Shown: piece by piece, positions 1 to 64,000 of the stretch
How the letters are laid out: each line of letters begins with the position of its first letter
How positions within the stretch are numbered: the stretch's first letter is position 1
Source of the DNA: an uncultured Peptostreptococcaceae bacterium
Lineage (GTDB): Bacteria; Bacillota; Clostridia; Peptostreptococcales; Anaerovoracaceae
Length of the DNA: 64,000 nucleotides
Direction: 5' to 3'
Assembly (NCBI GenBank): GCA_949740445.1
Contig: CATJIF010000088.1
Span: forward strand, 1-64,000
The notes under the pieces: model-generated
Seen by the model: only the letters and a program-made list of their open reading frames with translations
Database searches by the model: none
What the model was told of the DNA's origin: nothing
Made by a program: the position numbers and the translations under genes

Positions 1-80
1 GGTTGCGCATGTTTTAAGAAAATGCACAATCGTTTTGCGCGGTGCGTTGTTACAAAAAAGAGAGGATAGAGGAGGAAGGC

Positions 81-1865
81 GTGGCATTTTTACCAATGAC
101 AAAAGAGGAGATAGCGGACAGGGGCTGGGAGCAGCCGGACTTTGTTTTGGTAACGGGCGATGCCTACGTGGATCATCCGTCCTTTGGAACGGCCATCATC
201 AGCCGCCAGCTGGAGCGCTTCGGCTATAAAGTGGCCATCCTTTCGCAGCCGGACTGGAAAAGCGCAGAGGATTTCCGGCGCTTCGGCCGGCCGCGCCTGG
301 GTTTTCTCATCAACGGAGGCAACGTGGATTCTATGGTAAACCACTACTCCGTGTTTAAGCACCGCCGCCGGCAGGACAGCTATTCGCCCGGCGCAGAGGC
401 GGGCAGGCGGCCGGACCGGGCGGTGATCGTCTACAGCGGCCGGGCGAAGGAGGCGTATAAGGGCATACCTGTCATCATCGGCGGAATCGAGGCCAGCCTG
501 CGGCGGTTTGCGCACTACGACTATTGGGAAGATAAGGTGCGCCGCTCGATTCTTTTGGATTCCAAGGCAGATCTCCTCATCTACGGCATGGGAGAGCGGG
601 CTGTAGTAGAGATCGCCGAAGCGCTGGATTCGGGCCTCTCCGCGCAGGACATCACCTGGATTCGCGGAACGGCGGTGCGGGGCAGGGAAAGTGACGAAGA
701 GTACACGGCCCTCGGCGATACCGTGCTGCTGCCGCCCTATAGCGAGGTGGCTGCTTCGAAAGAGGCCTACGGCAGAAGCTTTGCCATCCAGTACCGCAAT
801 AACGAGTGGATCCAGGGGCAGCGCCTGGTGGAGCGCTACGACGACCGCCTGTGCATCGTTCAGAACCCGCCGCAGGAGCCCCTGTCTACGGAGGAGCTGG
901 ACGAAATCTACGAGCTGCCCTACGAAGGGACATACCATCCGATGTACGAGGCGGCGGGCGGCGTTCCTGCCATCCGCGAGGTGGAGTTTTCCATCGTGTC
1001 GAACCGCGGATGCTTTGGCGGATGCGCCTTCTGCGCCCTGACCTACCATCAGGGGCGGGAGGTGCGCTCCCGCAGCAGGGAGTCCATCGTCCGCGAGGCT
1101 GAGCGTTTAACGAGGCGTCCCGGCTTTAAGGGCTACATCCACGACGTAGGAGGGCCAACGGCCAATTTCCGGGCGCCTGCCTGCGAAGAGCAGCTTGCCC
1201 GCGGCGTCTGCAAGCATAGAGACTGCCTTTACCCCAGGCCCTGCAAGCGCATGAAGGTCGACCACAGCGACTATCTGGGGGTGCTGCGCGCCGTGCGCGG
1301 CCTGCCCGGCGTTAAGAAGGTATTTATCCGCTCCGGCATCCGCTTCGACTATCTGATGGCGGATGCGGCGCACGGGGAGTTTATGGAGGAGCTGTGCCGC
1401 TACCACGTGAGCGGAACGCTGAAAGTGGCGCCGGAGCACTGCGCGGCCCGGGTGCTTTCGCGCATGCGCAAGCCGGACATTTCGGTGTTCGAAGCCTTCC
1501 GGAAGGAATACCAGAAGACAAACCGCAGGCTGGGTGTAAAGCAATATATCATCCCCTACTTTATCTCTTCCCATCCCGGCTCAACGCTTTCCGATGCGGT
1601 GGAGCTGGCGCTGTTTTTAAAGCAGACGGGCTTTGTCCCCGACCAGGTGCAGGATTTTTACCCCACGCCGGGGACGCTGGCTACCTGCGAATACTATACG
1701 GAGCGCGATCCCTTTACAGGCGCGCCGGTCTACGTGGCGAAAACCATGGAAGAAAAGAAAATGCAGCGGGCGCTGCTGCACTTCCACAAGAAGGAAAACC
1801 GGCCCCTGGTAGAGCGGGCGCTGAAGAAGGCCGGCAGGCCCGAGCTCATCGGCGTGCTGCGCTGA
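81..1865 (+). CDS. YgiQ family radical SAM protein
   Basis: A radical-SAM enzyme of the YgiQ family, whose reaction is not established; these proteins carry an N-terminal YgiQ domain before the radical-SAM core. The N-terminus has the family hallmark FLPMTKEE, followed by TGDAYVDHPSFG. The iron-sulfur motif CxxxCxxC lies at C311, C315 and C318 within SNRGCFGGCAFC. I chose the GTG at 81 because GGAGGA at 71-76 sits 4 bases upstream and the family starts a few residues before FLPMTKEE; the frame is open upstream to 42 without a better ribosome site. At 594 residues it is near the usual length. A DNA methyltransferase gene starts 11 bases downstream, so the two are probably cotranscribed. Confidence 0.93.
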   Translation: MAFLPMTKEEIADRGWEQPDFVLVTGDAYVDHPSFGTAIISRQLERFGYKVAILSQPDWKSAEDFRRFGRPRLGFLINGGNVDSMVNHYSVFKHRRRQDSYSPGAEAGRRPDRAVIVYSGRAKEAYKGIPVIIGGIEASLRRFAHYDYWEDKVRRSILLDSKADLLIYGMGERAVVEIAEALDSGLSAQDITWIRGTAVRGRESDEEYTALGDTVLLPPYSEVAASKEAYGRSFAIQYRNNEWIQGQRLVERYDDRLCIVQNPPQEPLSTEELDEIYELPYEGTYHPMYEAAGGVPAIREVEFSIVSNRGCFGGCAFCALTYHQGREVRSRSRESIVREAERLTRRPGFKGYIHDVGGPTANFRAPACEEQLARGVCKHRDCLYPRPCKRMKVDHSDYLGVLRAVRGLPGVKKVFIRSGIRFDYLMADAAHGEFMEELCRYHVSGTLKVAPEHCAARVLSRMRKPDISVFEAFRKEYQKTNRRLGVKQYIIPYFISSHPGSTLSDAVELALFLKQTGFVPDQVQDFYPTPGTLATCEYYTERDPFTGAPVYVAKTMEEKKMQRALLHFHKKENRPLVERALKKAGRPELIGVLR

Positions 1866-1876
1866 AAGGAGGATGT

Positions 1877-3433
1877 ATGAGTTTACTGCACAAGCTGTGC
1901 GATATCGTGGAAGACTGCCGGGCGGACTTGACATACCGCAGCAGCTGCGAGCCTCTGTGGACCTTTCAGGAGCGCAGGAGAATGGATGGCGCAAAGAAGG
2001 CAAAAGCGACGGGAATGGGGAGCGAAGCGGTTTCCTGGATGCAGCCGGGGGCGCAGGATGCGCATCCGGTAGGAAACAGGTTTTTGGCGGAAAACGGAGC
2101 GCCGGCGGGAAATATGCTGGCAGCGGGCGACAACGCGGCTTTTATGGAATGGCTGTTGCGGGAGCGGCAGATGGCGGGCAAGCTGAAGCTGATTTACATC
2201 GACCCTCCTTTTTTTTCCAACGCGGATTACGCGGCAGAGGTGAAGATCAATACGGATAAAATACGGCTGTCGGCGGTAAGGCAGAAGGCTTATCGCGATA
2301 CGTGGGAAAACGGCATGGAGGAGTACCTTTCCATGCTGGCCTACCGCCTGCTTCTGATGCGGGAGCTTCTCGCTGAGGATGGCGGGCTGTGGATTCACCT
2401 GGATTGGCACGCTTCCCACTACGTTAAGGTGATCGCCGACGAAATTTTCGGGCAGGAGAATTTTATCAACGAGGTGGTCTGGCAGTACAAGTCCGGCGGC
2501 GTCAGCCGGCGGCGCTTTGCCAGAAAGCACGATACGCTGCTGTACTACGGAAAGTCGAAACATTATTTTTTCAAGGCGCAGAAGGAGAAATCCTACAACC
2601 GCGGCTACAAGCCCTACCGCTTCCGCGGCGTAAAGGAATACAAGGATGAGCTGGGCTGGTACACCATGGTCAACAAAAAGGATGTCTGGCAGATCGACAT
2701 GGTGGGACGCACGTCTGCGGAGCGCACCGGATACGCCACGCAGAAGCCGGAGCAGCTGTTGCGCCAGATTTTAGAAAGCTGCACGGAGGAAAACGACCTC
2801 TGCGCTGATTTTTTCTGCGGCTCGGGAACGCTTCCGGCAGCGGCAAAGCAGCTGTCCCGGCGGTGGATCGCCTGCGATTCCGGCCGCCTTGCCGTGGAGG
2901 AGACGGAAAAGAGGATGTGGACGGCAGGCGATTCGTTTTCGGTGTTCGAAGCTGTCCCGGCAGACGTTGCAGCGACCTTGAGAAAGGGAGAAGGCGCAGC
3001 TTTGCCGAGGAGGAGCGCCCAGCTGTTTCACAGGCGCATCCAGAATTCTGAGGGAAGCCTGAGCGCCGAGGTGTCGATGGCGCAGGCGGGGGTATCGGAC
3101 CGGCAGATTCTAACCGTGCAGCTGACCGGCTACGTTCCGCCGGTGGCCATCTATGAAATGCTGGACGAAAAAAACGCAAAGACCGTAAAGCGAATCGTAA
3201 AAAAGGATGGCTTAAGCCTGATCAATTACTGGTTTGTCGACAGCAGCCCGCAGGGCGATGGAATCCTCCGGCCCGATCAGATGATGGTGCGGGGCAAGGG
3301 CGGGCTGGAGCTGCAATTTGAAGCGCTTGCAGGGCACTTTGGCGGTACGCAGGGAGAAATCCTGATCCACGCCTCGGACGTGTTCGGAGGCCGCGTTACA
3401 GCCGTGGCCGCAGTAAAAAGGACGGAAGAATGA
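1877..3433 (+). CDS. Site-specific DNA methyltransferase (beta-class N4/N6 type), solitary
   Basis: Transfers a methyl group from SAM to an exocyclic amino group of adenine or cytosine in DNA. The catalytic motif IV DPPF is at residues 109-112 and the SAM-binding motif FCGSG at 313-317, preceded by a TQKPEQLL motif. The order IV, target recognition, then I defines the beta class. About 150 residues after motif I form an extra C-terminal region that I cannot assign. The ATG at 1877 follows AAAGGAGG (1865-1872); another ATG at 1873 is out of frame. The product is 518 residues. No restriction endonuclease gene lies on either side, so it is probably an orphan methylase or a remnant of a restriction-modification pair. 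The stop overlaps the next start (ATGA at 3430). Confidence 0.88.
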   Translation: MSLLHKLCDIVEDCRADLTYRSSCEPLWTFQERRRMDGAKKAKATGMGSEAVSWMQPGAQDAHPVGNRFLAENGAPAGNMLAAGDNAAFMEWLLRERQMAGKLKLIYIDPPFFSNADYAAEVKINTDKIRLSAVRQKAYRDTWENGMEEYLSMLAYRLLLMRELLAEDGGLWIHLDWHASHYVKVIADEIFGQENFINEVVWQYKSGGVSRRRFARKHDTLLYYGKSKHYFFKAQKEKSYNRGYKPYRFRGVKEYKDELGWYTMVNKKDVWQIDMVGRTSAERTGYATQKPEQLLRQILESCTEENDLCADFFCGSGTLPAAAKQLSRRWIACDSGRLAVEETEKRMWTAGDSFSVFEAVPADVAATLRKGEGAALPRRSAQLFHRRIQNSEGSLSAEVSMAQAGVSDRQILTVQLTGYVPPVAIYEMLDEKNAKTVKRIVKKDGLSLINYWFVDSSPQGDGILRPDQMMVRGKGGLELQFEALAGHFGGTQGEILIHASDVFGGRVTAVAAVKRTEE

Positions 3434-4038
3434 CGAAGTATGCAAGAATACTGCTTTTGGCAGTTTTGGGCGGCGCGGCCATCGGCGTGGGCGGCATCGT
3501 CTTTTTATCGGTGGAATACCGGATCGCGGGCGCGCTGATGTTTACGGTGGGCCTGTATACCATCTGCGTGCACGGCCTCAACCTCTTTACGGGGAAGGTG
3601 GGGTATCTGACCGAACAGCCGGCGGCATATCTCATCGAACTTGCCGTGATCTGGCTGGGCAACCTCATCGGCACGCACCTGGCGGCGCTGGGAGCGCTGT
3701 CTTCGCGGATCGGCGGTATTTCCTCCGCGGCGCAGGGCCTGTGCGAAGGAAAGCTTTCCGATTCGCCGGGAAGCCTCTTTCTGCTGGCGGTTTTCTGCGG
3801 CGCCCTGATGTACATAGCGGTGGAAGGATATAAAGTGGCGGGAAACCCGCTGATGCTCTTCCTCTGCGTAGCTTCGTTTATCCTGTGCGGCTTTGAGCAC
3901 TGCATTGCGGATATGTTTTATTTTTCCGCAGCGGGGATGTGGTCGCCGGCGGCGTTTTTTCGGATTCTCGTTATTACAGTGGGAAACACCGCGGGCGCGG
4001 TGCTGATCCCTTTGGCGAAGCGGATGCCGCAGCAGTGA
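3430..4038 (+). CDS. Formate/nitrite transporter (FNT) family channel
   Basis: A small polytopic membrane protein of 202 residues, likely a pentameric channel for small monovalent anions such as formate or nitrite. The family signature GFEHCIADMF is at residues 154-163, and VITVGNTAGA near the C-terminus matches the conserved last half-helix. Five to six hydrophobic segments can be counted. It is shorter than the common length of about 270 residues because the termini are trimmed. The start overlaps the methyltransferase stop by ATGA, implying translational coupling, although no functional link between the two is evident. The substrate cannot be read from the sequence. Confidence 0.85.
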   Translation: MTKYARILLLAVLGGAAIGVGGIVFLSVEYRIAGALMFTVGLYTICVHGLNLFTGKVGYLTEQPAAYLIELAVIWLGNLIGTHLAALGALSSRIGGISSAAQGLCEGKLSDSPGSLFLLAVFCGALMYIAVEGYKVAGNPLMLFLCVASFILCGFEHCIADMFYFSAAGMWSPAAFFRILVITVGNTAGAVLIPLAKRMPQQ

Positions 4039-4107
4039 GAAAATAAAGGCAGCGAGAAGATCAAACGGGAGCAAAACGCTTTCGACGGAATGCGAGGTGA
4101 TGTTTCA

Positions 4108-7025
<2,918 letters not shown>

Positions 7026-7056
7026 ATAAAAAAATGAGAGAAGGAGATGAGAGCCG

Positions 7057-7980
7057 ATGCCGATATTGATACCAAAAAACCTGCCGGCCTACAGCATACT
7101 GAAAAAAGAAAACGTCTTTGTAATGAACGAAAACCGCGGCCAGACTCAGGACATCCGCCCACTGCGGGTAGCCATCGTCAATCTGATGCCTACGAAAAAG
7201 GTAACGGAGACGCAGCTCATCCGCATGCTGGCCAATACGCCGCTGCAGGTGCAGCTGTTTCTGCTGCGCATGGATACCCACGTTTCGAAAAATACAGACC
7301 AATCCCACATGGAAACCTTCTATACCACATATGATGAAATCAAAAGCCAGAAATTCGACGGCATGATCATTACCGGGGCACCGGTGGAATTCCTGAACTT
7401 CGACGATGTGGACTACTGGGATGAGCTTTCGGTGCTGATGGACTACACAAAGAAGAATGTATTCAGCACGCTGCACGTCTGCTGGGGAGCCCAGGCCGGG
7501 CTTTACCATCACTACGGCATCCGCAAATACGAGCTGCCGGAAAAGCTGTTCGGCGTATTTCCTCATCGGATTAACGACCGCACGTCGGAATTTACCCGGG
7601 GCTTCGACGACGTGTTTTACGTGCCTCACTCCCGCCACACGCAGATTCGAAAAGAGGATATTTTGAACCAGCCGGATCTGGAAATTTTAGCCGAGTCCGA
7701 AGAAGCGGGCCCGCACATCATCTGTTCGAAGAACAAGCGGATGCTCTTTATCCAGGGGCACATGGAATACGACCGCGATACGCTGCGGCTGGAGTACGAG
7801 CGCGACCTGAGCCGGGGGCTGCCCATCAAAGTGCCGGCCAATTATTTTAAAAACGACGATCCAGGGCAGGGCATTCAGATCCGCTGGACCGGGCATGCCA
7901 ATCTGTTTTTTGCCAACTGGCTGAACTACGTATATCAGGAGACGCTTTACGACCTGGAGCAGCTGCCCCAGATGGAATAA
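7057..7980 (+). CDS. metAA: Homoserine O-acetyltransferase, MetA type
   Basis: Activates homoserine for methionine synthesis. The 307-residue product has the MetA fold residues: catalytic Cys142 in HVCWGAQA and the GHMEYD motif with catalytic His and Glu. Residue 111, in GAPVEF, is Glu; in this family Glu111 goes with acetyl-CoA use and Gly111 with succinyl-CoA, so I infer acetyltransferase activity despite the historical succinyltransferase name. The gene follows tgt by 31 bases and precedes an rRNA methyltransferase gene by 20. No SAM riboswitch or T-box structure was seen upstream; the gap is too short. Confidence 0.93.
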
Positions 7981-8000
7981 GGCGCATTCATTAGGAGGGT

Positions 8001-9176
8001 ATGGATTTGGACATCTTAGACATCTGCAAACACGCAAAAGACTGCGGCGGATGCTTATATCAGGGCATCGACTACGAGGAGCAGCGCAATCTGAAGGGAA
8101 AGGAAGTCCTGCGCCTGATGAAGCAGAAGGGGATTTCCACGGACATCTTCCGCGGCATCGAGGGAAGCCCGCAACTTTACCGCTACCGCAACAAGATGGA
8201 ATACACCTTCGGCGACGAGGTAAAGGGAGGCCCCATGACGCTGGGCATGCACAAGCGCGGGCAGTTTATGTCCGTGGTTACAGTGGATGAATGCCAGCTG
8301 GTGGATGAGGATTTCAACCGCATCCTGCAAGCGGTGCTGGACTTTGCAGAGCAGAGGGGCTATTCATTTTACCACAAAAAAAGCCACCGCGGCCTGCTGC
8401 GCCACCTGATTTTGCGCAAGGGGCAGCACACAGAGCAGCTGTTAATCAACCTGGTAACCACCACGCAGGAACGCTTCGACGACGAAGCATTTCTGCAGCT
8501 GATCCGGCAGCTGCCGCTTGCTAACCGCGTGGTGGGCGTGCTCCACACCTATAACGACCGCCTGGCGGATGCGGTGTACTGCGACCGCCTGGAAATTTTA
8601 GAGGGGCAGGATTTCTACGACGAAACCATCCTGGGCCTGAAATTCCGCGTCAGCGCCTTCAGCTTCTTTCAGACCAACGTTTTGGCGGTGGAACGGCTCT
8701 ATGCGGAGGCGATTTCTCTGATCGACCAAGTGGAGGGAAAAACCGTCTTCGACCTCTATTGCGGTACGGGAACCATCACCCAGCGGCTGGCTTTGTCCGC
8801 AAAAGAGGCCATCGGCGTGGAAATCGTGGAAGAAGCGGTGGAAACCGCCAGAAAAAGCGCGGCAGAAAACGGCCTCTCCAACTGTAAGTTCATTGCAGGC
8901 GACGTGCTGAAGGTGCTGGATGAACTGACGGAAAAGCCCGACGTCATCGTAGTCGACCCGCCCCGGGCCGGCATCCATCCCAAGGCCATGCAGAAAATCC
9001 TGGGCTATGGAGTCGGGCAGATCGTCTACATCTCCTGCAACCCCAAAACGCTGATGGAGAACCTGGATATGGCCGGGCTTTCCGGCTATGAGGTCAGCTA
9101 TTTGAAGGCGTATGATAACTTTGCGTTCAGTAAGCATATTGAATGCGTGGCGGTGCTTTCGAGAAAAGATAAATAG
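8001..9176 (+). CDS. 23S rRNA (uracil-5-)-methyltransferase, RumA/RlmD family
   Basis: A SAM-dependent rRNA m5U methyltransferase. N-terminal cysteines C9, C15 and C18, with C98 as a possible fourth ligand, fit the family's 4Fe-4S cluster. The methyltransferase part shows DLYCGTGTIT, VVDPPRAG and SCNP with the catalytic Cys346. The product is 391 residues; the usual N-terminal TRAM domain is missing, as in many Firmicutes members. AGGAGG (7993-7998) lies only 2 bases before the ATG at 8001 but 8 bases before an in-frame TTG at 8007, so the true start may be the TTG. I cannot tell whether it methylates U747, U1939 or both. Confidence 0.9.
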   Translation: MDLDILDICKHAKDCGGCLYQGIDYEEQRNLKGKEVLRLMKQKGISTDIFRGIEGSPQLYRYRNKMEYTFGDEVKGGPMTLGMHKRGQFMSVVTVDECQLVDEDFNRILQAVLDFAEQRGYSFYHKKSHRGLLRHLILRKGQHTEQLLINLVTTTQERFDDEAFLQLIRQLPLANRVVGVLHTYNDRLADAVYCDRLEILEGQDFYDETILGLKFRVSAFSFFQTNVLAVERLYAEAISLIDQVEGKTVFDLYCGTGTITQRLALSAKEAIGVEIVEEAVETARKSAAENGLSNCKFIAGDVLKVLDELTEKPDVIVVDPPRAGIHPKAMQKILGYGVGQIVYISCNPKTLMENLDMAGLSGYEVSYLKAYDNFAFSKHIECVAVLSRKDK

Positions 9177-9331
9177 TGCTGGGAAATGGTAAGTTTTTGG
9201 GCTTTTGGAGTTAGGTACCAGAAAAGATTGATTATACAAATTAAGGCGATTCACACAACCTTAACCAGAGTGAAGATGATAAGATTAAGAACTGCATTCT
9301 GGTGAGCTTGCCAAAGAACAAGGATTGAGAT

Positions 9332-9751
9332 ATGTATATAGAAAACACAAATTCAGAGAATCAACATGTGGGACGTAAGTTTCAAGAATTTGTGCAATCA
9401 ATTCTCAAAGAAAAATACAATACATATTTTGAGAAAGAAGTAGCAATTCCTATTGGTAAGCCGTTGAAAAATCATAAGTTTGACCTTGCAAATGAAGATA
9501 GGTCTATTGTAGCCGAGTGCAAGTGTTATACATGGACGGGTTCTGGCAATGTTCCAAGTGCAAAAATGATGGGATTGAATGAGGCAGTGTTCTATGGAAA
9601 ATCAGAGACGCTCGCAGAATATTATGTTCGAGTACATGGACACCTGCTTAAAGATGTTTATGTTTTTGAAATTTCAGATGATAGAAGTATGAAGGTAATA
9701 TCAGGAACAGTGTATGTGATTAAACCTTTTAGAATTTATCTATACCTTTAA
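9332..9751 (+). CDS. Possible PD-(D/E)XK-type nuclease, probably internally shortened
   Basis: A 139-residue product in an AT-rich stretch unlike its GC-rich neighbours. KFDLAN followed by VAECKCYTW fits the D...ExK core of the PD-(D/E)XK nuclease fold. From memory of similar proteins, a stretch of roughly 15-20 residues between EAVFY and SETLAEYY appears to be missing; if so, the protein would be an in-frame deletion derivative. The ATG at 9332 has a weak AAGGA upstream. The preceding 155 bases (9177-9331) contain a short open tail ending in SLPKNKD that may be another remnant. Immediately downstream is a clearly dead gene, so this one may be decaying as well. Confidence 0.5.
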   Translation: MYIENTNSENQHVGRKFQEFVQSILKEKYNTYFEKEVAIPIGKPLKNHKFDLANEDRSIVAECKCYTWTGSGNVPSAKMMGLNEAVFYGKSETLAEYYVRVHGHLLKDVYVFEISDDRSMKVISGTVYVIKPFRIYLYL

Positions 9752-9770
9752 ATGCTCTCTCCTTTAAAGG

Positions 9771-10296
9771 TTGGAAAAAGGGCATTATCCGTGAGACGGT
9801 TTATAATGCTATATTGCCCACACCTGCTATATGTTTGGGACTTCTGCTCAAATTCGTATTGAGGATGAAAAACCATCATAAACAATCGATGTATTCCTCC
9901 GGGGGATGAACTGTTGAAACGTTGATGGATCCTCGCGATTCTGTATTATATAATCCGAATATTGCGAATATTTTTTTTGCCGCACCAAGTACATCAAACA
10001 CTGGGGATGCGGTATTGAAAAAATCTATAAAAAATTGGTAGCCTTCTGTTTACGAGCTACGGGGAAATAGACTTCGTGTACATTTTAAAGCACTCCAAAG
10101 TGCGCTTATAGATTAGTTCAAAGCACTAAAGTGGTAATAATTATGGTGCTCTGAATGACGCTTTGGTATTTAAGATTTTAAATGAGATTATCGAAAATCT
10201 AAAAGCATCGTAAAATGAGATTGCCAAGCGACTTGATGTGGTGAGATAATCTGTACAAAGGAAGATAGAGGAGTTCATAAAGGTAGGATTAATCTA
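9771..10296 (+). pseudogene. Decayed C-terminal half of an AlbA_2 (Schlafen-like) ATP-binding/HTH protein
   Basis: Conserved pieces of a COG2865-type protein can be read across three frames, with stops between them: IRETVYNAI, then SAQIRIEDEK, then MDPRDSVLYNPNIANIFF, then YIKHWGCGIEKIYKK, then LRVHFKALQSALID, then a winged-helix segment NEIAKRLDVVR followed by VQRKIEEFIKVGLI. The order and the WGxGIxKI motif match the ATP-binding and helix-turn-helix parts of the family. Several frameshifts and at least four in-frame stops make it inactive. The N-terminal AlbA_2 domain is absent. The remnant fills the AT-rich gap between the possible nuclease and the Fic gene. Confidence 0.78.
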
Positions 10297-10370
10297 CAGT
10301 GTCTGTGAGAATTGTAGCATACAGTCATTGGAGAGGAAACTATTATATAATACGGAGAAAGGGATATAGC

Positions 10371-11474
10371 GTGAACAAAGATCCATTTAAGGAATATATC
10401 AAAGAATCCGAACCCGATATGCGAGACAAAGGATATGCGTGGCATACGGCCATCGGTCTGCAGGCAGTTGATGGACTGAAGACATCAGATTATCTGGTGC
10501 GTACTGCTGTTCGCAATATTGAGGGTGAGATATCTTTTGAAGAGGCAAATGCGCTTTTGCAGACCTATTATGAACAAAATCCCGCTTGTAATGCACAGGA
10601 CCGTACGGAGGAGGCGGACAAGGTTTCAGCGAGAATTGCAACGCTTCTATCTGAGCGGGCCTTCAGCTTTACACCGAATGAGTATCTTTCCATTCACCGA
10701 AAGCTGTTTGCTGGTATCTATTCTCATGCAGGATGCATCCGGGATTATAACATTACGAAAAAGGAATGGGTACTCAATGGTGCGACGGTGCTTTACGGCA
10801 GTGCTACGGAGATTGGGGCAACACTGGACTATGACTTTTCAGAGGAAAAAAAATTCTCTTATAAGAATCTCTCGATGGATGAGATTATCCATCATCTCGC
10901 GCTATTCGTTGCAGGATTGTGGCAGATCCATGTATTCGGTGAGGGCAACACCAGAACGACAGCAGTGTTCTTTATCAAATATCTGCGCACCCTTGGCTTT
11001 GACGTAGCGAATGATACTTTTGCTGAGAACGCATGGTATTTTCGAAATTCACTGGTTAGGGCAAATTACAATGACTTAAAAAACGGTATCCATGAGACAA
11101 CAGAGTTTCTGGAACTGTTTTTAAGGAATCTTTTGCTGAATGAGCATCATCCGCTTCATAACCGTACATTGCATATCAGAGACACCTTCAAAAAAACAGA
11201 AAAGGTGGATATTGAAACAAAAAAACCGGACTTTGAAGATGTAAAACCGGACATTGAGAAAAAGTTTCAGCCCAAAACGGCAAGCCATATTCTTAAGCTT
11301 CGTGAGGCATTTCCAGGACAGACGATCTTTGGACGTTTGGATGTGATGAAAGTGATTGACATTAAACCGTCCAGAGCATCTGAGCTTTTGAGGCAGCTGG
11401 CGGAGTGTGGAATCATCGAGCCAGTGTCCGGACATGGAAAAGGAAAGTATCAATTTCGGCATCGGGAAGATTGA
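10371..11474 (+). CDS. Fic family protein with C-terminal winged helix
   Basis: Fic proteins usually transfer AMP or another nucleotide part to a protein hydroxyl. The active-site loop HVFGEGNTRTT starts at His187; it is the GNTRT variant of HPFxEGNGR. An N-terminal IEGE stretch resembles the region carrying the inhibitory helix, but the Ser/Thr expected four residues before Glu is Val, so self-inhibition is uncertain. Residues about 300-367 form a winged-helix domain suggesting DNA binding or self-regulation. I chose the GTG at 10371 with GGAGAAAGGG (10354-10363) upstream; the frame is open back to 10299. No small antitoxin gene is adjacent. A strong terminator follows at 11545. Confidence 0.88.
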   Translation: MNKDPFKEYIKESEPDMRDKGYAWHTAIGLQAVDGLKTSDYLVRTAVRNIEGEISFEEANALLQTYYEQNPACNAQDRTEEADKVSARIATLLSERAFSFTPNEYLSIHRKLFAGIYSHAGCIRDYNITKKEWVLNGATVLYGSATEIGATLDYDFSEEKKFSYKNLSMDEIIHHLALFVAGLWQIHVFGEGNTRTTAVFFIKYLRTLGFDVANDTFAENAWYFRNSLVRANYNDLKNGIHETTEFLELFLRNLLLNEHHPLHNRTLHIRDTFKKTEKVDIETKKPDFEDVKPDIEKKFQPKTASHILKLREAFPGQTIFGRLDVMKVIDIKPSRASELLRQLAECGIIEPVSGHGKGKYQFRHRED

Positions 11475-11544
11475 TGTGACAGCCGTTCGGGCCTGTTTCA
11501 AGGGAGTGAGGGTTTGAAGCCGCCGAAGATTTTGCTTGGGCAAG

Positions 11545-11597
11545 AGAGCAAACCACTGGTATGGTCGATGACCATGCACAGGTGGCTTGCTCTTTTT
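11545..11597 (+). terminator. Rho-independent terminator after the Fic gene
   Basis: AGAGCAAACCAC (11545-11556) pairs with GTGGCTTGCTCT (11582-11593), one mismatch. A second nested stem ATGGTC-GAT-GACCAT lies inside, and a T run follows. The rest of 11475-11792 shows no gene; a stretch near 11615-11665 has no recognisable coding potential. Confidence 0.8.
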
Positions 11598-11792
11598 ATG
11601 TTTCAATTTGCATTGTGAGGCCGACTTGAAGCCCACGGTGAAGCAGCCCTCAAAGAAGATGCTCTCAGTTTTCCGCTTTTCGCCCCTTTCTGGCATCTGG
11701 AAATACGCATCAAATTGTGATAGAATACAGGAAAAAGCCGGCAGGAGCAATATGCTTAGGTAGAAGATTTAAAATAGCCCAGGAGGCTTGCT

Positions 11793-13082
11793 ATGTCAAA
11801 TGATCGCAACACATTACACAAAGAAAAAAACTCTGAATTATCTGAATTACAGGGAAGCACCCTGCGGGGCATATTAGGAAGTATCGCAGGAATGATCGTC
11901 TGCGTCTTGGTGATGCTGGTATGCGTCTTATGTCAGGCAGGAAGTCTCAGCATTACACTTCAGCTTTTCGCGGGAATGGTAATCGGGTGGTTTTACCGCC
12001 GGTTCCGCGGGCGGCGTTCGAAAGCGGTTGCCTATGCCACTGTGGGGATCTGTACGGCATTGGCCTGTGTTCTCTGGGTTGTGCTGTTGGTTCTGCTGCC
12101 CGTTTTCGCTTCTTCGGCGCAGGTAACAGCAACGGACTGGGGCAAGCTTTGGAAAGATGCCTGCGAGCTTTTGCTGTTATGTGCTGGTATGGGAGGAATT
12201 AGCTTTTTCTTAACTAGAAAGCACCTTCTTGCGTATGCAGACTGGAAAAGAGGTCCCTGGCATGTGGCATACGCAGGGGGCAATGGGCTGTCCTACAACT
12301 TGCTTCCGGAAACGCTTCCCGCGAAAAACCCGCCGGCGTGCTTTGCCGTACACAGCCGCGTTGCGCCGGGAACCCGAATTATCGTGGAGGACGACAGCCT
12401 CCGGTGGCAGCGCCGGTTCCGCAAAGACCGCGTGTTTTCTGTCCGTGATATTGCCGGTGCGGTGCTGGGGCCGGGGAGTGGATGCAACGTACTCTACGAT
12501 AAGAATTACCAGGTGCTGGCTACGTTTGCGGGCAGCATGGAACACGCTGATCTGATGCTTCTGTATCTGCTTCAACAAGAGATTCCCATGGACAACGTTC
12601 CTGCCGGATGGCGTTCTCCGGATAAGGCCGGCCCTGAGCTAAAACCAGCGGAATCTTCCGGTGTTCAGCGGCAGTTTACACTTCGTCTAAAACGCTCTGC
12701 CCGGATGGGATTTACAGGGCTTGGGTGGTTTCTCCTGTTAATCGGTCTGGCTTTTTTCCTGCTGATCGACATTTCCGCTTTGACTAAAGCGAGACGGGCG
12801 GCCATCCTTTTCCCTGAGCTTGTGGTCATGGGAATGGGCATCGTCTGTCTGCGGATGGGGATGGCCTGCCAGGTGGAAGCAGATGGGGAGAAGATGCGTG
12901 TGGTCTCCCGATTCGGACGGGCTGCGGAGTTTTCTGTCAGGGATGTGTCTTCTGTTTCTAAAGGTGCGGGCTGGATTGTGCTTTATGACAAGGAGTTCAA
13001 AACCCTGGCAAAAGTGGATTCTTACCTGGAAGATATAGATAAACTAAAGGAATATTTGGAATCTTACGGGATAAAGATGTAA
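11793..13082 (+). CDS. Membrane protein with two copies of a beta-rich cytoplasmic module
   Basis: The family is not recognised. The 429-residue protein has about four hydrophobic helices at 25-145, a soluble region, two more helices at about 305-355 and a second soluble region. The soluble parts resemble each other: the first contains FSVRDIAGAVLGPGSG then NVLYDKNYQVLATF, the second FSVRDVSSVSKGAGW then IVLYDKEFKTLAKV, each followed by a short helix. An internal duplication of a PH-like or similar beta module next to a membrane block is the simplest reading. AGGAGG (11780-11785) supports the ATG at 11793. It is the first gene of a long run of orphan and immunity-like genes. Confidence 0.75.
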   Translation: MSNDRNTLHKEKNSELSELQGSTLRGILGSIAGMIVCVLVMLVCVLCQAGSLSITLQLFAGMVIGWFYRRFRGRRSKAVAYATVGICTALACVLWVVLLVLLPVFASSAQVTATDWGKLWKDACELLLLCAGMGGISFFLTRKHLLAYADWKRGPWHVAYAGGNGLSYNLLPETLPAKNPPACFAVHSRVAPGTRIIVEDDSLRWQRRFRKDRVFSVRDIAGAVLGPGSGCNVLYDKNYQVLATFAGSMEHADLMLLYLLQQEIPMDNVPAGWRSPDKAGPELKPAESSGVQRQFTLRLKRSARMGFTGLGWFLLLIGLAFFLLIDISALTKARRAAILFPELVVMGMGIVCLRMGMACQVEADGEKMRVVSRFGRAAEFSVRDVSSVSKGAGWIVLYDKEFKTLAKVDSYLEDIDKLKEYLESYGIKM

Positions 13083-13158
13083 CCTGGGGTTTTGTAAGTC
13101 AGTTTGGGCAAATGGCGGTAGTCTGTGAAACGGATATTAGATAGCAGGAGGAACGAAT

Positions 13159-14319
13159 ATGAATTATGACTTATCTGCCGTCACGATATTAAAGATGCTG
13201 GGGTATGACCAGTCAACGGGCAGGGAATGGCTCGAAACATTAAAGCAGGAGAAGCATATCGACCTGCCTGAAATCTACACAGAATTTATGGAGAAAATAG
13301 TTGACTGCCCTCTTTTAGGCACATCGAATCTCTGGGTTGGAAACATGGAGCACAGGGCGCCTGCGCACATTCCCTGTACATTCTACGACCAGTTGCAGGA
13401 AATGATCGCTGACCGGAAAGGACGGTGGTCGAAGCGCCCTGGAAAGTATGAACGCGCTCTTTATGAGCTATCTCAGCTTCCGAAAGAAGATTGGCCGAAA
13501 AAGGTGGAGAATTACCTTGTAATTGGCAGCGACTATGCAAATGGAATGGGCCAGTTCGGCATTCGCATGGACGATTTGCACAAAGACAATCCACCCGTAT
13601 ATTGGCACAAACATACGGACAGCTTTTCAATGTGGAAGCTGGAAAGCGAAACATTATCTGACTTTTTACTGAATGTATTGATTGAGGCTCTTGCCTGCGT
13701 GGACTATCCGAGTGCGGAATACGAATTGGAAGCAAAGGGTTGGCGGTACGAAGAGTACTTTGATCTCAAAAAGGACGACTGGGTTGCGAGCAAATCTGTC
13801 CTAAAGCGGTACGGCATTGATTATTCCGCCATCAAAAAATATAAAGCCAGCAGCGGAAAGGTCTTTTGCTGTTACGACGAGGACAGAAACGCTTTTTTTG
13901 TTGGCTCTACAGTCGAAGGGGAAATGTCCCTGTCTGCGATTAACCGCAGCGAGGCAGAGCCTGTCTTTTTAGACCTTGACAGCCTGGAATTTCTGCTGGA
14001 GGAAGCCAGGCTGTTCCTCAAGGATAAAGACAGGGATGATCTGACTCAATATTATCTTTACACAAAAATCCCGAAAACAGAAGTCTGCCTCTCTGATTAT
14101 TGTCAGGCAGATAAGCCGCCGCAGAAGGGAGAGAATGGGGAGAGCATTTGCCCGACAACCGCTAAGAAGGAACCTCTTTACGTTTTATGCAGCGGGACTG
14201 CTTTTGTGGAAGCAATAACCAAGGCGATAGAGAAAAAACCGAAGGTTACCAATGAGGAGCTGACAGCAATCTTAAACTATTATCTGCAAACCGGAAATCC
14301 CTTGGGGACTGATTGCTGA
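13159..14319 (+). CDS. SMI1/KNR4-like (SUKH) protein
   Basis: A 386-residue protein whose N-terminal half resembles SMI1/KNR4 (SUKH) proteins: IDLPEIYTEFMEK near residues 34-46, and NYLVIGSD followed by GQFGIRMDDL and PPVYWHKH, the usual strand pattern of the fold. SUKH proteins often act as immunity proteins against contact-dependent or polymorphic toxins, but many are only regulators, so the function here is open. The C-terminal third (from about 270) is not recognised. AGGAGG (13146-13151) sets the start. No toxin gene is adjacent; the neighbours are other orphan genes in the same orientation. Confidence 0.72.
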   Translation: MNYDLSAVTILKMLGYDQSTGREWLETLKQEKHIDLPEIYTEFMEKIVDCPLLGTSNLWVGNMEHRAPAHIPCTFYDQLQEMIADRKGRWSKRPGKYERALYELSQLPKEDWPKKVENYLVIGSDYANGMGQFGIRMDDLHKDNPPVYWHKHTDSFSMWKLESETLSDFLLNVLIEALACVDYPSAEYELEAKGWRYEEYFDLKKDDWVASKSVLKRYGIDYSAIKKYKASSGKVFCCYDEDRNAFFVGSTVEGEMSLSAINRSEAEPVFLDLDSLEFLLEEARLFLKDKDRDDLTQYYLYTKIPKTEVCLSDYCQADKPPQKGENGESICPTTAKKEPLYVLCSGTAFVEAITKAIEKKPKVTNEELTAILNYYLQTGNPLGTDC

Positions 14320-14440
14320 ATCTATTCCCGCTACTACACCAGAAGGGAATCAACGCGCAATAGATGTACTGCTCTCTGCGAAATTGGCTAAGAAATAAAA
14401 GAACCGAAGAATTGAGAGAAACCGCAAAGGAGGTTTTGAT

Positions 14441-15319
14441 ATGGCATTTACTCTGCAAATTAGGCAAAAGAAGCTATTTGGAAAAACTGTTCTTGATATT
14501 CCGTCGCTGGCCCATGCCTGTGGCTTTTGCTATGGTTCCAATAATGATTTTTATATTCTGCAGGAAAATGAGCAGGCGCAGGGAACCGCTGTGTTTTATA
14601 ATCCAGAGCGCATAGGACGGGGGATTTTTTTTAACGGCAGTAAAGCACAGGAAGGATATTATGAGATCAGTTATAATATCCCTGCAACCAGAGCGGAAAT
14701 TATGGATTTTGCCAGGCTTGCAGGGGAGATCGAAAGGCGCCTGGACAGGACGGAGATGTTCTGTGTGGAAGAAGAAAGAAACTTTACCAGCAGGGAACTG
14801 GAACAAAAGATTGAGGATTTTGCTGCATTCAGCCGCAAGTCGCTGAACCAGTTTTGCGGAAACAAGGAATTTGGAAGCCACATCCTTACGCTGGCGCGAT
14901 GGCCTTATACACTGACGAAAGACAAGGTAGCCGCGTGGGAAACCTGTGCAGATCTTTCCGATTTCGAACAGACACTGCACGAGCTTCAGGCGTTGGATGT
15001 TTATTACGCAAAGCCGAGGCTTTTACAGAAAAACGATACAAAAGAGATAGGGGCCTTTTATGCCCTGACGGAAGACTGCGAGAGTGTTTTTCCTGTCCGT
15101 GCCGACGGATTTCTGAATCTGAGCAAACTGAAGATCGACGAAGGGTTCGTCCAGTTTGTGCTATACAATGAGCAGCGGGTACTGGATGGAATTTTCCCTT
15201 ATGAACCATTTATTAAGGAACTGAGCGGTTATGGCATCCGGCAGTTCGACGCAGACCACATCCTGATTCCCCCGCTTTCGAAAGCGGTGCTAGAAACGCT
15301 GGCCGGGAAACTGCGCTAA
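14441..15319 (+). CDS. DUF4299 family protein
   Basis: A soluble 292-residue protein with no signal peptide. Segments such as FYNPERIGRGIFF, YNIPATRAEIMDF, FCVEEERNFTSREL and VYYAKPRLL match what I recall of the DUF4299 family of Firmicutes, which has no known activity. Full family length seems preserved. AAAGGAGG (14424-14431) precedes the ATG at 14441. It stands among immunity-like genes, which is weak support for a related role. I am fairly sure it is a real gene and moderately sure of the family. Confidence 0.72.
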   Translation: MAFTLQIRQKKLFGKTVLDIPSLAHACGFCYGSNNDFYILQENEQAQGTAVFYNPERIGRGIFFNGSKAQEGYYEISYNIPATRAEIMDFARLAGEIERRLDRTEMFCVEEERNFTSRELEQKIEDFAAFSRKSLNQFCGNKEFGSHILTLARWPYTLTKDKVAAWETCADLSDFEQTLHELQALDVYYAKPRLLQKNDTKEIGAFYALTEDCESVFPVRADGFLNLSKLKIDEGFVQFVLYNEQRVLDGIFPYEPFIKELSGYGIRQFDADHILIPPLSKAVLETLAGKLR

Positions 15320-15363
15320 AGAGGAAGTGATTGCCAGGCAAAAAAGAAAAAGGAGGCAGGGCC

Positions 15364-16518
15364 ATGAAAAAGCAGCAGGGAGTATTCCGGAGGCTGGCTG
15401 AGTTTTTACTCTTATTTTTTCTTTTATCTGCAATGCTGACAGGATGCGGAAGGCTGAAAAACACGTTTGAGGTTACAACCGGGATTGCGCAGGCCTTGCC
15501 CGACGCAGTGGTTCTTGATGTGGAGTCCGGAACGCGCTCCAATGCGATGTATAAGTTCAAACGATACACGATAGACAATAAGGGCATTGTGTTTACGTAT
15601 GAAGACTATCAGGGACAGGATACCATGTTTGGCATAACGACTGCCTTTTCAGAAAATAACTACTGCGAAGCCCTGTTTGCCTTTTTTCAGGAAGATATAG
15701 ATAAAATTGCAGAGAAGTATCAGGTGGAGGTCGAGGTAAACAGCTCTTATGTCTGGATTACAAATGATATTTCCCATATGAAAGAGATTGACAATGGCAT
15801 AAATGCGGTGCAGGAGATATACACCCTCATAGAAGACTATATTCCTGAAATGGAGCTTTCTTGGTTTGACTTCAGCATTTATCTGGATACGGCAAACTTC
15901 GGAAAAGCTCAGAACATTCTTATCAAAAAGCAGGGGGATTGGGATGCTGCCTATTTTCAACAGCTTTTGTATATGAACTTAAAAGAAGCCGCAGAACAGG
16001 GGTTAGCTTCCGGGGTGGAAATGCCCCAGGAATTGTTGAATGCGATTCCTCAAAAGTATATACGGAATTTGTATATCAATGGAGAGCCATACCAGTCGGA
16101 CAAGTATGAAATATGCTTTTTATACAACATTCGAGACGGAATGTACTACACCCCCGTGGGTTTTGGAATCGAGCTTGATTATAATGGCGGTGTGGAGGAT
16201 TATCTCCAGCGGGAAATCATTGAATTTTATTACCCGGATGCCGACTACACAATTTCAATGGAAGAGGAAACTTCATCCTATAAAATAGGGAACGACCAAT
16301 ATCTGATCAAGAGGCAGGAGGACGGTCTGGTTTTTCTAAAAAATGGAAGCGAATTGCCGATTGCCCATGAGGAGGAAATATCCGATACCCATCCCGGAGC
16401 CGTTTATTATTACTGGGTCAGTGCAGACGATTTTGCTTCGCTGCTCGGAATGTCCGTAGATCAAGTGGATGAAAGCGGGGTTTATCTGCTCCTGCGGCAA
16501 CAGGAAGCTGAGACATAG
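15364..16518 (+). CDS. Lipoprotein of unknown function
   Basis: A 384-residue predicted lipoprotein. After a basic start (KKQQGVFRR) there is a hydrophobic stretch ending in the lipobox LTGC at about residue 26, so the mature protein should be diacylated and tethered outside the membrane. The rest is acidic and looks like a globular extracellular domain; I recognise no family. The ATG at 15364 has AAGGAGG just upstream; a TTG at 15331 would add 11 residues before the signal peptide and is unlikely. The stop is followed after about 35 bases by a frameshifted gene. Confidence 0.82.
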   Translation: MKKQQGVFRRLAEFLLLFFLLSAMLTGCGRLKNTFEVTTGIAQALPDAVVLDVESGTRSNAMYKFKRYTIDNKGIVFTYEDYQGQDTMFGITTAFSENNYCEALFAFFQEDIDKIAEKYQVEVEVNSSYVWITNDISHMKEIDNGINAVQEIYTLIEDYIPEMELSWFDFSIYLDTANFGKAQNILIKKQGDWDAAYFQQLLYMNLKEAAEQGLASGVEMPQELLNAIPQKYIRNLYINGEPYQSDKYEICFLYNIRDGMYYTPVGFGIELDYNGGVEDYLQREIIEFYYPDADYTISMEEETSSYKIGNDQYLIKRQEDGLVFLKNGSELPIAHEEEISDTHPGAVYYYWVSADDFASLLGMSVDQVDESGVYLLLRQQEAET

Positions 16519-16553
16519 GTGCACCGCTGGAGAGGGAGCAGAGAGGTACGAAC

Positions 16554-17202
16554 ATGAACTTCCAGAATGAGATGAAACAGATGTTTTTGCGCGTGGCCGC
16601 AGGAGAATAAGGATATCGCTTTTGCCAGGCAGCGGTGGGAGGGTTATTTGAGGAAGCATCCCGCAGGCAAGATCGCTTTTGACTGGAAACGCCTGCTGGG
16701 AGCACCTGCAGGGCAGAAACCGGCGAAGGCCTTTTCGTATAAAAAGGCGAGAACTACAGAACAGTGGAAAGAGTGTGGCGAAGAGCTGAAGCTTCGCCTG
16801 AAAGAGAATCTGCAGGCAAAAATCGCTCCTGTTGCAAAGGCATACGGCATGAAAAAGGCGGGTCCCAAGACCTTTGTACGGGAGAAGAACGGCCTGGTAT
16901 CCCGCATCCAGTTCATCGGCTATTTCAGGGGCGGCGGGTACGAGGCTATGACCTATTATCTTTGTCCGATATATGCCATAGAATACGGGATATTGGGAAT
17001 ACCGGGCCACATCGGCCAGGGGGAAAGCTTTCAGAGGATGCAGAAGGACTGGGGAGCCATTCAATATGGCATGGAAGCTGTGGATGCTGCTGCGGTGGAG
17101 CGCATTAACCGAAAATTTGATGATATCCTGATCTTCTTAGCGGATGGCGTGCTGCCGGAGTGGTATTACCACGGTCTTTCAAAAAAGACTGCAAGGGATT
17201 AG
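16554..17202 (+). pseudogene. Unknown gene interrupted by one frameshift
   Basis: An ATG at 16554 behind a purine-rich site opens a frame reading MNFQNEMKQMFLRVAAGE, then stops at TAA (16608-16610). The +1 frame takes over without a gap (KDIAFARQRWEGYLRKHP) and stays open to 17202, giving a continuous product of about 215 residues if one base were inserted or removed near 16600-16608. The second part is basic and helical, then has a beta-rich region (VSRIQFIGYFRGGGYEAM). It has weak likeness to small DUF4304-type proteins that I would not rely on. A TTG at 16648 could initiate a shortened product. Either a real mutation or a sequencing error would explain it. Confidence 0.6.
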
Positions 17203-17251
17203 GGATGCATGAGCAATCCGTAGATTTTGACCGGCTGACAGGAGGCGAAAC

Positions 17252-18724
17252 ATGGGAAAGACAAGACAGCCCGCATGGGCAAAGCGCATCGCAAAATTGC
17301 TGCAGCAGGCAAAGGCAAAGGACCCGGATTTTGTAAGATTCGGAGCATACAGCCACAAATACAAGCTGTCCGCACCCGCCACGGAAGAAATGATACAGAC
17401 ATTTGAGGAGCAGCAGGGAATCCGGCTGCCGGAAGAATACCGGGAGTTCCTGCGGCTTTCAGGAAATGGCGGTGCAGGGCCTTATTACGGGCTTTACGGG
17501 ATAGAGGCGCTGAAGAAAGCGCTTTGCGATTCCCATGGCTTTCGCCTCTATCGCGTTCAGGAAGCCCCGGTGATCTATCCGAAAATGAGGGATGAGGACT
17601 GGGAGCAGGTAGCCGACCCGCAGGGCCGGCGAAACAGGGAAGCAGTGCATCCATATGCGGGAATCCTTCCTATCGGAAGCCAGGGCTGTACGCTTATGAC
17701 AGGGCTTGTGCTTGCGGGAACCTGCCGCGGGCAGGTGGTTTATTACGATGAGGATTTCTGCGGTCCGCCGTTTTTTGTGCGGGAAAAAGGATTTCTGGCA
17801 TGGTACGAACGGTGGCTCAGGGAAGTGATCGCAGGCTATAACGATGAAGAAGTCGGATTTGGACTGAACATAGATGGAACCCCCGGACAGCTGATGGAGC
17901 TGTACGAACAGGCCAGAGATCCAGAGGAAAAAATCGAGATCATCGACAGCTGCTATAAATTTGAAACGCTGCCCGGAAAACAGAAGACGTACTTTAAGCA
18001 GGCCTGCGCCCGGGAATCCGACATGAAAGTGCGGATGACGCTGATTAAAATGCTGGCTCGCTTCCATGTGCCAGGGATGGTGAAGGAGCTTGAGAAGCTG
18101 TGGGAATACGGAGCCTATGCGGAAGCGGTTTCCATCATTACCTACGAAGGAACCTGGGAGGTAAAGGAAGCGTGGTATGAACGGGTATTTGACATACTGC
18201 CCAGGCTGCAGGGGGAAGGCTTCCGGGATGCCTGCCACACCATCAGCGCAATGAAGGAGTATCCCAATGTCCATGCGGGAAGGCTGAAGGAAGCCCTGGT
18301 GCGCGGCGACCTGGACAGAAACGACAGGATCGCGCTTTTCCACTGCATCCGGGAGCTGAAGGGGAAGGAAGAGGTGCTGGATTATTTCCTGCGATACCTG
18401 TCCACAGAAGAAGACCCCACTTTGCTGATCTATGCTGTCTGGTGCACGGAGGGCGTAAAGGAGCGGAAGCTGCAAGAGCTCTATGTGCGGTTGATGGACA
18501 AGTACAGAACCCATGAAAATACCAGGTTTGACTATAAAGGCAGCCAGATGGTCTTAAAGGGCGGCTGCTGCATGGGAGCCAGCAGGCCGGAGGGGCAGCT
18601 GGCAAGCAACCTGATGCGGCAGTTTGATTACTTTGGCCTGGATTACCGGGGCGGTTTTCAGCTCCTGATGGACGAGGGCAGATGGAAGGAATGGAAGCAG
18701 CAGAATGGATTTGGGGCAGAGTAG
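17252..18724 (+). CDS. SMI1/KNR4 (SUKH) domain protein with C-terminal helical repeats
   Basis: The 490-residue product starts with a SUKH domain: helix, then IRLPEEYREFLRLSGNGGAGPYYGLYG (positions about 49-75, key residues LPxxYxxFL and GNGGAGP), then GILPIGSQGC and QVVYYDED. From about residue 215 the sequence becomes all-helical, with HEAT/ARM-like spacing, to the C-terminus. SUKH proteins bind and neutralise toxins in several polymorphic-toxin systems; the helical extension is unusual and could be a partner-binding scaffold. AGGAGG lies about 8 bases upstream of the ATG. There is only a weak 4-bp hairpin after the stop (18787-18805) before the opposite-strand gene. Confidence 0.82.
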   Translation: MGKTRQPAWAKRIAKLLQQAKAKDPDFVRFGAYSHKYKLSAPATEEMIQTFEEQQGIRLPEEYREFLRLSGNGGAGPYYGLYGIEALKKALCDSHGFRLYRVQEAPVIYPKMRDEDWEQVADPQGRRNREAVHPYAGILPIGSQGCTLMTGLVLAGTCRGQVVYYDEDFCGPPFFVREKGFLAWYERWLREVIAGYNDEEVGFGLNIDGTPGQLMELYEQARDPEEKIEIIDSCYKFETLPGKQKTYFKQACARESDMKVRMTLIKMLARFHVPGMVKELEKLWEYGAYAEAVSIITYEGTWEVKEAWYERVFDILPRLQGEGFRDACHTISAMKEYPNVHAGRLKEALVRGDLDRNDRIALFHCIRELKGKEEVLDYFLRYLSTEEDPTLLIYAVWCTEGVKERKLQELYVRLMDKYRTHENTRFDYKGSQMVLKGGCCMGASRPEGQLASNLMRQFDYFGLDYRGGFQLLMDEGRWKEWKQQNGFGAE

Positions 18725-18815
18725 AGGGGAAAGCTGCGCGTCTCTTAAGGGAATTTGTCAAACATGCAGCCCTGCTGTCGATAAAAACCGCACGGTGCGG
18801 CGTTCTTCCATCTAT

Positions 18816-19133
18816 CTATGCTAGATTTATCTTTTCTTTTTCAGCCTGAAGCAAGGCGGCTAAATTCGTTTCGCCATGGTTTTTACAAAGGGCGATTTCG
18901 GCTTCAATCACTTCCAGCATTTCGGCTTTGCTAATAAAATCAGTAAATCGTTCCCCTTCTTGAAGCCCTTCGATAAAGTGAATTTCGCGGCAGTATTGAC
19001 CGTCCATCCGTTTATACCATATCTGTGTTTCCAGCGGGCCAAAGCATACATGTTTGACAATGGCCTGCTTTCCGCTGGCATCATACTCTGTATCTGGTGC
19101 ATCATGCATCCATGCTCCAACACAAAAACCCAT
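18816..19133 (-). CDS. Small unknown protein on the opposite strand
   Basis: A 105-residue soluble protein with no recognised domain. It has aromatic and His residues in the first half (FCVGAWMHD, IWYKRMDGQYCREIHF) and a charged C-terminal helix (SKAEMLEVIEAEIALCK). I chose the ATG at 19133 because AGGAG sits 7 bases upstream on the minus strand; the frame extends six codons further to a TTG without a site. It is the only minus-strand gene between the left edge and 44111, which suggests an independently acquired unit. Real but uncharacterised. Confidence 0.6.
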   Translation of the reverse strand: MGFCVGAWMHDAPDTEYDASGKQAIVKHVCFGPLETQIWYKRMDGQYCREIHFIEGLQEGERFTDFISKAEMLEVIEAEIALCKNHGETNLAALLQAEKEKINLA

Positions 19134-19278
19134 TCTGTTCGCTCCTGTCAAAATCTTTCTAAAGATATTTTAGCAAATCGACGCTAAATTTTCCATAGAT
19201 TTATTCTGCCTGCTATGTGCCCTGTCAAGCAGATAGCCAAATAATACAAACGGAAGCAGCCATCCCCTTAAGAAATAT

Positions 19279-19307
19279 TTGAGGTTTTACAAGGCAAGTG
19301 CTATAAT
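19279..19307 (+). promoter_or_regulatory. Strong sigma-A-like promoter
   Basis: TTGAGG (19279-19284) and TATAAT (19302-19307) with exactly 17 bases between them. Transcription would start near 19314 and run through a hairpin and a gene remnant towards the Nudix operon, whose start is 255 bases further on. Confidence 0.6.
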
Positions 19308-19355
19308 AGGAATGGAAAATACCGGAATGGAGCGGGATATTTACGGGATAGGGTA

Positions 19356-19465
19356 ATACTAAAAAACCGGTGTTTTAGTATCTCAAATATGGTTTCTCCG
19401 AGGAATTGCTCCTGCATCCGAGCGATGATGAATATATCATCTATGCTGATATGTACAGACAGTAA
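19356..19465 (+). other. Hairpin and C-terminal gene remnant in the Nudix leader
   Basis: ATACTAAAA (19356-19364) pairs perfectly with TTTTAGTAT (19373-19381). A reading frame that begins inside this stem, after an in-frame TAG at 19376, encodes 28 residues ending in HPSDDEYIIYADMYRQ and a stop at 19463-19465, which looks like the tail of a lost gene. The whole interval 19134-19568 otherwise holds only the promoter at 19279 and no intact gene. The hairpin may be an attenuator, but no T run follows it. Confidence 0.4.
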
Positions 19466-19568
19466 GCTGCAAATCTATTTCATTGCAGGCGAACCGAACT
19501 TCTACCCAAAAAGTAAATCATTATGCGCAAAAAGAAATAGAAAAATATTACGAAAAGAGATAAATAAA

Positions 19569-20180
19569 ATGGAAAAGAATAGTAACATCAAAGCTTCGCC
19601 GGATTCCCTCGCCTGGGAAGAAATCAGCACCGAACACATTGTTCAAGATGAGTGGATTGATTTCAGAAGATCGGCCTACCGCTTTCCCGATGGAAGCGTG
19701 TTCGAGCCGTTTTACAGCTACAGCCGCAGGGATTATGTGGTGATTGTTGCATCCGATACGGAAGGAAATTATCTGTGCGTCCGGCAATTCCGGCAGGGGA
19801 TTCAAAAAGTGACCACCGAGTTTCCGGCGGGCGGAATAGAGCGCAAAGATGGAAAAGAATACGGCGGGTCGCAGGAGGTTTCTGCGGAAGATGCCCTTGC
19901 GGCTGCCAGACGAGAGCTCTTGGAGGAGACCGGCTATGTGTCCGACGAATGGAGCCACCTCCTTACAGTGCCGTCAAACGCAACGATAGCCGATAACTAC
20001 GCGCACCTGTTTGCAGCGCGGAATTGCCGGCAGGTGGCGGGACAAGCCCTCGACGAGACGGAATTTTTAAACGTTGTAACGCTGCCTGCACAGGAAATGG
20101 AAGTCCTGATTGCAGAGGGAGGATTTCAGCAGGCGGTACACATTGCGGCATGGCTGCTCTCGCTTAGAAGGCAGGGATAG
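19569..20180 (+). CDS. Nudix hydrolase, ADP-ribose-pyrophosphatase-like
   Basis: Nudix enzymes hydrolyse nucleoside diphosphates linked to another group, here most likely ADP-ribose or a sugar nucleotide. The 203-residue product has the core ARRELLEETGYV of the Nudix box. The preceding GGIERKDG is separated from it by about a dozen extra residues (KEYGGSQEVSAE), an insertion inside the box that is unusual but keeps the RELxEExG metal-binding residues. The ATG at 19569 follows a weak AAAAGAGA; the frame is open upstream to 19389 without homology. Two nucleotidyltransferase genes follow, 28 bases away and then overlapping, so the three likely form one operon. Confidence 0.87.
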   Translation: MEKNSNIKASPDSLAWEEISTEHIVQDEWIDFRRSAYRFPDGSVFEPFYSYSRRDYVVIVASDTEGNYLCVRQFRQGIQKVTTEFPAGGIERKDGKEYGGSQEVSAEDALAAARRELLEETGYVSDEWSHLLTVPSNATIADNYAHLFAARNCRQVAGQALDETEFLNVVTLPAQEMEVLIAEGGFQQAVHIAAWLLSLRRQG

Positions 20181-20208
20181 AAAAACAGGTTCGAACCAGG
20201 GGGAAACG

Positions 20209-21231
20209 ATGGACTTCAGCGCACTGTTACAGACAACCGAGTACGATTTTATCAGAAGCAATCCACGGCTGGGCGACCGCATTATGCTTCTCGGCGTGGG
20301 CGGAAGCTACGCCTACGGAACAAACCAGGCGGGCAGCGACATCGACCTGCGGGGAGTAACACTGCAGGCTCCATCGGATTTGATCGGTCTAACGAAATTC
20401 GAGCAATATGAGGATGCCAAAACGGATACCGTCGTATACGGCTTCAATAAGCTGATCCAGCTGCTTCTGGAATGCAACCCCAACACCTGCGAAATCTTAG
20501 GGCTGGAAGACGAGCAGTACCTGATCCAATCGGAGCTTGGGAAGGAGCTGATCGCCAACAGCCGGCTGTTTCTTTCCAAGCGCGCCATCCGCTCCTTCGG
20601 CGGCTACGCCGATGCTCAGCTGCGCCGCCTGCAGAACGCCATTGCCAGAGATACGCTTTCCCAGAGCGACCGCGAAACGCATATTTTGACATCCGTAAGA
20701 AACGCGCTGGAGGATTTCAACCGGCGGTATTCCGGCGGAACACAGGGAAGCATGCGCCTGTATATCGACAAGACGGAAAATCCCAGGCTCGATACGGAAA
20801 TCTTCGTCGATGCGGAATATAACCACTTTCCGCTGCGGGATTATACGGACCTGTGGGCGAGGATGCGCACCGTGGTGCGGGAATACGACAAAACGGGAAA
20901 GCGCAACAAAAAGAAAGACGATACCCACCTGAACAAACACGCCATGCACCTGATCCGCCTGTTTATGATGGCCATCGACATATTGGAAAAAGGCGAGATA
21001 CGAACCCGCAGGCGGGACGATCTGCCAATTTTGCTGGCCATCCGGCGGGGCGAATACAAGCTGCCGGATAGTACGTTTTCCCCCGAATTTTACGAGCTGC
21101 TAAAAACCTGCGAACGCCGGCTGGATGAAGCAGCAAAACGGACAACGCTGCCGGATCAGCCGGACATGGAACGCGTAGAGCGATTTGTAGAGCGCGTCAA
21201 CCGCTATGCGGTAACGGGAGAGCTGCGATGA
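20209..21231 (+). CDS. DNA polymerase beta-type nucleotidyltransferase (RlaP/YcgL-like)
   Basis: A 340-residue NTase-fold protein. LGVGGSYAYGTNQ (residues 28-40) followed by GSDIDLRG with Asp44 and Asp46 gives the GS and DxD metal-binding motifs. A long helical C-terminal domain contains CNPNTCEILGL and many Arg/Lys residues suited to nucleic-acid binding. It fits the family annotated as predicted nucleotidyltransferases (RlaP, COG3541), also found in phages, linked by genome context to RNA repair. AGGGGGA (20198-20204) supports the ATG at 20209. Its stop overlaps the next start by ATGA. Substrate unknown. Confidence 0.82.
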   Translation: MDFSALLQTTEYDFIRSNPRLGDRIMLLGVGGSYAYGTNQAGSDIDLRGVTLQAPSDLIGLTKFEQYEDAKTDTVVYGFNKLIQLLLECNPNTCEILGLEDEQYLIQSELGKELIANSRLFLSKRAIRSFGGYADAQLRRLQNAIARDTLSQSDRETHILTSVRNALEDFNRRYSGGTQGSMRLYIDKTENPRLDTEIFVDAEYNHFPLRDYTDLWARMRTVVREYDKTGKRNKKKDDTHLNKHAMHLIRLFMMAIDILEKGEIRTRRRDDLPILLAIRRGEYKLPDSTFSPEFYELLKTCERRLDEAAKRTTLPDQPDMERVERFVERVNRYAVTGELR

Positions 21232-22019
21232 AAGCGATAGAAACAAGAATTGAAGAAACGCTGTGCGAAATCGAAGAAAAAGAGGGAGTTCGCATCCTCC
21301 ATGCGGTGGAATCCGGAAGCCGGGCCTGGGGCTTCGCCTCCCCGGACAGCGATTACGACGTGCGGTTTGTTTATGTGAGGCCGCAGGCGGAATACCTGCG
21401 CCTGGACGAGCCGAGAGATGTCATCGAATGGCAGCTGGACGAGGTGCTGGATATTAACGGATGGGATCTGAAAAAGGCCCTGCGGCAGTTCGCAAAGGGG
21501 AACGCCACGCTCTTTGAGTGGAGCGGTTCGCCCATTGTGTATCGCAGCTCAAAGGACTGGCAGAGCATCCGCCAAGTGTCGGCGCAGTATTTTTCGGAAA
21601 AATCGGCGGTATATCACTATTACGGCACAGCCAACAGCACGCTGCAGGAATATCTGACAGGGGACACCGTGCGCTATAAAAAGTATTTTTATGCGCTGCG
21701 CCCGCTGCTGGCAGCACGATACATCGAAGCCTATCACAAGGCGCCGCCGGTATTGTTCGATGAACTGCTGCCCGCACTGGAACTTCCGCCAAAGCTTCGG
21801 GAGGCCATCGGTGAGCTTCTCTCGCTGAAAAAACGCACGACAGAAAAGGAAGAGCATCCGCAGCTGCTGGCGATTCAGGCGTTTATCTGCTCGGAAACTG
21901 CGCGGCAGAAAGAAATCGCTGCGCAGATGACAGATGACCGAAAAAAAGACTGGGCTGCCTTAAACCGGGTGTTTCTGGAAGTGGTTTCTGGAAGCAGACG
22001 GACCGATGGTTTTTCTTAG
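21228..22019 (+). CDS. Second RlaP-like nucleotidyltransferase
   Basis: A 263-residue NTase with GSRAWGFASPDSDYDVRF (residues 30-47), where GS and Asp42/Asp44 form the catalytic signature; this spelling is typical of the RlaP (YcgL) family. It is smaller than the first copy and diverges after the NTase core (shared NTase fold, different helical domains), so the two are paralogues or partners, not a recent duplication. The start lies in the ATGA overlap at 21228, indicating tight coupling. With the upstream Nudix gene it forms a three-gene unit whose role may be nucleotide or RNA-end processing; that is inference. Confidence 0.83.
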   Translation: MKAIETRIEETLCEIEEKEGVRILHAVESGSRAWGFASPDSDYDVRFVYVRPQAEYLRLDEPRDVIEWQLDEVLDINGWDLKKALRQFAKGNATLFEWSGSPIVYRSSKDWQSIRQVSAQYFSEKSAVYHYYGTANSTLQEYLTGDTVRYKKYFYALRPLLAARYIEAYHKAPPVLFDELLPALELPPKLREAIGELLSLKKRTTEKEEHPQLLAIQAFICSETARQKEIAAQMTDDRKKDWAALNRVFLEVVSGSRRTDGFS

Positions 22020-22109
22020 GCGTAATCTATAGAGCAGCAATAAAAGGAAAACATTGATTATATCAGATTAGAATGAACAGTTAATCAGATGCGATAGGAT
22101 GAGGCAGAT

Positions 22110-23291
22110 ATGGAAGCACTGTTTAATGGAAATGTCGTATTTGTATTCTTTTTTGCAGTCATTGCCATCTACAATTACTCGGATTTAAAGGAGTATCAGA
22201 AAATTGCGATTATATATATTACCGTATATTCTCTGGTAGCTTGCAATATAGTAGACATCCCGCTGGCGATTCTACTTTTGTTTTTAGCGATGTTCTGCTT
22301 TTTAGAAATCCTTACAGAGGATGAAACAAAATTCAGGATTCTCGTAAATCCCCTGTATAAGGTATTCGATTGTCTTTATTTATCTTTCGTTCAATACGCT
22401 TTTTTAGAAATGCTTTTGGCGCTTTTGCTGTGCCATAACATTTTTAGTTCTTTATTTTGCGAATGCAAACCAGTATTTTTGATGCTGTCGTTTGTCATGA
22501 TCGTGCGGGCGCTGACCCATACGCTGCAGCAGAAGTTTGTAATTTATTCCTTTTACGAAATGTATCGGGTATTTACCGAATTTCCGATCAATCAGGTGGA
22601 TTTTAATAATGAAAATTTTGATGAAGCCTGCAAAATACTGGTATCCATTGAGGACAGGATGTACTATGAAAGAAAAGGATATACGTTTTTATCTATAGAT
22701 GCAATCAAACGCATTATCAAAGAAAAGCTGCTTTATATATCAGATATAAGAGAAAAGATAAAATATACATACGATGCCGGGAAAAAATTTATCAGAAATG
22801 CATTCAGCGAAGACAGGGGATACTCCACCATTCCCATGCAGTTAATCCGCACCCTTGGAATACAGAGGGGATATAACTATAAATATCGGCGGAAAATATT
22901 TGAGATTTTGTATTCCCGGATGTTTTTCAAAGGCGTTGAACACATGTTCAATGAAGATCTGGTAGAACAGCGGGAACAGATTAGACAATATTATTTATAT
23001 ATTTATTTTCACAAAGTAAATACCTTTTTAGGCGGTGCCAAATTCAGCAAATTCCTCAATGCCTTTGATATGCAATACAATCGTAGAAATAAAAAGGATA
23101 TTTATGAATGTTCCAAGGAAGGAATCTTTATTGCTTGTATGGGGCTTAGCAAGAGGGCTGATCGAATCGACGAAACCAATATTGACTACTATTTGAGCCT
23201 TGTGGATGGCGTAGATCTGGATGGCGAGGTGATTTGCAATATGGTATCGGAAATGATGACAAGGCCCTATGATGGGAATTACTTAAAATAG
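22110..23291 (+). CDS. Polytopic membrane protein with a divergent GT51 peptidoglycan glycosyltransferase domain
   Basis: A 393-residue AT-rich gene. About five hydrophobic segments lie within residues 7-135. The following domain carries three GT51 motifs in order: EDRMYYERKG at 181-190 (pattern EDxxFxxHxG, with Tyr for Phe and Arg for His), GYSTIPMQ at 237-244 (GxSTIxxQ) and RKIFE at 261-265 (RKxxE). GT51 enzymes polymerise lipid II into glycan strands outside the membrane. The catalytic Glu position (181) is kept. There is no transpeptidase domain, and GT51 proteins normally have one N-terminal anchor, so the membrane block is unusual. It follows the NTase operon by 90 bases and lies among decayed genes. 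Confidence 0.68.
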   Translation: MEALFNGNVVFVFFFAVIAIYNYSDLKEYQKIAIIYITVYSLVACNIVDIPLAILLLFLAMFCFLEILTEDETKFRILVNPLYKVFDCLYLSFVQYAFLEMLLALLLCHNIFSSLFCECKPVFLMLSFVMIVRALTHTLQQKFVIYSFYEMYRVFTEFPINQVDFNNENFDEACKILVSIEDRMYYERKGYTFLSIDAIKRIIKEKLLYISDIREKIKYTYDAGKKFIRNAFSEDRGYSTIPMQLIRTLGIQRGYNYKYRRKIFEILYSRMFFKGVEHMFNEDLVEQREQIRQYYLYIYFHKVNTFLGGAKFSKFLNAFDMQYNRRNKKDIYECSKEGIFIACMGLSKRADRIDETNIDYYLSLVDGVDLDGEVICNMVSEMMTRPYDGNYLK

Positions 23292-23439
23292 TATACCATT
23301 GGACCGCTGTCTTGGTACAACAACAGACCTATGCGTTAGCTGAGCTGGTGCAGTCTCATCCAGTGGCTCTGGCTCCCTTTATTGGTTCACATCATTGACA
23401 AGCGCAGAATGAATTCTCCAAATTATTGAAAAACCACAT

Positions 23440-23468
23440 TGACAACCCCCTCAAAAAGCGGTAAGATA
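23440..23468 (+). promoter_or_regulatory. Sigma-A-like promoter
   Basis: TTGACA (23440-23445), 17 bases, TAAGAT (23463-23468), placed about 50 bases before the ATG at 23522. The preceding gap from 23292 contains a short open tail (to about 23399) that I could not assign. Confidence 0.6.
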
Positions 23469-23521
23469 CAATCAAAGCAAATTACGGTAACACGTGCTAA
23501 TGTAATGAAGGGGTAGAAAAT

Positions 23522-24043
23522 ATGGAAATGATTCAGGAACTGAGCGCACTGCGGGCATCGCTTCAGGAATTGTGCGAAAAGACAGACCAGATAATCGAGC
23601 AGTGCCGTGTAGATGGTTCGGTTGCACAGCAGTCGCAGGAAAATGCGCCTGGCAGAACACACGAATTTGAGAGCGTTTATCCGCTGAACAGAGAGTCGGG
23701 ATTTTTCAAGGGGAGGTCGCCGGTGGCGGTCATTTTTCCCGACGGCGTGCGGATTGAGACGCCCACGTGGAAGAAGCTGACGGAGGTAGTAATGAAGCGG
23801 TGCAATGACGACGCAGGAAAGCATGCGGCGCTGATGGGCTTGCGAAACCACATACATGGGCGCAGCCGTCAGATTTTAGGAAACAGCTCAGCCGGAATGC
23901 GAAGCTATATAAAAATCGACAGAGGTCTCTACATGGAAGCGCACTACGATACAGAAAGCCTGCTAAAGATTATGAAATTACGCATTTTAGATGCTGTTGA
24001 TTATGATTACAGCGGAATTCAGGTGGCTGTTCGAAACGGTTGA
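23522..24043 (+). CDS. Unknown protein, in frame with a downstream gene remnant
   Basis: A 173-residue soluble product with an N-terminal coiled-coil-like helix (about 1-30), a linker and a compact domain containing VAVIFPDGVRIETPTWKKL and LRNHIHGRSRQIL. I recognise no family. AAGGGG precedes the ATG at 23522, and the promoter at 23440 is well placed. Its TGA stop (24041-24043) is followed in the same frame by 154 open codons that encode the tail of an unrelated ATP-binding protein, so its own C-terminus may have been altered by a rearrangement. Expression looks possible; function is unknown. Confidence 0.6.
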   Translation: MEMIQELSALRASLQELCEKTDQIIEQCRVDGSVAQQSQENAPGRTHEFESVYPLNRESGFFKGRSPVAVIFPDGVRIETPTWKKLTEVVMKRCNDDAGKHAALMGLRNHIHGRSRQILGNSSAGMRSYIKIDRGLYMEAHYDTESLLKIMKLRILDAVDYDYSGIQVAVRNG

Positions 24044-24544
24044 TCCGCTAAAGATGCGACAAATAAAGGTTGGGAAGCACCTGTCGTCGAAGAACAGTAT
24101 AATCTGGATCGAACTATCTTAACGCTTGCTTTTGTCAAAAAACAAGCGGAAAAAACAAAGCAGCATAAACAAACGTCAAAAACAGCTGAGAAAAAACGCT
24201 CCATCCTCGCCTTTATTGCAGATAGACAAATCGCAGGCTCTGCCGATATAGCAGAGCACATCGGATTCAGTCATGCGCGAACACGGGTACTGCTTTTGGA
24301 GCTTGCCGTCGATTTCACCGGAGCAGGAGAAAAAAGAATCAATCCCAAGCGGATGCAGCGGGAGATTCAACGCCAGTTAAAGGATGCCGGCATCGGTACG
24401 AGATCGCAGCAGGCGCTGCAATGGCAGCGGGAACAGGCGAAGGCAGAGCGCAAAAAGAGCAGCCAAAAGCGAAGAGAGGAAGAAAAGCAGCTCCGCTTCC
24501 AATAGAAACAGCAAAAGCGGAGGGAAAAGCACAGAGGGGATTAA
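24044..24544 (+). pseudogene. Mosaic remnant: AlbA_2-type ATP-binding protein tail joined to a YjdF (DUF2992) tail
   Basis: One open frame without a start codon. The first part, GWEAPVVEEQYNLDRTILTL then a winged helix (ADIAEHIGFSHARTRVLL), is the C-terminal end of a COG2865-type ATP-binding protein. From about 24320 it turns into EKRINPKRMQREIQRQLK and a Lys/Arg/Glu-rich helix ending KQQKRREKHRG, the C-terminal half of a YjdF/DUF2992 protein. A TAG at 24503-24505 interrupts the YjdF part; its final 12 codons continue in frame to TAA at 24542. Two unrelated gene tails have been joined in frame by deletion. 24545-24690 is CAA-rich and noncoding. Confidence 0.72.
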
Positions 24545-24708
24545 CACAAGCCATCAACGACAGCAATAACAGCAACAATATCAATACTGCCACCATCAAC
24601 AATGACATAAACAATATTAGCAACAATGGGAAAGGTTGACAGGGCAAACGAGCAGGTGCCTGCATCAGGTGTACGTGCTTCTGCCAGCCGGGAGAGGAGG
24701 TACCATCT

Positions 24709-25068
24709 ATGCAGGGATATCAATGGCCTTACGATGCATCTATCAGAGACATGTTTCTTGCCAGAATGGCATTTGCCGAACAGCTGCTGCAAAGCTGCGG
24801 AGCGGAATACATAGACACAGCTGTGGAACTGGGAACCTGGATGCTGCGAAACGGTTGTTACGCATACGAACGGCTGGAAAAGCGCATCTGGAAACGGAAA
24901 AACGTATACATCCGGGTGGACCGGGTGTATTTTCCAGAAAAGCCCTTTATCGTTTTGGAATTTTCCCAAAAACAGGAAGGACCCTATGAGGATGCCGATC
25001 CGTTTCCTTACGATTTACCCGATGAGGAATTCGAGCAGGAGGTTTGGTTTGCATTGGGGTTTGTGTAG
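24709..25068 (+). CDS. Small unknown protein
   Basis: A 119-residue acidic protein. The start is helical (MFLARMAFAEQLLQSCG), the middle is rich in Trp and aromatic residues (LGTWMLRNGCYAYERL, IWKRKNVYIRVDRVYF) and the end is acidic. No family recognised, no signal peptide, no membrane segment. GAGAGGAGG (24692-24700) stands 8 bases before the ATG, a strong argument that it is translated. It lies between two gene remnants, so it may be a survivor of a once larger locus. Confidence 0.55.
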   Translation: MQGYQWPYDASIRDMFLARMAFAEQLLQSCGAEYIDTAVELGTWMLRNGCYAYERLEKRIWKRKNVYIRVDRVYFPEKPFIVLEFSQKQEGPYEDADPFPYDLPDEEFEQEVWFALGFV

Positions 25069-25079
25069 AAAGCCGATAA

Positions 25080-25178
25080 GTCCAGGAAAAGGGAACCCAC
25101 GCGCAGCTGATGGCGCAACGGGGCGATTACTACCAGCTCTACTGCATGCAGGCGCAGAAATATCAGATGCAGCCATGA
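25080..25178 (+). pseudogene. C-terminal tail of an ABC exporter ATPase
   Basis: A 32-codon open frame reads VQEKGTHAQLMAQRGDYYQLY and a short tail to TGA at 25176-25178. This matches the invariant ending (EKGTHxELLxxxGxYxxLY) of MsbA/LmrA-type ABC exporters. A stop lies immediately upstream in frame, and no other part of the gene is present. A sensor kinase and response regulator follow, so the lost exporter may have been their target. Confidence 0.65.
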
Positions 25179-25190
25179 AGGGCGAAGACC

Positions 25191-25225
25191 GCTGTGCGCA
25201 GTGCACTTGCGCACTTGTGCACAGC
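25191..25225. repeat. GTGCAC-rich inverted repeat
   Basis: GCTGTGC (25191-25197) and GCACAGC (25219-25225) are perfect inverted arms around several GTGCAC/GCGCAC steps. It sits just after the exporter tail and could have been its terminator or a binding site for the next operon. Nothing else coding was seen from 25179 to 25427. Confidence 0.4.
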
Positions 25226-25427
25226 CGCCGTGTGCAGCTGCAATTTATAGAAAAATTTGTAAAGTTTAACAATTTGCACATCTTTTATGCTTAGAACGCG
25301 CGTTCGCTAAATGACATAAATTTTTGCAAAACCTGAGAAAATCTTGAGATTTTGCGGATAAAATAAATGTATGAGGCGTTTAGAAAGAGCGAAAGCTCTG
25401 CTGCGGAGAGAAAAGGGGGGTGCGGTG

Positions 25428-26102
25428 ATGGCGGCAAAGTTATTGATTGCAGACGATGAGGCGGGCGTTGTGGATATGCTGAAAAGCTATTTCGAAGCCC
25501 GTTCCTTTTGCGTATATACGGCGCGCAGCGGCGAGGAGGCGCTTCAGCAGGCAGAGAAGAATCCGGATCTGGTGCTGCTGGACATCAATATGCCGGATAT
25601 GGACGGGCTTGCTGTCTGCGAGAGAATCCGAACGCATATCCGCTGTCCGATCCTGTTTCTGACGGCGCGCATAGAAACCGCCGATAAAATCCGGGGATTT
25701 CAGGCCGGTGGAGACGATTACATCGTAAAGCCCTTCGATGTGGATGAGCTGGGCGCGCGGGTATCGGCGCACCTGCGCAGGGAAAGCCGCAGGCAGGAAC
25801 ATTCCGTCCTGCGCTTTTTTTCTGACATGACCATCGACTATTCCGGGCGGGAGGTGTGGATCGGAAAGGAAAAGATCGCGCTGTCGAAAAAGGAGTTCGA
25901 CATCGTGGAGCTGCTTTCCATCAACGGTGCGCAGGTGTTCGACCGGGAGCGCATTTACGAGGCTGTCTGGGGCCTGGAGGGCGACGGCAGCAGCGATACC
26001 GTCATGGAACACATCCGGAAAATACGCGGCAAATTTGCCGCTGTATCGCCCTATAGCTATATAGAAACCGTTTGGGGAGTGGGTTATCGATGGAATGGAT
26101 AA
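25428..26102 (+). CDS. OmpR-family response regulator
   Basis: A 224-residue DNA-binding response regulator. The receiver domain has the acidic pair DDE at 9-11, the phosphorylated Asp52 in LVLLDINMPD, Thr in FLTAR and Lys in IVKPFD. The C-terminal winged helix ends with YIETVWGVGYRWNG, the OmpR-type signature. The ATG at 25428 has a G-rich site just upstream; the open frame reaches back to 25371 but adds no homologous residues. The partner kinase gene overlaps its end by 13 bases. The targets are unknown; the exporter remnant upstream suggests a transport or peptide-stress role. Confidence 0.92.
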   Translation: MAAKLLIADDEAGVVDMLKSYFEARSFCVYTARSGEEALQQAEKNPDLVLLDINMPDMDGLAVCERIRTHIRCPILFLTARIETADKIRGFQAGGDDYIVKPFDVDELGARVSAHLRRESRRQEHSVLRFFSDMTIDYSGREVWIGKEKIALSKKEFDIVELLSINGAQVFDRERIYEAVWGLEGDGSSDTVMEHIRKIRGKFAAVSPYSYIETVWGVGYRWNG

Positions 26103-27247
26103 AACGCATGAGCCTGAAACGGGCGTTGTTTACCATGGCCCTGACAGGCATTTTGATTTCGCTTCTGCTTTCAGTGGTTTCCTTTTGGGCGTGCGCGAAA
26201 ATCAATGCGGCGCTAGGGCCGCAACGGGGGCTGGTGGTTCACATGCAGTCGGAAACCTTTGCCGTTGCAAGGACGCAAGGCGCTGACAGCTCGCAGAAGC
26301 TGTCGGTGCTGAGCGATGCAATTTCCCTGCTGCAGATCGGCCTGCCGGCGGTTTATTTCACAATAGCGCTGCTAGCAACAGCTTCTTTATTTTATCGCTG
26401 GAAGCTGAAAGAACCGCTGCGGCTTCTTTCTGAGGGAGCGGACCGCATTATGGCAAACGACCTGGATTTTTCCGTCGCGCCCGTAAACGGCGACGAGCTG
26501 GGGCGGCTCTGCGACGCCTTTGAGCGCATGCGGCAGGCGCTTGTAAAGAATAACCGTCAGCTCTGGCAGCAGACCGAGGAGCGCCGGCGGCTGAACGCGG
26601 CATTTGCGCACGATCTGCGAAACCCGCTGACCGTGCTGAAGGGCTCTGTAAAGCTGGCAAAGCAGTGGGCGGAAGAAGCCGAATCCCATCCGGCATCGTT
26701 GCTGCTTTCGCATCTGAACCGCATTGAAAGCTATACTGGCCGCATGGAGCGCTACGTGGAAACTATGAGCCGGTTGCAAAAATTAGAGGAATTGCCGCTG
26801 GAAAAAAAGCCAGAGGATGGCCGTCTTTTAGCAGAGGAGTTAGAGCAGGCGATACGCTTTGCGGCGCAGGAAGCCGGTAAGCAGGTTTTCTTTTGCGGCG
26901 GGAACTGCGGCGAAGCGCTGCTCATTGACCGCAGCGCGCTGTTTCAGATTGCGGAAAACCTTACGACCAATGCACTGCGGTTTGCGAAAACCAGCGTTTC
27001 CGTTGCGCTGACGGTGAAGGCGCAATGGCTGACGCTTACCGTAACAGACGACGGCAACGGCTTCGCTGAGTCGATCTTAAAAAATGGGCCGCAGCCGTTT
27101 CAGAAGGGAAGGGAAGAAGCGGAGCACTTCGGCATGGGCCTGTATATCTGCCACCTTCTTTGCAGAAAGCACGGGGGGATGCTGCGCATCGAAAACAGCC
27201 CGCAGGGAGCGATAGCTGTCGCGGTTTTGGAATTATCTCAGGGATGA
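26090..27247 (+). CDS. Sensor histidine kinase
   Basis: A 385-residue membrane kinase, partner of the preceding regulator. Two transmembrane helices (about 10-32 and 84-104) flank a short extracytoplasmic loop of about 50 residues. A HAMP-like linker follows, then the phospho-acceptor box FAHDLRNPLTVLKG with His174, an N box ENLTTNALRFA, a DDGNGF G1 box and GMGLYICHLLCRKHGG. The small sensor loop is typical of kinases that sense the membrane or work with a transporter. The ATG at 26090 overlaps the regulator gene and follows GGGGAGTGGG. All catalytic motifs are intact. A terminator follows at 27299. Confidence 0.92.
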   Translation: MEWIKRMSLKRALFTMALTGILISLLLSVVSFWACAKINAALGPQRGLVVHMQSETFAVARTQGADSSQKLSVLSDAISLLQIGLPAVYFTIALLATASLFYRWKLKEPLRLLSEGADRIMANDLDFSVAPVNGDELGRLCDAFERMRQALVKNNRQLWQQTEERRRLNAAFAHDLRNPLTVLKGSVKLAKQWAEEAESHPASLLLSHLNRIESYTGRMERYVETMSRLQKLEELPLEKKPEDGRLLAEELEQAIRFAAQEAGKQVFFCGGNCGEALLIDRSALFQIAENLTTNALRFAKTSVSVALTVKAQWLTLTVTDDGNGFAESILKNGPQPFQKGREEAEHFGMGLYICHLLCRKHGGMLRIENSPQGAIAVAVLELSQG

Positions 27248-27298
27248 TTACGGATAGAAAATAGTAGAACGTATTGCTCTGCAAGTTTTAAAGCACCT

Positions 27299-27343
27299 CC
27301 CCTTTTTGTTCGACCAAAAAGTCTAACGAAAGGGGTTATTTTG
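27299..27343 (+). terminator. Terminator after the two-component operon
   Basis: CCCCTTT..GTT (27299-27310) pairs with AACGAAAGGGG (27325-27335) and is followed by TTATTTTGTG. The gap 27248-27564 holds otherwise only a weak promoter-like pair. Confidence 0.55.
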
Positions 27344-27481
27344 TGTGATTTCATATATAAGTCCAGGGATTTCCATGAGCGTAACGAAGAATGGAATCAA
27401 TCCCTCGCATGTTACCATATCCATCCCTCTTGCGGAGAAGGGACGGCCGCCAACCGCCTGATGCGGAGGGAAATGGAAACG

Positions 27482-27510
27482 CTGCCAAGTATCGCAGTTT
27501 ATGATATAAT
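27482..27510 (+). promoter_or_regulatory. Possible promoter for the SUKH gene
   Basis: CTGCCA (27482-27487), 17 bases, perfect TATAAT (27505-27510), 55 bases before the ATG at 27565. The -10 box is convincing; the -35 box is poor. Confidence 0.4.
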
Positions 27511-27564
27511 GGAAACAGCAGCAAATCGGAATGTATCAAACGACCAGATCAAGGAGGAAATCAT

Positions 27565-28230
27565 ATGTCATCACAGGAAGAAAAAGCATTTGTACAGCAA
27601 GCGTTTCAAAAATTAAAGGAGCGGGGCTGGTTTCCCGAACAGGAATTCGAACCTTCCACCATTACAGAGCAGGAAATCGCTGATTTTGAGCGAAAACATC
27701 AAATAACGCTGCCATCTCTCTACAAAGCATTTTTGACTTCCCTTTGGCTTCCCCGAAGGGATTGCAATTCTATCTGTTCGGTCATTGAAGATGCCGGAGA
27801 TTTCGGCCCGCTCTGGTTAATGATAGATAGCCCAAGAAGCATGAACGAAGTATCGGAGCGGATGGAAGTGTTACAGGAAATACGGGAATTTTGTGAACTG
27901 CCGGAGAATTGTTTCCGAAATTTGATTCCCATTGGCGATTGGGGAGCTGGCTGGGGCCCTCTGTGCATTGACCTGTCCAAACCAGAGGAGAACGTAGACG
28001 AGGATAGCGAACAGACTTGGTCTTTGGTCTGGTTTGACCACGAAGAGTTTGACTGGGATAAGCGATACCTTGGTCAGGATGGATGGCTTCATGGAAGAGA
28101 GGCTTTACCAGATTTGAAGACATTGCTGAAGCTGTATTTTTATGGGGCTTTGGAAGACAAGTTTGAGCAAGAAGAGGGGATAAAGCCTACCTATCAGTGG
28201 TATCAGGACACCCTGAAACCATATATTTAG
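27565..28230 (+). CDS. SMI1/KNR4 (SUKH) family protein
   Basis: A 221-residue single-domain SUKH protein. TEQEIADFERKHQITLPSLY followed by KAFL is the family's first motif (residues about 35-57). IPIGDWGAGWGPLCIDLS and SLVWFDHEEFDW cover the central strands, and a helical end follows. Such proteins are frequent immunity proteins. AAGGAGG lies about 10 bases before the ATG. It is intact and of normal size. No nearby gene encodes a toxin, secretion marker or YD/RHS repeats, so what it would protect against cannot be told. Confidence 0.85.
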   Translation: MSSQEEKAFVQQAFQKLKERGWFPEQEFEPSTITEQEIADFERKHQITLPSLYKAFLTSLWLPRRDCNSICSVIEDAGDFGPLWLMIDSPRSMNEVSERMEVLQEIREFCELPENCFRNLIPIGDWGAGWGPLCIDLSKPEENVDEDSEQTWSLVWFDHEEFDWDKRYLGQDGWLHGREALPDLKTLLKLYFYGALEDKFEQEEGIKPTYQWYQDTLKPYI

Positions 28231-28323
28231 CGCAAAGGGGCAGGGGCTGACTGCGATGCACGGCATGCCCAGCATGCCCAAGCTGTGTATCGCATGCGTT
28301 TCCGGCGGTCGAAAATACAGTAT

Positions 28324-28388
28324 AACGATAAATATTTAATGATAAACATTAAAAAATGATTGATCGTTGTGAACTGGTATAGTATCAT
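28324..28388 (+). promoter_or_regulatory. Promoter with palindromic operator for the DUF2975/XRE pair
   Basis: TTGATC (28360-28365), 17 bases, TATCAT (28383-28388). Just upstream, TTAATG (28336-28341) and CATTAA (28347-28352) form a perfect palindrome, and AACGAT (28324-28329) and ATCGTT (28363-28368) form an outer pair overlapping the -35 box. This is a good candidate for autoregulation by the downstream XRE protein. Confidence 0.5.
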
Positions 28389-28406
28389 AAATCCGAGGTG
28401 ATGGTT

Positions 28407-29033
28407 ATGGAATTCATTCAGAAACTCGCAGATGAGCGATTTGCGAAATCCGCTGCCCGGTTTATGAAATTCGTCTGCTATTTTTTAATCTGTTTCTACA
28501 TTCTATGCACAATCGTTAGTTTTATGGGGCGTCAGACCTTTTTTCTGCATGCCCGCGGGGGAAGCTTCGAACGCGCAATTTACGCGGAGGAGAATCACAA
28601 TTCGCATTCCCGCAGCATGACCGTTTCCATGGGCGATGATATCCATGTGTGGACAAACGACAGAAACCAGATTGACCTGACAATTCAGATAGGGCTTTCT
28701 CTTATGTTCGCCGTTCACACAGTGCCTATGATCGTTGCTTTTTGGTTTTTAAGCCGCGTATGCTCCAATATCCAGCAGGGGCAGATTTTTACGGAGAAAA
28801 ACGCCTCTTACCTGCTTTATTACGGGCTGCTTCAAGGTTCGGTGGCTGTTTTTGCCCCGCTGGTCAAGCTGCTGATTTGCTGGCTTGCCAATCTTGTGTC
28901 CGACAGCCGGATGTCCATTGCGACAGGGCAGGATGCGTTCAATATGCTCATTCCCGGCGTTGGTTTTATGATAGCTGCATACATCATCCATTACGGGGTG
29001 CACTTGCAGGATGAGGTGGATCACACATTATGA
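28407..29033 (+). CDS. DUF2975 family membrane protein
   Basis: A 208-residue membrane protein with about four helices: residues 23-43, 90-115, 136-160 and 178-200. DUF2975 proteins are almost always paired with a small YozG-like XRE regulator, and that is the case here. A loop with many His and Ser residues (ENHNSHSRS) lies between helices 1 and 2. I chose the ATG at 28407 because GAGGTG (28395-28400) is 6 bases upstream; a GTG at 28398 and an ATG at 28401 overlap that site. The gene's stop overlaps the regulator start. The function of this pair is unknown. Confidence 0.83.
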   Translation: MEFIQKLADERFAKSAARFMKFVCYFLICFYILCTIVSFMGRQTFFLHARGGSFERAIYAEENHNSHSRSMTVSMGDDIHVWTNDRNQIDLTIQIGLSLMFAVHTVPMIVAFWFLSRVCSNIQQGQIFTEKNASYLLYYGLLQGSVAVFAPLVKLLICWLANLVSDSRMSIATGQDAFNMLIPGVGFMIAAYIIHYGVHLQDEVDHTL

Positions 29034-29245
29034 TTATCATTCGGTTGGATCGGGTGCTGGCAGACCGGAAAATGCGGCTCAATGACCTGGCTGCCCAGGT
29101 CGGCATATCCAATGTCAACCTTTCGTATTTGAAAACAGGAAAAGTAAAGGCCATTCGGTTCAGCACATTAGATGCGATCTGCAAGGTGCTGAACTGCCAG
29201 CCGGGAGATATCCTCGAATATGTCGCGTGCGAAGATGAACCATGA
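29030..29245 (+). CDS. Small XRE/Cro-type transcription regulator (YozG-like)
   Basis: A 71-residue single helix-turn-helix protein. NDLAAQVGISNVNLSYLKTG is the DNA-recognition unit, and FSTLDAICKVLNCQPGDILEY is the conserved end of the YozG-type family. It starts inside the last codon of the DUF2975 gene (ATGA), so the two are translated together and probably form a membrane-linked switch. The palindrome at 28336-28352 is its likely operator; that is inference. Confidence 0.92.
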   Translation: MIIIRLDRVLADRKMRLNDLAAQVGISNVNLSYLKTGKVKAIRFSTLDAICKVLNCQPGDILEYVACEDEP

Positions 29246-29378
29246 GAATATACTAAATTCAGCTTCCAAAACGCAGCAACAATGGTAAAATGGAGCTACA
29301 GAAGAAAATCGTTTAAGTTGAGGAACAGACAGACCTGGCGTTTTATGCGAAGTCTTACTACTGGCAGGAGAGCAAAGC

Positions 29379-30410
29379 ATGAAGAAAAGACAGTACAGAA
29401 ACAAGAGGCGTTTGCGTTTAATTCCCCTGATATTGGGGCTTTACGGAGGATTTCTCGGCCTCGGCCTGGTGGCGATAGGCTTTAGCGAGAGGGGGGAAGC
29501 TGTAGGAATCATCCGTCTTTTGGTGGGGCTTGCCATGGCCTGCTTCGGGATATACGGAATATGGGATGGCCTGCGCGACCTGGTGCGACCGGAGAAACAG
29601 CAGGAACAGCATCCGCTTACGCAGTACATACTGACAGACAGCAGCGGCAACCGAAGCTCCCATATTTCCACAGAGCGGCTGCAGGAGCTGCTGGCAGCTC
29701 TTGAAGAAAATGGAGGCGGGTTTCACATTCAGCCCCTGCCGCCACTCGATCTCTCAAAGCGGGGTGCTCTCGTACAGATTTCTTGCATGGCCGGGCAACC
29801 CATCACGTTGATGGCGTTTTTCCGCAAGCCGGAAGGCGGCTGGCAGCTCTGCACGAAATCTGTGCCGCCGGATGCGGCAAAAGCCTGGCTGCAGCAGCTT
29901 GTTTCCGCAAGCCCGGAATTTTCCGGCTGGGAGATGACTGAGGACATTGCAGCTTCTCAGGAGGCAGAGACAAAAGAAGATCAAGTCTTCGGAAACCGGG
30001 TACTGCAAAGCCAGAGGGGTGTTTACACAGTCTGGCACCAACTGTTGGTTATCTTTGGGGAAAGCTGGCACGATGAGCACAAATTCTTTTCTGCCAGAGA
30101 TGTACAGCTGGCCGTGGACGGTGTTTCTGACGGCAAATACCAGAAGGCGGTTCTGGAATGGGGGAGAGACACCTTTTATCTGCTTCCCGGCGTTCAAAAT
30201 CAGCTGATGGTCGTCTGGTGTACAAACCAGACAGAGAAGGGGGAAGCCGCTTTCTTAAGGCGAGAGGGAACCGCAACCCAGGTAAATTTCTGGCTGGTTA
30301 ATTATATAGAGCACGGATATATGGAAAGCACGGGAGGCTGGGCGGACATTACCGCCCAGGTAGAAAAAGAGCTGAAAAAGGGGGAACGGAAACATGGGAA
30401 ACTATTTTAG
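29379..30410 (+). CDS. Unknown membrane-anchored protein
   Basis: A 343-residue protein with a very basic N-terminus (KKRQYRNKRRLRL) followed by two transmembrane helices at about 14-35 and 41-62, then a large cytoplasmic part. That part has two mixed alpha/beta stretches, around 95-195 and 215-335. No family recognised. AGGAG lies 10 bases before the ATG. Its end overlaps the Sel1-repeat gene by 17 bases, so the two are cotranscribed and may work together. Composition is like the chromosome. Confidence 0.68.
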   Translation: MKKRQYRNKRRLRLIPLILGLYGGFLGLGLVAIGFSERGEAVGIIRLLVGLAMACFGIYGIWDGLRDLVRPEKQQEQHPLTQYILTDSSGNRSSHISTERLQELLAALEENGGGFHIQPLPPLDLSKRGALVQISCMAGQPITLMAFFRKPEGGWQLCTKSVPPDAAKAWLQQLVSASPEFSGWEMTEDIAASQEAETKEDQVFGNRVLQSQRGVYTVWHQLLVIFGESWHDEHKFFSARDVQLAVDGVSDGKYQKAVLEWGRDTFYLLPGVQNQLMVVWCTNQTEKGEAAFLRREGTATQVNFWLVNYIEHGYMESTGGWADITAQVEKELKKGERKHGKLF

Positions 30411-31626
30411 CGACGTGGTGGATAAAGCCATCGAGGATCTTTACTATTGCTGCGATAATGACAGAGCAAAAGCGGCGGCAGATGCCCTCGTGCTTGCGGC
30501 GAAGGAGGGGGATGGCGATGCCTGCTACATCCTCTCCCGCTGCTTTTCCGGCTCGTGCTACAGCTGGGAATACCATCCGTTTCAGGAAAATGAAGCGGCG
30601 GCGTACGCCATGCTTCATCAGGCAATCAGCCAGGGAAGCGCTGCGGCAGTGCTGGGGGCCCTGCGGATGGATATGCTGACCCCGGAATTTCGGGAGATGA
30701 TGCCCTTTAAGAGCATTCGGGAAGCCTGGGATGTGATTTATGAAAAAGCATCAGCCGGAAGCCCGTTCTGCCAGTACATGATCGGAAATACCTATTATTT
30801 TCTGGACGTGATTGAGATAGAGGACCGCGCAGAGCGCGAGTTTGAAAGCCGAACCGCGTGGGATAACTGGCGGCGGGAACAAATGGAGCAAAGCATCCCC
30901 TGGTTTGAACAGGCGTTTTCCGGCGGCATGACACTGGCGGGGCGGAATTACTACCATTATTACCAAAGAGGCAGAGGGGATTTGATCGCGCCCGACCCCG
31001 CAAAGGCGGTAGAGGTGATGCAGCAGGGAGCGCAGCTTGGCTATCCGGAGTGGATGCACGCCTTTGCCGCGTACCTGGCCTACGACGCAAACCAGCCGGA
31101 GGAAGGCCTTTCCTGGGCCATTAAGGCGGCGGAGGCGGGCCATCTGTGGAGCTGGCACGTTGTGGGAGATATCTATTGGGAGGGCAAGGCTGTGGAGCGA
31201 AACCTGACGTACGCGCTGGAGTGCTTTGAGAAAACAGCCAAATACGGAAACGACCCTTACGCCTGCCGTCAGGCGGGGGCCATGTATTTCCGGGGCCTGG
31301 GAACCGCCCAGGACTACGCCCGGGCGGTGCAGTACCTGGAGATGGACCCCACGGAAGACAAGCGGTTTGACCTGCTGGGGCTGTGCTATCTGCTGGGATA
31401 TGGCTGCCTTCAGAATGTGGAGTATGGCCGGAAGCTGCTGGAGCGAAGCGAAAAGACCTGGTATCGCGATTACGCTTTGGGAATGATGTACGCCGAGGGA
31501 CTGGGCGTGCGGGAGGATATAGAAAAGGGCGTGGAATACCTGAAAGCTGCCGGAAACTACGAACCGGCCCAGGAGGCGCTGAAGAACTACAAAAAGAGCT
31601 GGTTCGGCGTCTGGCGGCGGAAATAG
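30394..31626 (+). CDS. Sel1-repeat protein
   Basis: A 410-residue all-helical protein of Sel1-like (TPR-type) repeats. Examples of the unit are WSWHVVGDIYWEGKAVERN, ACRQAGAMYFRGLGTAQD and YALGMMYAEGLGVREDIEKG, with the spacing AxxxLGxxYxxGxGVxxD. No signal peptide, so it probably acts as a cytoplasmic scaffold. Sel1 proteins mediate protein contacts in signalling and, in some bacteria, occur near toxin-immunity loci. The ATG at 30394 lies inside the end of the preceding gene. It is intact. Confidence 0.87.
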   Translation: MGNYFSDVVDKAIEDLYYCCDNDRAKAAADALVLAAKEGDGDACYILSRCFSGSCYSWEYHPFQENEAAAYAMLHQAISQGSAAAVLGALRMDMLTPEFREMMPFKSIREAWDVIYEKASAGSPFCQYMIGNTYYFLDVIEIEDRAEREFESRTAWDNWRREQMEQSIPWFEQAFSGGMTLAGRNYYHYYQRGRGDLIAPDPAKAVEVMQQGAQLGYPEWMHAFAAYLAYDANQPEEGLSWAIKAAEAGHLWSWHVVGDIYWEGKAVERNLTYALECFEKTAKYGNDPYACRQAGAMYFRGLGTAQDYARAVQYLEMDPTEDKRFDLLGLCYLLGYGCLQNVEYGRKLLERSEKTWYRDYALGMMYAEGLGVREDIEKGVEYLKAAGNYEPAQEALKNYKKSWFGVWRRK

Positions 31627-31746
31627 CGGAGCAACGCTTGCGTATCCGGAGATTCGGATAGCGATTGCAAGAGGGCGAAAAGCCCCAATAGCGACCTGGC
31701 GCCGGGCCGAGGTTTATCGAGATGGATTGTAACAGGAGGAACGACC

Positions 31747-32874
31747 ATGGGATTATTCGGAAAAAAGAAGGGAAATCAACCGGAAGGGGGCTGTGAAAAA
31801 AAGCCGGGAGAAAAGCAGCAGGAAAAACCGCAGGAAATGAAGGTATATATCCAGGGAGCTGGCGGAACCATCGTTACCAAGTCGATTCTCAACGGGACAT
31901 CGAAGCTGAAGTGGATGTTCCGGCAGGACAGCGGCCACGGAAACGGATGGGTGGCCTTCGGGGACAGAGATACCCAGGAATACGTAGACGATGCAAAAAA
32001 TATGGCCATCGTGGATTTTAATACGCTGGCCAATATAGAACCCGCGGTAGTCAACATTTTCTATATGCCGATGGGAAGCGACCTGGAATTCCGCTCGGAT
32101 GCCACCGGAACATACTTTGTGGATACGAAAACCGGAAAAGAAATCCGGGAACAGGTGAAGCATCCAGCCCAGATTGCCTTCGAAAAGAACCTGAAATTCT
32201 TAAATAAAGAGGCGTATCCGGAAGAGTTTTTCCAGATGTTATTTACGGAAAACGATAAAATCAAGGTAGTTCGGGCGGGAGAAGCGGATTTTCCCACCGG
32301 AGAGGTAGTGCTGGCAGACCCGATTGCTTATCTGGGAAGCCGCTACGAGACGGTTTTAGACAAGCGGATTCCTGCGGGAAGCTACCCGGTGGAGCTGTCC
32401 ATCTGCCGCTCCCGCATTGCCGGCCTGCGGATTGCCGCCGCAAAGCTTTTCCTCAGCGAAACGCCGGTTGCCCGCTATGAGATCGCCATGCCGAAAGGGA
32501 AGCAGGGAGAGGATTTAGGAAAGCCGGGCGTCTTTACCTTTTTTGGTGTAGATACAGGGCTTGCCTGTTTTGCGGATAAGAGGGTTTCCGAGGAGAACCA
32601 GGCATTTTTCGAAGCGTGGGCAAAGGAAAATCCGGAGAAAAACAAATATACAGACTATTTTAAGGCGCTGTTTCAGAAAAGCTACGAGGCGAATCCGGAG
32701 GTTCAGAACCCGGGTGGAAGCTTTCTGGAGTGGAAGCTGCCGGAGAGTGGACAGCGGACAGTGCTGTTTTCCAGCGGCATGGGAGACGGCATATACAGTG
32801 GATACTGGGGGCTGGATGCAGCAGGGGAACCTGTCTGCCTGGTGGCGCTGTTTATGAATCCGGAGTATTTCTGA
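31747..32874 (+). CDS. DUF2185 + DUF4241 fusion protein, immunity-like
   Basis: The 375-residue product starts with a charged linker (1-30). A DUF2185 (Imm33-type) domain follows: GAGGTIVTKSILNGTSKLKW, GWVAFGDRDTQEYVDD and VVNIFYMPMGSDLEF, about residues 32-120. The C-terminal half (about 190-375) resembles DUF4241: PAGSYPVELSICRS, FTFFGVDTGLACFADK and SSGMGDGIYSGYWGLDAAG. DUF2185 is described as an immunity-protein family in polymorphic-toxin systems; DUF4241 is often found beside such genes. AGGAGG (31735-31740) sets the start. No toxin gene is next to it. Confidence 0.8.
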   Translation: MGLFGKKKGNQPEGGCEKKPGEKQQEKPQEMKVYIQGAGGTIVTKSILNGTSKLKWMFRQDSGHGNGWVAFGDRDTQEYVDDAKNMAIVDFNTLANIEPAVVNIFYMPMGSDLEFRSDATGTYFVDTKTGKEIREQVKHPAQIAFEKNLKFLNKEAYPEEFFQMLFTENDKIKVVRAGEADFPTGEVVLADPIAYLGSRYETVLDKRIPAGSYPVELSICRSRIAGLRIAAAKLFLSETPVARYEIAMPKGKQGEDLGKPGVFTFFGVDTGLACFADKRVSEENQAFFEAWAKENPEKNKYTDYFKALFQKSYEANPEVQNPGGSFLEWKLPESGQRTVLFSSGMGDGIYSGYWGLDAAGEPVCLVALFMNPEYF

Positions 32875-32915
32875 TCGTTATCAGAGGCATTGAAAAGGGG
32901 AGAAACATAGAAACG

Positions 32916-33422
32916 ATGAATGCAGAAGCGCTGAAACAATATATTCATTCGAACTGGGATGACCTGCCTCGCAGCAGAAGTGAAAAATATTATTTTGTCA
33001 GAATGGATGCTGCGGATATCGGGAAGGCTGTTTCGGAAATCCAATATCAATTGTCCGTGGAAGTTCCGAGGGATTTGCAAGTATTTTACAAAGAGGTGGG
33101 GTTTGGATTTCTTTGGCTGCATCTCAAGCAGAAAAAGGGGCTTTACAGAATACTTTCACCGGAGGAGCTGCTGGATATATACTTTGAACCGGATGATGAC
33201 ATGCTCGATGATTTTGCAACCTATCGGGAGAATGCATGGAACAATCTGGAAGACAATAGTCTGTTGACATTTTGCCTTTTTGGAGAGGAGGATAGCCTGC
33301 TTTACATCGGATTGTCTGATGGAGCAATTTACTATCTTTCCCCAAGATATAAAATAGCAAATTCTCTAAATGAGTTTTTAGAACTGCTGGATCAAACGGT
33401 GGATTATTTCCTGAGTGACTGA
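32916..33422 (+). CDS. SMI1/KNR4 (SUKH) family protein
   Basis: A 168-residue protein. EVPRDLQVFYKEVGFGFLW matches the opening helix-strand of SUKH proteins, YRILSPEELLDIYF and LTFCLFGEEDSLLYIGLSDG the middle, and IANSLNEFLELLDQ the final helix. The ATG at 32916 has AGGGGAG 14 bases upstream, a loose fit; the frame is open further upstream but overlaps the preceding gene. It follows the DUF2185/DUF4241 gene by about 40 bases and is probably in the same operon. It is the fourth SUKH-type gene in this region. Confidence 0.75.
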   Translation: MNAEALKQYIHSNWDDLPRSRSEKYYFVRMDAADIGKAVSEIQYQLSVEVPRDLQVFYKEVGFGFLWLHLKQKKGLYRILSPEELLDIYFEPDDDMLDDFATYRENAWNNLEDNSLLTFCLFGEEDSLLYIGLSDGAIYYLSPRYKIANSLNEFLELLDQTVDYFLSD

Positions 33423-33548
33423 GCGGTGGCTGCGCGCTTCAACCATTGTCGTATTTTTAGGACAAAAGTGCGGCTCCGGTATGCAGTTATAATTTTCCAG
33501 GAAATATAAATAAAATACCCAAAGAGAAGGAATTAAAGGAGAACAAAG

Positions 33549-33875
33549 ATGAAAGTATTTGATATGGACTATAAACTGTTGGATGAAATGTATCAAGATG
33601 AATACTTTCCTGACTTTCTGGTGGATAAGGTGAAAGCAGAGCTTCAACGGGTGATCGACTTGCTGGAGAGCGGCGAAACTAACGAAGAGGTGATACAGAA
33701 AGCGCTGGATGATGCGGTCTGCGCCATCAATGATTTGCAGGAGGAATTTGAAGAAAACGACAGTGAGATCGAAACCGTGGCCCGGGACTGCATCGGGGAA
33801 AGCGTGGCTTATATTTTGGAGTGGTTTGGCATTTCGATTGACATAGAAGAAGCCATCCGGGAACGGGACTGGTAG
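33549..33875 (+). CDS. DUF5713 family protein
   Basis: A small acidic protein of 108 residues. DEMYQDEYFPDFLVDKVK, then AINDLQEEFEENDSEIETVARD and a final EEAIRERDW match the DUF5713 family as I recall it; no function has been assigned. AAAGGAG is 8 bases before the ATG. It follows the SUKH gene with a gap of 126 bases. Confidence 0.75.
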   Translation: MKVFDMDYKLLDEMYQDEYFPDFLVDKVKAELQRVIDLLESGETNEEVIQKALDDAVCAINDLQEEFEENDSEIETVARDCIGESVAYILEWFGISIDIEEAIRERDW

Positions 33876-33919
33876 AGGCTGTAATTTTATAAGAAAAAAT
33901 TAACAGGAGGATTGTTATC

Positions 33920-34693
33920 ATGGGACTTGATATTTACGCTGGCACAATGACCCGATACTATGCGCATAATTGGAAAACTGTCACTGAGCAATGGGCAGAG
34001 GAAAATGGATATACGTTTCATCGCATTACTCCAGGCGGCGATGGAATTTCAGACAATGAAACAATATCCCCTGCTGAAATTCAGGCAGGAATTAAAAACT
34101 GGCAAGAGCAGATGCTGTCTGCAATCACCCAGCCAGGTCAAAAACCTTATGCGCCGTGGGCAGAAGATAACGAGAAACCCTATTATACGGACAAACCGGA
34201 TTGGGATGCGTTCGTCGCCATGCTGCTGGTTGCCGCCTGTCTTGTCTATGGGGAGCCAATACCGGACACAGTAGAAAAGGATCAGCTGTTTTTAGATCAT
34301 CCTTTCATTGAACGGCTTTCAGAAGATCAGGAAAAGGTCTGGTCGCTGTTTCGAGGAGCGTCCTGCTGGATTCCACTTTCGGACAGCTTCTTATTCCAGG
34401 CGCCAATGCCAAACGGCAATCAAACGGTAATTGCTACCACAGCGGCACTCCGCAGGGAGTTAGAGTGGCTTAATGAGATGGCGTGGCAGGCAGAAGAGGC
34501 TACGATTCTCCACTGGGGCAAAACTGAGGGCTACCCGACAGATGGCAGTATCGACGCAGGTGGCGCTGTAACGATGGAGGCCGAACACAGCCGATACGAC
34601 ACGCAGTCCCTGGCAAAGTATGCTTTTTCTCTCCTTTATCAGGCACTGAAATTTGCCGAGGAAAATCAAGTACCAGTCCTGCTGGATTATTAA
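33920..34693 (+). CDS. Conserved hypothetical protein
   Basis: A 257-residue soluble protein starting MGLDIYAGTMTRYYAHNWKT, a start I associate with uncharacterised proteins of gut Clostridia but cannot tie to a named family. It is acidic, with many Trp and Tyr residues and no membrane segment. AGGAGG (33904-33909) supports the start. It is the last cytoplasmic gene of the immunity-like run. Confidence 0.65.
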   Translation: MGLDIYAGTMTRYYAHNWKTVTEQWAEENGYTFHRITPGGDGISDNETISPAEIQAGIKNWQEQMLSAITQPGQKPYAPWAEDNEKPYYTDKPDWDAFVAMLLVAACLVYGEPIPDTVEKDQLFLDHPFIERLSEDQEKVWSLFRGASCWIPLSDSFLFQAPMPNGNQTVIATTAALRRELEWLNEMAWQAEEATILHWGKTEGYPTDGSIDAGGAVTMEAEHSRYDTQSLAKYAFSLLYQALKFAEENQVPVLLDY

Positions 34694-34793
34694 ACGGCCG
34701 AGAAGGAATTATGGGTGCTTCCTCTGCGACCGCATCAATGGAGCATAGCATAGGACTTCCCGAAAAAGAGTATAGGAAAGGAAGCGGAAAACC

Positions 34794-36074
34794 GTGAATC
34801 GAACAGTCGTATTGTGCATCGCAACAATACTGCTCCTGCCGCTTTTCCTGGCAGGATGCAGCAGGGAGTATCGGGAAAGCCGCAGGGAGATCGACCGCCT
34901 CTATCAGCTGGCAGAGGAGGTTGCAGAGGACCGGGCCACAGCGCTGGTCGCGGAAAAATACGGGATCGAAGCAATGGCGCAGGGGCATTGGGTGCAGGCG
35001 ACCTACGATTTTTTTACCACCGATCCCAACCCTAACGTGGTGGTCTTTTTGGAATGCGAAGATAAAAAATTCTGCGCAATGGTCAACCTGCAGGACGAAA
35101 CCGTTTTTGTGGACAATTATCAGAGAGAAACAATCGACGCGCTGCTTCTGAGATACTTTACAGAGCTCTATGGACTGCCGCAGCCGCATGCAGCAGAAAT
35201 CACCTTTCGCCTGAAATCCTCTCCCGATTACCGCACAGCCCTGCCATTGGAATGGAAAGAAAAAGGCTTCGATCACACAAACATGGTAGATGTTTATGTT
35301 GAAAGTCAGACGGCAGAGGAGCTGCTTGCGCAGATTGATTTTCTGAGCTACCACGTGGCCTACCTGAACGCGGATGAACCATCCGATTGGAAGAATCGGA
35401 TGGTTCTTGCTTCCATTCCCATTCAAGCGGAGGACTGGCCGGTGTGCGAGGATGGCTATGTGGAATGGAACCTGCGCCTGTACGATTCGCCGGAGGCAGG
35501 ACTTGTAGATAAAAACACGCAGTCGCCGGAGATTGCCGGATACCGGTATTTCCGCCAGTGGCGGCGCACCTGCCTGAGGCATAAAGGCACAAAAGAACAG
35601 GAGCTGTCCGGCGAATCCTTTGTTTTCGACTCTTTGCAGTCGGAAGGAATGACGATTACCTCAAGGCTTTCCTCTCCCATAGAGGATATCGTGCGCATTT
35701 CGGAGAGAGAACCGGAGTGGAGCATTTCTTGGGGCGGCGGAGATGGCAGCGACAATAGCAATGTTCAGACCTACCGGCTGGTTTCCGACCTGTATGAGAT
35801 AACGCAGCCAAGCCCTGACAGCTCTTATGCTGCTGTGATGTACGTTCCCGCCGCTTTTACAGAACAATACGAAAACCCGCTGTACATCCTCTGCCGCGAC
35901 AAAGAGACAGGCGAGGTCAATGTACGAACGCAGATAGCTTCGCAGGAAGCACTGGATGCGCTGCCTGCGGATGAACACCGCAGGGATTACAAAATCCATT
36001 CCAACGGCGTCTGCGGCATGAGCATCGGTAAGCAATACGCTGTAGCGGAAAAAATCGGAGATGAGAGCGAATAA
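34794..36074 (+). CDS. Lipoprotein of unknown function
   Basis: A 426-residue predicted lipoprotein beginning at a GTG. The signal peptide is MNRTVVLCIATILLLPLFLAGC, with the lipobox LAGC cysteine at residue 22. The mature part has a helical start (about 25-60) and a large mixed region with no recognised domain. AAAGGAAG lies about 9 bases before the GTG. It is the second lipoprotein of the accessory region (the other is at 15364); the two show no clear similarity. A terminator follows. Confidence 0.78.
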   Translation: MNRTVVLCIATILLLPLFLAGCSREYRESRREIDRLYQLAEEVAEDRATALVAEKYGIEAMAQGHWVQATYDFFTTDPNPNVVVFLECEDKKFCAMVNLQDETVFVDNYQRETIDALLLRYFTELYGLPQPHAAEITFRLKSSPDYRTALPLEWKEKGFDHTNMVDVYVESQTAEELLAQIDFLSYHVAYLNADEPSDWKNRMVLASIPIQAEDWPVCEDGYVEWNLRLYDSPEAGLVDKNTQSPEIAGYRYFRQWRRTCLRHKGTKEQELSGESFVFDSLQSEGMTITSRLSSPIEDIVRISEREPEWSISWGGGDGSDNSNVQTYRLVSDLYEITQPSPDSSYAAVMYVPAAFTEQYENPLYILCRDKETGEVNVRTQIASQEALDALPADEHRRDYKIHSNGVCGMSIGKQYAVAEKIGDESE

Positions 36075-36087
36075 AAATAATTGGGCG

Positions 36088-36117
36088 AAGTTCATTAACA
36101 AAAAGTTCATTAACAAA
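36088..36117. repeat. Two tandem 15-bp repeats
   Basis: AAGTTCATTAACAAA occurs at 36088-36102 and again, perfectly, at 36103-36117, between the lipoprotein stop and its terminator. Only two copies; no spacers. Confidence 0.7.
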
Positions 36118-36137
36118 TAGAAAAGAGCTGTCACAAT

Positions 36138-36175
36138 AAAAAGGAGATGCTGGTTGCGGAGGCAGCTCCTTTTTT
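36138..36175 (+). terminator. Terminator after the lipoprotein gene
   Basis: AAAAAGGAG (36138-36146) pairs with CTCCTTTTT (36166-36174), loop of about 19 bases containing a weaker inner stem, then T's. Confidence 0.65.
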
Positions 36176-36264
36176 CGTGCGCCGAAATAAGAGAGAAATG
36201 GTTGAGCGCCAAAAGTTCATATTGTGAAAAAACGGTTCGAAATATGGGCTTTTTAAAAAACTGG

Positions 36265-36293
36265 TTGACAAGCGGGGAAAGTACAATTATAAT
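36265..36293 (+). promoter_or_regulatory. Consensus sigma-A promoter of the peptidase operon
   Basis: TTGACA (36265-36270), 17 bases, TATAAT (36288-36293): a perfect match. It lies about 80 bases before the chimeric ORF and should drive the three M20 peptidase genes. Confidence 0.85.
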
Positions 36294-36373
36294 ACACAAA
36301 ATTCAAAATAAGAAACACGAGTTCATAATTTGAACGCAATGTAAAAACGAGAATTTGGAAAGGAAGGCAGACC

Positions 36374-36574
36374 ATGATAAAACCGCGCGCATTAAAAAAG
36401 GGCGGCACCATCGGTGTGGTATCCCCGGCCAGCCCTTCGGAAAATAAGAGCGAAATCATCCGGGGCTGCAAGTTTTGCGGCAGGTGCCCGCAGGCCATGG
36501 AGATCTGCAAAGAGCAGGAGCCGGCATATAAAGAGATAGAAAAGGGACATTTTGTATATTGTCACAGGTGTTAA
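36374..36574 (+). pseudogene. Chimeric scar ORF: LD-carboxypeptidase start joined to oligopeptide-ABC ATPase end
   Basis: A 66-codon ORF with its own ribosome site (AAAGGAAGG). Residues 1-29 ([19 protein letters not shown]) are the start of an S66 LD-carboxypeptidase, including the conserved TIGVVSPAS. Residues 30-66 ([16 protein letters not shown], then GHFVYCHRC) are the last residues of an OppD/DppD-type ATPase, the oligo_HPY region with RCPxAMxxC and GHxVxCH. A deletion must have removed the rest of both genes and anything between them, leaving an in-frame join. The stop at 36572-36574 lies 1 base before the next start, so translation of the scar may now drive the first M20 gene. Confidence 0.85.
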
Positions 36575-36575
36575 G

Positions 36576-37763
36576 ATGGAAAAAATCAGAGCAGAATTGG
36601 CGAGAACGGACCTGGGCGTTTTGGTCAGCGAAATGATAAAAATTCCCAGCTATTCCTTTATGGAAAATCAGGAAAAGGAAATCGCATACTACATAAAAGG
36701 CTATTTTGACCGCGAGGGCATTCCGTGTGACGTGACGGAAATCGAGTCGGGCCGGTACAATGTAACGGCGGTGCTTCGGGGCAGCGGCAAGGGCCGGTCC
36801 CTGATGCTGTCCGGCCATCTGGATACGGTGCCTGCCTACGATATGGAGCAGGCGTTTTCCGGTGAAATCAGAGACGGGCGGGTCTTTGGCCGGGGAGCCT
36901 GCGATATGAAGGGGCCGCTTGCAGCGATGATGGCGGCAATGTCTGCCATCAAACGCAGCGGGAAAGCGCTTTCCGGCGACCTGTATTTTACGGGAGTTGC
37001 CGACGAAGAAGAGATGGGGAAGGGCGTAGCTTACCTGATTGCCCACGGCCCTCACGCCGATGGTGTTATCGTAGGAGAGCCGACGTCCCTGCACATTGCG
37101 CCGGGGCACAAGGGGCTGGAATGGATCGAAGTTTCTTTTGCCGGAAAAAAGGTGCACGGTGGCCGTCAGAAAGAGGGCATCAACGCCATTGAAATGGCTG
37201 CGCGCTTTATCCGGGAAATTTATGAGGGCTACACGCCGGTATTAGAATCCCGGGCCTATCCGGTGCTGGGCCCGCCGACCATCAATGTAGGAACTATCTG
37301 CGGAGGCGACCAGCCGAGCACGGTGGCAGACCACTGCACCCTGAAGCTCGACCGGCGCATGGTGCCGACAGAAACCATCGAGCAGGTTTACCGCGAGCTT
37401 GCGGAAATCGCAGAAAAGCTGCACCGGCAGGATGTCCGCTTCTCCTGCACTATACGGGATGTCTTTGAAGGAAACCAGCTTCTGCCCCACATTCCTTTTG
37501 TAACAGAAGAAACAGACCCTCTGATGCAGACGGTAAAAGAGGTGTATCGGGCCTGCGGCAGGGAAATCGTCATCGAACCGTTTCCGGCGTGGACCGATGC
37601 GGGCTTTCTCGCAGACCAGACATCGGCAAAGTGCATCATCGTCGGGCCGGGGGAGCTTCGCGTTGCCCATTCCGTGGATGAATGTATTGAGATCGCAGAG
37701 ATCCGCAGCGCCGCGGAAATCTATGCTGCCTGCGCGCTGTCTTACTGCGGGGAAGAGCGATGA
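36576..37763 (+). CDS. M20 family metallopeptidase (ArgE/DapE type)
   Basis: A zinc amidohydrolase that removes an acyl or amino-acid group from a small peptide substrate. The 395-residue product has the metal and catalytic residues: His81 and Asp83 in SGHLDTVP, Asp110 in GACDMKGP, Glu144/145 in ADEEEMGKG, Glu168 in GEPT and a His in VAHSVDE. The dimerisation domain lies at about 175-285. The ATG at 36576 has no clear ribosome site and may depend on coupling with the scar ORF; a TTG at 36552 is an alternative. The next gene overlaps by ATGA. Together with the scar it suggests an ancestral peptide-uptake and degradation operon. Confidence 0.9.
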   Translation: MEKIRAELARTDLGVLVSEMIKIPSYSFMENQEKEIAYYIKGYFDREGIPCDVTEIESGRYNVTAVLRGSGKGRSLMLSGHLDTVPAYDMEQAFSGEIRDGRVFGRGACDMKGPLAAMMAAMSAIKRSGKALSGDLYFTGVADEEEMGKGVAYLIAHGPHADGVIVGEPTSLHIAPGHKGLEWIEVSFAGKKVHGGRQKEGINAIEMAARFIREIYEGYTPVLESRAYPVLGPPTINVGTICGGDQPSTVADHCTLKLDRRMVPTETIEQVYRELAEIAEKLHRQDVRFSCTIRDVFEGNQLLPHIPFVTEETDPLMQTVKEVYRACGREIVIEPFPAWTDAGFLADQTSAKCIIVGPGELRVAHSVDECIEIAEIRSAAEIYAACALSYCGEER

Positions 37764-39304
37764 AGAAAAAGATAGACGCATACATTGCAGAAAAAAGAAC
37801 CGCTATGATAAAGGATATCATAGATTTGGTGAACATGGAAAGCATCAACGGAAACCGGGAGGAGAACCTTCGGGCCCTGCGTCACATCCTGCGCAGGGCC
37901 GAGGATATGGGCATGAAAACCACGATTTCCTCCAAGGAGGATGTAGGCGTCGTCGAGATCGGCCAGGGGGAAGAGATCGTGGGAATTTTAACCCATGTGG
38001 ATGTGGTCGGCGTAGGCGACCTGCAAAAGTGGAACCATCCGCCCTTTGAAGGGAAAATTGCCAAAGGCTATCTCTGGGGGCGCGGCGTGGTGGATGACAA
38101 AGGGCCTGCCGTCATGTGCCTCTACGCCATGAAAGCCATGCTGGATCTGCACATTCCGCTGAATAAGCGCATCTGGCTGATCGTCGGAACCAGCGAAGAA
38201 TCGGAATGGGTGGATATCCAGACATTCAAAGAGGAATTTGAACTGCCTTCCTACGGCTTTTCGCCCGACGGGGATTTTCCCATTTACAACAGGGAAAAGG
38301 GATACTGCGACGTGGAGCTGCTGTTTAAGGAGCCATGTCTGGATATCCTGGAGCAGGTGGAGGCAGGGGACAGCCCCAACACCATTCCATCCAAGGCGGT
38401 TTTTAAGATCCGGAATCAAGAAGCCCTGACCTTTCACGGAATTTCCTGTCACAGCTCCGTGCCGGGCATGGGAATCAACGCCATAGAAAAGATGATCGTG
38501 GCCCAGGGATTTCGCACGGAGTTTAATTTTATCCGGTTTATCAGCGATTTTCTCTCCAAGGATTACAACGGCAGCAAGCTGAAAATCGACGATCCCAAAT
38601 GGGCGGAAAATGACAGGCTGGAGAAAACCATCGTGGTGCCGACGATAATACAGCTGACCGAAGAGGGCGTAAAGCTGAACATCAACATGCGGCTCTGGTT
38701 CGACGTAACCTTCGAAAAGGTGCGAGGCGCTTTCGAGAGATTTGCAGAGACATACAATTATACTTTTCGGATTTCCGATTTTCAGAAGGCGATGGAAGTT
38801 TCGGAAGAAGAGCCATTTCTGCAGGTGATGGCAGAGGTGTATGAGAGTTATGGGCTAAAATCATCCTTTCAGATGGCGCTGGGTACCTCCTATGCCAAAT
38901 CCATGGAGCACTTCGTCAGCTGGGGGCCGGTTTTCGAGACAGAGCCCAGCTGCGCCCACATGGAAAACGAGCGGATCTCTATCGAATCCATGATCCTTGC
39001 CGCTCAAATGTACGCCGGCTTTCTGGCGAGAACGGCAAGCCCCCTGGATGAGTTTAAAGAAAAACAAGATAGCATGTCCAGCCTGGAAAAGGGATTTTAT
39101 CTGCTGGGGCTGTTTGCCCAGCCGCCCTATCGCTTTGATGTGCCCACCTTAGCGGCGCTGACGGGGATGAACCGCACCACCGTGTATCGAAATTTGAGTT
39201 CCATGGAGAAGGCGGGATTTTTAGTGCGGGACGAAGAGACGAAAACGTATATTCTCGGACCCATGGCAGAAAAGCTGTATCGTGGGTTCTGCGCAGAAAA
39301 ATAA
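37760..39304 (+). CDS. M20 dipeptidase fused to a C-terminal IclR-type DNA-binding domain
   Basis: The 514-residue product joins two domains. Residues 1-430 form a PepV/ArgE-like M20 peptidase: His79 and Asp81 in ILTHVDVV, Asp112 in GVVDDKGP, Glu146/147 in GTSEESEW. Residues 439-514 read as an IclR N-terminal winged helix: SLEKGFYLLGLF, then LAALTGMNRTTVYRNLSSME, then AGFLVRDEETKTYILGP with the conserved YxLG turn. IclR regulators normally have this domain at the N-terminus in front of a ligand-binding domain. Here a peptidase takes the effector position, so the enzyme could act as a substrate-sensing regulator. The start overlaps the upstream stop (ATGA). Confidence 0.86.
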   Translation: MKKKIDAYIAEKRTAMIKDIIDLVNMESINGNREENLRALRHILRRAEDMGMKTTISSKEDVGVVEIGQGEEIVGILTHVDVVGVGDLQKWNHPPFEGKIAKGYLWGRGVVDDKGPAVMCLYAMKAMLDLHIPLNKRIWLIVGTSEESEWVDIQTFKEEFELPSYGFSPDGDFPIYNREKGYCDVELLFKEPCLDILEQVEAGDSPNTIPSKAVFKIRNQEALTFHGISCHSSVPGMGINAIEKMIVAQGFRTEFNFIRFISDFLSKDYNGSKLKIDDPKWAENDRLEKTIVVPTIIQLTEEGVKLNINMRLWFDVTFEKVRGAFERFAETYNYTFRISDFQKAMEVSEEEPFLQVMAEVYESYGLKSSFQMALGTSYAKSMEHFVSWGPVFETEPSCAHMENERISIESMILAAQMYAGFLARTASPLDEFKEKQDSMSSLEKGFYLLGLFAQPPYRFDVPTLAALTGMNRTTVYRNLSSMEKAGFLVRDEETKTYILGPMAEKLYRGFCAEK

Positions 39305-39324
39305 AGGAGAAGCAGGAGGCCATT

Positions 39325-40668
39325 TTGACGTACATAGAAAAAAATAAAGAGAAAATGATAACGGATTTAACGGGCTGCCTGTCCATTGAAAGCGTTTCGC
39401 AGGACAAGGACAAAGTAGAAGAAGCGCTGGACTATGTGCTGCGCCTGGCAGAAGACATGGGCATGAAGACAGAAAAGCTCCTGGATGGGCAGGTGGGCAC
39501 AGTAGAAATCGGGCAGGGCAGCGAAACTCTGGGCATTCTGACCCACGTCGACGTAGTAAGCCCGGGAAACCAGGCCCTTTGGATCTGCCATCCCTTCCAG
39601 GGCCAAGTCTTGGATGGGAGAATCTACGGCAGGGGCGCTCTGGACGACAAAGGGCCGCTGATTGCCAGTCTGCACGCGATGAAGGCAGCCATGGAAGAGG
39701 GGAGGCCGTTTTACAAGAAAGTGCGGATGATCATCGGCACTCAGGAGGAAGTGGAGTGGACGGATATGGATGCGTACGTAAAATCCTATCCGCTGCCCGA
39801 CTACGGCTTTACGCCGGATGGAGAATTTCCCATCCTCAACATTGAAAAAGGCGGCGTGGATGCGGTAATTCGCTTCCCCCTGGCCCCTTCGGCCGCACAG
39901 AGCGGAGAAACTACAGGGGACGGAAATGAAGTTTATGTAAACTATATTTCCGGAGGCACAGCGTCGAACATTATCCCGGGGCTTTGCACGGTTACATTGT
40001 CCGACGGAAGCACTATTACCGCGGAGGGAAAAGCCGTGCACTCCTCCAGGCCGGAAAAGGGAGAAAACGCGATTTTAGCTATGGAAAACACCCTGAATGC
40101 CATGGCTCTTGCCCCCTGCGACCTGCTGGAAAAAATCCATATGATCGGACAACGGTTTTCCGACATGTACGGCAGCGGCATCGGCCTTGCCTGCGACGAG
40201 GAATATTACAAAGGAGAGTTTGTTCATAAAAATGTGGTTTCGCCTACGATGATAGAATCCGGCGAGGATTATCTGGATTTGACGGTCAATATCCGCTTTT
40301 CCTGCCTCTTTACAGAAGCCCAGGTCTGCGATGCCCTTCGCAGGTTCTGCGCAGAGGAGGGCGGGGAGCTGAGGGAGTGCCTGTCTCTGCCCGCCGTCTA
40401 TGTCAGCAGAGAAGAGCCCTATCTGCAGAAGCTGGCAGAAGCCTACGAGCAGGAAACCGGGCTGAAAAACGAATTTGCCTTAGCCTACGGCGGTTCTTAC
40501 GCAAAAACCATGCCCAAGATGGTTTCTTGGGGACCGATTTTGCCGGGCATGGAAGATACCTGCCACGAAGAAAACGAGTACATCGCTATCAACGACTTTC
40601 TGACCAATTTCAGAATCTATTACCAGGCGATTCTGAAAATCGCAAAGAGCGAAGAAAGCTTTCTGTAA
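39325..40668 (+). CDS. M20 family dipeptidase (PepV-like)
   Basis: The third peptidase of the operon, 447 residues, closely related to the peptidase part of the gene before it (ILTHVDVVSPGN, GRGALDDKGP, GTQEEVEW) but without the DNA-binding extension. His74 and Asp76 are metal ligands. Start is a TTG at 39325 with AGGAGG (39314-39319) 5 bases upstream. The similarity in the first 130 residues suggests a tandem duplication followed by divergence and, in the other copy, gain of the IclR domain. Confidence 0.88.
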   Translation: MTYIEKNKEKMITDLTGCLSIESVSQDKDKVEEALDYVLRLAEDMGMKTEKLLDGQVGTVEIGQGSETLGILTHVDVVSPGNQALWICHPFQGQVLDGRIYGRGALDDKGPLIASLHAMKAAMEEGRPFYKKVRMIIGTQEEVEWTDMDAYVKSYPLPDYGFTPDGEFPILNIEKGGVDAVIRFPLAPSAAQSGETTGDGNEVYVNYISGGTASNIIPGLCTVTLSDGSTITAEGKAVHSSRPEKGENAILAMENTLNAMALAPCDLLEKIHMIGQRFSDMYGSGIGLACDEEYYKGEFVHKNVVSPTMIESGEDYLDLTVNIRFSCLFTEAQVCDALRRFCAEEGGELRECLSLPAVYVSREEPYLQKLAEAYEQETGLKNEFALAYGGSYAKTMPKMVSWGPILPGMEDTCHEENEYIAINDFLTNFRIYYQAILKIAKSEESFL

Positions 40669-40794
40669 CGCGTAAGGCGGAAAACACCAGCAAAGCTTGA
40701 GGATTTTTTGAGATTTACACTATATACTCTCCTTATCCGAAGGGAAGGGCATGGGGCTCTGCCCGCCGGATATCAAAAGGAGGGTATTTTATTT

Positions 40795-41469
40795 ATGAAT
40801 ATTTATGTGAGGGACGTTTCCAAAATTTACGGAACGGACGAAGCGGGGGTGGTTGCCCTGGACCACGCCCACATGACAGTCCACGCTGGCGACTTTATTT
40901 CCATCATGGGGCCATCCGGCAGTGGAAAGAGTACGCTTCTGCACATCGTCAGCGGCCTGGAAGCTCCCACATCCGGAAGCGTGCTTTACGGCGATACGGA
41001 CATCCATGCGGGAAATGACAGGCAGCTATCCGCTTTCCGACGCCGCAACATCGGCTTTATTTTTCAGCAGTTCAACCTGCTTCCTGTGCTCAGCGCTCAG
41101 GAAAACATCGTTATGCCGCTGCTTTTAGATAAACGGCAGCCGGATGAGGCGTATCTGAAGGAGCTGACCGGGCTCTTGGGGATAGAGGCGCGGCTGTCCC
41201 ATCTGCCGCATCAACTCTCCGGCGGACAGCAGCAGCGCGTGGCCATCGCCCGCGCCTTGATCGCAAAGCCAAAGATTATTTTCGCCGATGAGCCCACGGG
41301 CAATCTGGACAGCAAAAGCGGTAGCGAGGTAATGAAGCTTCTGTGCCGCATTCAGGAAGCCACAAATCAAACGCTGATCGTCATCACCCACGATTCCCGC
41401 ATTGCTGCCATGGCTAAGCGGCGCTTAGTCATCGTTGACGGCGTACTCTCGGAGGTGACGGCACAGTGA
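40795..41469 (+). CDS. ABC transporter ATP-binding protein (MacB/LolD type)
   Basis: A 224-residue ATPase that works with the FtsX-type permease downstream. Walker [10 protein letters not shown] is at residues 39-47, the Q-loop at [10 protein letters not shown], signature [15 protein letters not shown] and Walker [14 protein letters not shown] in the second half, and the switch His in VITHD. AAAAGGAGGG (40775-40784) supports the ATG at 40795. This class usually exports lipoproteins, peptides or antibiotics, or works without transport. The permease start overlaps the stop (GTGA). The gap of 126 bases after the peptidases holds no obvious terminator. Confidence 0.94.
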
Positions 41470-43949
41470 AAACCTATCGAAGCATTGCCTGGAAGGAACT
41501 GAAGGCACAGCGGGTTACTGCAATTCTGATTTTTATCGCCATCATCATGTCCACCGTAACTACGACAGTGGTCGGCCAGTCTGTGGGCATCCTGCAGTCC
41601 ATGCGCGCAGAGCAGGCGGCCGGGCTGAACGGAAACCGCTATGCATCTTTCCATCAGCTGAGTCAGGAGCAGGCGGAAGCTCTGCGAAGGGACGACCGCC
41701 TCTTCGATGTGGGGGAAATCCTCACCGTCGGAAGCATGGAGCTAAACAACAGCGGGCTGACGCTGTTTTTACGGGAATATCATCACGATGCGCTTGCGAT
41801 GTATCCGTCTTTGGGAAAGGTGAAGGAGGGGCGCCTGCCGGAAAACGGCGAAGAAATCGCGCTGCCGGCGGATGTCATGCAAACCTTGGGGCTTACCGCT
41901 GCCGTGGGCGACAGGATTTCTCTAACGCTTTCCATTGCTCGCATGGATGGCTCTATTCCCAGGTATGAATATTGCGCCGATTTTACGCTGACTGCTGTAT
42001 TGGAGAGCAACTACACCGGCTATGCTACGGGCACGGTCGACGGCATCGTGGGTATTGGCGCGGCAAAGCGGCTGCTGCCAAAGGAATATCAGCTCTATTC
42101 GGCGGATTTTAAAACGAAGAGCCGGACGGAGTTTCAGAGCATTGTCAACGAGCTTGCAAATGAGCTGGGAATCGAAGAAAAGAATACTCAATATAACTGG
42201 GTGCTGCTGGATGCCATGGGCATCGCTTACGACGAAGCGAAAGGCTTTAGCACAGACACTGGGTTTTCCTTTATGGCGCTGGCCTGCGCACTGGTGGGCG
42301 CACTGATGCTGCTTGCGGCAGGGCTGGTGATCTACAACGTTTTAAAAATCTCCGTCACGAAAAAAATCCGGCAATATGGAACGCTGCGCGCCATCGGCGC
42401 CCGGAGGCGGCAGCTTTACATTCTGATTTCCCTGCAGCTTTTGCTCCTCTGCAGTGCGGGCATTCCCTGCGGCATCCTGCTGGGGTTGCTCTGTACAAAA
42501 GGCGTGCTGATTGCGGCCACGGGATTTCTAAACCCGCAGCTGTTTATGGTGGACAGCGCTCAGGAGCTTTCTGCTGCCATCGAGGCATCCAGGACCGCAG
42601 ACGTGTTGCCGCTGCTTGCAAGCGTAGCAGTGACATTGGCGTTTGCCGCCTTCGCTTCCTTTCCGGCGGCCCGGTACGCATCGCGGGTGTCTCCTACGGT
42701 TGCCATGGCAGGAAGGGTACAGCCCATCCGGCGGCGGGTGAAGAGATACAAGCCCATCCGCAACGTAGAAGCGTACTATGCTGGGCTGAACCTGAAGCGC
42801 AGCCCCGGAAGAACAGCCATTACAATCCTTTCCTTAGTGATGAGCATTACCGTCTTTGTGGCGCTGCAGAGCTTTACCGGATTGCTGGATACCAGCAGCG
42901 CTGTCAGGGATATGCACCTGGGCGATTACGCTGTCAGCGGTGAGGGCGCGGGAATCAGCGCGCAGGCGGCAGACGCGCTTTTGCGCCACCAGGCGGTGGA
43001 GCATCTGTCCACTGTGCGGCTTTCGGTATTTCTGCCGGAAGAAGGCATGGCGCCGCTTCCCTTTTCTACAGACCTGATGCTGCAATCCCACGAAAGCCTG
43101 CAGCTTGCAGGCATCGACGAAGAACGCCTGCTTGCCTATGCGGATGGCCTGACCGAAAACGATAAGGAAGAGCTGCTTGCAGGCACCGCCTGTCTGGTCA
43201 AAAATCCCATTCCCTTTTCCTACGGCGATATGGAGGTATCCTTTACCCAGCTTGCAACAGATGACTGGATTACCGTAGGGGAGCGGAGTCTGCGCGTGGC
43301 CGGCATCGTGGATGCGCCGGTTACGGTCAACAACGAAGGCTTTATCAACGGCGTGCAGATCATTACGGGGGATCAGGTATATTGCAGCCTGATGAACGAC
43401 GACCATTTCAGCGAAGTGTATCCTGCCTTGAGAGAAGGTGCGGATGCAGATGCCTTTGAGGACTGGCTTTCCCAGTGGTGCGCAAAATTCCCCGGAACCC
43501 ATTACCTGTCGTACCGCCAGTCGGATGCGCAGATGGAGGAAAGCTTTGCCCAGCTTCGCACGCTTTGTCAGGCGCTGATTTTCTTTATAGGAACCATCGG
43601 CATCCTGAACATCATCAATACCGTATACAGCAATATTCACACCCGCGTGGCAGAAATCGGCGTGCAGCGGGCTATGGGCATGAGCGCGGAAAGCCTCTGC
43701 AGAACATTTTTCTGGGAAGCTGCATATTACGGCATGTTCGCCTCCGTTGGCGGCGGCGTGCTGGGCTACCTGTGCACCGTGGTTATTTCGGCAGCAGCAA
43801 ACGATGCCATGCAGCTGACCGCTGTTCCCATAGCGGCGATTGGGCAGGCCTCTGCCGTCTCCATTGCCGCCTGCCTGCTGGCAACCGCCGTTCCTTTGCG
43901 CGGCGCGAAGAGACGCAGCATCGTCGAATCCATCCGGAGTGTGGAGTAG
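41466..43949 (+). CDS. FtsX-type ABC transporter permease
   Basis: An 827-residue permease with the two-FtsX-domain layout: one helix at the N-terminus (about 17-38), a large extracellular domain, a three-helix FtsX block at about 265-400, another helix at about 455-475, a second extracellular domain and a final FtsX block (about 695-810) with RVAEIGVQRAMGMS, the usual coupling helix. It starts at a GTG overlapping the ATPase stop. Such pairs often confer resistance to peptide antibiotics when next to a sensor kinase, but none is adjacent here. A terminator follows at 43997. Confidence 0.92.
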   Translation: MKTYRSIAWKELKAQRVTAILIFIAIIMSTVTTTVVGQSVGILQSMRAEQAAGLNGNRYASFHQLSQEQAEALRRDDRLFDVGEILTVGSMELNNSGLTLFLREYHHDALAMYPSLGKVKEGRLPENGEEIALPADVMQTLGLTAAVGDRISLTLSIARMDGSIPRYEYCADFTLTAVLESNYTGYATGTVDGIVGIGAAKRLLPKEYQLYSADFKTKSRTEFQSIVNELANELGIEEKNTQYNWVLLDAMGIAYDEAKGFSTDTGFSFMALACALVGALMLLAAGLVIYNVLKISVTKKIRQYGTLRAIGARRRQLYILISLQLLLLCSAGIPCGILLGLLCTKGVLIAATGFLNPQLFMVDSAQELSAAIEASRTADVLPLLASVAVTLAFAAFASFPAARYASRVSPTVAMAGRVQPIRRRVKRYKPIRNVEAYYAGLNLKRSPGRTAITILSLVMSITVFVALQSFTGLLDTSSAVRDMHLGDYAVSGEGAGISAQAADALLRHQAVEHLSTVRLSVFLPEEGMAPLPFSTDLMLQSHESLQLAGIDEERLLAYADGLTENDKEELLAGTACLVKNPIPFSYGDMEVSFTQLATDDWITVGERSLRVAGIVDAPVTVNNEGFINGVQIITGDQVYCSLMNDDHFSEVYPALREGADADAFEDWLSQWCAKFPGTHYLSYRQSDAQMEESFAQLRTLCQALIFFIGTIGILNIINTVYSNIHTRVAEIGVQRAMGMSAESLCRTFFWEAAYYGMFASVGGGVLGYLCTVVISAAANDAMQLTAVPIAAIGQASAVSIAACLLATAVPLRGAKRRSIVESIRSVE

Positions 43950-43996
43950 CTTTAGAGCCATGTTCCGCCTGTCATTTCAGTTTCATTATAAATGAT

Positions 43997-44028
43997 AAAA
44001 GCCCAGAACGCTCAGTTCCGGGCTTTTT
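43997..44028 (+). terminator. Terminator, possibly bidirectional
   Basis: AAAAGCCCAGAAC (43997-44009) pairs with GTTCCGGGCTTTT (44015-44027), one mismatch, with T's after it and A's before it, so it could also serve the opposite-strand MATE gene that ends at 44111. Confidence 0.8.
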
Positions 44029-44110
44029 AAAAGGCATCTTTTATTAAACTGATGATTGAACGTTCTTTCTGATTGCGCTTTAAGACTGAGAGCACAGCCC
44101 GTGGCTGCAC

Positions 44111-45493
44111 TTATGCGCTCTGGACACTCTCTGCATCGGTGAGAACGTTAATCCACTGGCCGCTGCGGTAGCGCCAGTAACACACAATGTCCTTGATGCC
44201 CTCGGCCATAGCCACAAGCGCTGCCACCCAGGGCAGGGGCCAGGCAAATACAAGCACGCCTAAAAATGCCAGCGGCACTTGCACCAGGACATTGCCTATG
44301 GTATCCACCACCATGCAGAATGTAGTGTCGCCGCCGGCCCGCAGAATGCCGCAGATCAGGATATAGCACAGCATCTTCGGCGTCATGGCGATGGCCAGTA
44401 CAAAGAGCACGGACATCAGAAGCTGCGTCGTATCTGCATCAAAGCCGTACACGGCAGCCACCGGGCCGCGCATGAATAAGATCACCAGCGTCATAACGAC
44501 GTTCAGCCCCATGGTAATTTTCAGCGATTCGGAGGCCTGCCTGCGGGCGAGGTCCCGCTGCGCCCGGCCCAAAGATTCGCCGATAATAACCGAAGAGGCA
44601 TTGCCCACGCCGAAAAAGACCGACTGGAAAAACTCCGAGACCACATTGGCCACCTGAGATACGGCCAGGGCTGCTGCGCCCAGCATTCCGTAGGCCACGT
44701 AGATCAGCGCCACGGACAGCGCCCAGATGCTTTCGCTGGCAACTACGGGCATGGCTGTTTTCAGCACCTTGAAAAACTGGCTGCGTTCAAAGCGCAATTC
44801 CGCCGGCGTCGCTTTCAGCGGATGTTCTTTCTGGCTGTACACAAAGGCCACCAGCAGTACAAATTCCAAAACGCGGGCGATCAGCGTAGCGATGGCCGCT
44901 CCGCGGATGGACAGCATAGGAAACCCGAATTTTCCGTAGATTAAGCAGTAATTTAACCCGGCGTTGACGAAGATGGCAAAGCCGTTAATCAAGGTCGGTA
45001 TTTTTAAGTTCTGAATCGCCCGGCAATTGTACGATACAGCGTAGGACATACCGGCAAAAAGATAGGAAAAGCAGGCGATGCGAAGGTAAGCCGTTCCCAG
45101 CTGGATTACATTGGCCTCCCTGGAAAAAATCCACAGAATTTGCGGCGCAAACAGAAATCCGGCGACTACGGTCGCCGCTGCCAGGATAAAGCCTACCACA
45201 TAATCAATCCCCAGGATCTTGCGGATGCTTTTTACGTCGCGCAGTCCCCAGTACTGCGAAGTGTAGACGGCGGCTCCGCTGTAAAAGCCAAAGCAGGCCA
45301 TGCTGAAAATAAAATAATACTGATTCGCCGAACCGACGGCAGCCAGCTCGTCCACGCCCACCCGGCCGATCATCAGCGTGTCGATGATATTCAGCCCGAT
45401 GGAAATAATGTTCTGAATGACCACGGGAATTCCTACCCGCACCATCTTTCTGTAGAAAGCGCTTCTATCGCTTCCGCTCAATCGAAATTCCAT
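44111..45493 (-). CDS. MATE family efflux transporter
   Basis: A 460-residue polytopic transporter with about 12 helices, exchanging cationic drugs or metabolites for Na+ or H+. Family signatures are PVVIQNIISIGLNIIDTLMIG in helix 1 (key residues N and DTLMIG), ELAAVGSANQYYF, and a second-half repeat AVSQVANVVSEFFQSVFFGVGNAS. It is intact and of usual length. It is transcribed opposite to the peptidase operon. An AT-rich TATAAT-like stretch lies upstream near 45560-45575, but I could not identify a -35 box. Confidence 0.93.
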   Translation of the reverse strand: MEFRLSGSDRSAFYRKMVRVGIPVVIQNIISIGLNIIDTLMIGRVGVDELAAVGSANQYYFIFSMACFGFYSGAAVYTSQYWGLRDVKSIRKILGIDYVVGFILAAATVVAGFLFAPQILWIFSREANVIQLGTAYLRIACFSYLFAGMSYAVSYNCRAIQNLKIPTLINGFAIFVNAGLNYCLIYGKFGFPMLSIRGAAIATLIARVLEFVLLVAFVYSQKEHPLKATPAELRFERSQFFKVLKTAMPVVASESIWALSVALIYVAYGMLGAAALAVSQVANVVSEFFQSVFFGVGNASSVIIGESLGRAQRDLARRQASESLKITMGLNVVMTLVILFMRGPVAAVYGFDADTTQLLMSVLFVLAIAMTPKMLCYILICGILRAGGDTTFCMVVDTIGNVLVQVPLAFLGVLVFAWPLPWVAALVAMAEGIKDIVCYWRYRSGQWINVLTDAESVQSA

Positions 45494-45682
45494 ACACTCT
45501 CCCCCAATTCTGTCGTTTTACGCGCTTTGCTTCTGCCTTCGGTCAAAAGCTGCATAACTTTAATTATACACGATATGATCCACTTTTTCATTATATATTC
45601 TAAAAAATGTGCGGCTTGGCTTTGCAGTTACAGCGTTTAGGCTAAAATAAGCAGAAAGAAGACTGTGAGAGAGGAGAAGTTC

Positions 45683-45775
45683 ATGGCGGAAAAAGATATT
45701 GCTGAAAAAACTTTGGAAGGTTACAACGGTGTATTTGCAGACATCACAACACCACGCTTATACATGACTTGCTGA
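45683..45775 (+). pseudogene. N-terminal scar of an Rpn-family nuclease/transposase gene
   Basis: A 30-codon ORF with GAGAGGAG upstream. MAEKDIAEKTLEGYNGVFADI matches the opening of the PD-(D/E)XK (Rpn-type) genes that are abundant in Lachnospiraceae, where DVFADIVNxLLF follows. Here homology breaks off right after FADI and the frame ends at 45773-45775. Everything downstream of the first 21 residues has been lost. Confidence 0.65.
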
Positions 45776-45782
45776 TACTTGA

Positions 45783-45826
45783 AAAGACAGGCATTTTCAC
45801 TGTTTTTGTGGATGCCTGTCTTTTTT
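45783..45826 (+). terminator. Perfect terminator hairpin
   Basis: AAAGACAGGCAT (45783-45794) pairs perfectly with ATGCCTGTCTTT (45812-45823), followed by T's. It may be the original terminator of the Rpn-type unit, retained after the deletion. Confidence 0.85.
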
Positions 45827-46250
45827 GAAGAAATATAGAATCGCCAGTGAAGAAATGCAGGATGGAGAGCGTGCAAAATACGGGGCAGAAATCATAAAGA
45901 AACTTTCTAAAGAACTGTTTGCAGAGTATGGAAAAGGATTTACAAAGACCAACTTATATACGTTTTATTCGTTCTATGAATTAAAGCGCAGCGATGGAGA
46001 TAATCCGACAATTGGCATTGTGCTTTGTGCTGATACGGATGAAGATATTGCTAGATACTCTGTTCTTAATGGGAACGAACAGTTATTTGCTTCCAAGTAT
46101 AAACTTTATCTGCCGACGGAAGAAGAACTGCGAGCGGAAATCGAAGCACAGAAAACAATCATTTTTGGAATTCTGCTAGTACCTGGAAGGGCTGTATGCA
46201 GAAGATGCCATCAGCCATTCCCTGTAAAGTACAAAAGCAATTTTGCCTAA
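45825..46250 (+). pseudogene. YhcG/DUF1016-type nuclease with the middle deleted
   Basis: A 141-codon frame without a proper start (TTG in the terminator T run). Residues 5-52 (GERAKYGAEIIKKLSKEL, EYGKGFTKTNLYTFYSFY) belong to the N-terminal DUF1016 domain of YhcG proteins. Residues 53-112 (NPTIGIVLCADTDEDIARYS, NEQLFASKYKLYLPTEEEL) belong to the far C-terminal nuclease domain. About 200 residues between them are missing, and the reading frame is kept across the join. The last 27 residues no longer resemble the family. Almost surely inactive. Confidence 0.78.
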
Positions 46251-46262
46251 AGCGCACAGGCG

Positions 46263-47849
46263 CTACAGCGTATCGTTGACAGCCAGCGCTTCAACCAGCT
46301 GGATATCCTTAAAGCGCTCGGTAAAATAATTCAGCGTAAACTGGTTGGCGAAGAGGATTAAGGGGCGCTCGAAGTGGTCGAACACCAGCATGCAGCGGGA
46401 ATCCAGGCAGCGCTTCACATAGTCCAGATCGTCGGACTTTACCCACCGGGCCAGGCTGAAGCTTAAGGAATTCATGCGCACGTCGGCGTTGTATTCGTTT
46501 TTCAGCCGGTATTCGAACACCTCAAACTGCAGAGCGCCCACGGCACCGATGACGGTTTCGTTATATTCATTATGGTAAACCTGGATGGCGCCCTCCTGGG
46601 CCAGCTGGGCTACGCCCTTCTGAAAGTGCTTGGCTTTCAGGGAGTTCACCGGAAGCACCAGGGCGAACAATTCCGGCGGAAAGGTGGGCAGCGGTTCGAA
46701 GAACAGCGGTTCCTTCCGCGTGGTCAGCGTGTCGCCGATCTGGTAGGTGCCGGTGTCGTAGATGCCGATTACGTCGCCGGCGCAGGCAGTATCAATGGTC
46801 TCGCGCTCGTTGGCCATCAGCTGCGTGGACTGCGACAGCTTGACAGGCTTTCCCGTCCGGGACAGGGTGGCCGTCATGCCTCGCTCAAACGTGCCGGAGC
46901 AGATGCGGAAAAAGGCCAGACGATCTCTGTGCGCCGGGTTCATATTGGCCTGAATCTTAAAAATAAAGCCGCTGAACTCTTCCTCCGCGGGATCGACCTG
47001 CCCATCCGTGGTCTTTCTGGGGCCGGGAGGGGGCGACATGGTTAAGAAATGGTGGAGGAAGGGCGTAACGCCGAAGTCGGCCAGAGCCGAGCCGAAGAAG
47101 ACCGGCGACAGCTTTCCGGCGGCAACGGCCTCCATATCGAATTCGTTTCCGGCGCCGTCCAAAAGCTCCATTTCATCGCGGAGGTTCTGCAGGTTGAAGG
47201 AGGAAAGCTCCGACTCCAGCTCGGGGCCGAACACGCCCTGTTCCGAAAGCTGGATTTCCTTCCGCACTTTGTAGAGCCAGACCTTGTTTTCCAGGCGGTC
47301 GTAGACGCCCTGAAAATTCATGCCGCTGCCGATGGGCCAGGTGACGGCTGCGGAGGGAAGGCCCAAGACATCCTCCAACTCCTGCATGCAGTCCAGCGGG
47401 TCTTTTGCTTCGCGGTCCAGCTTGTTGACGAATGTAAAGATGGGGATGCCCCGCATTGCACAGACCTGAAACAGCTTCTTCGTCTGCGCCTCGATGCCCT
47501 TGGCTCCGTCGATTACCATAACGGCACTGTCCACTGAGGTGAGGATGCGGTAGGTATCCTCGCCAAAGTCGTTGTGCCCCGGCGTATCCATGATGGAAAT
47601 GACCTTGCCTTCGTAGGTAAACTGCATGACGGAGGAGGTGACGGAAATGCCTCTCTGCTTTTCGATTTCCATCCAGTCGGAGGTGGCGAACTTGGCATTG
47701 CGCCGGGCTTTCACCGTACCAGCTTCCCGGATGGCACCGCCGTGAAGCAGCAGCTTTTCCGTCAGCGTGGTCTTTCCGGCGTCGGGATGGGATATGATGC
47801 CGAAAATCCGGCGCTTTTGTATTTCGTTCAGACGTTGTTGATGTGTCAT
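46263..47849 (-). CDS. prfC: Peptide chain release factor 3
   Basis: A GTPase that recycles RF1/RF2 after translation termination. The 528-residue product has G1 SHPDAGKTT (20-28), DTPGHNDF (G3) and VNKLDREAKDP (G4), followed by the elongation-factor-like domains; QGVYDRLENKVWLY is typical of RF3. The ATG at 47849 is supported by the family start (MTHQQRLNEIQKRRIFGIISHPD, key HPDAGKTT) and AAGGAA about 10 bases upstream; the open frame goes 56 codons further without homology. It converges with the YhcG scar; no clear terminator lies in the 12-base gap. Confidence 0.97.
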   Translation of the reverse strand: MTHQQRLNEIQKRRIFGIISHPDAGKTTLTEKLLLHGGAIREAGTVKARRNAKFATSDWMEIEKQRGISVTSSVMQFTYEGKVISIMDTPGHNDFGEDTYRILTSVDSAVMVIDGAKGIEAQTKKLFQVCAMRGIPIFTFVNKLDREAKDPLDCMQELEDVLGLPSAAVTWPIGSGMNFQGVYDRLENKVWLYKVRKEIQLSEQGVFGPELESELSSFNLQNLRDEMELLDGAGNEFDMEAVAAGKLSPVFFGSALADFGVTPFLHHFLTMSPPPGPRKTTDGQVDPAEEEFSGFIFKIQANMNPAHRDRLAFFRICSGTFERGMTATLSRTGKPVKLSQSTQLMANERETIDTACAGDVIGIYDTGTYQIGDTLTTRKEPLFFEPLPTFPPELFALVLPVNSLKAKHFQKGVAQLAQEGAIQVYHNEYNETVIGAVGALQFEVFEYRLKNEYNADVRMNSLSFSLARWVKSDDLDYVKRCLDSRCMLVFDHFERPLILFANQFTLNYFTERFKDIQLVEALAVNDTL

Positions 47850-48114
47850 AAGAGTAAAGTTCCTTTTCTGTAATACTTCCTGTTTTTTCACAGGCCTGTA
47901 CGCCTGCCTTCGATGCCCGCTGCGGCGGGCAGACCGCGCATGCGTTTCTGCCTGCGGACTTTGATTATCATAACATATTTTTGGAATGGCGGACATAAAA
48001 ATATTACGAAAAGGCACGGTTTTCGCAAGAAAAAATGCGCAGGCGCAGAATCATACCTGCATTTTGAGAAAAAAGAGGACAAAGATAAGAGTTTCGAAAA
48101 GGAGGAAGGGGCGC

Positions 48115-48405
48115 ATGGTAAGCACGCAGGATCTAAAAAATAAAGAGGTCATCAATATTTACAATGGAAAAAGCGTAGGCTACGTGGATGACATTTCGCT
48201 GAATTTAGAACGCGGTACGGTAGAGGGGATTATCATACCGCAGTCCGGCGGCGGGCTGTTTTCATTTTTCAGCAGGGGAGGCGAAATCGTCATTCCCTGG
48301 CAGTGCATCCGGCGCATTGGCGACGAAGTAATCTTAGTGGAGCTGCGCGACGGATTCGACGGCGGCTTTTTATACCAGGAAATTCCCGAGGCGGAAGGGG
48401 AATAA
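48115..48405 (+). CDS. YlmC/YmxH family PRC-barrel protein
   Basis: A 96-residue protein with a single PRC-barrel: DLKNKEVINIYNGKSVGYV, then VEGIIIPQSGG and EIVIPWQCIRRIGDEVILVE. YlmC/YmxH proteins are widespread in spore-forming Firmicutes and annotated as sporulation-related; the molecular role is unknown. AAAGGAGGAAGG (48098-48109) sets the start at 48115. It precedes nrdR, as part of a short run of conserved genes. Confidence 0.9.
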   Translation: MVSTQDLKNKEVINIYNGKSVGYVDDISLNLERGTVEGIIIPQSGGGLFSFFSRGGEIVIPWQCIRRIGDEVILVELRDGFDGGFLYQEIPEAEGE

Positions 48406-48561
48406 GCCTGAAGCGGCAGTCTGCTGCGAAAAAGCGAAACTCCGGCGCATGGACGAATAGAATTGCGCTTGCATCCGGAGAAAAAGACAGGTAAAATTAT
48501 ACTATATTTAAAGAACCAGTTTATGCAAGTGGCTGCAGCACGACGAGGGAGGAACATTGTT

Positions 48562-49089
48562 ATGAAATGTCCGTTTTGTGAACACGAAGATACGAGGGTA
48601 ATTGATTCCCGGCCCACAGAGGAGGGACACGCCATCCGCAGGCGCAGGGAATGCGACAGCTGCGGAAAGCGCTTTACCACCTACGAAAAGGTGGAGGCGG
48701 TCTTTTTTATGGTAGTAAAAAAAGACGGCAGCCGCGAAGCCTTCGACAGAAACAAGGTGTTCAACGGCATTGTCAAGGCCTGCGAAAAGCGCCCGGTTTC
48801 CATCGCTTCCATCGAAAATATCGTAAGCGAAATCGAGCGCGGGCTAAACAACATGATGGAAAAGGAAATCGAAAGCAAAATCATCGGCGAAATCATCATG
48901 GAGCATTTAAAGCGGCTGGATGAAGTAGCCTACGTGCGGTTTGCTTCGGTCTATCGCCAGTTTAAGGATGTCAATACATTTATCGCCGAGATTGAAAAAC
49001 TGCTGGGCAGGGAACACGCATCCGCAGAGGAAGAAGGCGGCGAAAGCATTGCTGCAACCGACGGTATGCCGGATAAAAGAGGGATATGA
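48562..49089 (+). CDS. nrdR: Transcriptional repressor NrdR
   Basis: The repressor of ribonucleotide reductase genes. A zinc ribbon is formed by C3, C6, C31 and C34; the ATP-cone domain follows ([16 protein letters not shown], about 49-140), sensing ATP/dATP. 175 residues, slightly longer than usual because of an acidic C-terminal tail ([11 protein letters not shown]). GGGAGGAAC lies just upstream of the ATG. The cmk gene follows 3 bases later, so the two are likely cotranscribed. Confidence 0.97.
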
Positions 49090-49092
49090 GCT

Positions 49093-49755
49093 ATGAAACA
49101 ACATCAATTTCAAATCGCGCTGGACGGGCCTTCCGGCGCGGGAAAGAGCACCATCGCAAAGGCCGTAGCCGAGAAGCTTGGAATCGACTACATCGACACC
49201 GGAGCCATGTACCGGGCCATCGGATATAAAATAAAAGAAACCAACACCCCGATGCAGGATAAACAAAAGCTTGCAGCCATGCTGGCGGATACTGTCATTG
49301 ATTTTCAGAGCGGAAAAACAGTGCTGGATGGGCAGGATGTCAGCGATAAGATACGCACGCCGGACATGTCCAGGATGGCCAGCGCCTGTTCGGCGCTGCC
49401 TGCGGTGCGGCAGAAGCTGGTGGAGCTGCAGAGGGCCATGGCGGCAAAAAAGAGCGTAATTATGGATGGGCGCGACATTGCGACCAATGTTCTGACCGAG
49501 GCGGAATACAAGATTTATCTGACGGCCTCGGTAGAGGAGCGCGCCCGGCGCCGTTTTCGCGAGCTTGCGCAAAAGGGCGAGCACGTGGAGCTTTCTCAGG
49601 TCGAGGAGGATATCCGCAAGCGGGATTACGACGATTCGCACCGCGAGCTCAATCCGCTGCGCAAGGCGCCGGAAGCGGTGGAAATTGATGCGACCTGCAT
49701 GAGCATACAGCAGGTGGTAGACCGCATTTTAGAAATGGTCGGCGCTTTGGTATAA
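49093..49755 (+). CDS. cmk: Cytidylate kinase
   Basis: Phosphorylates CMP and dCMP with ATP. The 220-residue product has the P-loop LDGPSGAGKST at about 10-20, then YIDTGAMYRA, DGRDIATNV and a LID region RDYDDSHRELNPL, all typical. It starts 3 bases after nrdR. Both genes concern nucleotide supply for DNA synthesis, which makes the pairing sensible. Confidence 0.96.
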   Translation: MKQHQFQIALDGPSGAGKSTIAKAVAEKLGIDYIDTGAMYRAIGYKIKETNTPMQDKQKLAAMLADTVIDFQSGKTVLDGQDVSDKIRTPDMSRMASACSALPAVRQKLVELQRAMAAKKSVIMDGRDIATNVLTEAEYKIYLTASVEERARRRFRELAQKGEHVELSQVEEDIRKRDYDDSHRELNPLRKAPEAVEIDATCMSIQQVVDRILEMVGALV

Positions 49756-49862
49756 AACTGCGCAAAAATGGACAAACTGCTTTCGATGCCAGGTGCGGTC
49801 GGTCTTGCCGTCGGTGGGGAAGGACCGCACAGGACAGACTACGGGAAAGCAGGTAGCAGGCG

Positions 49863-51542
49863 GTGAAACATCAGACAACAGCAGACGATGGACGGGTGCA
49901 GGCAGAGGCAGCAAAGTCCGCACCCGGTCAGAAAGAATTGCAGCGGAGGCGCATGATTGCGCTGACGCTGTTTGTTTTTGCAGCCATGGCGGCGCTGTCC
50001 TACCGGCTGTATGTCATCCAGATTCAGCGGGGCGAGGAATATGCGGCCATGGCCTGGTCGCAGCAGCGCATCCCCATTTCCGGGGCAGACGGCAGAGCGG
50101 CCATCTGCGACCGCAGGGGCGTGGCCTTTACCGGGGAAAGCGAGGAGTATCTTTACATTCTCAGAAGGGAGCGGCTCGACGATTCTGCACAGCGCTACAT
50201 CGCAGCCTTAAAGGGCCGCGAACGCAAAACCTCCAACGAAAAGTATCAGATTATCGCAGCGGATGCCTGGCATCCCGAGGCATCGGCGGCTCTGAAAGAA
50301 GAGTACGGCGCATACATTCTGAAGCTTCCGCAGCGCTACCAGGAAAACCAGGCTGCAATCTACCTGCTGGGCTACATCCGCAGCGCGGACGGCCGGGGGA
50401 TGGCCGGGCTGGAAAAGGCCTTCGACGAATGGCTGTCCTTGGGACAGCGCCAGCTGTACGCGGTGGGCGATGCGAAAAACAGCATATTGACCGGCTACAG
50501 CTTAAAAAGCGCGGCGGGACAGGGTCGGCGGCTGATTACGACGCTGGATAAACGGCTGCAAATGCAGATCGAGGATATCGTCAACCGGGTAACGGCAGGG
50601 CGGTGCTGCGCTGTCGTTACCGAGGCGGCTACCGGGGATATCTTAGCCTGCGCATCCGCCCCGGGCTTCGACCCTGCCCGGGTCGAGGAGCTTTTGGACA
50701 GCCCGGGCCAGGAGCTTGTAAATATCGCCATGCAGGGGCAGTATCCACCGGGCTCGGTATTTAAAATCGCGGTAGCTGCCGCTGCGCTGGAATCCGGGGC
50801 CTGTACGGAAGAAAGCCGCTTTTTCTGCACGGGCAGCCAGACAATCAACGGCGTAACCATCGGATGTTCAGCAAAGGAAGGGCACGGGATGCTGACGATG
50901 GAGCAGGCCTTTGCCAAATCCTGCAACTGCGCTTTTATTCAGATGGGGCAAGAGGCAGGCGCGCAGGCGGTGCTGGATATGGCCGAACGCCTGGGCTTTG
51001 GCAGCAACGTCCTTTCCGGGCTCTCCATGGATAAGGAGGGAAATCTGACTGTGGCGGCAGAGGCAGTGGGCGCGGGGATCGGAAACCTGTCCATCGGCCA
51101 GGGAACGCTTCTGGCAACGCCGCTGCAGGTAGCGCAGATGACGCAGATCGTAGCAAACGACGGCATGGCGACGGGGCTGTATCTGGTATCGGAAAAAGAG
51201 GAAGGGGCGGCGACAGAAGTGCTGCCCCGGCAGGTGCCCCGGCGGGTGATGAGCTTTCACACCGCACAGGCGCTGCGCTCCATGATGCGGGCTACGGTAA
51301 TGCAGGGGACGGCCCGTAGCCTGGCACAGCTGGACTGCGGCGGAAAGACGGGCTCTGCGGAGGCTGTCGCCGACGGAAAAGAAACGGTGCACGCCTGGTT
51401 TACGGGAGTGGTGCCTGCGGACATGCCCCGCTACACGATTACTGTATTCGTAGAAAACGGTGGCTCGGGTGGAGCGGCAGCGGTTCCTGTCTTTGGCGAC
51501 ATCGTACAGTGCCTGACCGCCTGGCAGGAAGAAGGGGAATGA
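49863..51542 (+). CDS. Penicillin-binding protein, transpeptidase (class B, SpoVD/FtsI-like)
   Basis: A 559-residue class B PBP that cross-links peptidoglycan. One transmembrane helix at about 30-50, a dimerisation domain (about 75-230), then the transpeptidase with the active-site Ser298 and Lys301 in PPGSVFK, SCN at 353-355 and KTGS at 495-498. No PASTA domain. It starts at a GTG at 49863. It follows cmk by 107 bases and is not in a dcw cluster, so its partner is unclear; a role in sporulation or elongation is equally possible. Its end faces sigK. Confidence 0.92.
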   Translation: MKHQTTADDGRVQAEAAKSAPGQKELQRRRMIALTLFVFAAMAALSYRLYVIQIQRGEEYAAMAWSQQRIPISGADGRAAICDRRGVAFTGESEEYLYILRRERLDDSAQRYIAALKGRERKTSNEKYQIIAADAWHPEASAALKEEYGAYILKLPQRYQENQAAIYLLGYIRSADGRGMAGLEKAFDEWLSLGQRQLYAVGDAKNSILTGYSLKSAAGQGRRLITTLDKRLQMQIEDIVNRVTAGRCCAVVTEAATGDILACASAPGFDPARVEELLDSPGQELVNIAMQGQYPPGSVFKIAVAAAALESGACTEESRFFCTGSQTINGVTIGCSAKEGHGMLTMEQAFAKSCNCAFIQMGQEAGAQAVLDMAERLGFGSNVLSGLSMDKEGNLTVAAEAVGAGIGNLSIGQGTLLATPLQVAQMTQIVANDGMATGLYLVSEKEEGAATEVLPRQVPRRVMSFHTAQALRSMMRATVMQGTARSLAQLDCGGKTGSAEAVADGKETVHAWFTGVVPADMPRYTITVFVENGGSGGAAAVPVFGDIVQCLTAWQEEGE

Positions 51543-51594
51543 AAAAGGCCGCATCAGACGGCGCAGGATCCTACAGCTCCTCCGGAAATGCGGC
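51542..51594 (-). terminator. Terminator of sigK, overlapping its 3' end
   Basis: On the minus strand GCCGCAT (51594-51588), inside the last sigK codons, pairs with ATGCGGC (51554-51548), followed by CTTTTTC. The loop is long (33 bases). Confidence 0.5.
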
Positions 51595-52275
51595 TTTCAG
51601 CTTGGTGACCGCCTTTTTTTCGATGCGCGATACGTAGGAGCGGGAGATGCCTAAAAGCGAGGCTACCTGGTTTTGCGTCTGGCAGTCCTGGCCGTTTAAG
51701 CCAAAGCGCAGGACGATGACCTTCCGCTCCCGGGCGGACAGCAGCGTGTCGATGGCCCGGTGCAGGCGGCGCACCTGGAGCTTATAATCCAGGTCGTCGA
51801 TGATAGCATCGCCGTCGGTTCCTAAAATATCGTTAAAGCTGATTTCATTTCCATCTTTATCCGTGCCGATGGGCTCGTTGAGAGAGATTTCCGAGCGGAT
51901 TTTTTTAGAGGACCGTATGTTCATCAAAATTTCATTTTCGATGCACTTGGCGGCGTAAGTAGCAAGGCGGACGGATTTTCCCCGCTTATAGGTATTGACG
52001 GCCTTGATGAGGCCGATGGTTCCGATGGAAATCAGGTCGTCGGAGCTTTTTCCCGTGCTCGTGTATTTTTTGGCGATGTGGGCGACCAGCCGGAGATTGT
52101 GTTCCACCAACAGATTTTTAGCCTCCTGGCTGCCCTGTTCGTAAAGCTCTAAAAGACGGGCCTCCTCCTGGTCGGACAGCGGCTGGGGAAAGGAATTTCC
52201 CATAGAGACATAGCCGCTGAGAAGAAGCAGGGGATTGGACAGCAGAAGAGAAGTAAGGATGAGAGACAGGCTCAT
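51571..52275 (-). CDS. sigK: RNA polymerase sigma-K factor (pro-sigma-K)
   Basis: The late mother-cell sporulation sigma factor. A hydrophobic pro-sequence of about 20 residues (LSLILTSLLLSNPLLLLS) is followed by GYVSMGNSFPQPLS, the place where SpoIVFB-type proteases cut. The regions 2 and 4 follow, with EHNLRLVAHIAKKY, DLISIGTIGLIKA and an HTH at QNQVASLLGISRSYVSRIEK. I chose the ATG at 52275: AAAGGAG lies 7-8 bases before it and overlaps the other ATG at 52293. The gene is not interrupted by a skin-type element. It proves that the organism belongs to a sporulating lineage. Confidence 0.93.
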   Translation of the reverse strand: MSLSLILTSLLLSNPLLLLSGYVSMGNSFPQPLSDQEEARLLELYEQGSQEAKNLLVEHNLRLVAHIAKKYTSTGKSSDDLISIGTIGLIKAVNTYKRGKSVRLATYAAKCIENEILMNIRSSKKIRSEISLNEPIGTDKDGNEISFNDILGTDGDAIIDDLDYKLQVRRLHRAIDTLLSARERKVIVLRFGLNGQDCQTQNQVASLLGISRSYVSRIEKKAVTKLKAAFPEEL

Positions 52276-52365
52276 TAAAACGGCTCCTTTCATAACCGGA
52301 CGCGCCGGAAGAATGGTAGAGTATATGAGAAAAATGACGAAAAACTGCCTGTCAGGAAAAAAGAA

Positions 52366-52418
52366 GGACAGAAATAAAACAGGGAAATGGCGGACCGCAG
52401 GAGGTCGTCATTTCCCTG
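52366..52418 (-). terminator. Strong terminator of the dusB-LRR-AKR operon
   Basis: On the minus strand CAGGGAAATG (52418-52409) pairs perfectly with CATTTCCCTG (52389-52380), with a nested GACC/GGTC stem, followed by TTTTATTT. Confidence 0.88.
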
Positions 52419-52445
52419 GAAGCGAATAGAGGGGCATTTGGCAGG

Positions 52446-53522
52446 CTAAATCCAGCCGCGATACATATATTGATTTACCGACTTCGAGATCTGCTGAATG
52501 AGCGCCGGGATGCGCAGCCCGCGGGGGCAGCTTTGCTGGCAGGGCGCCGGACATCGGCGGCAGAGCGCAGCGGTTTCTTCGATGTTTAAGCTGAGCTTGC
52601 GCAGCGCCCAGTAGGATTTTCCCAGCAGAAAGTAATTGTACTGCCGCAGCAGGATGTGAGGTTCGGCGCCGTAAGGGCAGGCGCACCGCTGGCAGCGGTC
52701 GCAGGGGATGGGGCGAAAGGCCGGAAGTAACCGGGCCATCACCTGGCCGAAGGAAAGCCGCGGCGCGGGATGCTCTGCCGCAGAAAGGGCATCCGAAAGC
52801 TGCTGCTGCGTTCCGATGCCGATGAGGGCGCTGGAAATGGGATAGCCGAACACGCCGCCCAGAAGCTCGGCCGGCGTAAAGAAGCGGGGAAGCTGGCCGG
52901 CGGCATACACCTTATTGAGAAGAAAGCCTTTTTCCCGGAAGGCCGGCTCCCGCTCCATGCGGTCCAGCATGCCGCGTTCCAGGATGTTGCCGCTGCCCTG
53001 AACCACATCCACGCGGGGGTCTTTGACAGCGCGCAGGAGGATGTCGTAATAGTGGGTGGCTACGCCAGTAAAGCCGATCTTATTCTCCTGCCGGCACTGA
53101 ACCAGCGCGTCGAGAGCGCCGCCGGGGGCGAAGATAGCCCCGGCGTTGCCCGGGTCTGCCTGATGGACGAAGTAGATATCCGGCCGTATGCCGCCCAGGT
53201 GCCCGATGGAGCGTTCCACCGCATCGTACATATCGTAGCCGGTAAAGCAGCGGGCCTTGTCGGAGATAACCAGCCGCTTCCTTTGCACCTGCCGGGCAAA
53301 GAGGCCCAGCTTGCGTTCAGCATCGCCGTATTCCGGAACGATGGCAGTGTCGAAGAGATTGCAGCCCTGTGCCAGCGCCCGGTGCAGAAGCGCCAGCGCC
53401 TGGCCGTCGGTCAGATTGTAATAATCCGGGAGCACAGGGATGTCGCCCGCTAAAATGGGAATCGTGCCAAAGCCCACTTCCGATACCCAAAGCCCTGTGC
53501 GGCCCAGCCTGCGGTATCTCAT
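52446..53522 (-). CDS. Aldo/keto reductase with two Cys-rich Fe-S motifs
   Basis: A 359-residue NAD(P)H-dependent reductase. The catalytic tetrad of the family is visible: Asp58 in FDTA, Tyr65 in PEYGD, Lys89 in ISDKA and His120 in FVHQAD. The C-terminal part carries CDRCQRCACPYG and CRRCPAPCQQSCPRG, which look like ligands for one or two iron-sulfur clusters, as in other clostridial AKRs with a ferredoxin-like tail. The ATG at 53522 overlaps the stop of the LRR gene (ATGA), and GGAGGA lies 7 bases upstream. Substrate unknown. A strong terminator follows. Confidence 0.9.
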   Translation of the reverse strand: MRYRRLGRTGLWVSEVGFGTIPILAGDIPVLPDYYNLTDGQALALLHRALAQGCNLFDTAIVPEYGDAERKLGLFARQVQRKRLVISDKARCFTGYDMYDAVERSIGHLGGIRPDIYFVHQADPGNAGAIFAPGGALDALVQCRQENKIGFTGVATHYYDILLRAVKDPRVDVVQGSGNILERGMLDRMEREPAFREKGFLLNKVYAAGQLPRFFTPAELLGGVFGYPISSALIGIGTQQQLSDALSAAEHPAPRLSFGQVMARLLPAFRPIPCDRCQRCACPYGAEPHILLRQYNYFLLGKSYWALRKLSLNIEETAALCRRCPAPCQQSCPRGLRIPALIQQISKSVNQYMYRGWI

Positions 53523-56500
53523 AGGGCTTCCTCCGCCTGCGGGCATGGAAGGGCCGCCGCCTCTTCGCGCTCCGTCGCCCAGGGGCATTCAGCGAAGGCG
53601 CGCTCTCCGATGGCGATGCCTGCGGGAAGGGAAAGCTGCGTCAGGCTTTCGCAGTAGGCAAAGGCTTCGCGGCCGATTTGCGCAAGCGTGGAGGGTAGAA
53701 CCACCCGGCGCAGGCTGCGGCAGCGGAAGAAGGCGCGCTCCGGAATTTGCTTCAGCCCCTCGGGAAGGATGATTTCGGTCAGGGCGGAGCAGCCCTCAAA
53801 AGCGCGCCGACCGATCTGCACAAGCGCCGGGCCGAATTCCGCGCGCTGCAGGCTGACGCAGCGGAAAAACGCCTGCTCGCCCAGAGACTTTACGGAAACG
53901 CCGCCCGTTACCTGCGCGAGAAAGCGGCACTGGGAAAAGGCGCAGTCGCCGATGCCAAGCACCTCCGGCGTCAGTGCGATGTGCTCCAGGAGGTTGCTGT
54001 TGGCAAAGACCGAGGGGGCGATGGCCGTAATTCCCGGCGGCAGGCAAAGCCGGGGGATATTCCCGGTGCACGTTTCCAAAACGCCCTGCGGGTCGGCCTT
54101 AAAGCAATTCATGCAGTCCTGAAACACCCGCCGGACAAAGGGAGGGAGGGCAGGGTCGTTCCAGTCGCCCATCCGCTCTAAGCGGTAGGTCCGATCCTCC
54201 ACAGTAAAGCGGTGCAGGCGGATGCAGTTGCGGAAGGCAAAGTCCTCTAAAAAAGTGCGGTGGCTTTCCAGCCGCACCTCCTCCAGCTCGTATTGATTGG
54301 CAAAAGCCCAGCCGCAGACGCGGCGGACGGAGGCGGGTATGGTTACGGATCTGCCGCAGGGGGCGGCCTCCGTCAGGATGCCGTTGATGAGCGGCAGAAG
54401 GGCCTGCTCCTTTAAGCGCGCCAGATAGGGCGTGGCGTGAAAAGCGCGCTCGCCTACAGCCGTTACGCTTTCGGGGATGCGAACCTCCTTTAGCGTCAGG
54501 TGGTCCCGGAACACCTCGGCCCCGATTTCCGCAGTGCCTTCAGGGATGGCGACTTCCGGGGCGCTGCCGTGATAGGCGGTAATGGCCATAGAAGAGGTGC
54601 TGAAAGAAAAACACTGTAGGGCGCCAGCCCAGATTTGGCGCACCTGCTGCGGAAGCCCGCCGCAAAAGAGGCTGTCCCATCCGCGCAGGGGAAAGCAGCT
54701 ATCGCCTGCGTAGATTTCTTTGAATGCCGTGCAGCCGTAGAAGCTGTCGCTTTCCATCGCCAGACTGCCTGTGGTCAGGCTTTGGCTCAGGTGCAGGCGT
54801 TGCAGCCGGGCGCAGTCCTCAAAGGCCTTCTCCGAAAGCTGTACGCCGTCCGCCAGCGTTACTTCTGCGAGGCAAAGGCAGCGCGAAAACGCCCGCGCCC
54901 CGATAAAAACAGCTTCCTGCGCAGGGAATGCCTCAAGGCCTTCGCATCCGGAGAAGGCTTCGCGCTCCACTTGCCGCACCCGGGAAGCATCGCAGAGGCG
55001 CAGGCTTTCGCATCCGCAAAACGCGCCGGGGCCGATGACCTCCGCATAAGGAAGCTCCGCCCGCCTCAGGCTTCGGCACCAGGCGAAGGCAGACTCCGGA
55101 ATCTCCAGGGCAGAGCAGGTGATTTGCGCAAGCTGCGAACACCGCGCAAAGGCCGAAGGGCCTAAGCGGATGGGGGGTTTAGGAAGCTGCACGCGCTTGA
55201 GGTTTTCGCATCCGCAAAACGCTCCCGCGCCGATGGCCTCCGTGCACGCAGGAAGGGAGATTTCCGTCAGTGCGGCGTTGTTTTCAAAGGCGTAATCGGC
55301 AATCCGGCGGATGCCATCCGGAAGCTGAACGCTGCCGGTGCATCCTCTGCCATCCACCACCGCATCGCCGAGAATTACCAGCGGGCTGCTGCACCGGGCC
55401 GAAGAAAGCAGGGCGGTTCCTTCCAGGGCGCGGTCGCCGAAGCAAACGCCCTCCGGCAAGCGGGGCAGAATCGACAGCGCCGCACAGCCCCAAAAGGCCT
55501 CTGCGCCCAGCTCTTTGATGCTGTTGAGATTTGGCAGCTGCGAAAGCGAGGGGCAGCCGAGAAAGGCCCGGGCCCCGATGCTTTGCAGAGAACCTTCGGC
55601 AAAGACCGTGCGGAGGCTTTCGCACCAGGCGAAGGCTTCTTCTTCCACGCGGGAAATCCGGGGCGGCAGGGTGATTTCCTTCAGATTTGTACAGCCCAAA
55701 AACGCCTGCGCGCCGATGGTGCGAAGCGCCTTTGGAAGCCGGATCGAAGTCAGAGACGTATTTCCGGCAAAGGCACCGCAGCCGATGGCGGTAACTGCCT
55801 CGGAAAGCACCACGTCGCCTGCAAGGCCTTGTCCGCTTAAGAGAGTGCCATCCGGGGCAATGCCGCCGGGAAGCTGCTCTAAAAACGGCGTTCCGGCAAA
55901 GGCGGATGTGCCCACCCGGTCGGTTTGCGCAGGCCAGCGCACCTGCGAAAGCTCCGGGCACTGATAGGCCAGCCGGTTTCCCAGCGTGCAAATCCCTTCG
56001 AAAAGCGTCAGCACTTTCAGCCTCTCGCACCAGGCAAAGCAGTTTTCGCCCCAGTGGAGCACCAGGCCGCAGAGCACAGCTTCCCTCAGGCCGGAACGGG
56101 CGAAGGCGTTGCTGCCGATGCGGCTAACCGAAGCGGGGATGGCGATGCGGCGCAGGGAGCGGCACTGATAAAAAGCCAGTTCGCCGATGGAAACCAGGCT
56201 CTGCGGAAGCTCGATTGCCCGAAGCTTAATACAGCCGTCGAAGGCCAGATCGCCGATGGCGGTTACGGGGCCTGCTATGGTAATCTCCTGCAGAGATTCG
56301 CAGCGGCGGAAGGCAGAGGGCGGCACATCGGCAACGCCTTGCGGAAGCGCGATTCGGATCAGCTTGCGGCATCCGGAAAACGCGAAAGCCCCCATCCGCC
56401 GCAAACCGTCGGGCAGAGGGACGGCCTGCAGGGCAGGACAGTCGGCAAAGGCTTCCGACTGAATTTCCTCTACCGTGTCGGGCAGGATTACCCGGTCGAT

Positions 56501-57568
56501 GGATTCACATCCGGCAAAGGCCCGCGCCCCGATGATGCGGATGCCCGCAGGTACCACCGGGCGCGCTTCGTTTCCCAGATATTTTAAGAGGACGGTGCCG
56601 CCGATGACAAAGTCGCTGAGAAGCTGGGCATAGATTTCGTGCACCAGCCGGGGAGCGCCGGCATCCGGCGGAGTAAGCCCCTGCAGCTCAAGGCTCTGCC
56701 CGTCGGGAAGAACGATGCGGCGCAGGGCGCTGCAGTTCTGAAAGGCGTCTTCTTCGATGTCGATATCCAGGCTGCCCAGTTCGATCTGCGTTAGGCTGAT
56801 GCAGTTGCGGAACGCCTTGCTGCGGATGGCCCGCAGGCTTTTAGGAAGCCTGACAGAGCAGATGCCTCGCTTGTCGAAAAAGCAGCTCTTTCCGATTTCC
56901 ACGATGCCCTCGGGCAGCTCGGCCCGGGGAAGGTTGGTGCGAAAGCGCGTGATCGCACCGTCCTGAAGCTCCATGGAACGGTAGATATCCCGGGCGATGC
57001 TTTGCACAAGCCCCGGCCCCGAAAAGTGCGCAGACAGCGCATCCATGGGGCTTTCCAGGCAGCAGGAAGGCTGGCCGTCAGAGAAAAAGAAGCGGGAGAG
57101 CCTGCCGCATCCGGTAAAGACATCGCTGATATCCCCTGCGGAAAGCGCCGGGGAAAGCGTCAGCTCTTGCAGGTTCAGGTCGTTGAGAAATACCTGGCGC
57201 CCCAGCCGCAAAACGTTGGGCATAGAAACCCGCTGCAGGCTGTCGCAGTAGAGAAATGTGCAGTCGCCTATCTCCGTTACGCCCTCGGGCAGAATGATTT
57301 CCCGCAGGTGGTGGCAGCGGTAAAAGGCGTAGGCGCCGAGCGTTTTTAGGCCGGCAGGAAGGTGGATGCTATGCAGCTTGCGGCATCCCTTAAATGCCTC
57401 TGCACCGATTTCCCGCACAGTATCGGCAAGCAGGATGCGCTCCAGCGAAACGCAGGCCTTAAACGCGCCAGGGCCGATGGTGTGCACGCCTGCCGGAACC
57501 TCCGCCTCTTCGGTGCGCAGGGTGCAGCGCAGCAGCACTCCCTGCCGGATTTCCATTCCTTTGCTCAT
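53519..57568 (-). CDS. Giant BspA-type leucine-rich repeat protein without signal peptide
   Basis: A 1349-residue protein made almost wholly of LRR_5 (BspA-type) repeats of 22-24 residues, with the pattern LxxIxLPxxLxxIGxxAFxxCxxL, for example REIGAEAFKGCRKLHSIHLP and LKTLGAYAFYRCHHLREIIL; roughly fifty units. Unlike typical BspA surface proteins it has neither signal peptide nor cell-wall anchor: it starts MSKGMEIRQGVLLRC. It should therefore be cytoplasmic. GAGGAGG lies 7 bases before the ATG at 57568. Both ends overlap neighbours by ATGA (dusB upstream, the AKR downstream), so all three are coupled. Possible ligands include nucleic acids or proteins; unknown. Confidence 0.92.
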   Translation of the reverse strand: MSKGMEIRQGVLLRCTLRTEEAEVPAGVHTIGPGAFKACVSLERILLADTVREIGAEAFKGCRKLHSIHLPAGLKTLGAYAFYRCHHLREIILPEGVTEIGDCTFLYCDSLQRVSMPNVLRLGRQVFLNDLNLQELTLSPALSAGDISDVFTGCGRLSRFFFSDGQPSCCLESPMDALSAHFSGPGLVQSIARDIYRSMELQDGAITRFRTNLPRAELPEGIVEIGKSCFFDKRGICSVRLPKSLRAIRSKAFRNCISLTQIELGSLDIDIEEDAFQNCSALRRIVLPDGQSLELQGLTPPDAGAPRLVHEIYAQLLSDFVIGGTVLLKYLGNEARPVVPAGIRIIGARAFAGCESIDRVILPDTVEEIQSEAFADCPALQAVPLPDGLRRMGAFAFSGCRKLIRIALPQGVADVPPSAFRRCESLQEITIAGPVTAIGDLAFDGCIKLRAIELPQSLVSIGELAFYQCRSLRRIAIPASVSRIGSNAFARSGLREAVLCGLVLHWGENCFAWCERLKVLTLFEGICTLGNRLAYQCPELSQVRWPAQTDRVGTSAFAGTPFLEQLPGGIAPDGTLLSGQGLAGDVVLSEAVTAIGCGAFAGNTSLTSIRLPKALRTIGAQAFLGCTNLKEITLPPRISRVEEEAFAWCESLRTVFAEGSLQSIGARAFLGCPSLSQLPNLNSIKELGAEAFWGCAALSILPRLPEGVCFGDRALEGTALLSSARCSSPLVILGDAVVDGRGCTGSVQLPDGIRRIADYAFENNAALTEISLPACTEAIGAGAFCGCENLKRVQLPKPPIRLGPSAFARCSQLAQITCSALEIPESAFAWCRSLRRAELPYAEVIGPGAFCGCESLRLCDASRVRQVEREAFSGCEGLEAFPAQEAVFIGARAFSRCLCLAEVTLADGVQLSEKAFEDCARLQRLHLSQSLTTGSLAMESDSFYGCTAFKEIYAGDSCFPLRGWDSLFCGGLPQQVRQIWAGALQCFSFSTSSMAITAYHGSAPEVAIPEGTAEIGAEVFRDHLTLKEVRIPESVTAVGERAFHATPYLARLKEQALLPLINGILTEAAPCGRSVTIPASVRRVCGWAFANQYELEEVRLESHRTFLEDFAFRNCIRLHRFTVEDRTYRLERMGDWNDPALPPFVRRVFQDCMNCFKADPQGVLETCTGNIPRLCLPPGITAIAPSVFANSNLLEHIALTPEVLGIGDCAFSQCRFLAQVTGGVSVKSLGEQAFFRCVSLQRAEFGPALVQIGRRAFEGCSALTEIILPEGLKQIPERAFFRCRSLRRVVLPSTLAQIGREAFAYCESLTQLSLPAGIAIGERAFAECPWATEREEAAALPCPQAEEAL

Positions 57569-58521
57569 AAAGATACCTCCTCTGCAAAGGCGGCCCGAAA
57601 GATCAGATCCAGCTCCTTCAGGCTGCCGCACTGATACATTTTCTGCTTGTACGCCTTCGTCCCCTTGCGCTTTTTCATCAGATACGAGGCAATGCTGCGC
57701 AGGTAGGAAAGGGCGAAGGGTTCATCGTAGTGGCGCAGGGCAAGCTCCTCCTGTTCTTTCAGCAGGGCGTAGCGGTCTTCCCTGACCGGCCGGCCGGTCA
57801 GCTGCGCAAAGATGTAGGGATTTTCCAGGGCGTAGCGCCCGATCATAACGCCGTCTGCGCCGGTGCGCTCCATCATTTTGTCGGCGTCCTTGCAGTTGCA
57901 TATGCCGCCATTGGCAAGGACAGGGATGGAGACAGAAGCCTTGGCCAGCTGAATCTGGTCGTAATAAGGCGCGCCATCGTACATCATGCTGCGGCTGCGG
58001 CCGTGGATGGAGATCATATCCGCGCCCGCCTGCTCGCACATGCGGGCAAATTCTGCGGCCACGGGTTCGTCCTCTTTCAAGCCGATGCGGAATTTAACAG
58101 TAACGATTTTGCCGCTGCGCCTGCAGGCACGGATGAGAGCCGCCGCCCGCGGCATGTCCGAAAGCAGGGCGCTGCCCTGGCCGCTTTTAAAAACGTTGGG
58201 AACCGGGCACCCCATGTTGAGGTCGATGATATCGAACTCCGAAAGGAGCTCGCCGCAGGCGGCCCGCTCCACGATGCCGGGGTCGCCCTCCAGCAGCTGG
58301 ACGGCCTTGATGCGCTCCTTTGGCGTGGTGAGAAGCAGACGGCGGTTGGCCTGGTCGTTGTATTTTAAGGCGTTGGCGCTGACCATTTCCGTAAAGCAGA
58401 TGCCGGCGCCAAGCTTCTGGCAGAGCATGCGCAGCGGATAGCAGGTATACCCGGCCATGGGCGCCATGGCCACATTACTGGGCAGAATGAGATTTCTCAG
58501 CCGGATGGGTTTGATGTGCAT
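57565..58521 (-). CDS. dusB: tRNA-dihydrouridine synthase (DusB type)
   Basis: An FMN enzyme that reduces uridines in the tRNA D-loop. The 318-residue product has the start NLILPSNVAMAPMAGYT, the catalytic Cys105 in LNMGCPVP, then VKFRIGLKEDE, ISIHGRSRSMMYDG and the phosphate-binding end ANGGICNCKDA and GADGVMIGRYAL. It is the first gene of a coupled operon with the LRR protein and an aldo/keto reductase. Family members are usually alone or near fis or lysS; this partnership is unusual. Confidence 0.93.
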   Translation of the reverse strand: MHIKPIRLRNLILPSNVAMAPMAGYTCYPLRMLCQKLGAGICFTEMVSANALKYNDQANRRLLLTTPKERIKAVQLLEGDPGIVERAACGELLSEFDIIDLNMGCPVPNVFKSGQGSALLSDMPRAAALIRACRRSGKIVTVKFRIGLKEDEPVAAEFARMCEQAGADMISIHGRSRSMMYDGAPYYDQIQLAKASVSIPVLANGGICNCKDADKMMERTGADGVMIGRYALENPYIFAQLTGRPVREDRYALLKEQEELALRHYDEPFALSYLRSIASYLMKKRKGTKAYKQKMYQCGSLKELDLIFRAAFAEEVSL

Positions 58522-58676
58522 AAGTCCGAGGCTCCGTTTCTTTATTTATTAGCGGCGGAGCGCAAGAACCCTCCGCCGGCGAAATCAAGATACTATATTA
58601 TAGCGTTTTGAACGCGCCGCTTCAATCCTTTGCGAAAGTCAGGCGGAGGAAAAGCGGCGAAAAAACGACAAACTCC

Positions 58677-58706
58677 TTGCGAAGCCGGGCGTCGGCGGGC
58701 TATAAT
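58677..58706 (+). promoter_or_regulatory. Probable promoter for the cysteine desulfurase-thiI operon
   Basis: TTGCGA (58677-58682), 18 bases, TATAAT (58701-58706), 125 bases before the start at 58831. The divergent gap 58522-58830 holds no other feature I can support. Confidence 0.5.
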
Positions 58707-58830
58707 AATATCGTTCTCTCAGGAAGGCAGGGCGCGCTTTTGCAGCGTCGCTTCCCCGCAGGCGGATGCGAAAGAGGCTTCCTGAACGCAGAGGAACGGA
58801 TTACAGAAGAGAAGAAAGGCGAATCACAGC

Positions 58831-60015
58831 ATGTTTGTATATTTGGATAACAGCGCGACGACAAAACCGGACGACGAGGTAACCCGCCTGGTAGCCGACG
58901 TGATGGGTCGGGAATTCGGAAACCCCTCGTCCCTGCACCGCATGGGACTTTGCGCGGAAAAGCTGGTAAAGGAGGCCAGGGAGGCCGTGGCCGCTTCCAT
59001 CGGCGCAAGGCCGGAGGAAATCTACTTTACCTCCGGCGGAACCGAAAGCGACAATACGGCGATCTTCGGAGCTGCCAGCGCCAGGCGGCACCAGGGGAAT
59101 AAAATCATCACTACGGCAATCGAGCATCCGGCGGTGGCCGAGGCGTTTTCCGAGCTTTCCCGCAGGGGATGGCAGACCGTGCTTTTAGGGGTAGACCGCC
59201 AGGGGCGGCTGGATCTGGAGCAGCTGAAGCGCGAGCTGGACGAACAGGCGGTTTTCGTCAGCATCATGCACGTCAATAACGAGTTAGGGACCGTCCAGCC
59301 CCTGGCAGAAGCGGCGCAGCTGATCGCGCAGGCGAACCAGGGCAGAAATGCCAATATTTTATTCCACACCGATGCGGTGCAGTCCTGGGGCAAGGAAGAA
59401 ATCGACGTGAGGAAATTGCCGGTGGATCTCCTTTCCCTCAGCGGACATAAAATCCACGGGCCCAAGGGCATCGGCGCGCTTTACGTCCGCAAGGGCTGCA
59501 ACCTGCCTCCGTTTTTCTTCGGCGGCGGGCAGGAGCGGGGATTTCGCTCCGGCACGGAAAACGTGCCTGCTATCGCCGGTCTGGGGCTTGCCGCCCGGCT
59601 TTCAAAGCAGCGGATGCTGGAAAACCGCCGCCGGATGTACGAGGTGCGCCGCCAGCTTGCAGAGGGCATTCTCCATGCAGTAGAGGGCGCGGTCATCAAC
59701 AGTCCGCAGGGAGAAGAGGCAAGTCCGGCCATCCTCAACGTCAGCTTTCCCGGCTGCCGCGGCGAGGTGCTTTTGCACATGCTGGAGCAGAAAGATATTT
59801 ACGTGTCCACAGGTTCGGCCTGCTCTTCGCATAAGAAGGGCAACCGCGTGCTCAGCGCCGCGGGGCTTTCGCCGGAGGAGATCGAGGGGGCGCTGCGCTT
59901 TTCCTTCAGCGGGGATACGACGGCAGAACAGATAGATTACGTGCTGAACGAGGTGAAAGCGGCGGTGGATTCCATGCGCCGCCTGGCTGGCCTTGCAGGC
60001 CGCGGGAAGAAATAG
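58831..60015 (+). CDS. Cysteine desulfurase (NifS/IscS family)
   Basis: A PLP enzyme that takes sulfur from cysteine and passes it on as persulfide. The 394-residue product has FVYLDNSATT at the start, the PLP-binding Lys207 in LSGHKIHG and the catalytic Cys331 in STGSACSSH. The thiI gene follows 12 bases after the stop, so this desulfurase most likely supplies ThiI for s4U in tRNA, as in the NifZ-ThiI pair of Bacillus. The divergent promoter region is described at 58677. Confidence 0.96.
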   Translation: MFVYLDNSATTKPDDEVTRLVADVMGREFGNPSSLHRMGLCAEKLVKEAREAVAASIGARPEEIYFTSGGTESDNTAIFGAASARRHQGNKIITTAIEHPAVAEAFSELSRRGWQTVLLGVDRQGRLDLEQLKRELDEQAVFVSIMHVNNELGTVQPLAEAAQLIAQANQGRNANILFHTDAVQSWGKEEIDVRKLPVDLLSLSGHKIHGPKGIGALYVRKGCNLPPFFFGGGQERGFRSGTENVPAIAGLGLAARLSKQRMLENRRRMYEVRRQLAEGILHAVEGAVINSPQGEEASPAILNVSFPGCRGEVLLHMLEQKDIYVSTGSACSSHKKGNRVLSAAGLSPEEIEGALRFSFSGDTTAEQIDYVLNEVKAAVDSMRRLAGLAGRGKK

Positions 60016-60027
60016 GAGGGACAGCAG

Positions 60028-61263
60028 ATGGAACAGACGATACAGGCGGCGGCCGAAAGAGATACGTATATCGTGCGCTGCGGCGAGGTGGCGCTGAAGG
60101 GGATGAACAAACCCTACTTCGAGCGGATGCTGGTGGAGCGGATTCGCCGTTCGCTGAAAAAACACGGCAGCGGCATCGAGGTCCGGCGCGACGAGGGGCT
60201 CATCTTTGTGCGCACGCCGAAGGGACTTTCGCAGGGCGAAATCATCCGGGATATTACGCGGGTGTTCGGCGTGGCATCCATCAGCCCCGCGGTGGAGATC
60301 GACATCGAGGAGGGCAGCGCGCAGCAGATTATGGAGCGCATCGGCCAGGCAGCTGCGGCGTATATGGACCGGCTGATTGCAGAGCGCGGCATCAAAACCT
60401 TTAAGGTAGAAGCCAAGCGCGCCAACAAGCAGTTTCCCATCCAGTCGCCGGAAATCGGCAGGATTATAGGCGCAAAGATCTTAGTGGGCTGCAAGGTGCT
60501 TTCGGTGGATGTGCACGAGCCGGACTGCCGCCTGTTCGTTTCCGTGCGCCGCACGCGGGCCTACGTGTTCGAGCAGAAGGTATCGGGCTTCGGCGGCCTG
60601 CCTCTGGGCAGCAACGGCAAGGGTATGGTTCTGCTCTCCGGCGGCATCGACAGCCCCGTGGCAGCCTTTCTCATGGCCAAGCGCGGCATGATGATCGAGG
60701 CCATACATTTCCACTCCTATCCCTATACCAGCGAGCGGGCCTGGGAGAAGGTGCAGGAGCTGTCCGCCATCGTAGCGGACTACTGCGGGCGCTTTACCGT
60801 GCACAGCGTCAACCTGCTGCCCATCCAGGAGGCGATTGTCGCCCACTGCCCCGAGGAGGAAATCACCATTTTAGTGCGCCGCTTTATGATGCGCATTGCC
60901 GAGCGCGTGGCGGAGCAGACCGGATGCCTCATGCTGATTACCGGTGAAAACATCGGCCAGGTGGCCAGCCAGACGGCGGAGGCGCTGGTGGTTACCGATG
61001 CGTCGGTGCAGATGCCCGTCATGCGGCCGCTGATTGCCATGGAAAAGGTGGACATCATGGATCTGGCGAAAGAAATCGGCACCTACGAAACGTCCATCCT
61101 GCCCTACGAGGACTGTTGCACCGTATTCCTGCCCCGCCATCCGGCCACCAAGCCGAAGCTTGCCAAAATTTTAGAATCGGAGAGCCTGCTGCCTGTGGAG
61201 GAGCTGATTGCGGCTGCGCTTTCGGAGAAGACCAGCACCGTGATTTTCCCTAAGCAACAGTGA
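60028..61263 (+). CDS. thiI: tRNA 4-thiouridine synthase ThiI
   Basis: Adenylates and thiolates U8 of tRNA. The 411-residue product has an N-terminal ferredoxin-like and THUMP part (about 1-170) and a PP-loop ATPase with SGGIDS at 204-209; DCCTVF near the C-terminus contains the conserved catalytic-region cysteine. The C-terminal rhodanese domain found in enterobacterial ThiI is absent, as usual in Firmicutes, where the partner desulfurase hands over sulfur directly. It is cotranscribed with that desulfurase. Confidence 0.96.
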   Translation: MEQTIQAAAERDTYIVRCGEVALKGMNKPYFERMLVERIRRSLKKHGSGIEVRRDEGLIFVRTPKGLSQGEIIRDITRVFGVASISPAVEIDIEEGSAQQIMERIGQAAAAYMDRLIAERGIKTFKVEAKRANKQFPIQSPEIGRIIGAKILVGCKVLSVDVHEPDCRLFVSVRRTRAYVFEQKVSGFGGLPLGSNGKGMVLLSGGIDSPVAAFLMAKRGMMIEAIHFHSYPYTSERAWEKVQELSAIVADYCGRFTVHSVNLLPIQEAIVAHCPEEEITILVRRFMMRIAERVAEQTGCLMLITGENIGQVASQTAEALVVTDASVQMPVMRPLIAMEKVDIMDLAKEIGTYETSILPYEDCCTVFLPRHPATKPKLAKILESESLLPVEELIAAALSEKTSTVIFPKQQ

Positions 61264-61331
61264 GAAGGCGCAGGCTTGCGCAGCGGCCGTTCAAAAAGAC
61301 AAAAGAAGTGAAAATCCCCCTTTATCTCTTA

Positions 61332-61360
61332 AAGACAAGCCGCGGGGAACGCGGTATAAT
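61332..61360 (+). promoter_or_regulatory. Promoter-like pair before spoIIAA
   Basis: AAGACA (61332-61337), 17 bases, TATAAT (61355-61360), 24 bases before the start at 61385. In Bacillus this operon depends on sigma-H; I see no clear sigma-H box, but the region is short. Confidence 0.4.
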
Positions 61361-61384
61361 CGGAAAGGAAAGGGGGCTTTTCAT

Positions 61385-61765
61385 ATGAATGCTTCGTGTC
61401 AGACGACATGGGAAGGAAGCTGCCTCGTGGCGAGCCTTTCCGGCGAGGTGGACCACCACCAGGCGGCAGCGCTGCGGGAACAGCTGGATGAAGAAATTTC
61501 AAGAAAATCTGCGGTGAAACGCCCGATTCACCTGATTTTTTCTTTTGAGAAGGTAACGTTTATGGACAGTTCGGGCATTGGCGTTATCATGGGGCGCTAC
61601 AATAAAATCCGGGAAACCGGAGGGACGGTGTTTATCACCGGATGCGGGGACTACGTGGACCGCATTCTGGAGATGTCGGGGATTTATACCATCGCCCGGC
61701 GGGAAGAATCGGTGGCGCATGCGCTTTACCAGTGTGGAAAGGCAGGACAGATCTATGAACAGTGA
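61385..61765 (+). CDS. spoIIAA: Anti-sigma-F factor antagonist SpoIIAA
   Basis: A STAS-domain protein that frees sigma-F in the forespore when dephosphorylated. The product is 126 residues. The phosphorylation site is in FMDSSGIGVIMGRYN, with Ser63 as the phosphorylated residue by family analogy. GGAAAGG lies upstream. It overlaps spoIIAB by 11 bases, the standard gene order for this operon. Confidence 0.95.
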   Translation: MNASCQTTWEGSCLVASLSGEVDHHQAAALREQLDEEISRKSAVKRPIHLIFSFEKVTFMDSSGIGVIMGRYNKIRETGGTVFITGCGDYVDRILEMSGIYTIARREESVAHALYQCGKAGQIYEQ

Positions 61766-62222
61766 ATGCAGAGTGGAAGAGCGCAAATTGTGCAACCGGC
61801 TGGAAGCCGTGTTCCCGGCCATTTCGCAAAACGAGGGGCTGGCCCGGGCCGTGGCCGCCGCCTTTGCCGCCCAGGCAGACCCCACGGTGGAGGAGCTGAC
61901 GGAGATCCGCACAGCGCTGTCCGAGGCGGTCAGCAACGCGGTGATCTACGGCTATCCGCAGGGAGAGGGGCAGGTGCGGCTGGAGCTTTCCCTGTACAGC
62001 GACGGCAGGTTTGTGATGGTCGTGGAGGACCAGGGCGTGGGCATTCCCGACGTGGAACGGGCCAGAGAACCGCTGTTTACCACAGGAGATGCCCAGGAGC
62101 GTTCCGGCATGGGATTTACAGTGATGGAGAGCTTTACCGACCGGCTGGATGTGGTTTCCGCCCCGGGAAAGGGAACCCGCATTACCATGGTAAAGCAGCT
62201 GGACCAGAGCTATGAGCTGTGA
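61755..62222 (+). CDS. spoIIAB: Anti-sigma-F factor / serine kinase SpoIIAB
   Basis: A GHKL-type kinase of 155 residues that binds sigma-F and phosphorylates SpoIIAA. The N box is EIRTALSEAVSNAVIYGY, the G1 box VVEDQGVGIPD and the G2 box RSGMGFTVMESF. The ATG at 61755 lies inside spoIIAA; the frame is open further upstream but the family starts here. Its end overlaps sigF by 11 bases. Confidence 0.95.
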   Translation: MNSECRVEERKLCNRLEAVFPAISQNEGLARAVAAAFAAQADPTVEELTEIRTALSEAVSNAVIYGYPQGEGQVRLELSLYSDGRFVMVVEDQGVGIPDVERAREPLFTTGDAQERSGMGFTVMESFTDRLDVVSAPGKGTRITMVKQLDQSYEL

Positions 62223-62949
62223 GTGCCGCCTGCTGGATAAGGACGATACCTACCGCCTGATCCGGGCGTTCCGCCAGGGGGATGAAACGGCGCGGGAGCG
62301 CCTGATTTGCGCCAACACGGGGCTGGTGAAAAGCCTGGCGCTGAAATTCTGCGCCCAGGGCTACGAGATCGAAGATCTGATGCAGGTGGGATATATCGGA
62401 CTTCTGAAGGCCATCGACCGCTTCGACCCAAGCTACGACGTCATGTTTTCTACATATGCGGTGCCCATGATTTTAGGAGAATTAAAGCGGTATCTGCGCG
62501 ACGACGGCGCGGTCAAGGTGGGCCGCCAGACCAAGCAGGATGTCCGGCGCATGCGGCAGCTGTCGGAGGAATTCTGCCGCAGGGAGGGGCGCAGCCCGAA
62601 GGTCAGCGAGCTTTCGCAGCTGATGGGCGAAAGTCGCGAGCGGATTCTGTATCTGATCGAGGCACAGGAAGCCATGCACGGGCCGGAGAGCCTGGATAAT
62701 CCCGACTGCGGCACCGGGCGGCAGATGACCGAAGGATTTCAGGAGGATCGGATCGTTGACCGCATTTTTTTAAAGCGGGCCATCGAAAATCTGCCGGAGC
62801 GCGAACGGAAGGTGCTGCTTTTGCGGTACTTCCGGGACATGACGCAGCAGCAGATCGCCGACCGCATGGGGATGTCGCAGGTGCAGGTGTCGCGGCTGGA
62901 AAAGAAAATCGTAAAAGAGCTGCGGCGGGAGCTTTCGGAGGGCCTCTGA
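62212..62949 (+). CDS. sigF: RNA polymerase sigma-F factor
   Basis: The first forespore-specific sigma factor. The 245-residue product has region 2 (GYEIEDLMQVGYIGLLKAID, FSTYAVPMILGELKRYLRDD) and region 4 HTH (TQQQIADRMGMSQVQVSRLEKK). Order and overlaps (spoIIAA-spoIIAB-sigF) are those of all endospore formers. No spoVA genes follow directly; the next gene is bcd with its own promoter. All three genes look intact, so the organism should be able to start sporulation. Confidence 0.95.
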   Translation: MSCECRLLDKDDTYRLIRAFRQGDETARERLICANTGLVKSLALKFCAQGYEIEDLMQVGYIGLLKAIDRFDPSYDVMFSTYAVPMILGELKRYLRDDGAVKVGRQTKQDVRRMRQLSEEFCRREGRSPKVSELSQLMGESRERILYLIEAQEAMHGPESLDNPDCGTGRQMTEGFQEDRIVDRIFLKRAIENLPERERKVLLLRYFRDMTQQQIADRMGMSQVQVSRLEKKIVKELRRELSEGL

Positions 62950-63116
62950 GCCCGGGCGGGCTTCTGCCGTTTTCTCTGGATTCAAAGAAATGGAAAGATA
63001 TGAAAAAAGTTAAAAAAGAATACCGCAGAATTTGCGGCGCTTTTCCCAGCTGGGTGGAGTTGGAGCTAAGGAAATAAAAAAATGATGAAAAATCGGTCAA
63101 AATTTGAATTATTGAC

Positions 63117-63144
63117 TTGCAAAATGTCCGGAAAAATGTAATAC
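63117..63144 (+). promoter_or_regulatory. Probable promoter of bcd
   Basis: TTGCAA (63117-63122), 16 bases, TAATAC (63139-63144), giving a leader of about 90 bases. The AT-rich gap 62950-63242 contains nothing else that I can support. Confidence 0.45.
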
Positions 63145-63242
63145 TGTCATTGTATGCTGTTAATTATTTAGCAAAGAGGAGAAACGGTGTACAAACCTTG
63201 CTGAAAGGTGAACTTGTTAAATTATTTAAGGAGGCATAAAAC

Positions 63243-64000
63243 ATGAACTTTCAACTGACGAAAGAACAAGAGTTTGTAAGAAAAATGGTAAGATCGTTCG
63301 CTGAAACCGAATGCGAACCCATCGCTGCCGACATCGACAAGGAGCATAGATTTCCTGTAGAGACGGTAGAAAAGATGGCCAGATACGGCATGCTGGGCAT
63401 TCCCTTCCCCAAAGAATACGGCGGGGCTGGCGGAGATCACATCTCTTACGCGATTACAGTAGAAGAGCTTTCCCGCATCTGCGCTTCGACCGGCGTTATC
63501 TGCTCCGCGCACACCTCTCTGTGCTGCTGGCCGATCTTCAACTACGGTACGGAAGAACAGAAGCAGAAGTATCTGCCCGACCTGCTCTCCGGCAAGAAGC
63601 TGGGTGCATTCGGCCTGACCGAGCCCGGTGCAGGCACCGACGCCAGCGGTCAGCAGACGAAGGCTGTTGAGGATGGCGATTTCTACGTTCTGAACGGAAG
63701 CAAGGTATTCATCACCAACGGCGGGTATGCCGACGTATTCGTAGTCATGGCTATGACTGACAAATCCCAGGGCACCCGCGGAATTACCGCGTTTATCGTG
63801 GAAAAAGGCGACGAAGGTTTCTCCATCGGCAAGACCGAAGATAAATTAGGTATCTGCGCCTCCTCCACCACCGAGCTGATCTTCGAAAACTGTAGAATCC
63901 CCAAGGATCGCATGCTGGGCGGCATCGGCAAGGGCTTCAAGGTAGCTATGTCTACGCTGGACGGCGGCCGTATCGGTATCGCTTCCCAGGCGCTGGGTAT
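63243..64000 (+). CDS. bcd: Butyryl-CoA dehydrogenase (acyl-CoA dehydrogenase), cut by the window edge
   Basis: An FAD enzyme that reduces crotonyl-CoA to butyryl-CoA, in Clostridia usually with an electron-bifurcating EtfAB. 252 residues are visible. They match clostridial Bcd closely: NFQLTKEQEFVRKMVR at the start, YGMLGIPFPKEYGGAGGD, FGLTEPGAGTDASG (FAD and substrate contacts) and FITNGGYADVF. AAGGAGG lies about 9 bases before the ATG. The end, including the catalytic Glu, lies outside the window. It suggests butyrate formation or related beta-oxidation. Confidence 0.92.
   Translation, partial: MNFQLTKEQEFVRKMVRSFAETECEPIAADIDKEHRFPVETVEKMARYGMLGIPFPKEYGGAGGDHISYAITVEELSRICASTGVICSAHTSLCCWPIFNYGTEEQKQKYLPDLLSGKKLGAFGLTEPGAGTDASGQQTKAVEDGDFYVLNGSKVFITNGGYADVFVVMAMTDKSQGTRGITAFIVEKGDEGFSIGKTEDKLGICASSTTELIFENCRIPKDRMLGGIGKGFKVAMSTLDGGRIGIASQALG

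Follow-up and report, generated by a model that had tools for sequence, protein, structure and literature searches.

A GT51-derived domain on a five-helix membrane anchor in a rare, patchily distributed family of the Bacillota with a possible role against phages

The gene at 22110..23291 (+) of the window, as the whole 64,000-nucleotide stretch of DNA analyzed here is called, encodes a GT51-like polytopic membrane protein of 393 residues. It belongs to a small and patchy family in the Bacillota, of which nine full-length members were found (alignment A3). Residues from about 146 to about 380 descend from GT51, a homology regarded as firm. The textbook view of GT51 enzymes is that of polymerases working outside the cytoplasm, which are also targeted by drugs (e.g., moenomycin); their fold binds and polymerizes lipid II. 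The interest of the family is that it is mobile, that five helices anchor this fold, which probably faces the opposite side of the membrane, and that its genes occur in anti-phage neighborhoods. The explanation favored here, with a probability of about 0.4, is that of a mobile, single-gene, GT51-derived membrane effector at the inner face, which acts on or binds a lipid-linked glycan and is used against phages. If true, bacterial immunity would attack or sense lipid-linked wall precursors from inside the cell.

The open reading frame starts with ATG, 5 nt downstream of the Shine-Dalgarno-like GGATGAGG (22097..22104, +). A reading as a pseudogene or frameshifted gene was ruled out, as the nine full-length family members align end to end. 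The GC content of the gene is 36%, that of the two preceding genes 54–55%, and that of the next gene 51%. Its surroundings form a lower-GC accessory stretch (10299-33422) that resembles polymorphic-toxin immunity islands and harbors four SUKH (SMI1/KNR4) immunity-like genes (at 13159, 17252, 27565, and 32730), a Fic gene (10299), and a Sel1-repeat gene (30394). Directly upstream of the GT51-like gene are two tandem genes for nucleotidyltransferases of the RlaP type (20206-22019), i.e., of the RNA repair pathway polymerase-beta family, the second of which matches strongly (E 1e-86). The window copy has no clear defense neighbor.

The GT51-like domain (residues about 146-380; 22545..23249, +), predicted to be cytoplasmic, was assigned from structural matches, hhalign, and a positive-inside count. 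The protein matches Pfam PF00912 with an E value of 0.0025 and 17.7 bits, under the curated cut-off of 27, and, itself included, four of the five family members tested match weakly over the same stretch (E 0.0014-0.017, with 15-18.5 bits for the relatives), all of them below the cut-off. When hhalign compared the family profile with GT51 domains encoded in genomes of the window's order, the P value was 2e-6. A second comparison, which used the soluble part and added the penicillin-binding proteins (PBPs) of the carriers themselves, scored 54.6 (P 3e-7), the maximum among 40 column shuffles being 15.5. Motifs 1-3 are in register, and the alignment extends from motif 1 across the motif-4 region into the C-terminal half. 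In the reverse direction, family profiles find genuine PBPs in genomes with E values of 1.5e-4 and 4e-6.

The predicted fold of the domain is that of GT51. An AlphaFold2 model of the member P0001, built template-free from an alignment of five family members without any PBP, has a pLDDT of 73 and a pTM of 0.65. GT51 structures fill the first 16 places among its structural matches (Z 7.7-9.9; 3HZS at 9.9, 3NB6 at 9.1, and PBP1b at 8.4), and the next match drops to 5.8. Because helical models can reach middling Z values by chance, as the aligner itself warns, the fold argument is built on this GT51-only ranking rather than on Z by itself. For a second member, whose model is poorer (pLDDT 68), a GT51 again ranks first, but narrowly, at 7.6 vs 6.9 for an unrelated chain. 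Foldseek alone has a GT51 as its top match, but with an E value of 0.44, and nothing GT51-like was matched in the viral structure library. The original prediction had staked itself on a GT51 fold and on a match to PF00912; the predicted fold came out as GT51, and profile searches do match, weakly.

Three GT51 motifs had been proposed, at residues 181-190, 237-244, and 261-265, and all are confirmed in the 393-residue reading frame. Motif 1 (EDRMYYERKG, residues 181-190; 22650..22679, +) has E181 at the position of the catalytic Glu and R188 at that of the His. Motif 2 (RGYSTIPMQLIR, residues 236-247; 22815..22850, +) contains GYSTIPMQ at residues 237-244, and motif 3 (RKIFE, residues 261-265; 22890..22904, +) aligns to GT51 motif 3, its Glu being present in most members and replaced by Asp in the Enterococcus one. 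The hhalign register extends to a motif-4-like region and the GT51 C-terminal half (residues about 288-350; 22971..23159, +). The description of the domain as “stripped-down” has to be abandoned, since the whole domain is present, the alignment continuing past motif 3 over the motif-4 region and as far as the C-terminal half. The motif-4 Glu is not conserved: at the position that the GT51 alignment assigns to it, the family has Q, T, E, M, or Y.

Invariant in all nine members are F62, E181, D182, R188, R236, G237, Q244, R247, R261, K262, and Y268, and nine of these 11 residues fall inside the segments of motifs 1-3 (hypergeometric p 4e-10, with segment limits set by the analyst). The replacement of the motif-1 His by Arg, already pointed out in the original prediction, is a hallmark of the family (9/9). 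The Phe-to-Tyr substitution in the same motif is present as well but loses the significance attached to it, as relatives carry F, Y, or L. In Staphylococcus aureus MtgA, the catalytic positions that match motif 1 are E100, D101, and H107; the Glu-to-Gln mutant of E100 has been crystallized, and polymerization is abolished by D101N and by Q136E (PMC6053601). The position of Q136 is occupied by Met in most family members, which is no sign of inactivity because an ordinary PBP of one carrier (L060) has Met there, too. As judged from the alignment, selection is maintaining most of the GT51 active site, with a family-specific change, since the Glu and Asp are retained, His is Arg in all members, and the motif-4 Glu is not conserved.

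The five predicted transmembrane helices (residues 7-23, 32-48, 50-68, 96-112, and 120-136; 22128..22517, +) were derived from a hydrophobicity scan of nine members and from two AlphaFold2 models, both of which have an identical helix order and a kinked fourth helix. The scan gives five hydrophobic helices in 9/9 members, the fourth helix of the L014 member, which it missed, having been set by hand from the alignment. Five membrane helices ahead of the motifs and the lack of a transpeptidase had both been foreseen, and both stand: the hydrophobic segments recur in the nine members, and no transpeptidase follows the GT51-like domain of the 22110-23291 product. A topology check of the N-terminal block, which had been suggested, thus returns the five helices; the sidedness of the domain had been overlooked.

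The N-terminus is devoid of Lys and Arg in every member. Summed over the nine members, 18 Lys and Arg residues occur among 284 residues on the N-terminal side vs 87 among 697 on the GT51 side (binomial p 0.007, the members not being independent), and the bias has the same direction in 9/9 members with the C-terminal tail included or left out. The positive-inside rule works in these organisms, because 16 of 18 genuine GT51 proteins from carriers and relatives have the normal charge pattern. Read in this way, the N-terminus is probably outside and the GT51 domain cytoplasmic, the reverse of how the PBPs encoded in these genomes are oriented. The assignment draws on simple hydrophobicity and the positive-inside rule, and a re-entrant fourth segment would flip it. 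Cysteine content, tried as a sign of cytoplasmic location, was dropped, being strong vs PBPs of the window's order and weak (p 0.018) vs the carriers' own PBPs. Of the suggestion that the enzyme modifies the wall in defense, the defensive role is plausible, but action on the wall from outside disagrees with the charges, which predict a cytoplasmic domain in 9/9 members. The change of substrate that was also suggested may apply.

Relatives with 58-60% identity are found in Faecalibacillus faecis and in a contig from the human gut recorded as phage (MT836124.1), and those with 20-30% identity in a Lactococcus plasmid, two Enterococcus plasmids, Acetoanaerobium, and three further genomes. A protein search of 148 relatives and 398 phylum members detected the family only in the genome of origin; the same holds for a profile search of 198 order members, in which the second match is a PBP. 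Among the other groups searched, no more than about 1% of the genomes have the family. This rarity and patchiness are the pattern expected of a mobile accessory gene. Several matches were discarded: that in G598 is a GT2 glycosyltransferase in which YSTIPMQL occurs by chance, and those in G075 and G1696 are ordinary PBPs.

No named family for the protein emerged from searches of Pfam, NCBIfam, PADLOC, and PHROGs, and PADLOC has no model that covers a GT51-like membrane protein. A sequence search of PDB chains gave no match, and no relative was found among the IMG/VR viral contigs scanned. No such protein was found described in the literature searched, a comparison that does not extend to the plasmid systems of lactococci in Grafakou et al. 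2024 (PMC11381338, cited in PMC13335696). The family is real and GT51-derived and is without several defining traits of canonical GT51 enzymes, i.e., a score above the Pfam cut-off, the motif-1 His, the motif-4 Glu, the single anchor, and probably the sidedness. It is therefore filed as a variant and not as a canonical peptidoglycan glycosyltransferase.

Several database records of the carriers call for comment. The annotation of the Lactococcus protein WP_347449962.1 is probably 25 residues too short (L003 10001-10076), and the upstream ATG at L003 10001 yields the N-terminus common to the family. The Acetoanaerobium member P0006 has about 190 additional C-terminal residues (434-620; L007 11000-11563) that are absent from the other members. 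MT836124.1 (L006) is entered as “Bacteriophage sp.” but, with its TRAP-transporter and restriction-type genes, seems to be a bacterial contig, and NZ_CP154629.1, the 2.63-Mb “plasmid” pTPELB2, looks like a chromosome with DprA- and topoisomerase I-like genes.

The homologue search with inspection of neighbors that had been recommended yielded nine members sharing the five-helix block, several of them beside defense genes or on mobile elements. At L013, the family gene lies between hsdS and hsdR, on the same strand, in a type I restriction-modification locus; a 234-residue protein without a Pfam match (L013 11329-12033) adjoins it and may be a further defense gene. At L006, the genes that follow it encode a GmrSD-type protein (HEC-05-like in PADLOC), a helicase of the restriction type, and a subtilase similar to IetS. 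At L002, a KAP NTPase is encoded upstream of it, and a PHP-AAA ATPase similar to PADLOC Ppl comes after it. The copies at L003 and L004/L005 are plasmid-borne, the latter beside IS1216, and both Enterococcus plasmids have bacteriocin genes a few kb away.

In Acetoanaerobium noterae DSL2 (L007), the gene is found after an endolysin at a prophage edge. The phage ANDSL2_ph1 carries only its first 61 codons, the remainder lying beyond the junction; ordinary prophage cargo was rejected as a description of this copy, since the gene spans the prophage edge. A comM-like gene is split around the whole insert (L007 9701-11563; L016 15363-15575). Two loci have no clear defense neighbor: at L014, the family gene follows a capsule/LCP locus, and at L025 it stands alone, with sugar-transferase genes a few kb away. 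Wall or capsule genes are absent from most loci. The nine loci thus comprise three beside clear defense genes, one prophage edge, two plasmid types, two neutral settings, and the accessory region of the window. As raw locus counts of this kind, the neighborhoods lean towards a defense role. Horizontal movement of the family is supported by its patchy spread, mobile elements, and defense islands; the horizontal origin first proposed for the AT-rich gene agrees with its GC content and with this distribution.

A mechanism can be hypothesized on this basis. The charge distribution would place the GT51-derived domain at the cytoplasmic face of the membrane, where an active or at least substrate-binding site may be retained for an undecaprenyl-pyrophosphate-linked glycan, such as lipid II or another inner-leaflet precursor. 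Phage infection or a membrane disturbance, a trigger that is guessed at, would release the enzyme. It would then consume or trap a lipid-linked precursor together with its carrier lipid, a substrate that is likewise a guess, such that wall synthesis and growth would halt before phage maturation, i.e., abortive infection. The narrower proposal of a topologically inverted GT51 enzyme, the first on the cytoplasmic face, which uses pre-flip lipid II or a lipid-linked glycan for the arrest step of abortive infection, is considered unlikely, at roughly half the weight of the broader one.

An enzyme at the cell surface would be the conventional reading, given that all known GT51 enzymes act outside. 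The protein would then be an accessory polymerase of peptidoglycan or capsule, or else it would modify the wall or a phage receptor, using outer-leaflet lipid-linked glycans. The capsule/LCP locus at L014 and the sugar-transferase genes at L025 fit such a function, but the charge distribution is opposite in 9/9 members, the same rule reads the genuine PBPs of these genomes correctly, and most loci offer no wall or capsule genes. One chance in four or so seems appropriate for the surface enzyme. Hardly different in standing is a GT51-derived protein without catalysis that binds lipid-linked glycans, either as a sensor of wall or membrane damage or as protection from toxins or bacteriocins. The family-wide Arg in place of the motif-1 His, the unconserved motif-4 Glu, and the bacteriocin genes of both Enterococcus plasmids are in its favor. 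However, the invariant Glu and Asp of motif 1, Gln of motif 2, and Arg-Lys of motif 3 suggest that chemistry is retained, and the bacteriocin link is limited to one plasmid lineage.

By far the least probable is that the protein is an unrelated, helical membrane protein with a chance resemblance to GT51. The sub-threshold Pfam score and the E value of the best Foldseek match, itself a GT51, would allow for it, but the profile score is far above that of shuffles, GT51 enzymes are top-ranked for two members, and the invariant residues are concentrated in the motifs.

The favored reading, a mobile effector at the inner face, resembles single-gene membrane proteins of abortive infection or superinfection exclusion, which are likewise encoded by one gene, are polytopic or membrane-anchored, and occur on plasmids, at a prophage edge, and in defense islands. 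To our knowledge, no such protein has a GT51 domain, and we know of no GT51 enzyme that works inside the cell. The class A PBPs (PBP1a, PBP1b, and PBP2) have a homologous GT51 domain, but the family has no transpeptidase, a different anchor, and an opposite charge distribution around the membrane segments. The monofunctional peptidoglycan glycosyltransferase MtgA/SgtB (GT51; S. aureus 3HZS and 3VMT) shares with the family a lone GT51 domain without a transpeptidase and provides the best structural match of the family model (Z 9.9); common to both are the catalytic Glu and Asp of motif 1, the Ser-Thr and a Gln of motif 2, and the Arg-Lys of motif 3. In contrast to the single anchor and external domain of MtgA/SgtB, the family has five helices and a domain predicted to be inside, and it is further distinguished by the Arg in place of the motif-1 His, the unconserved motif-4 Glu, and a patchy, mobile distribution.
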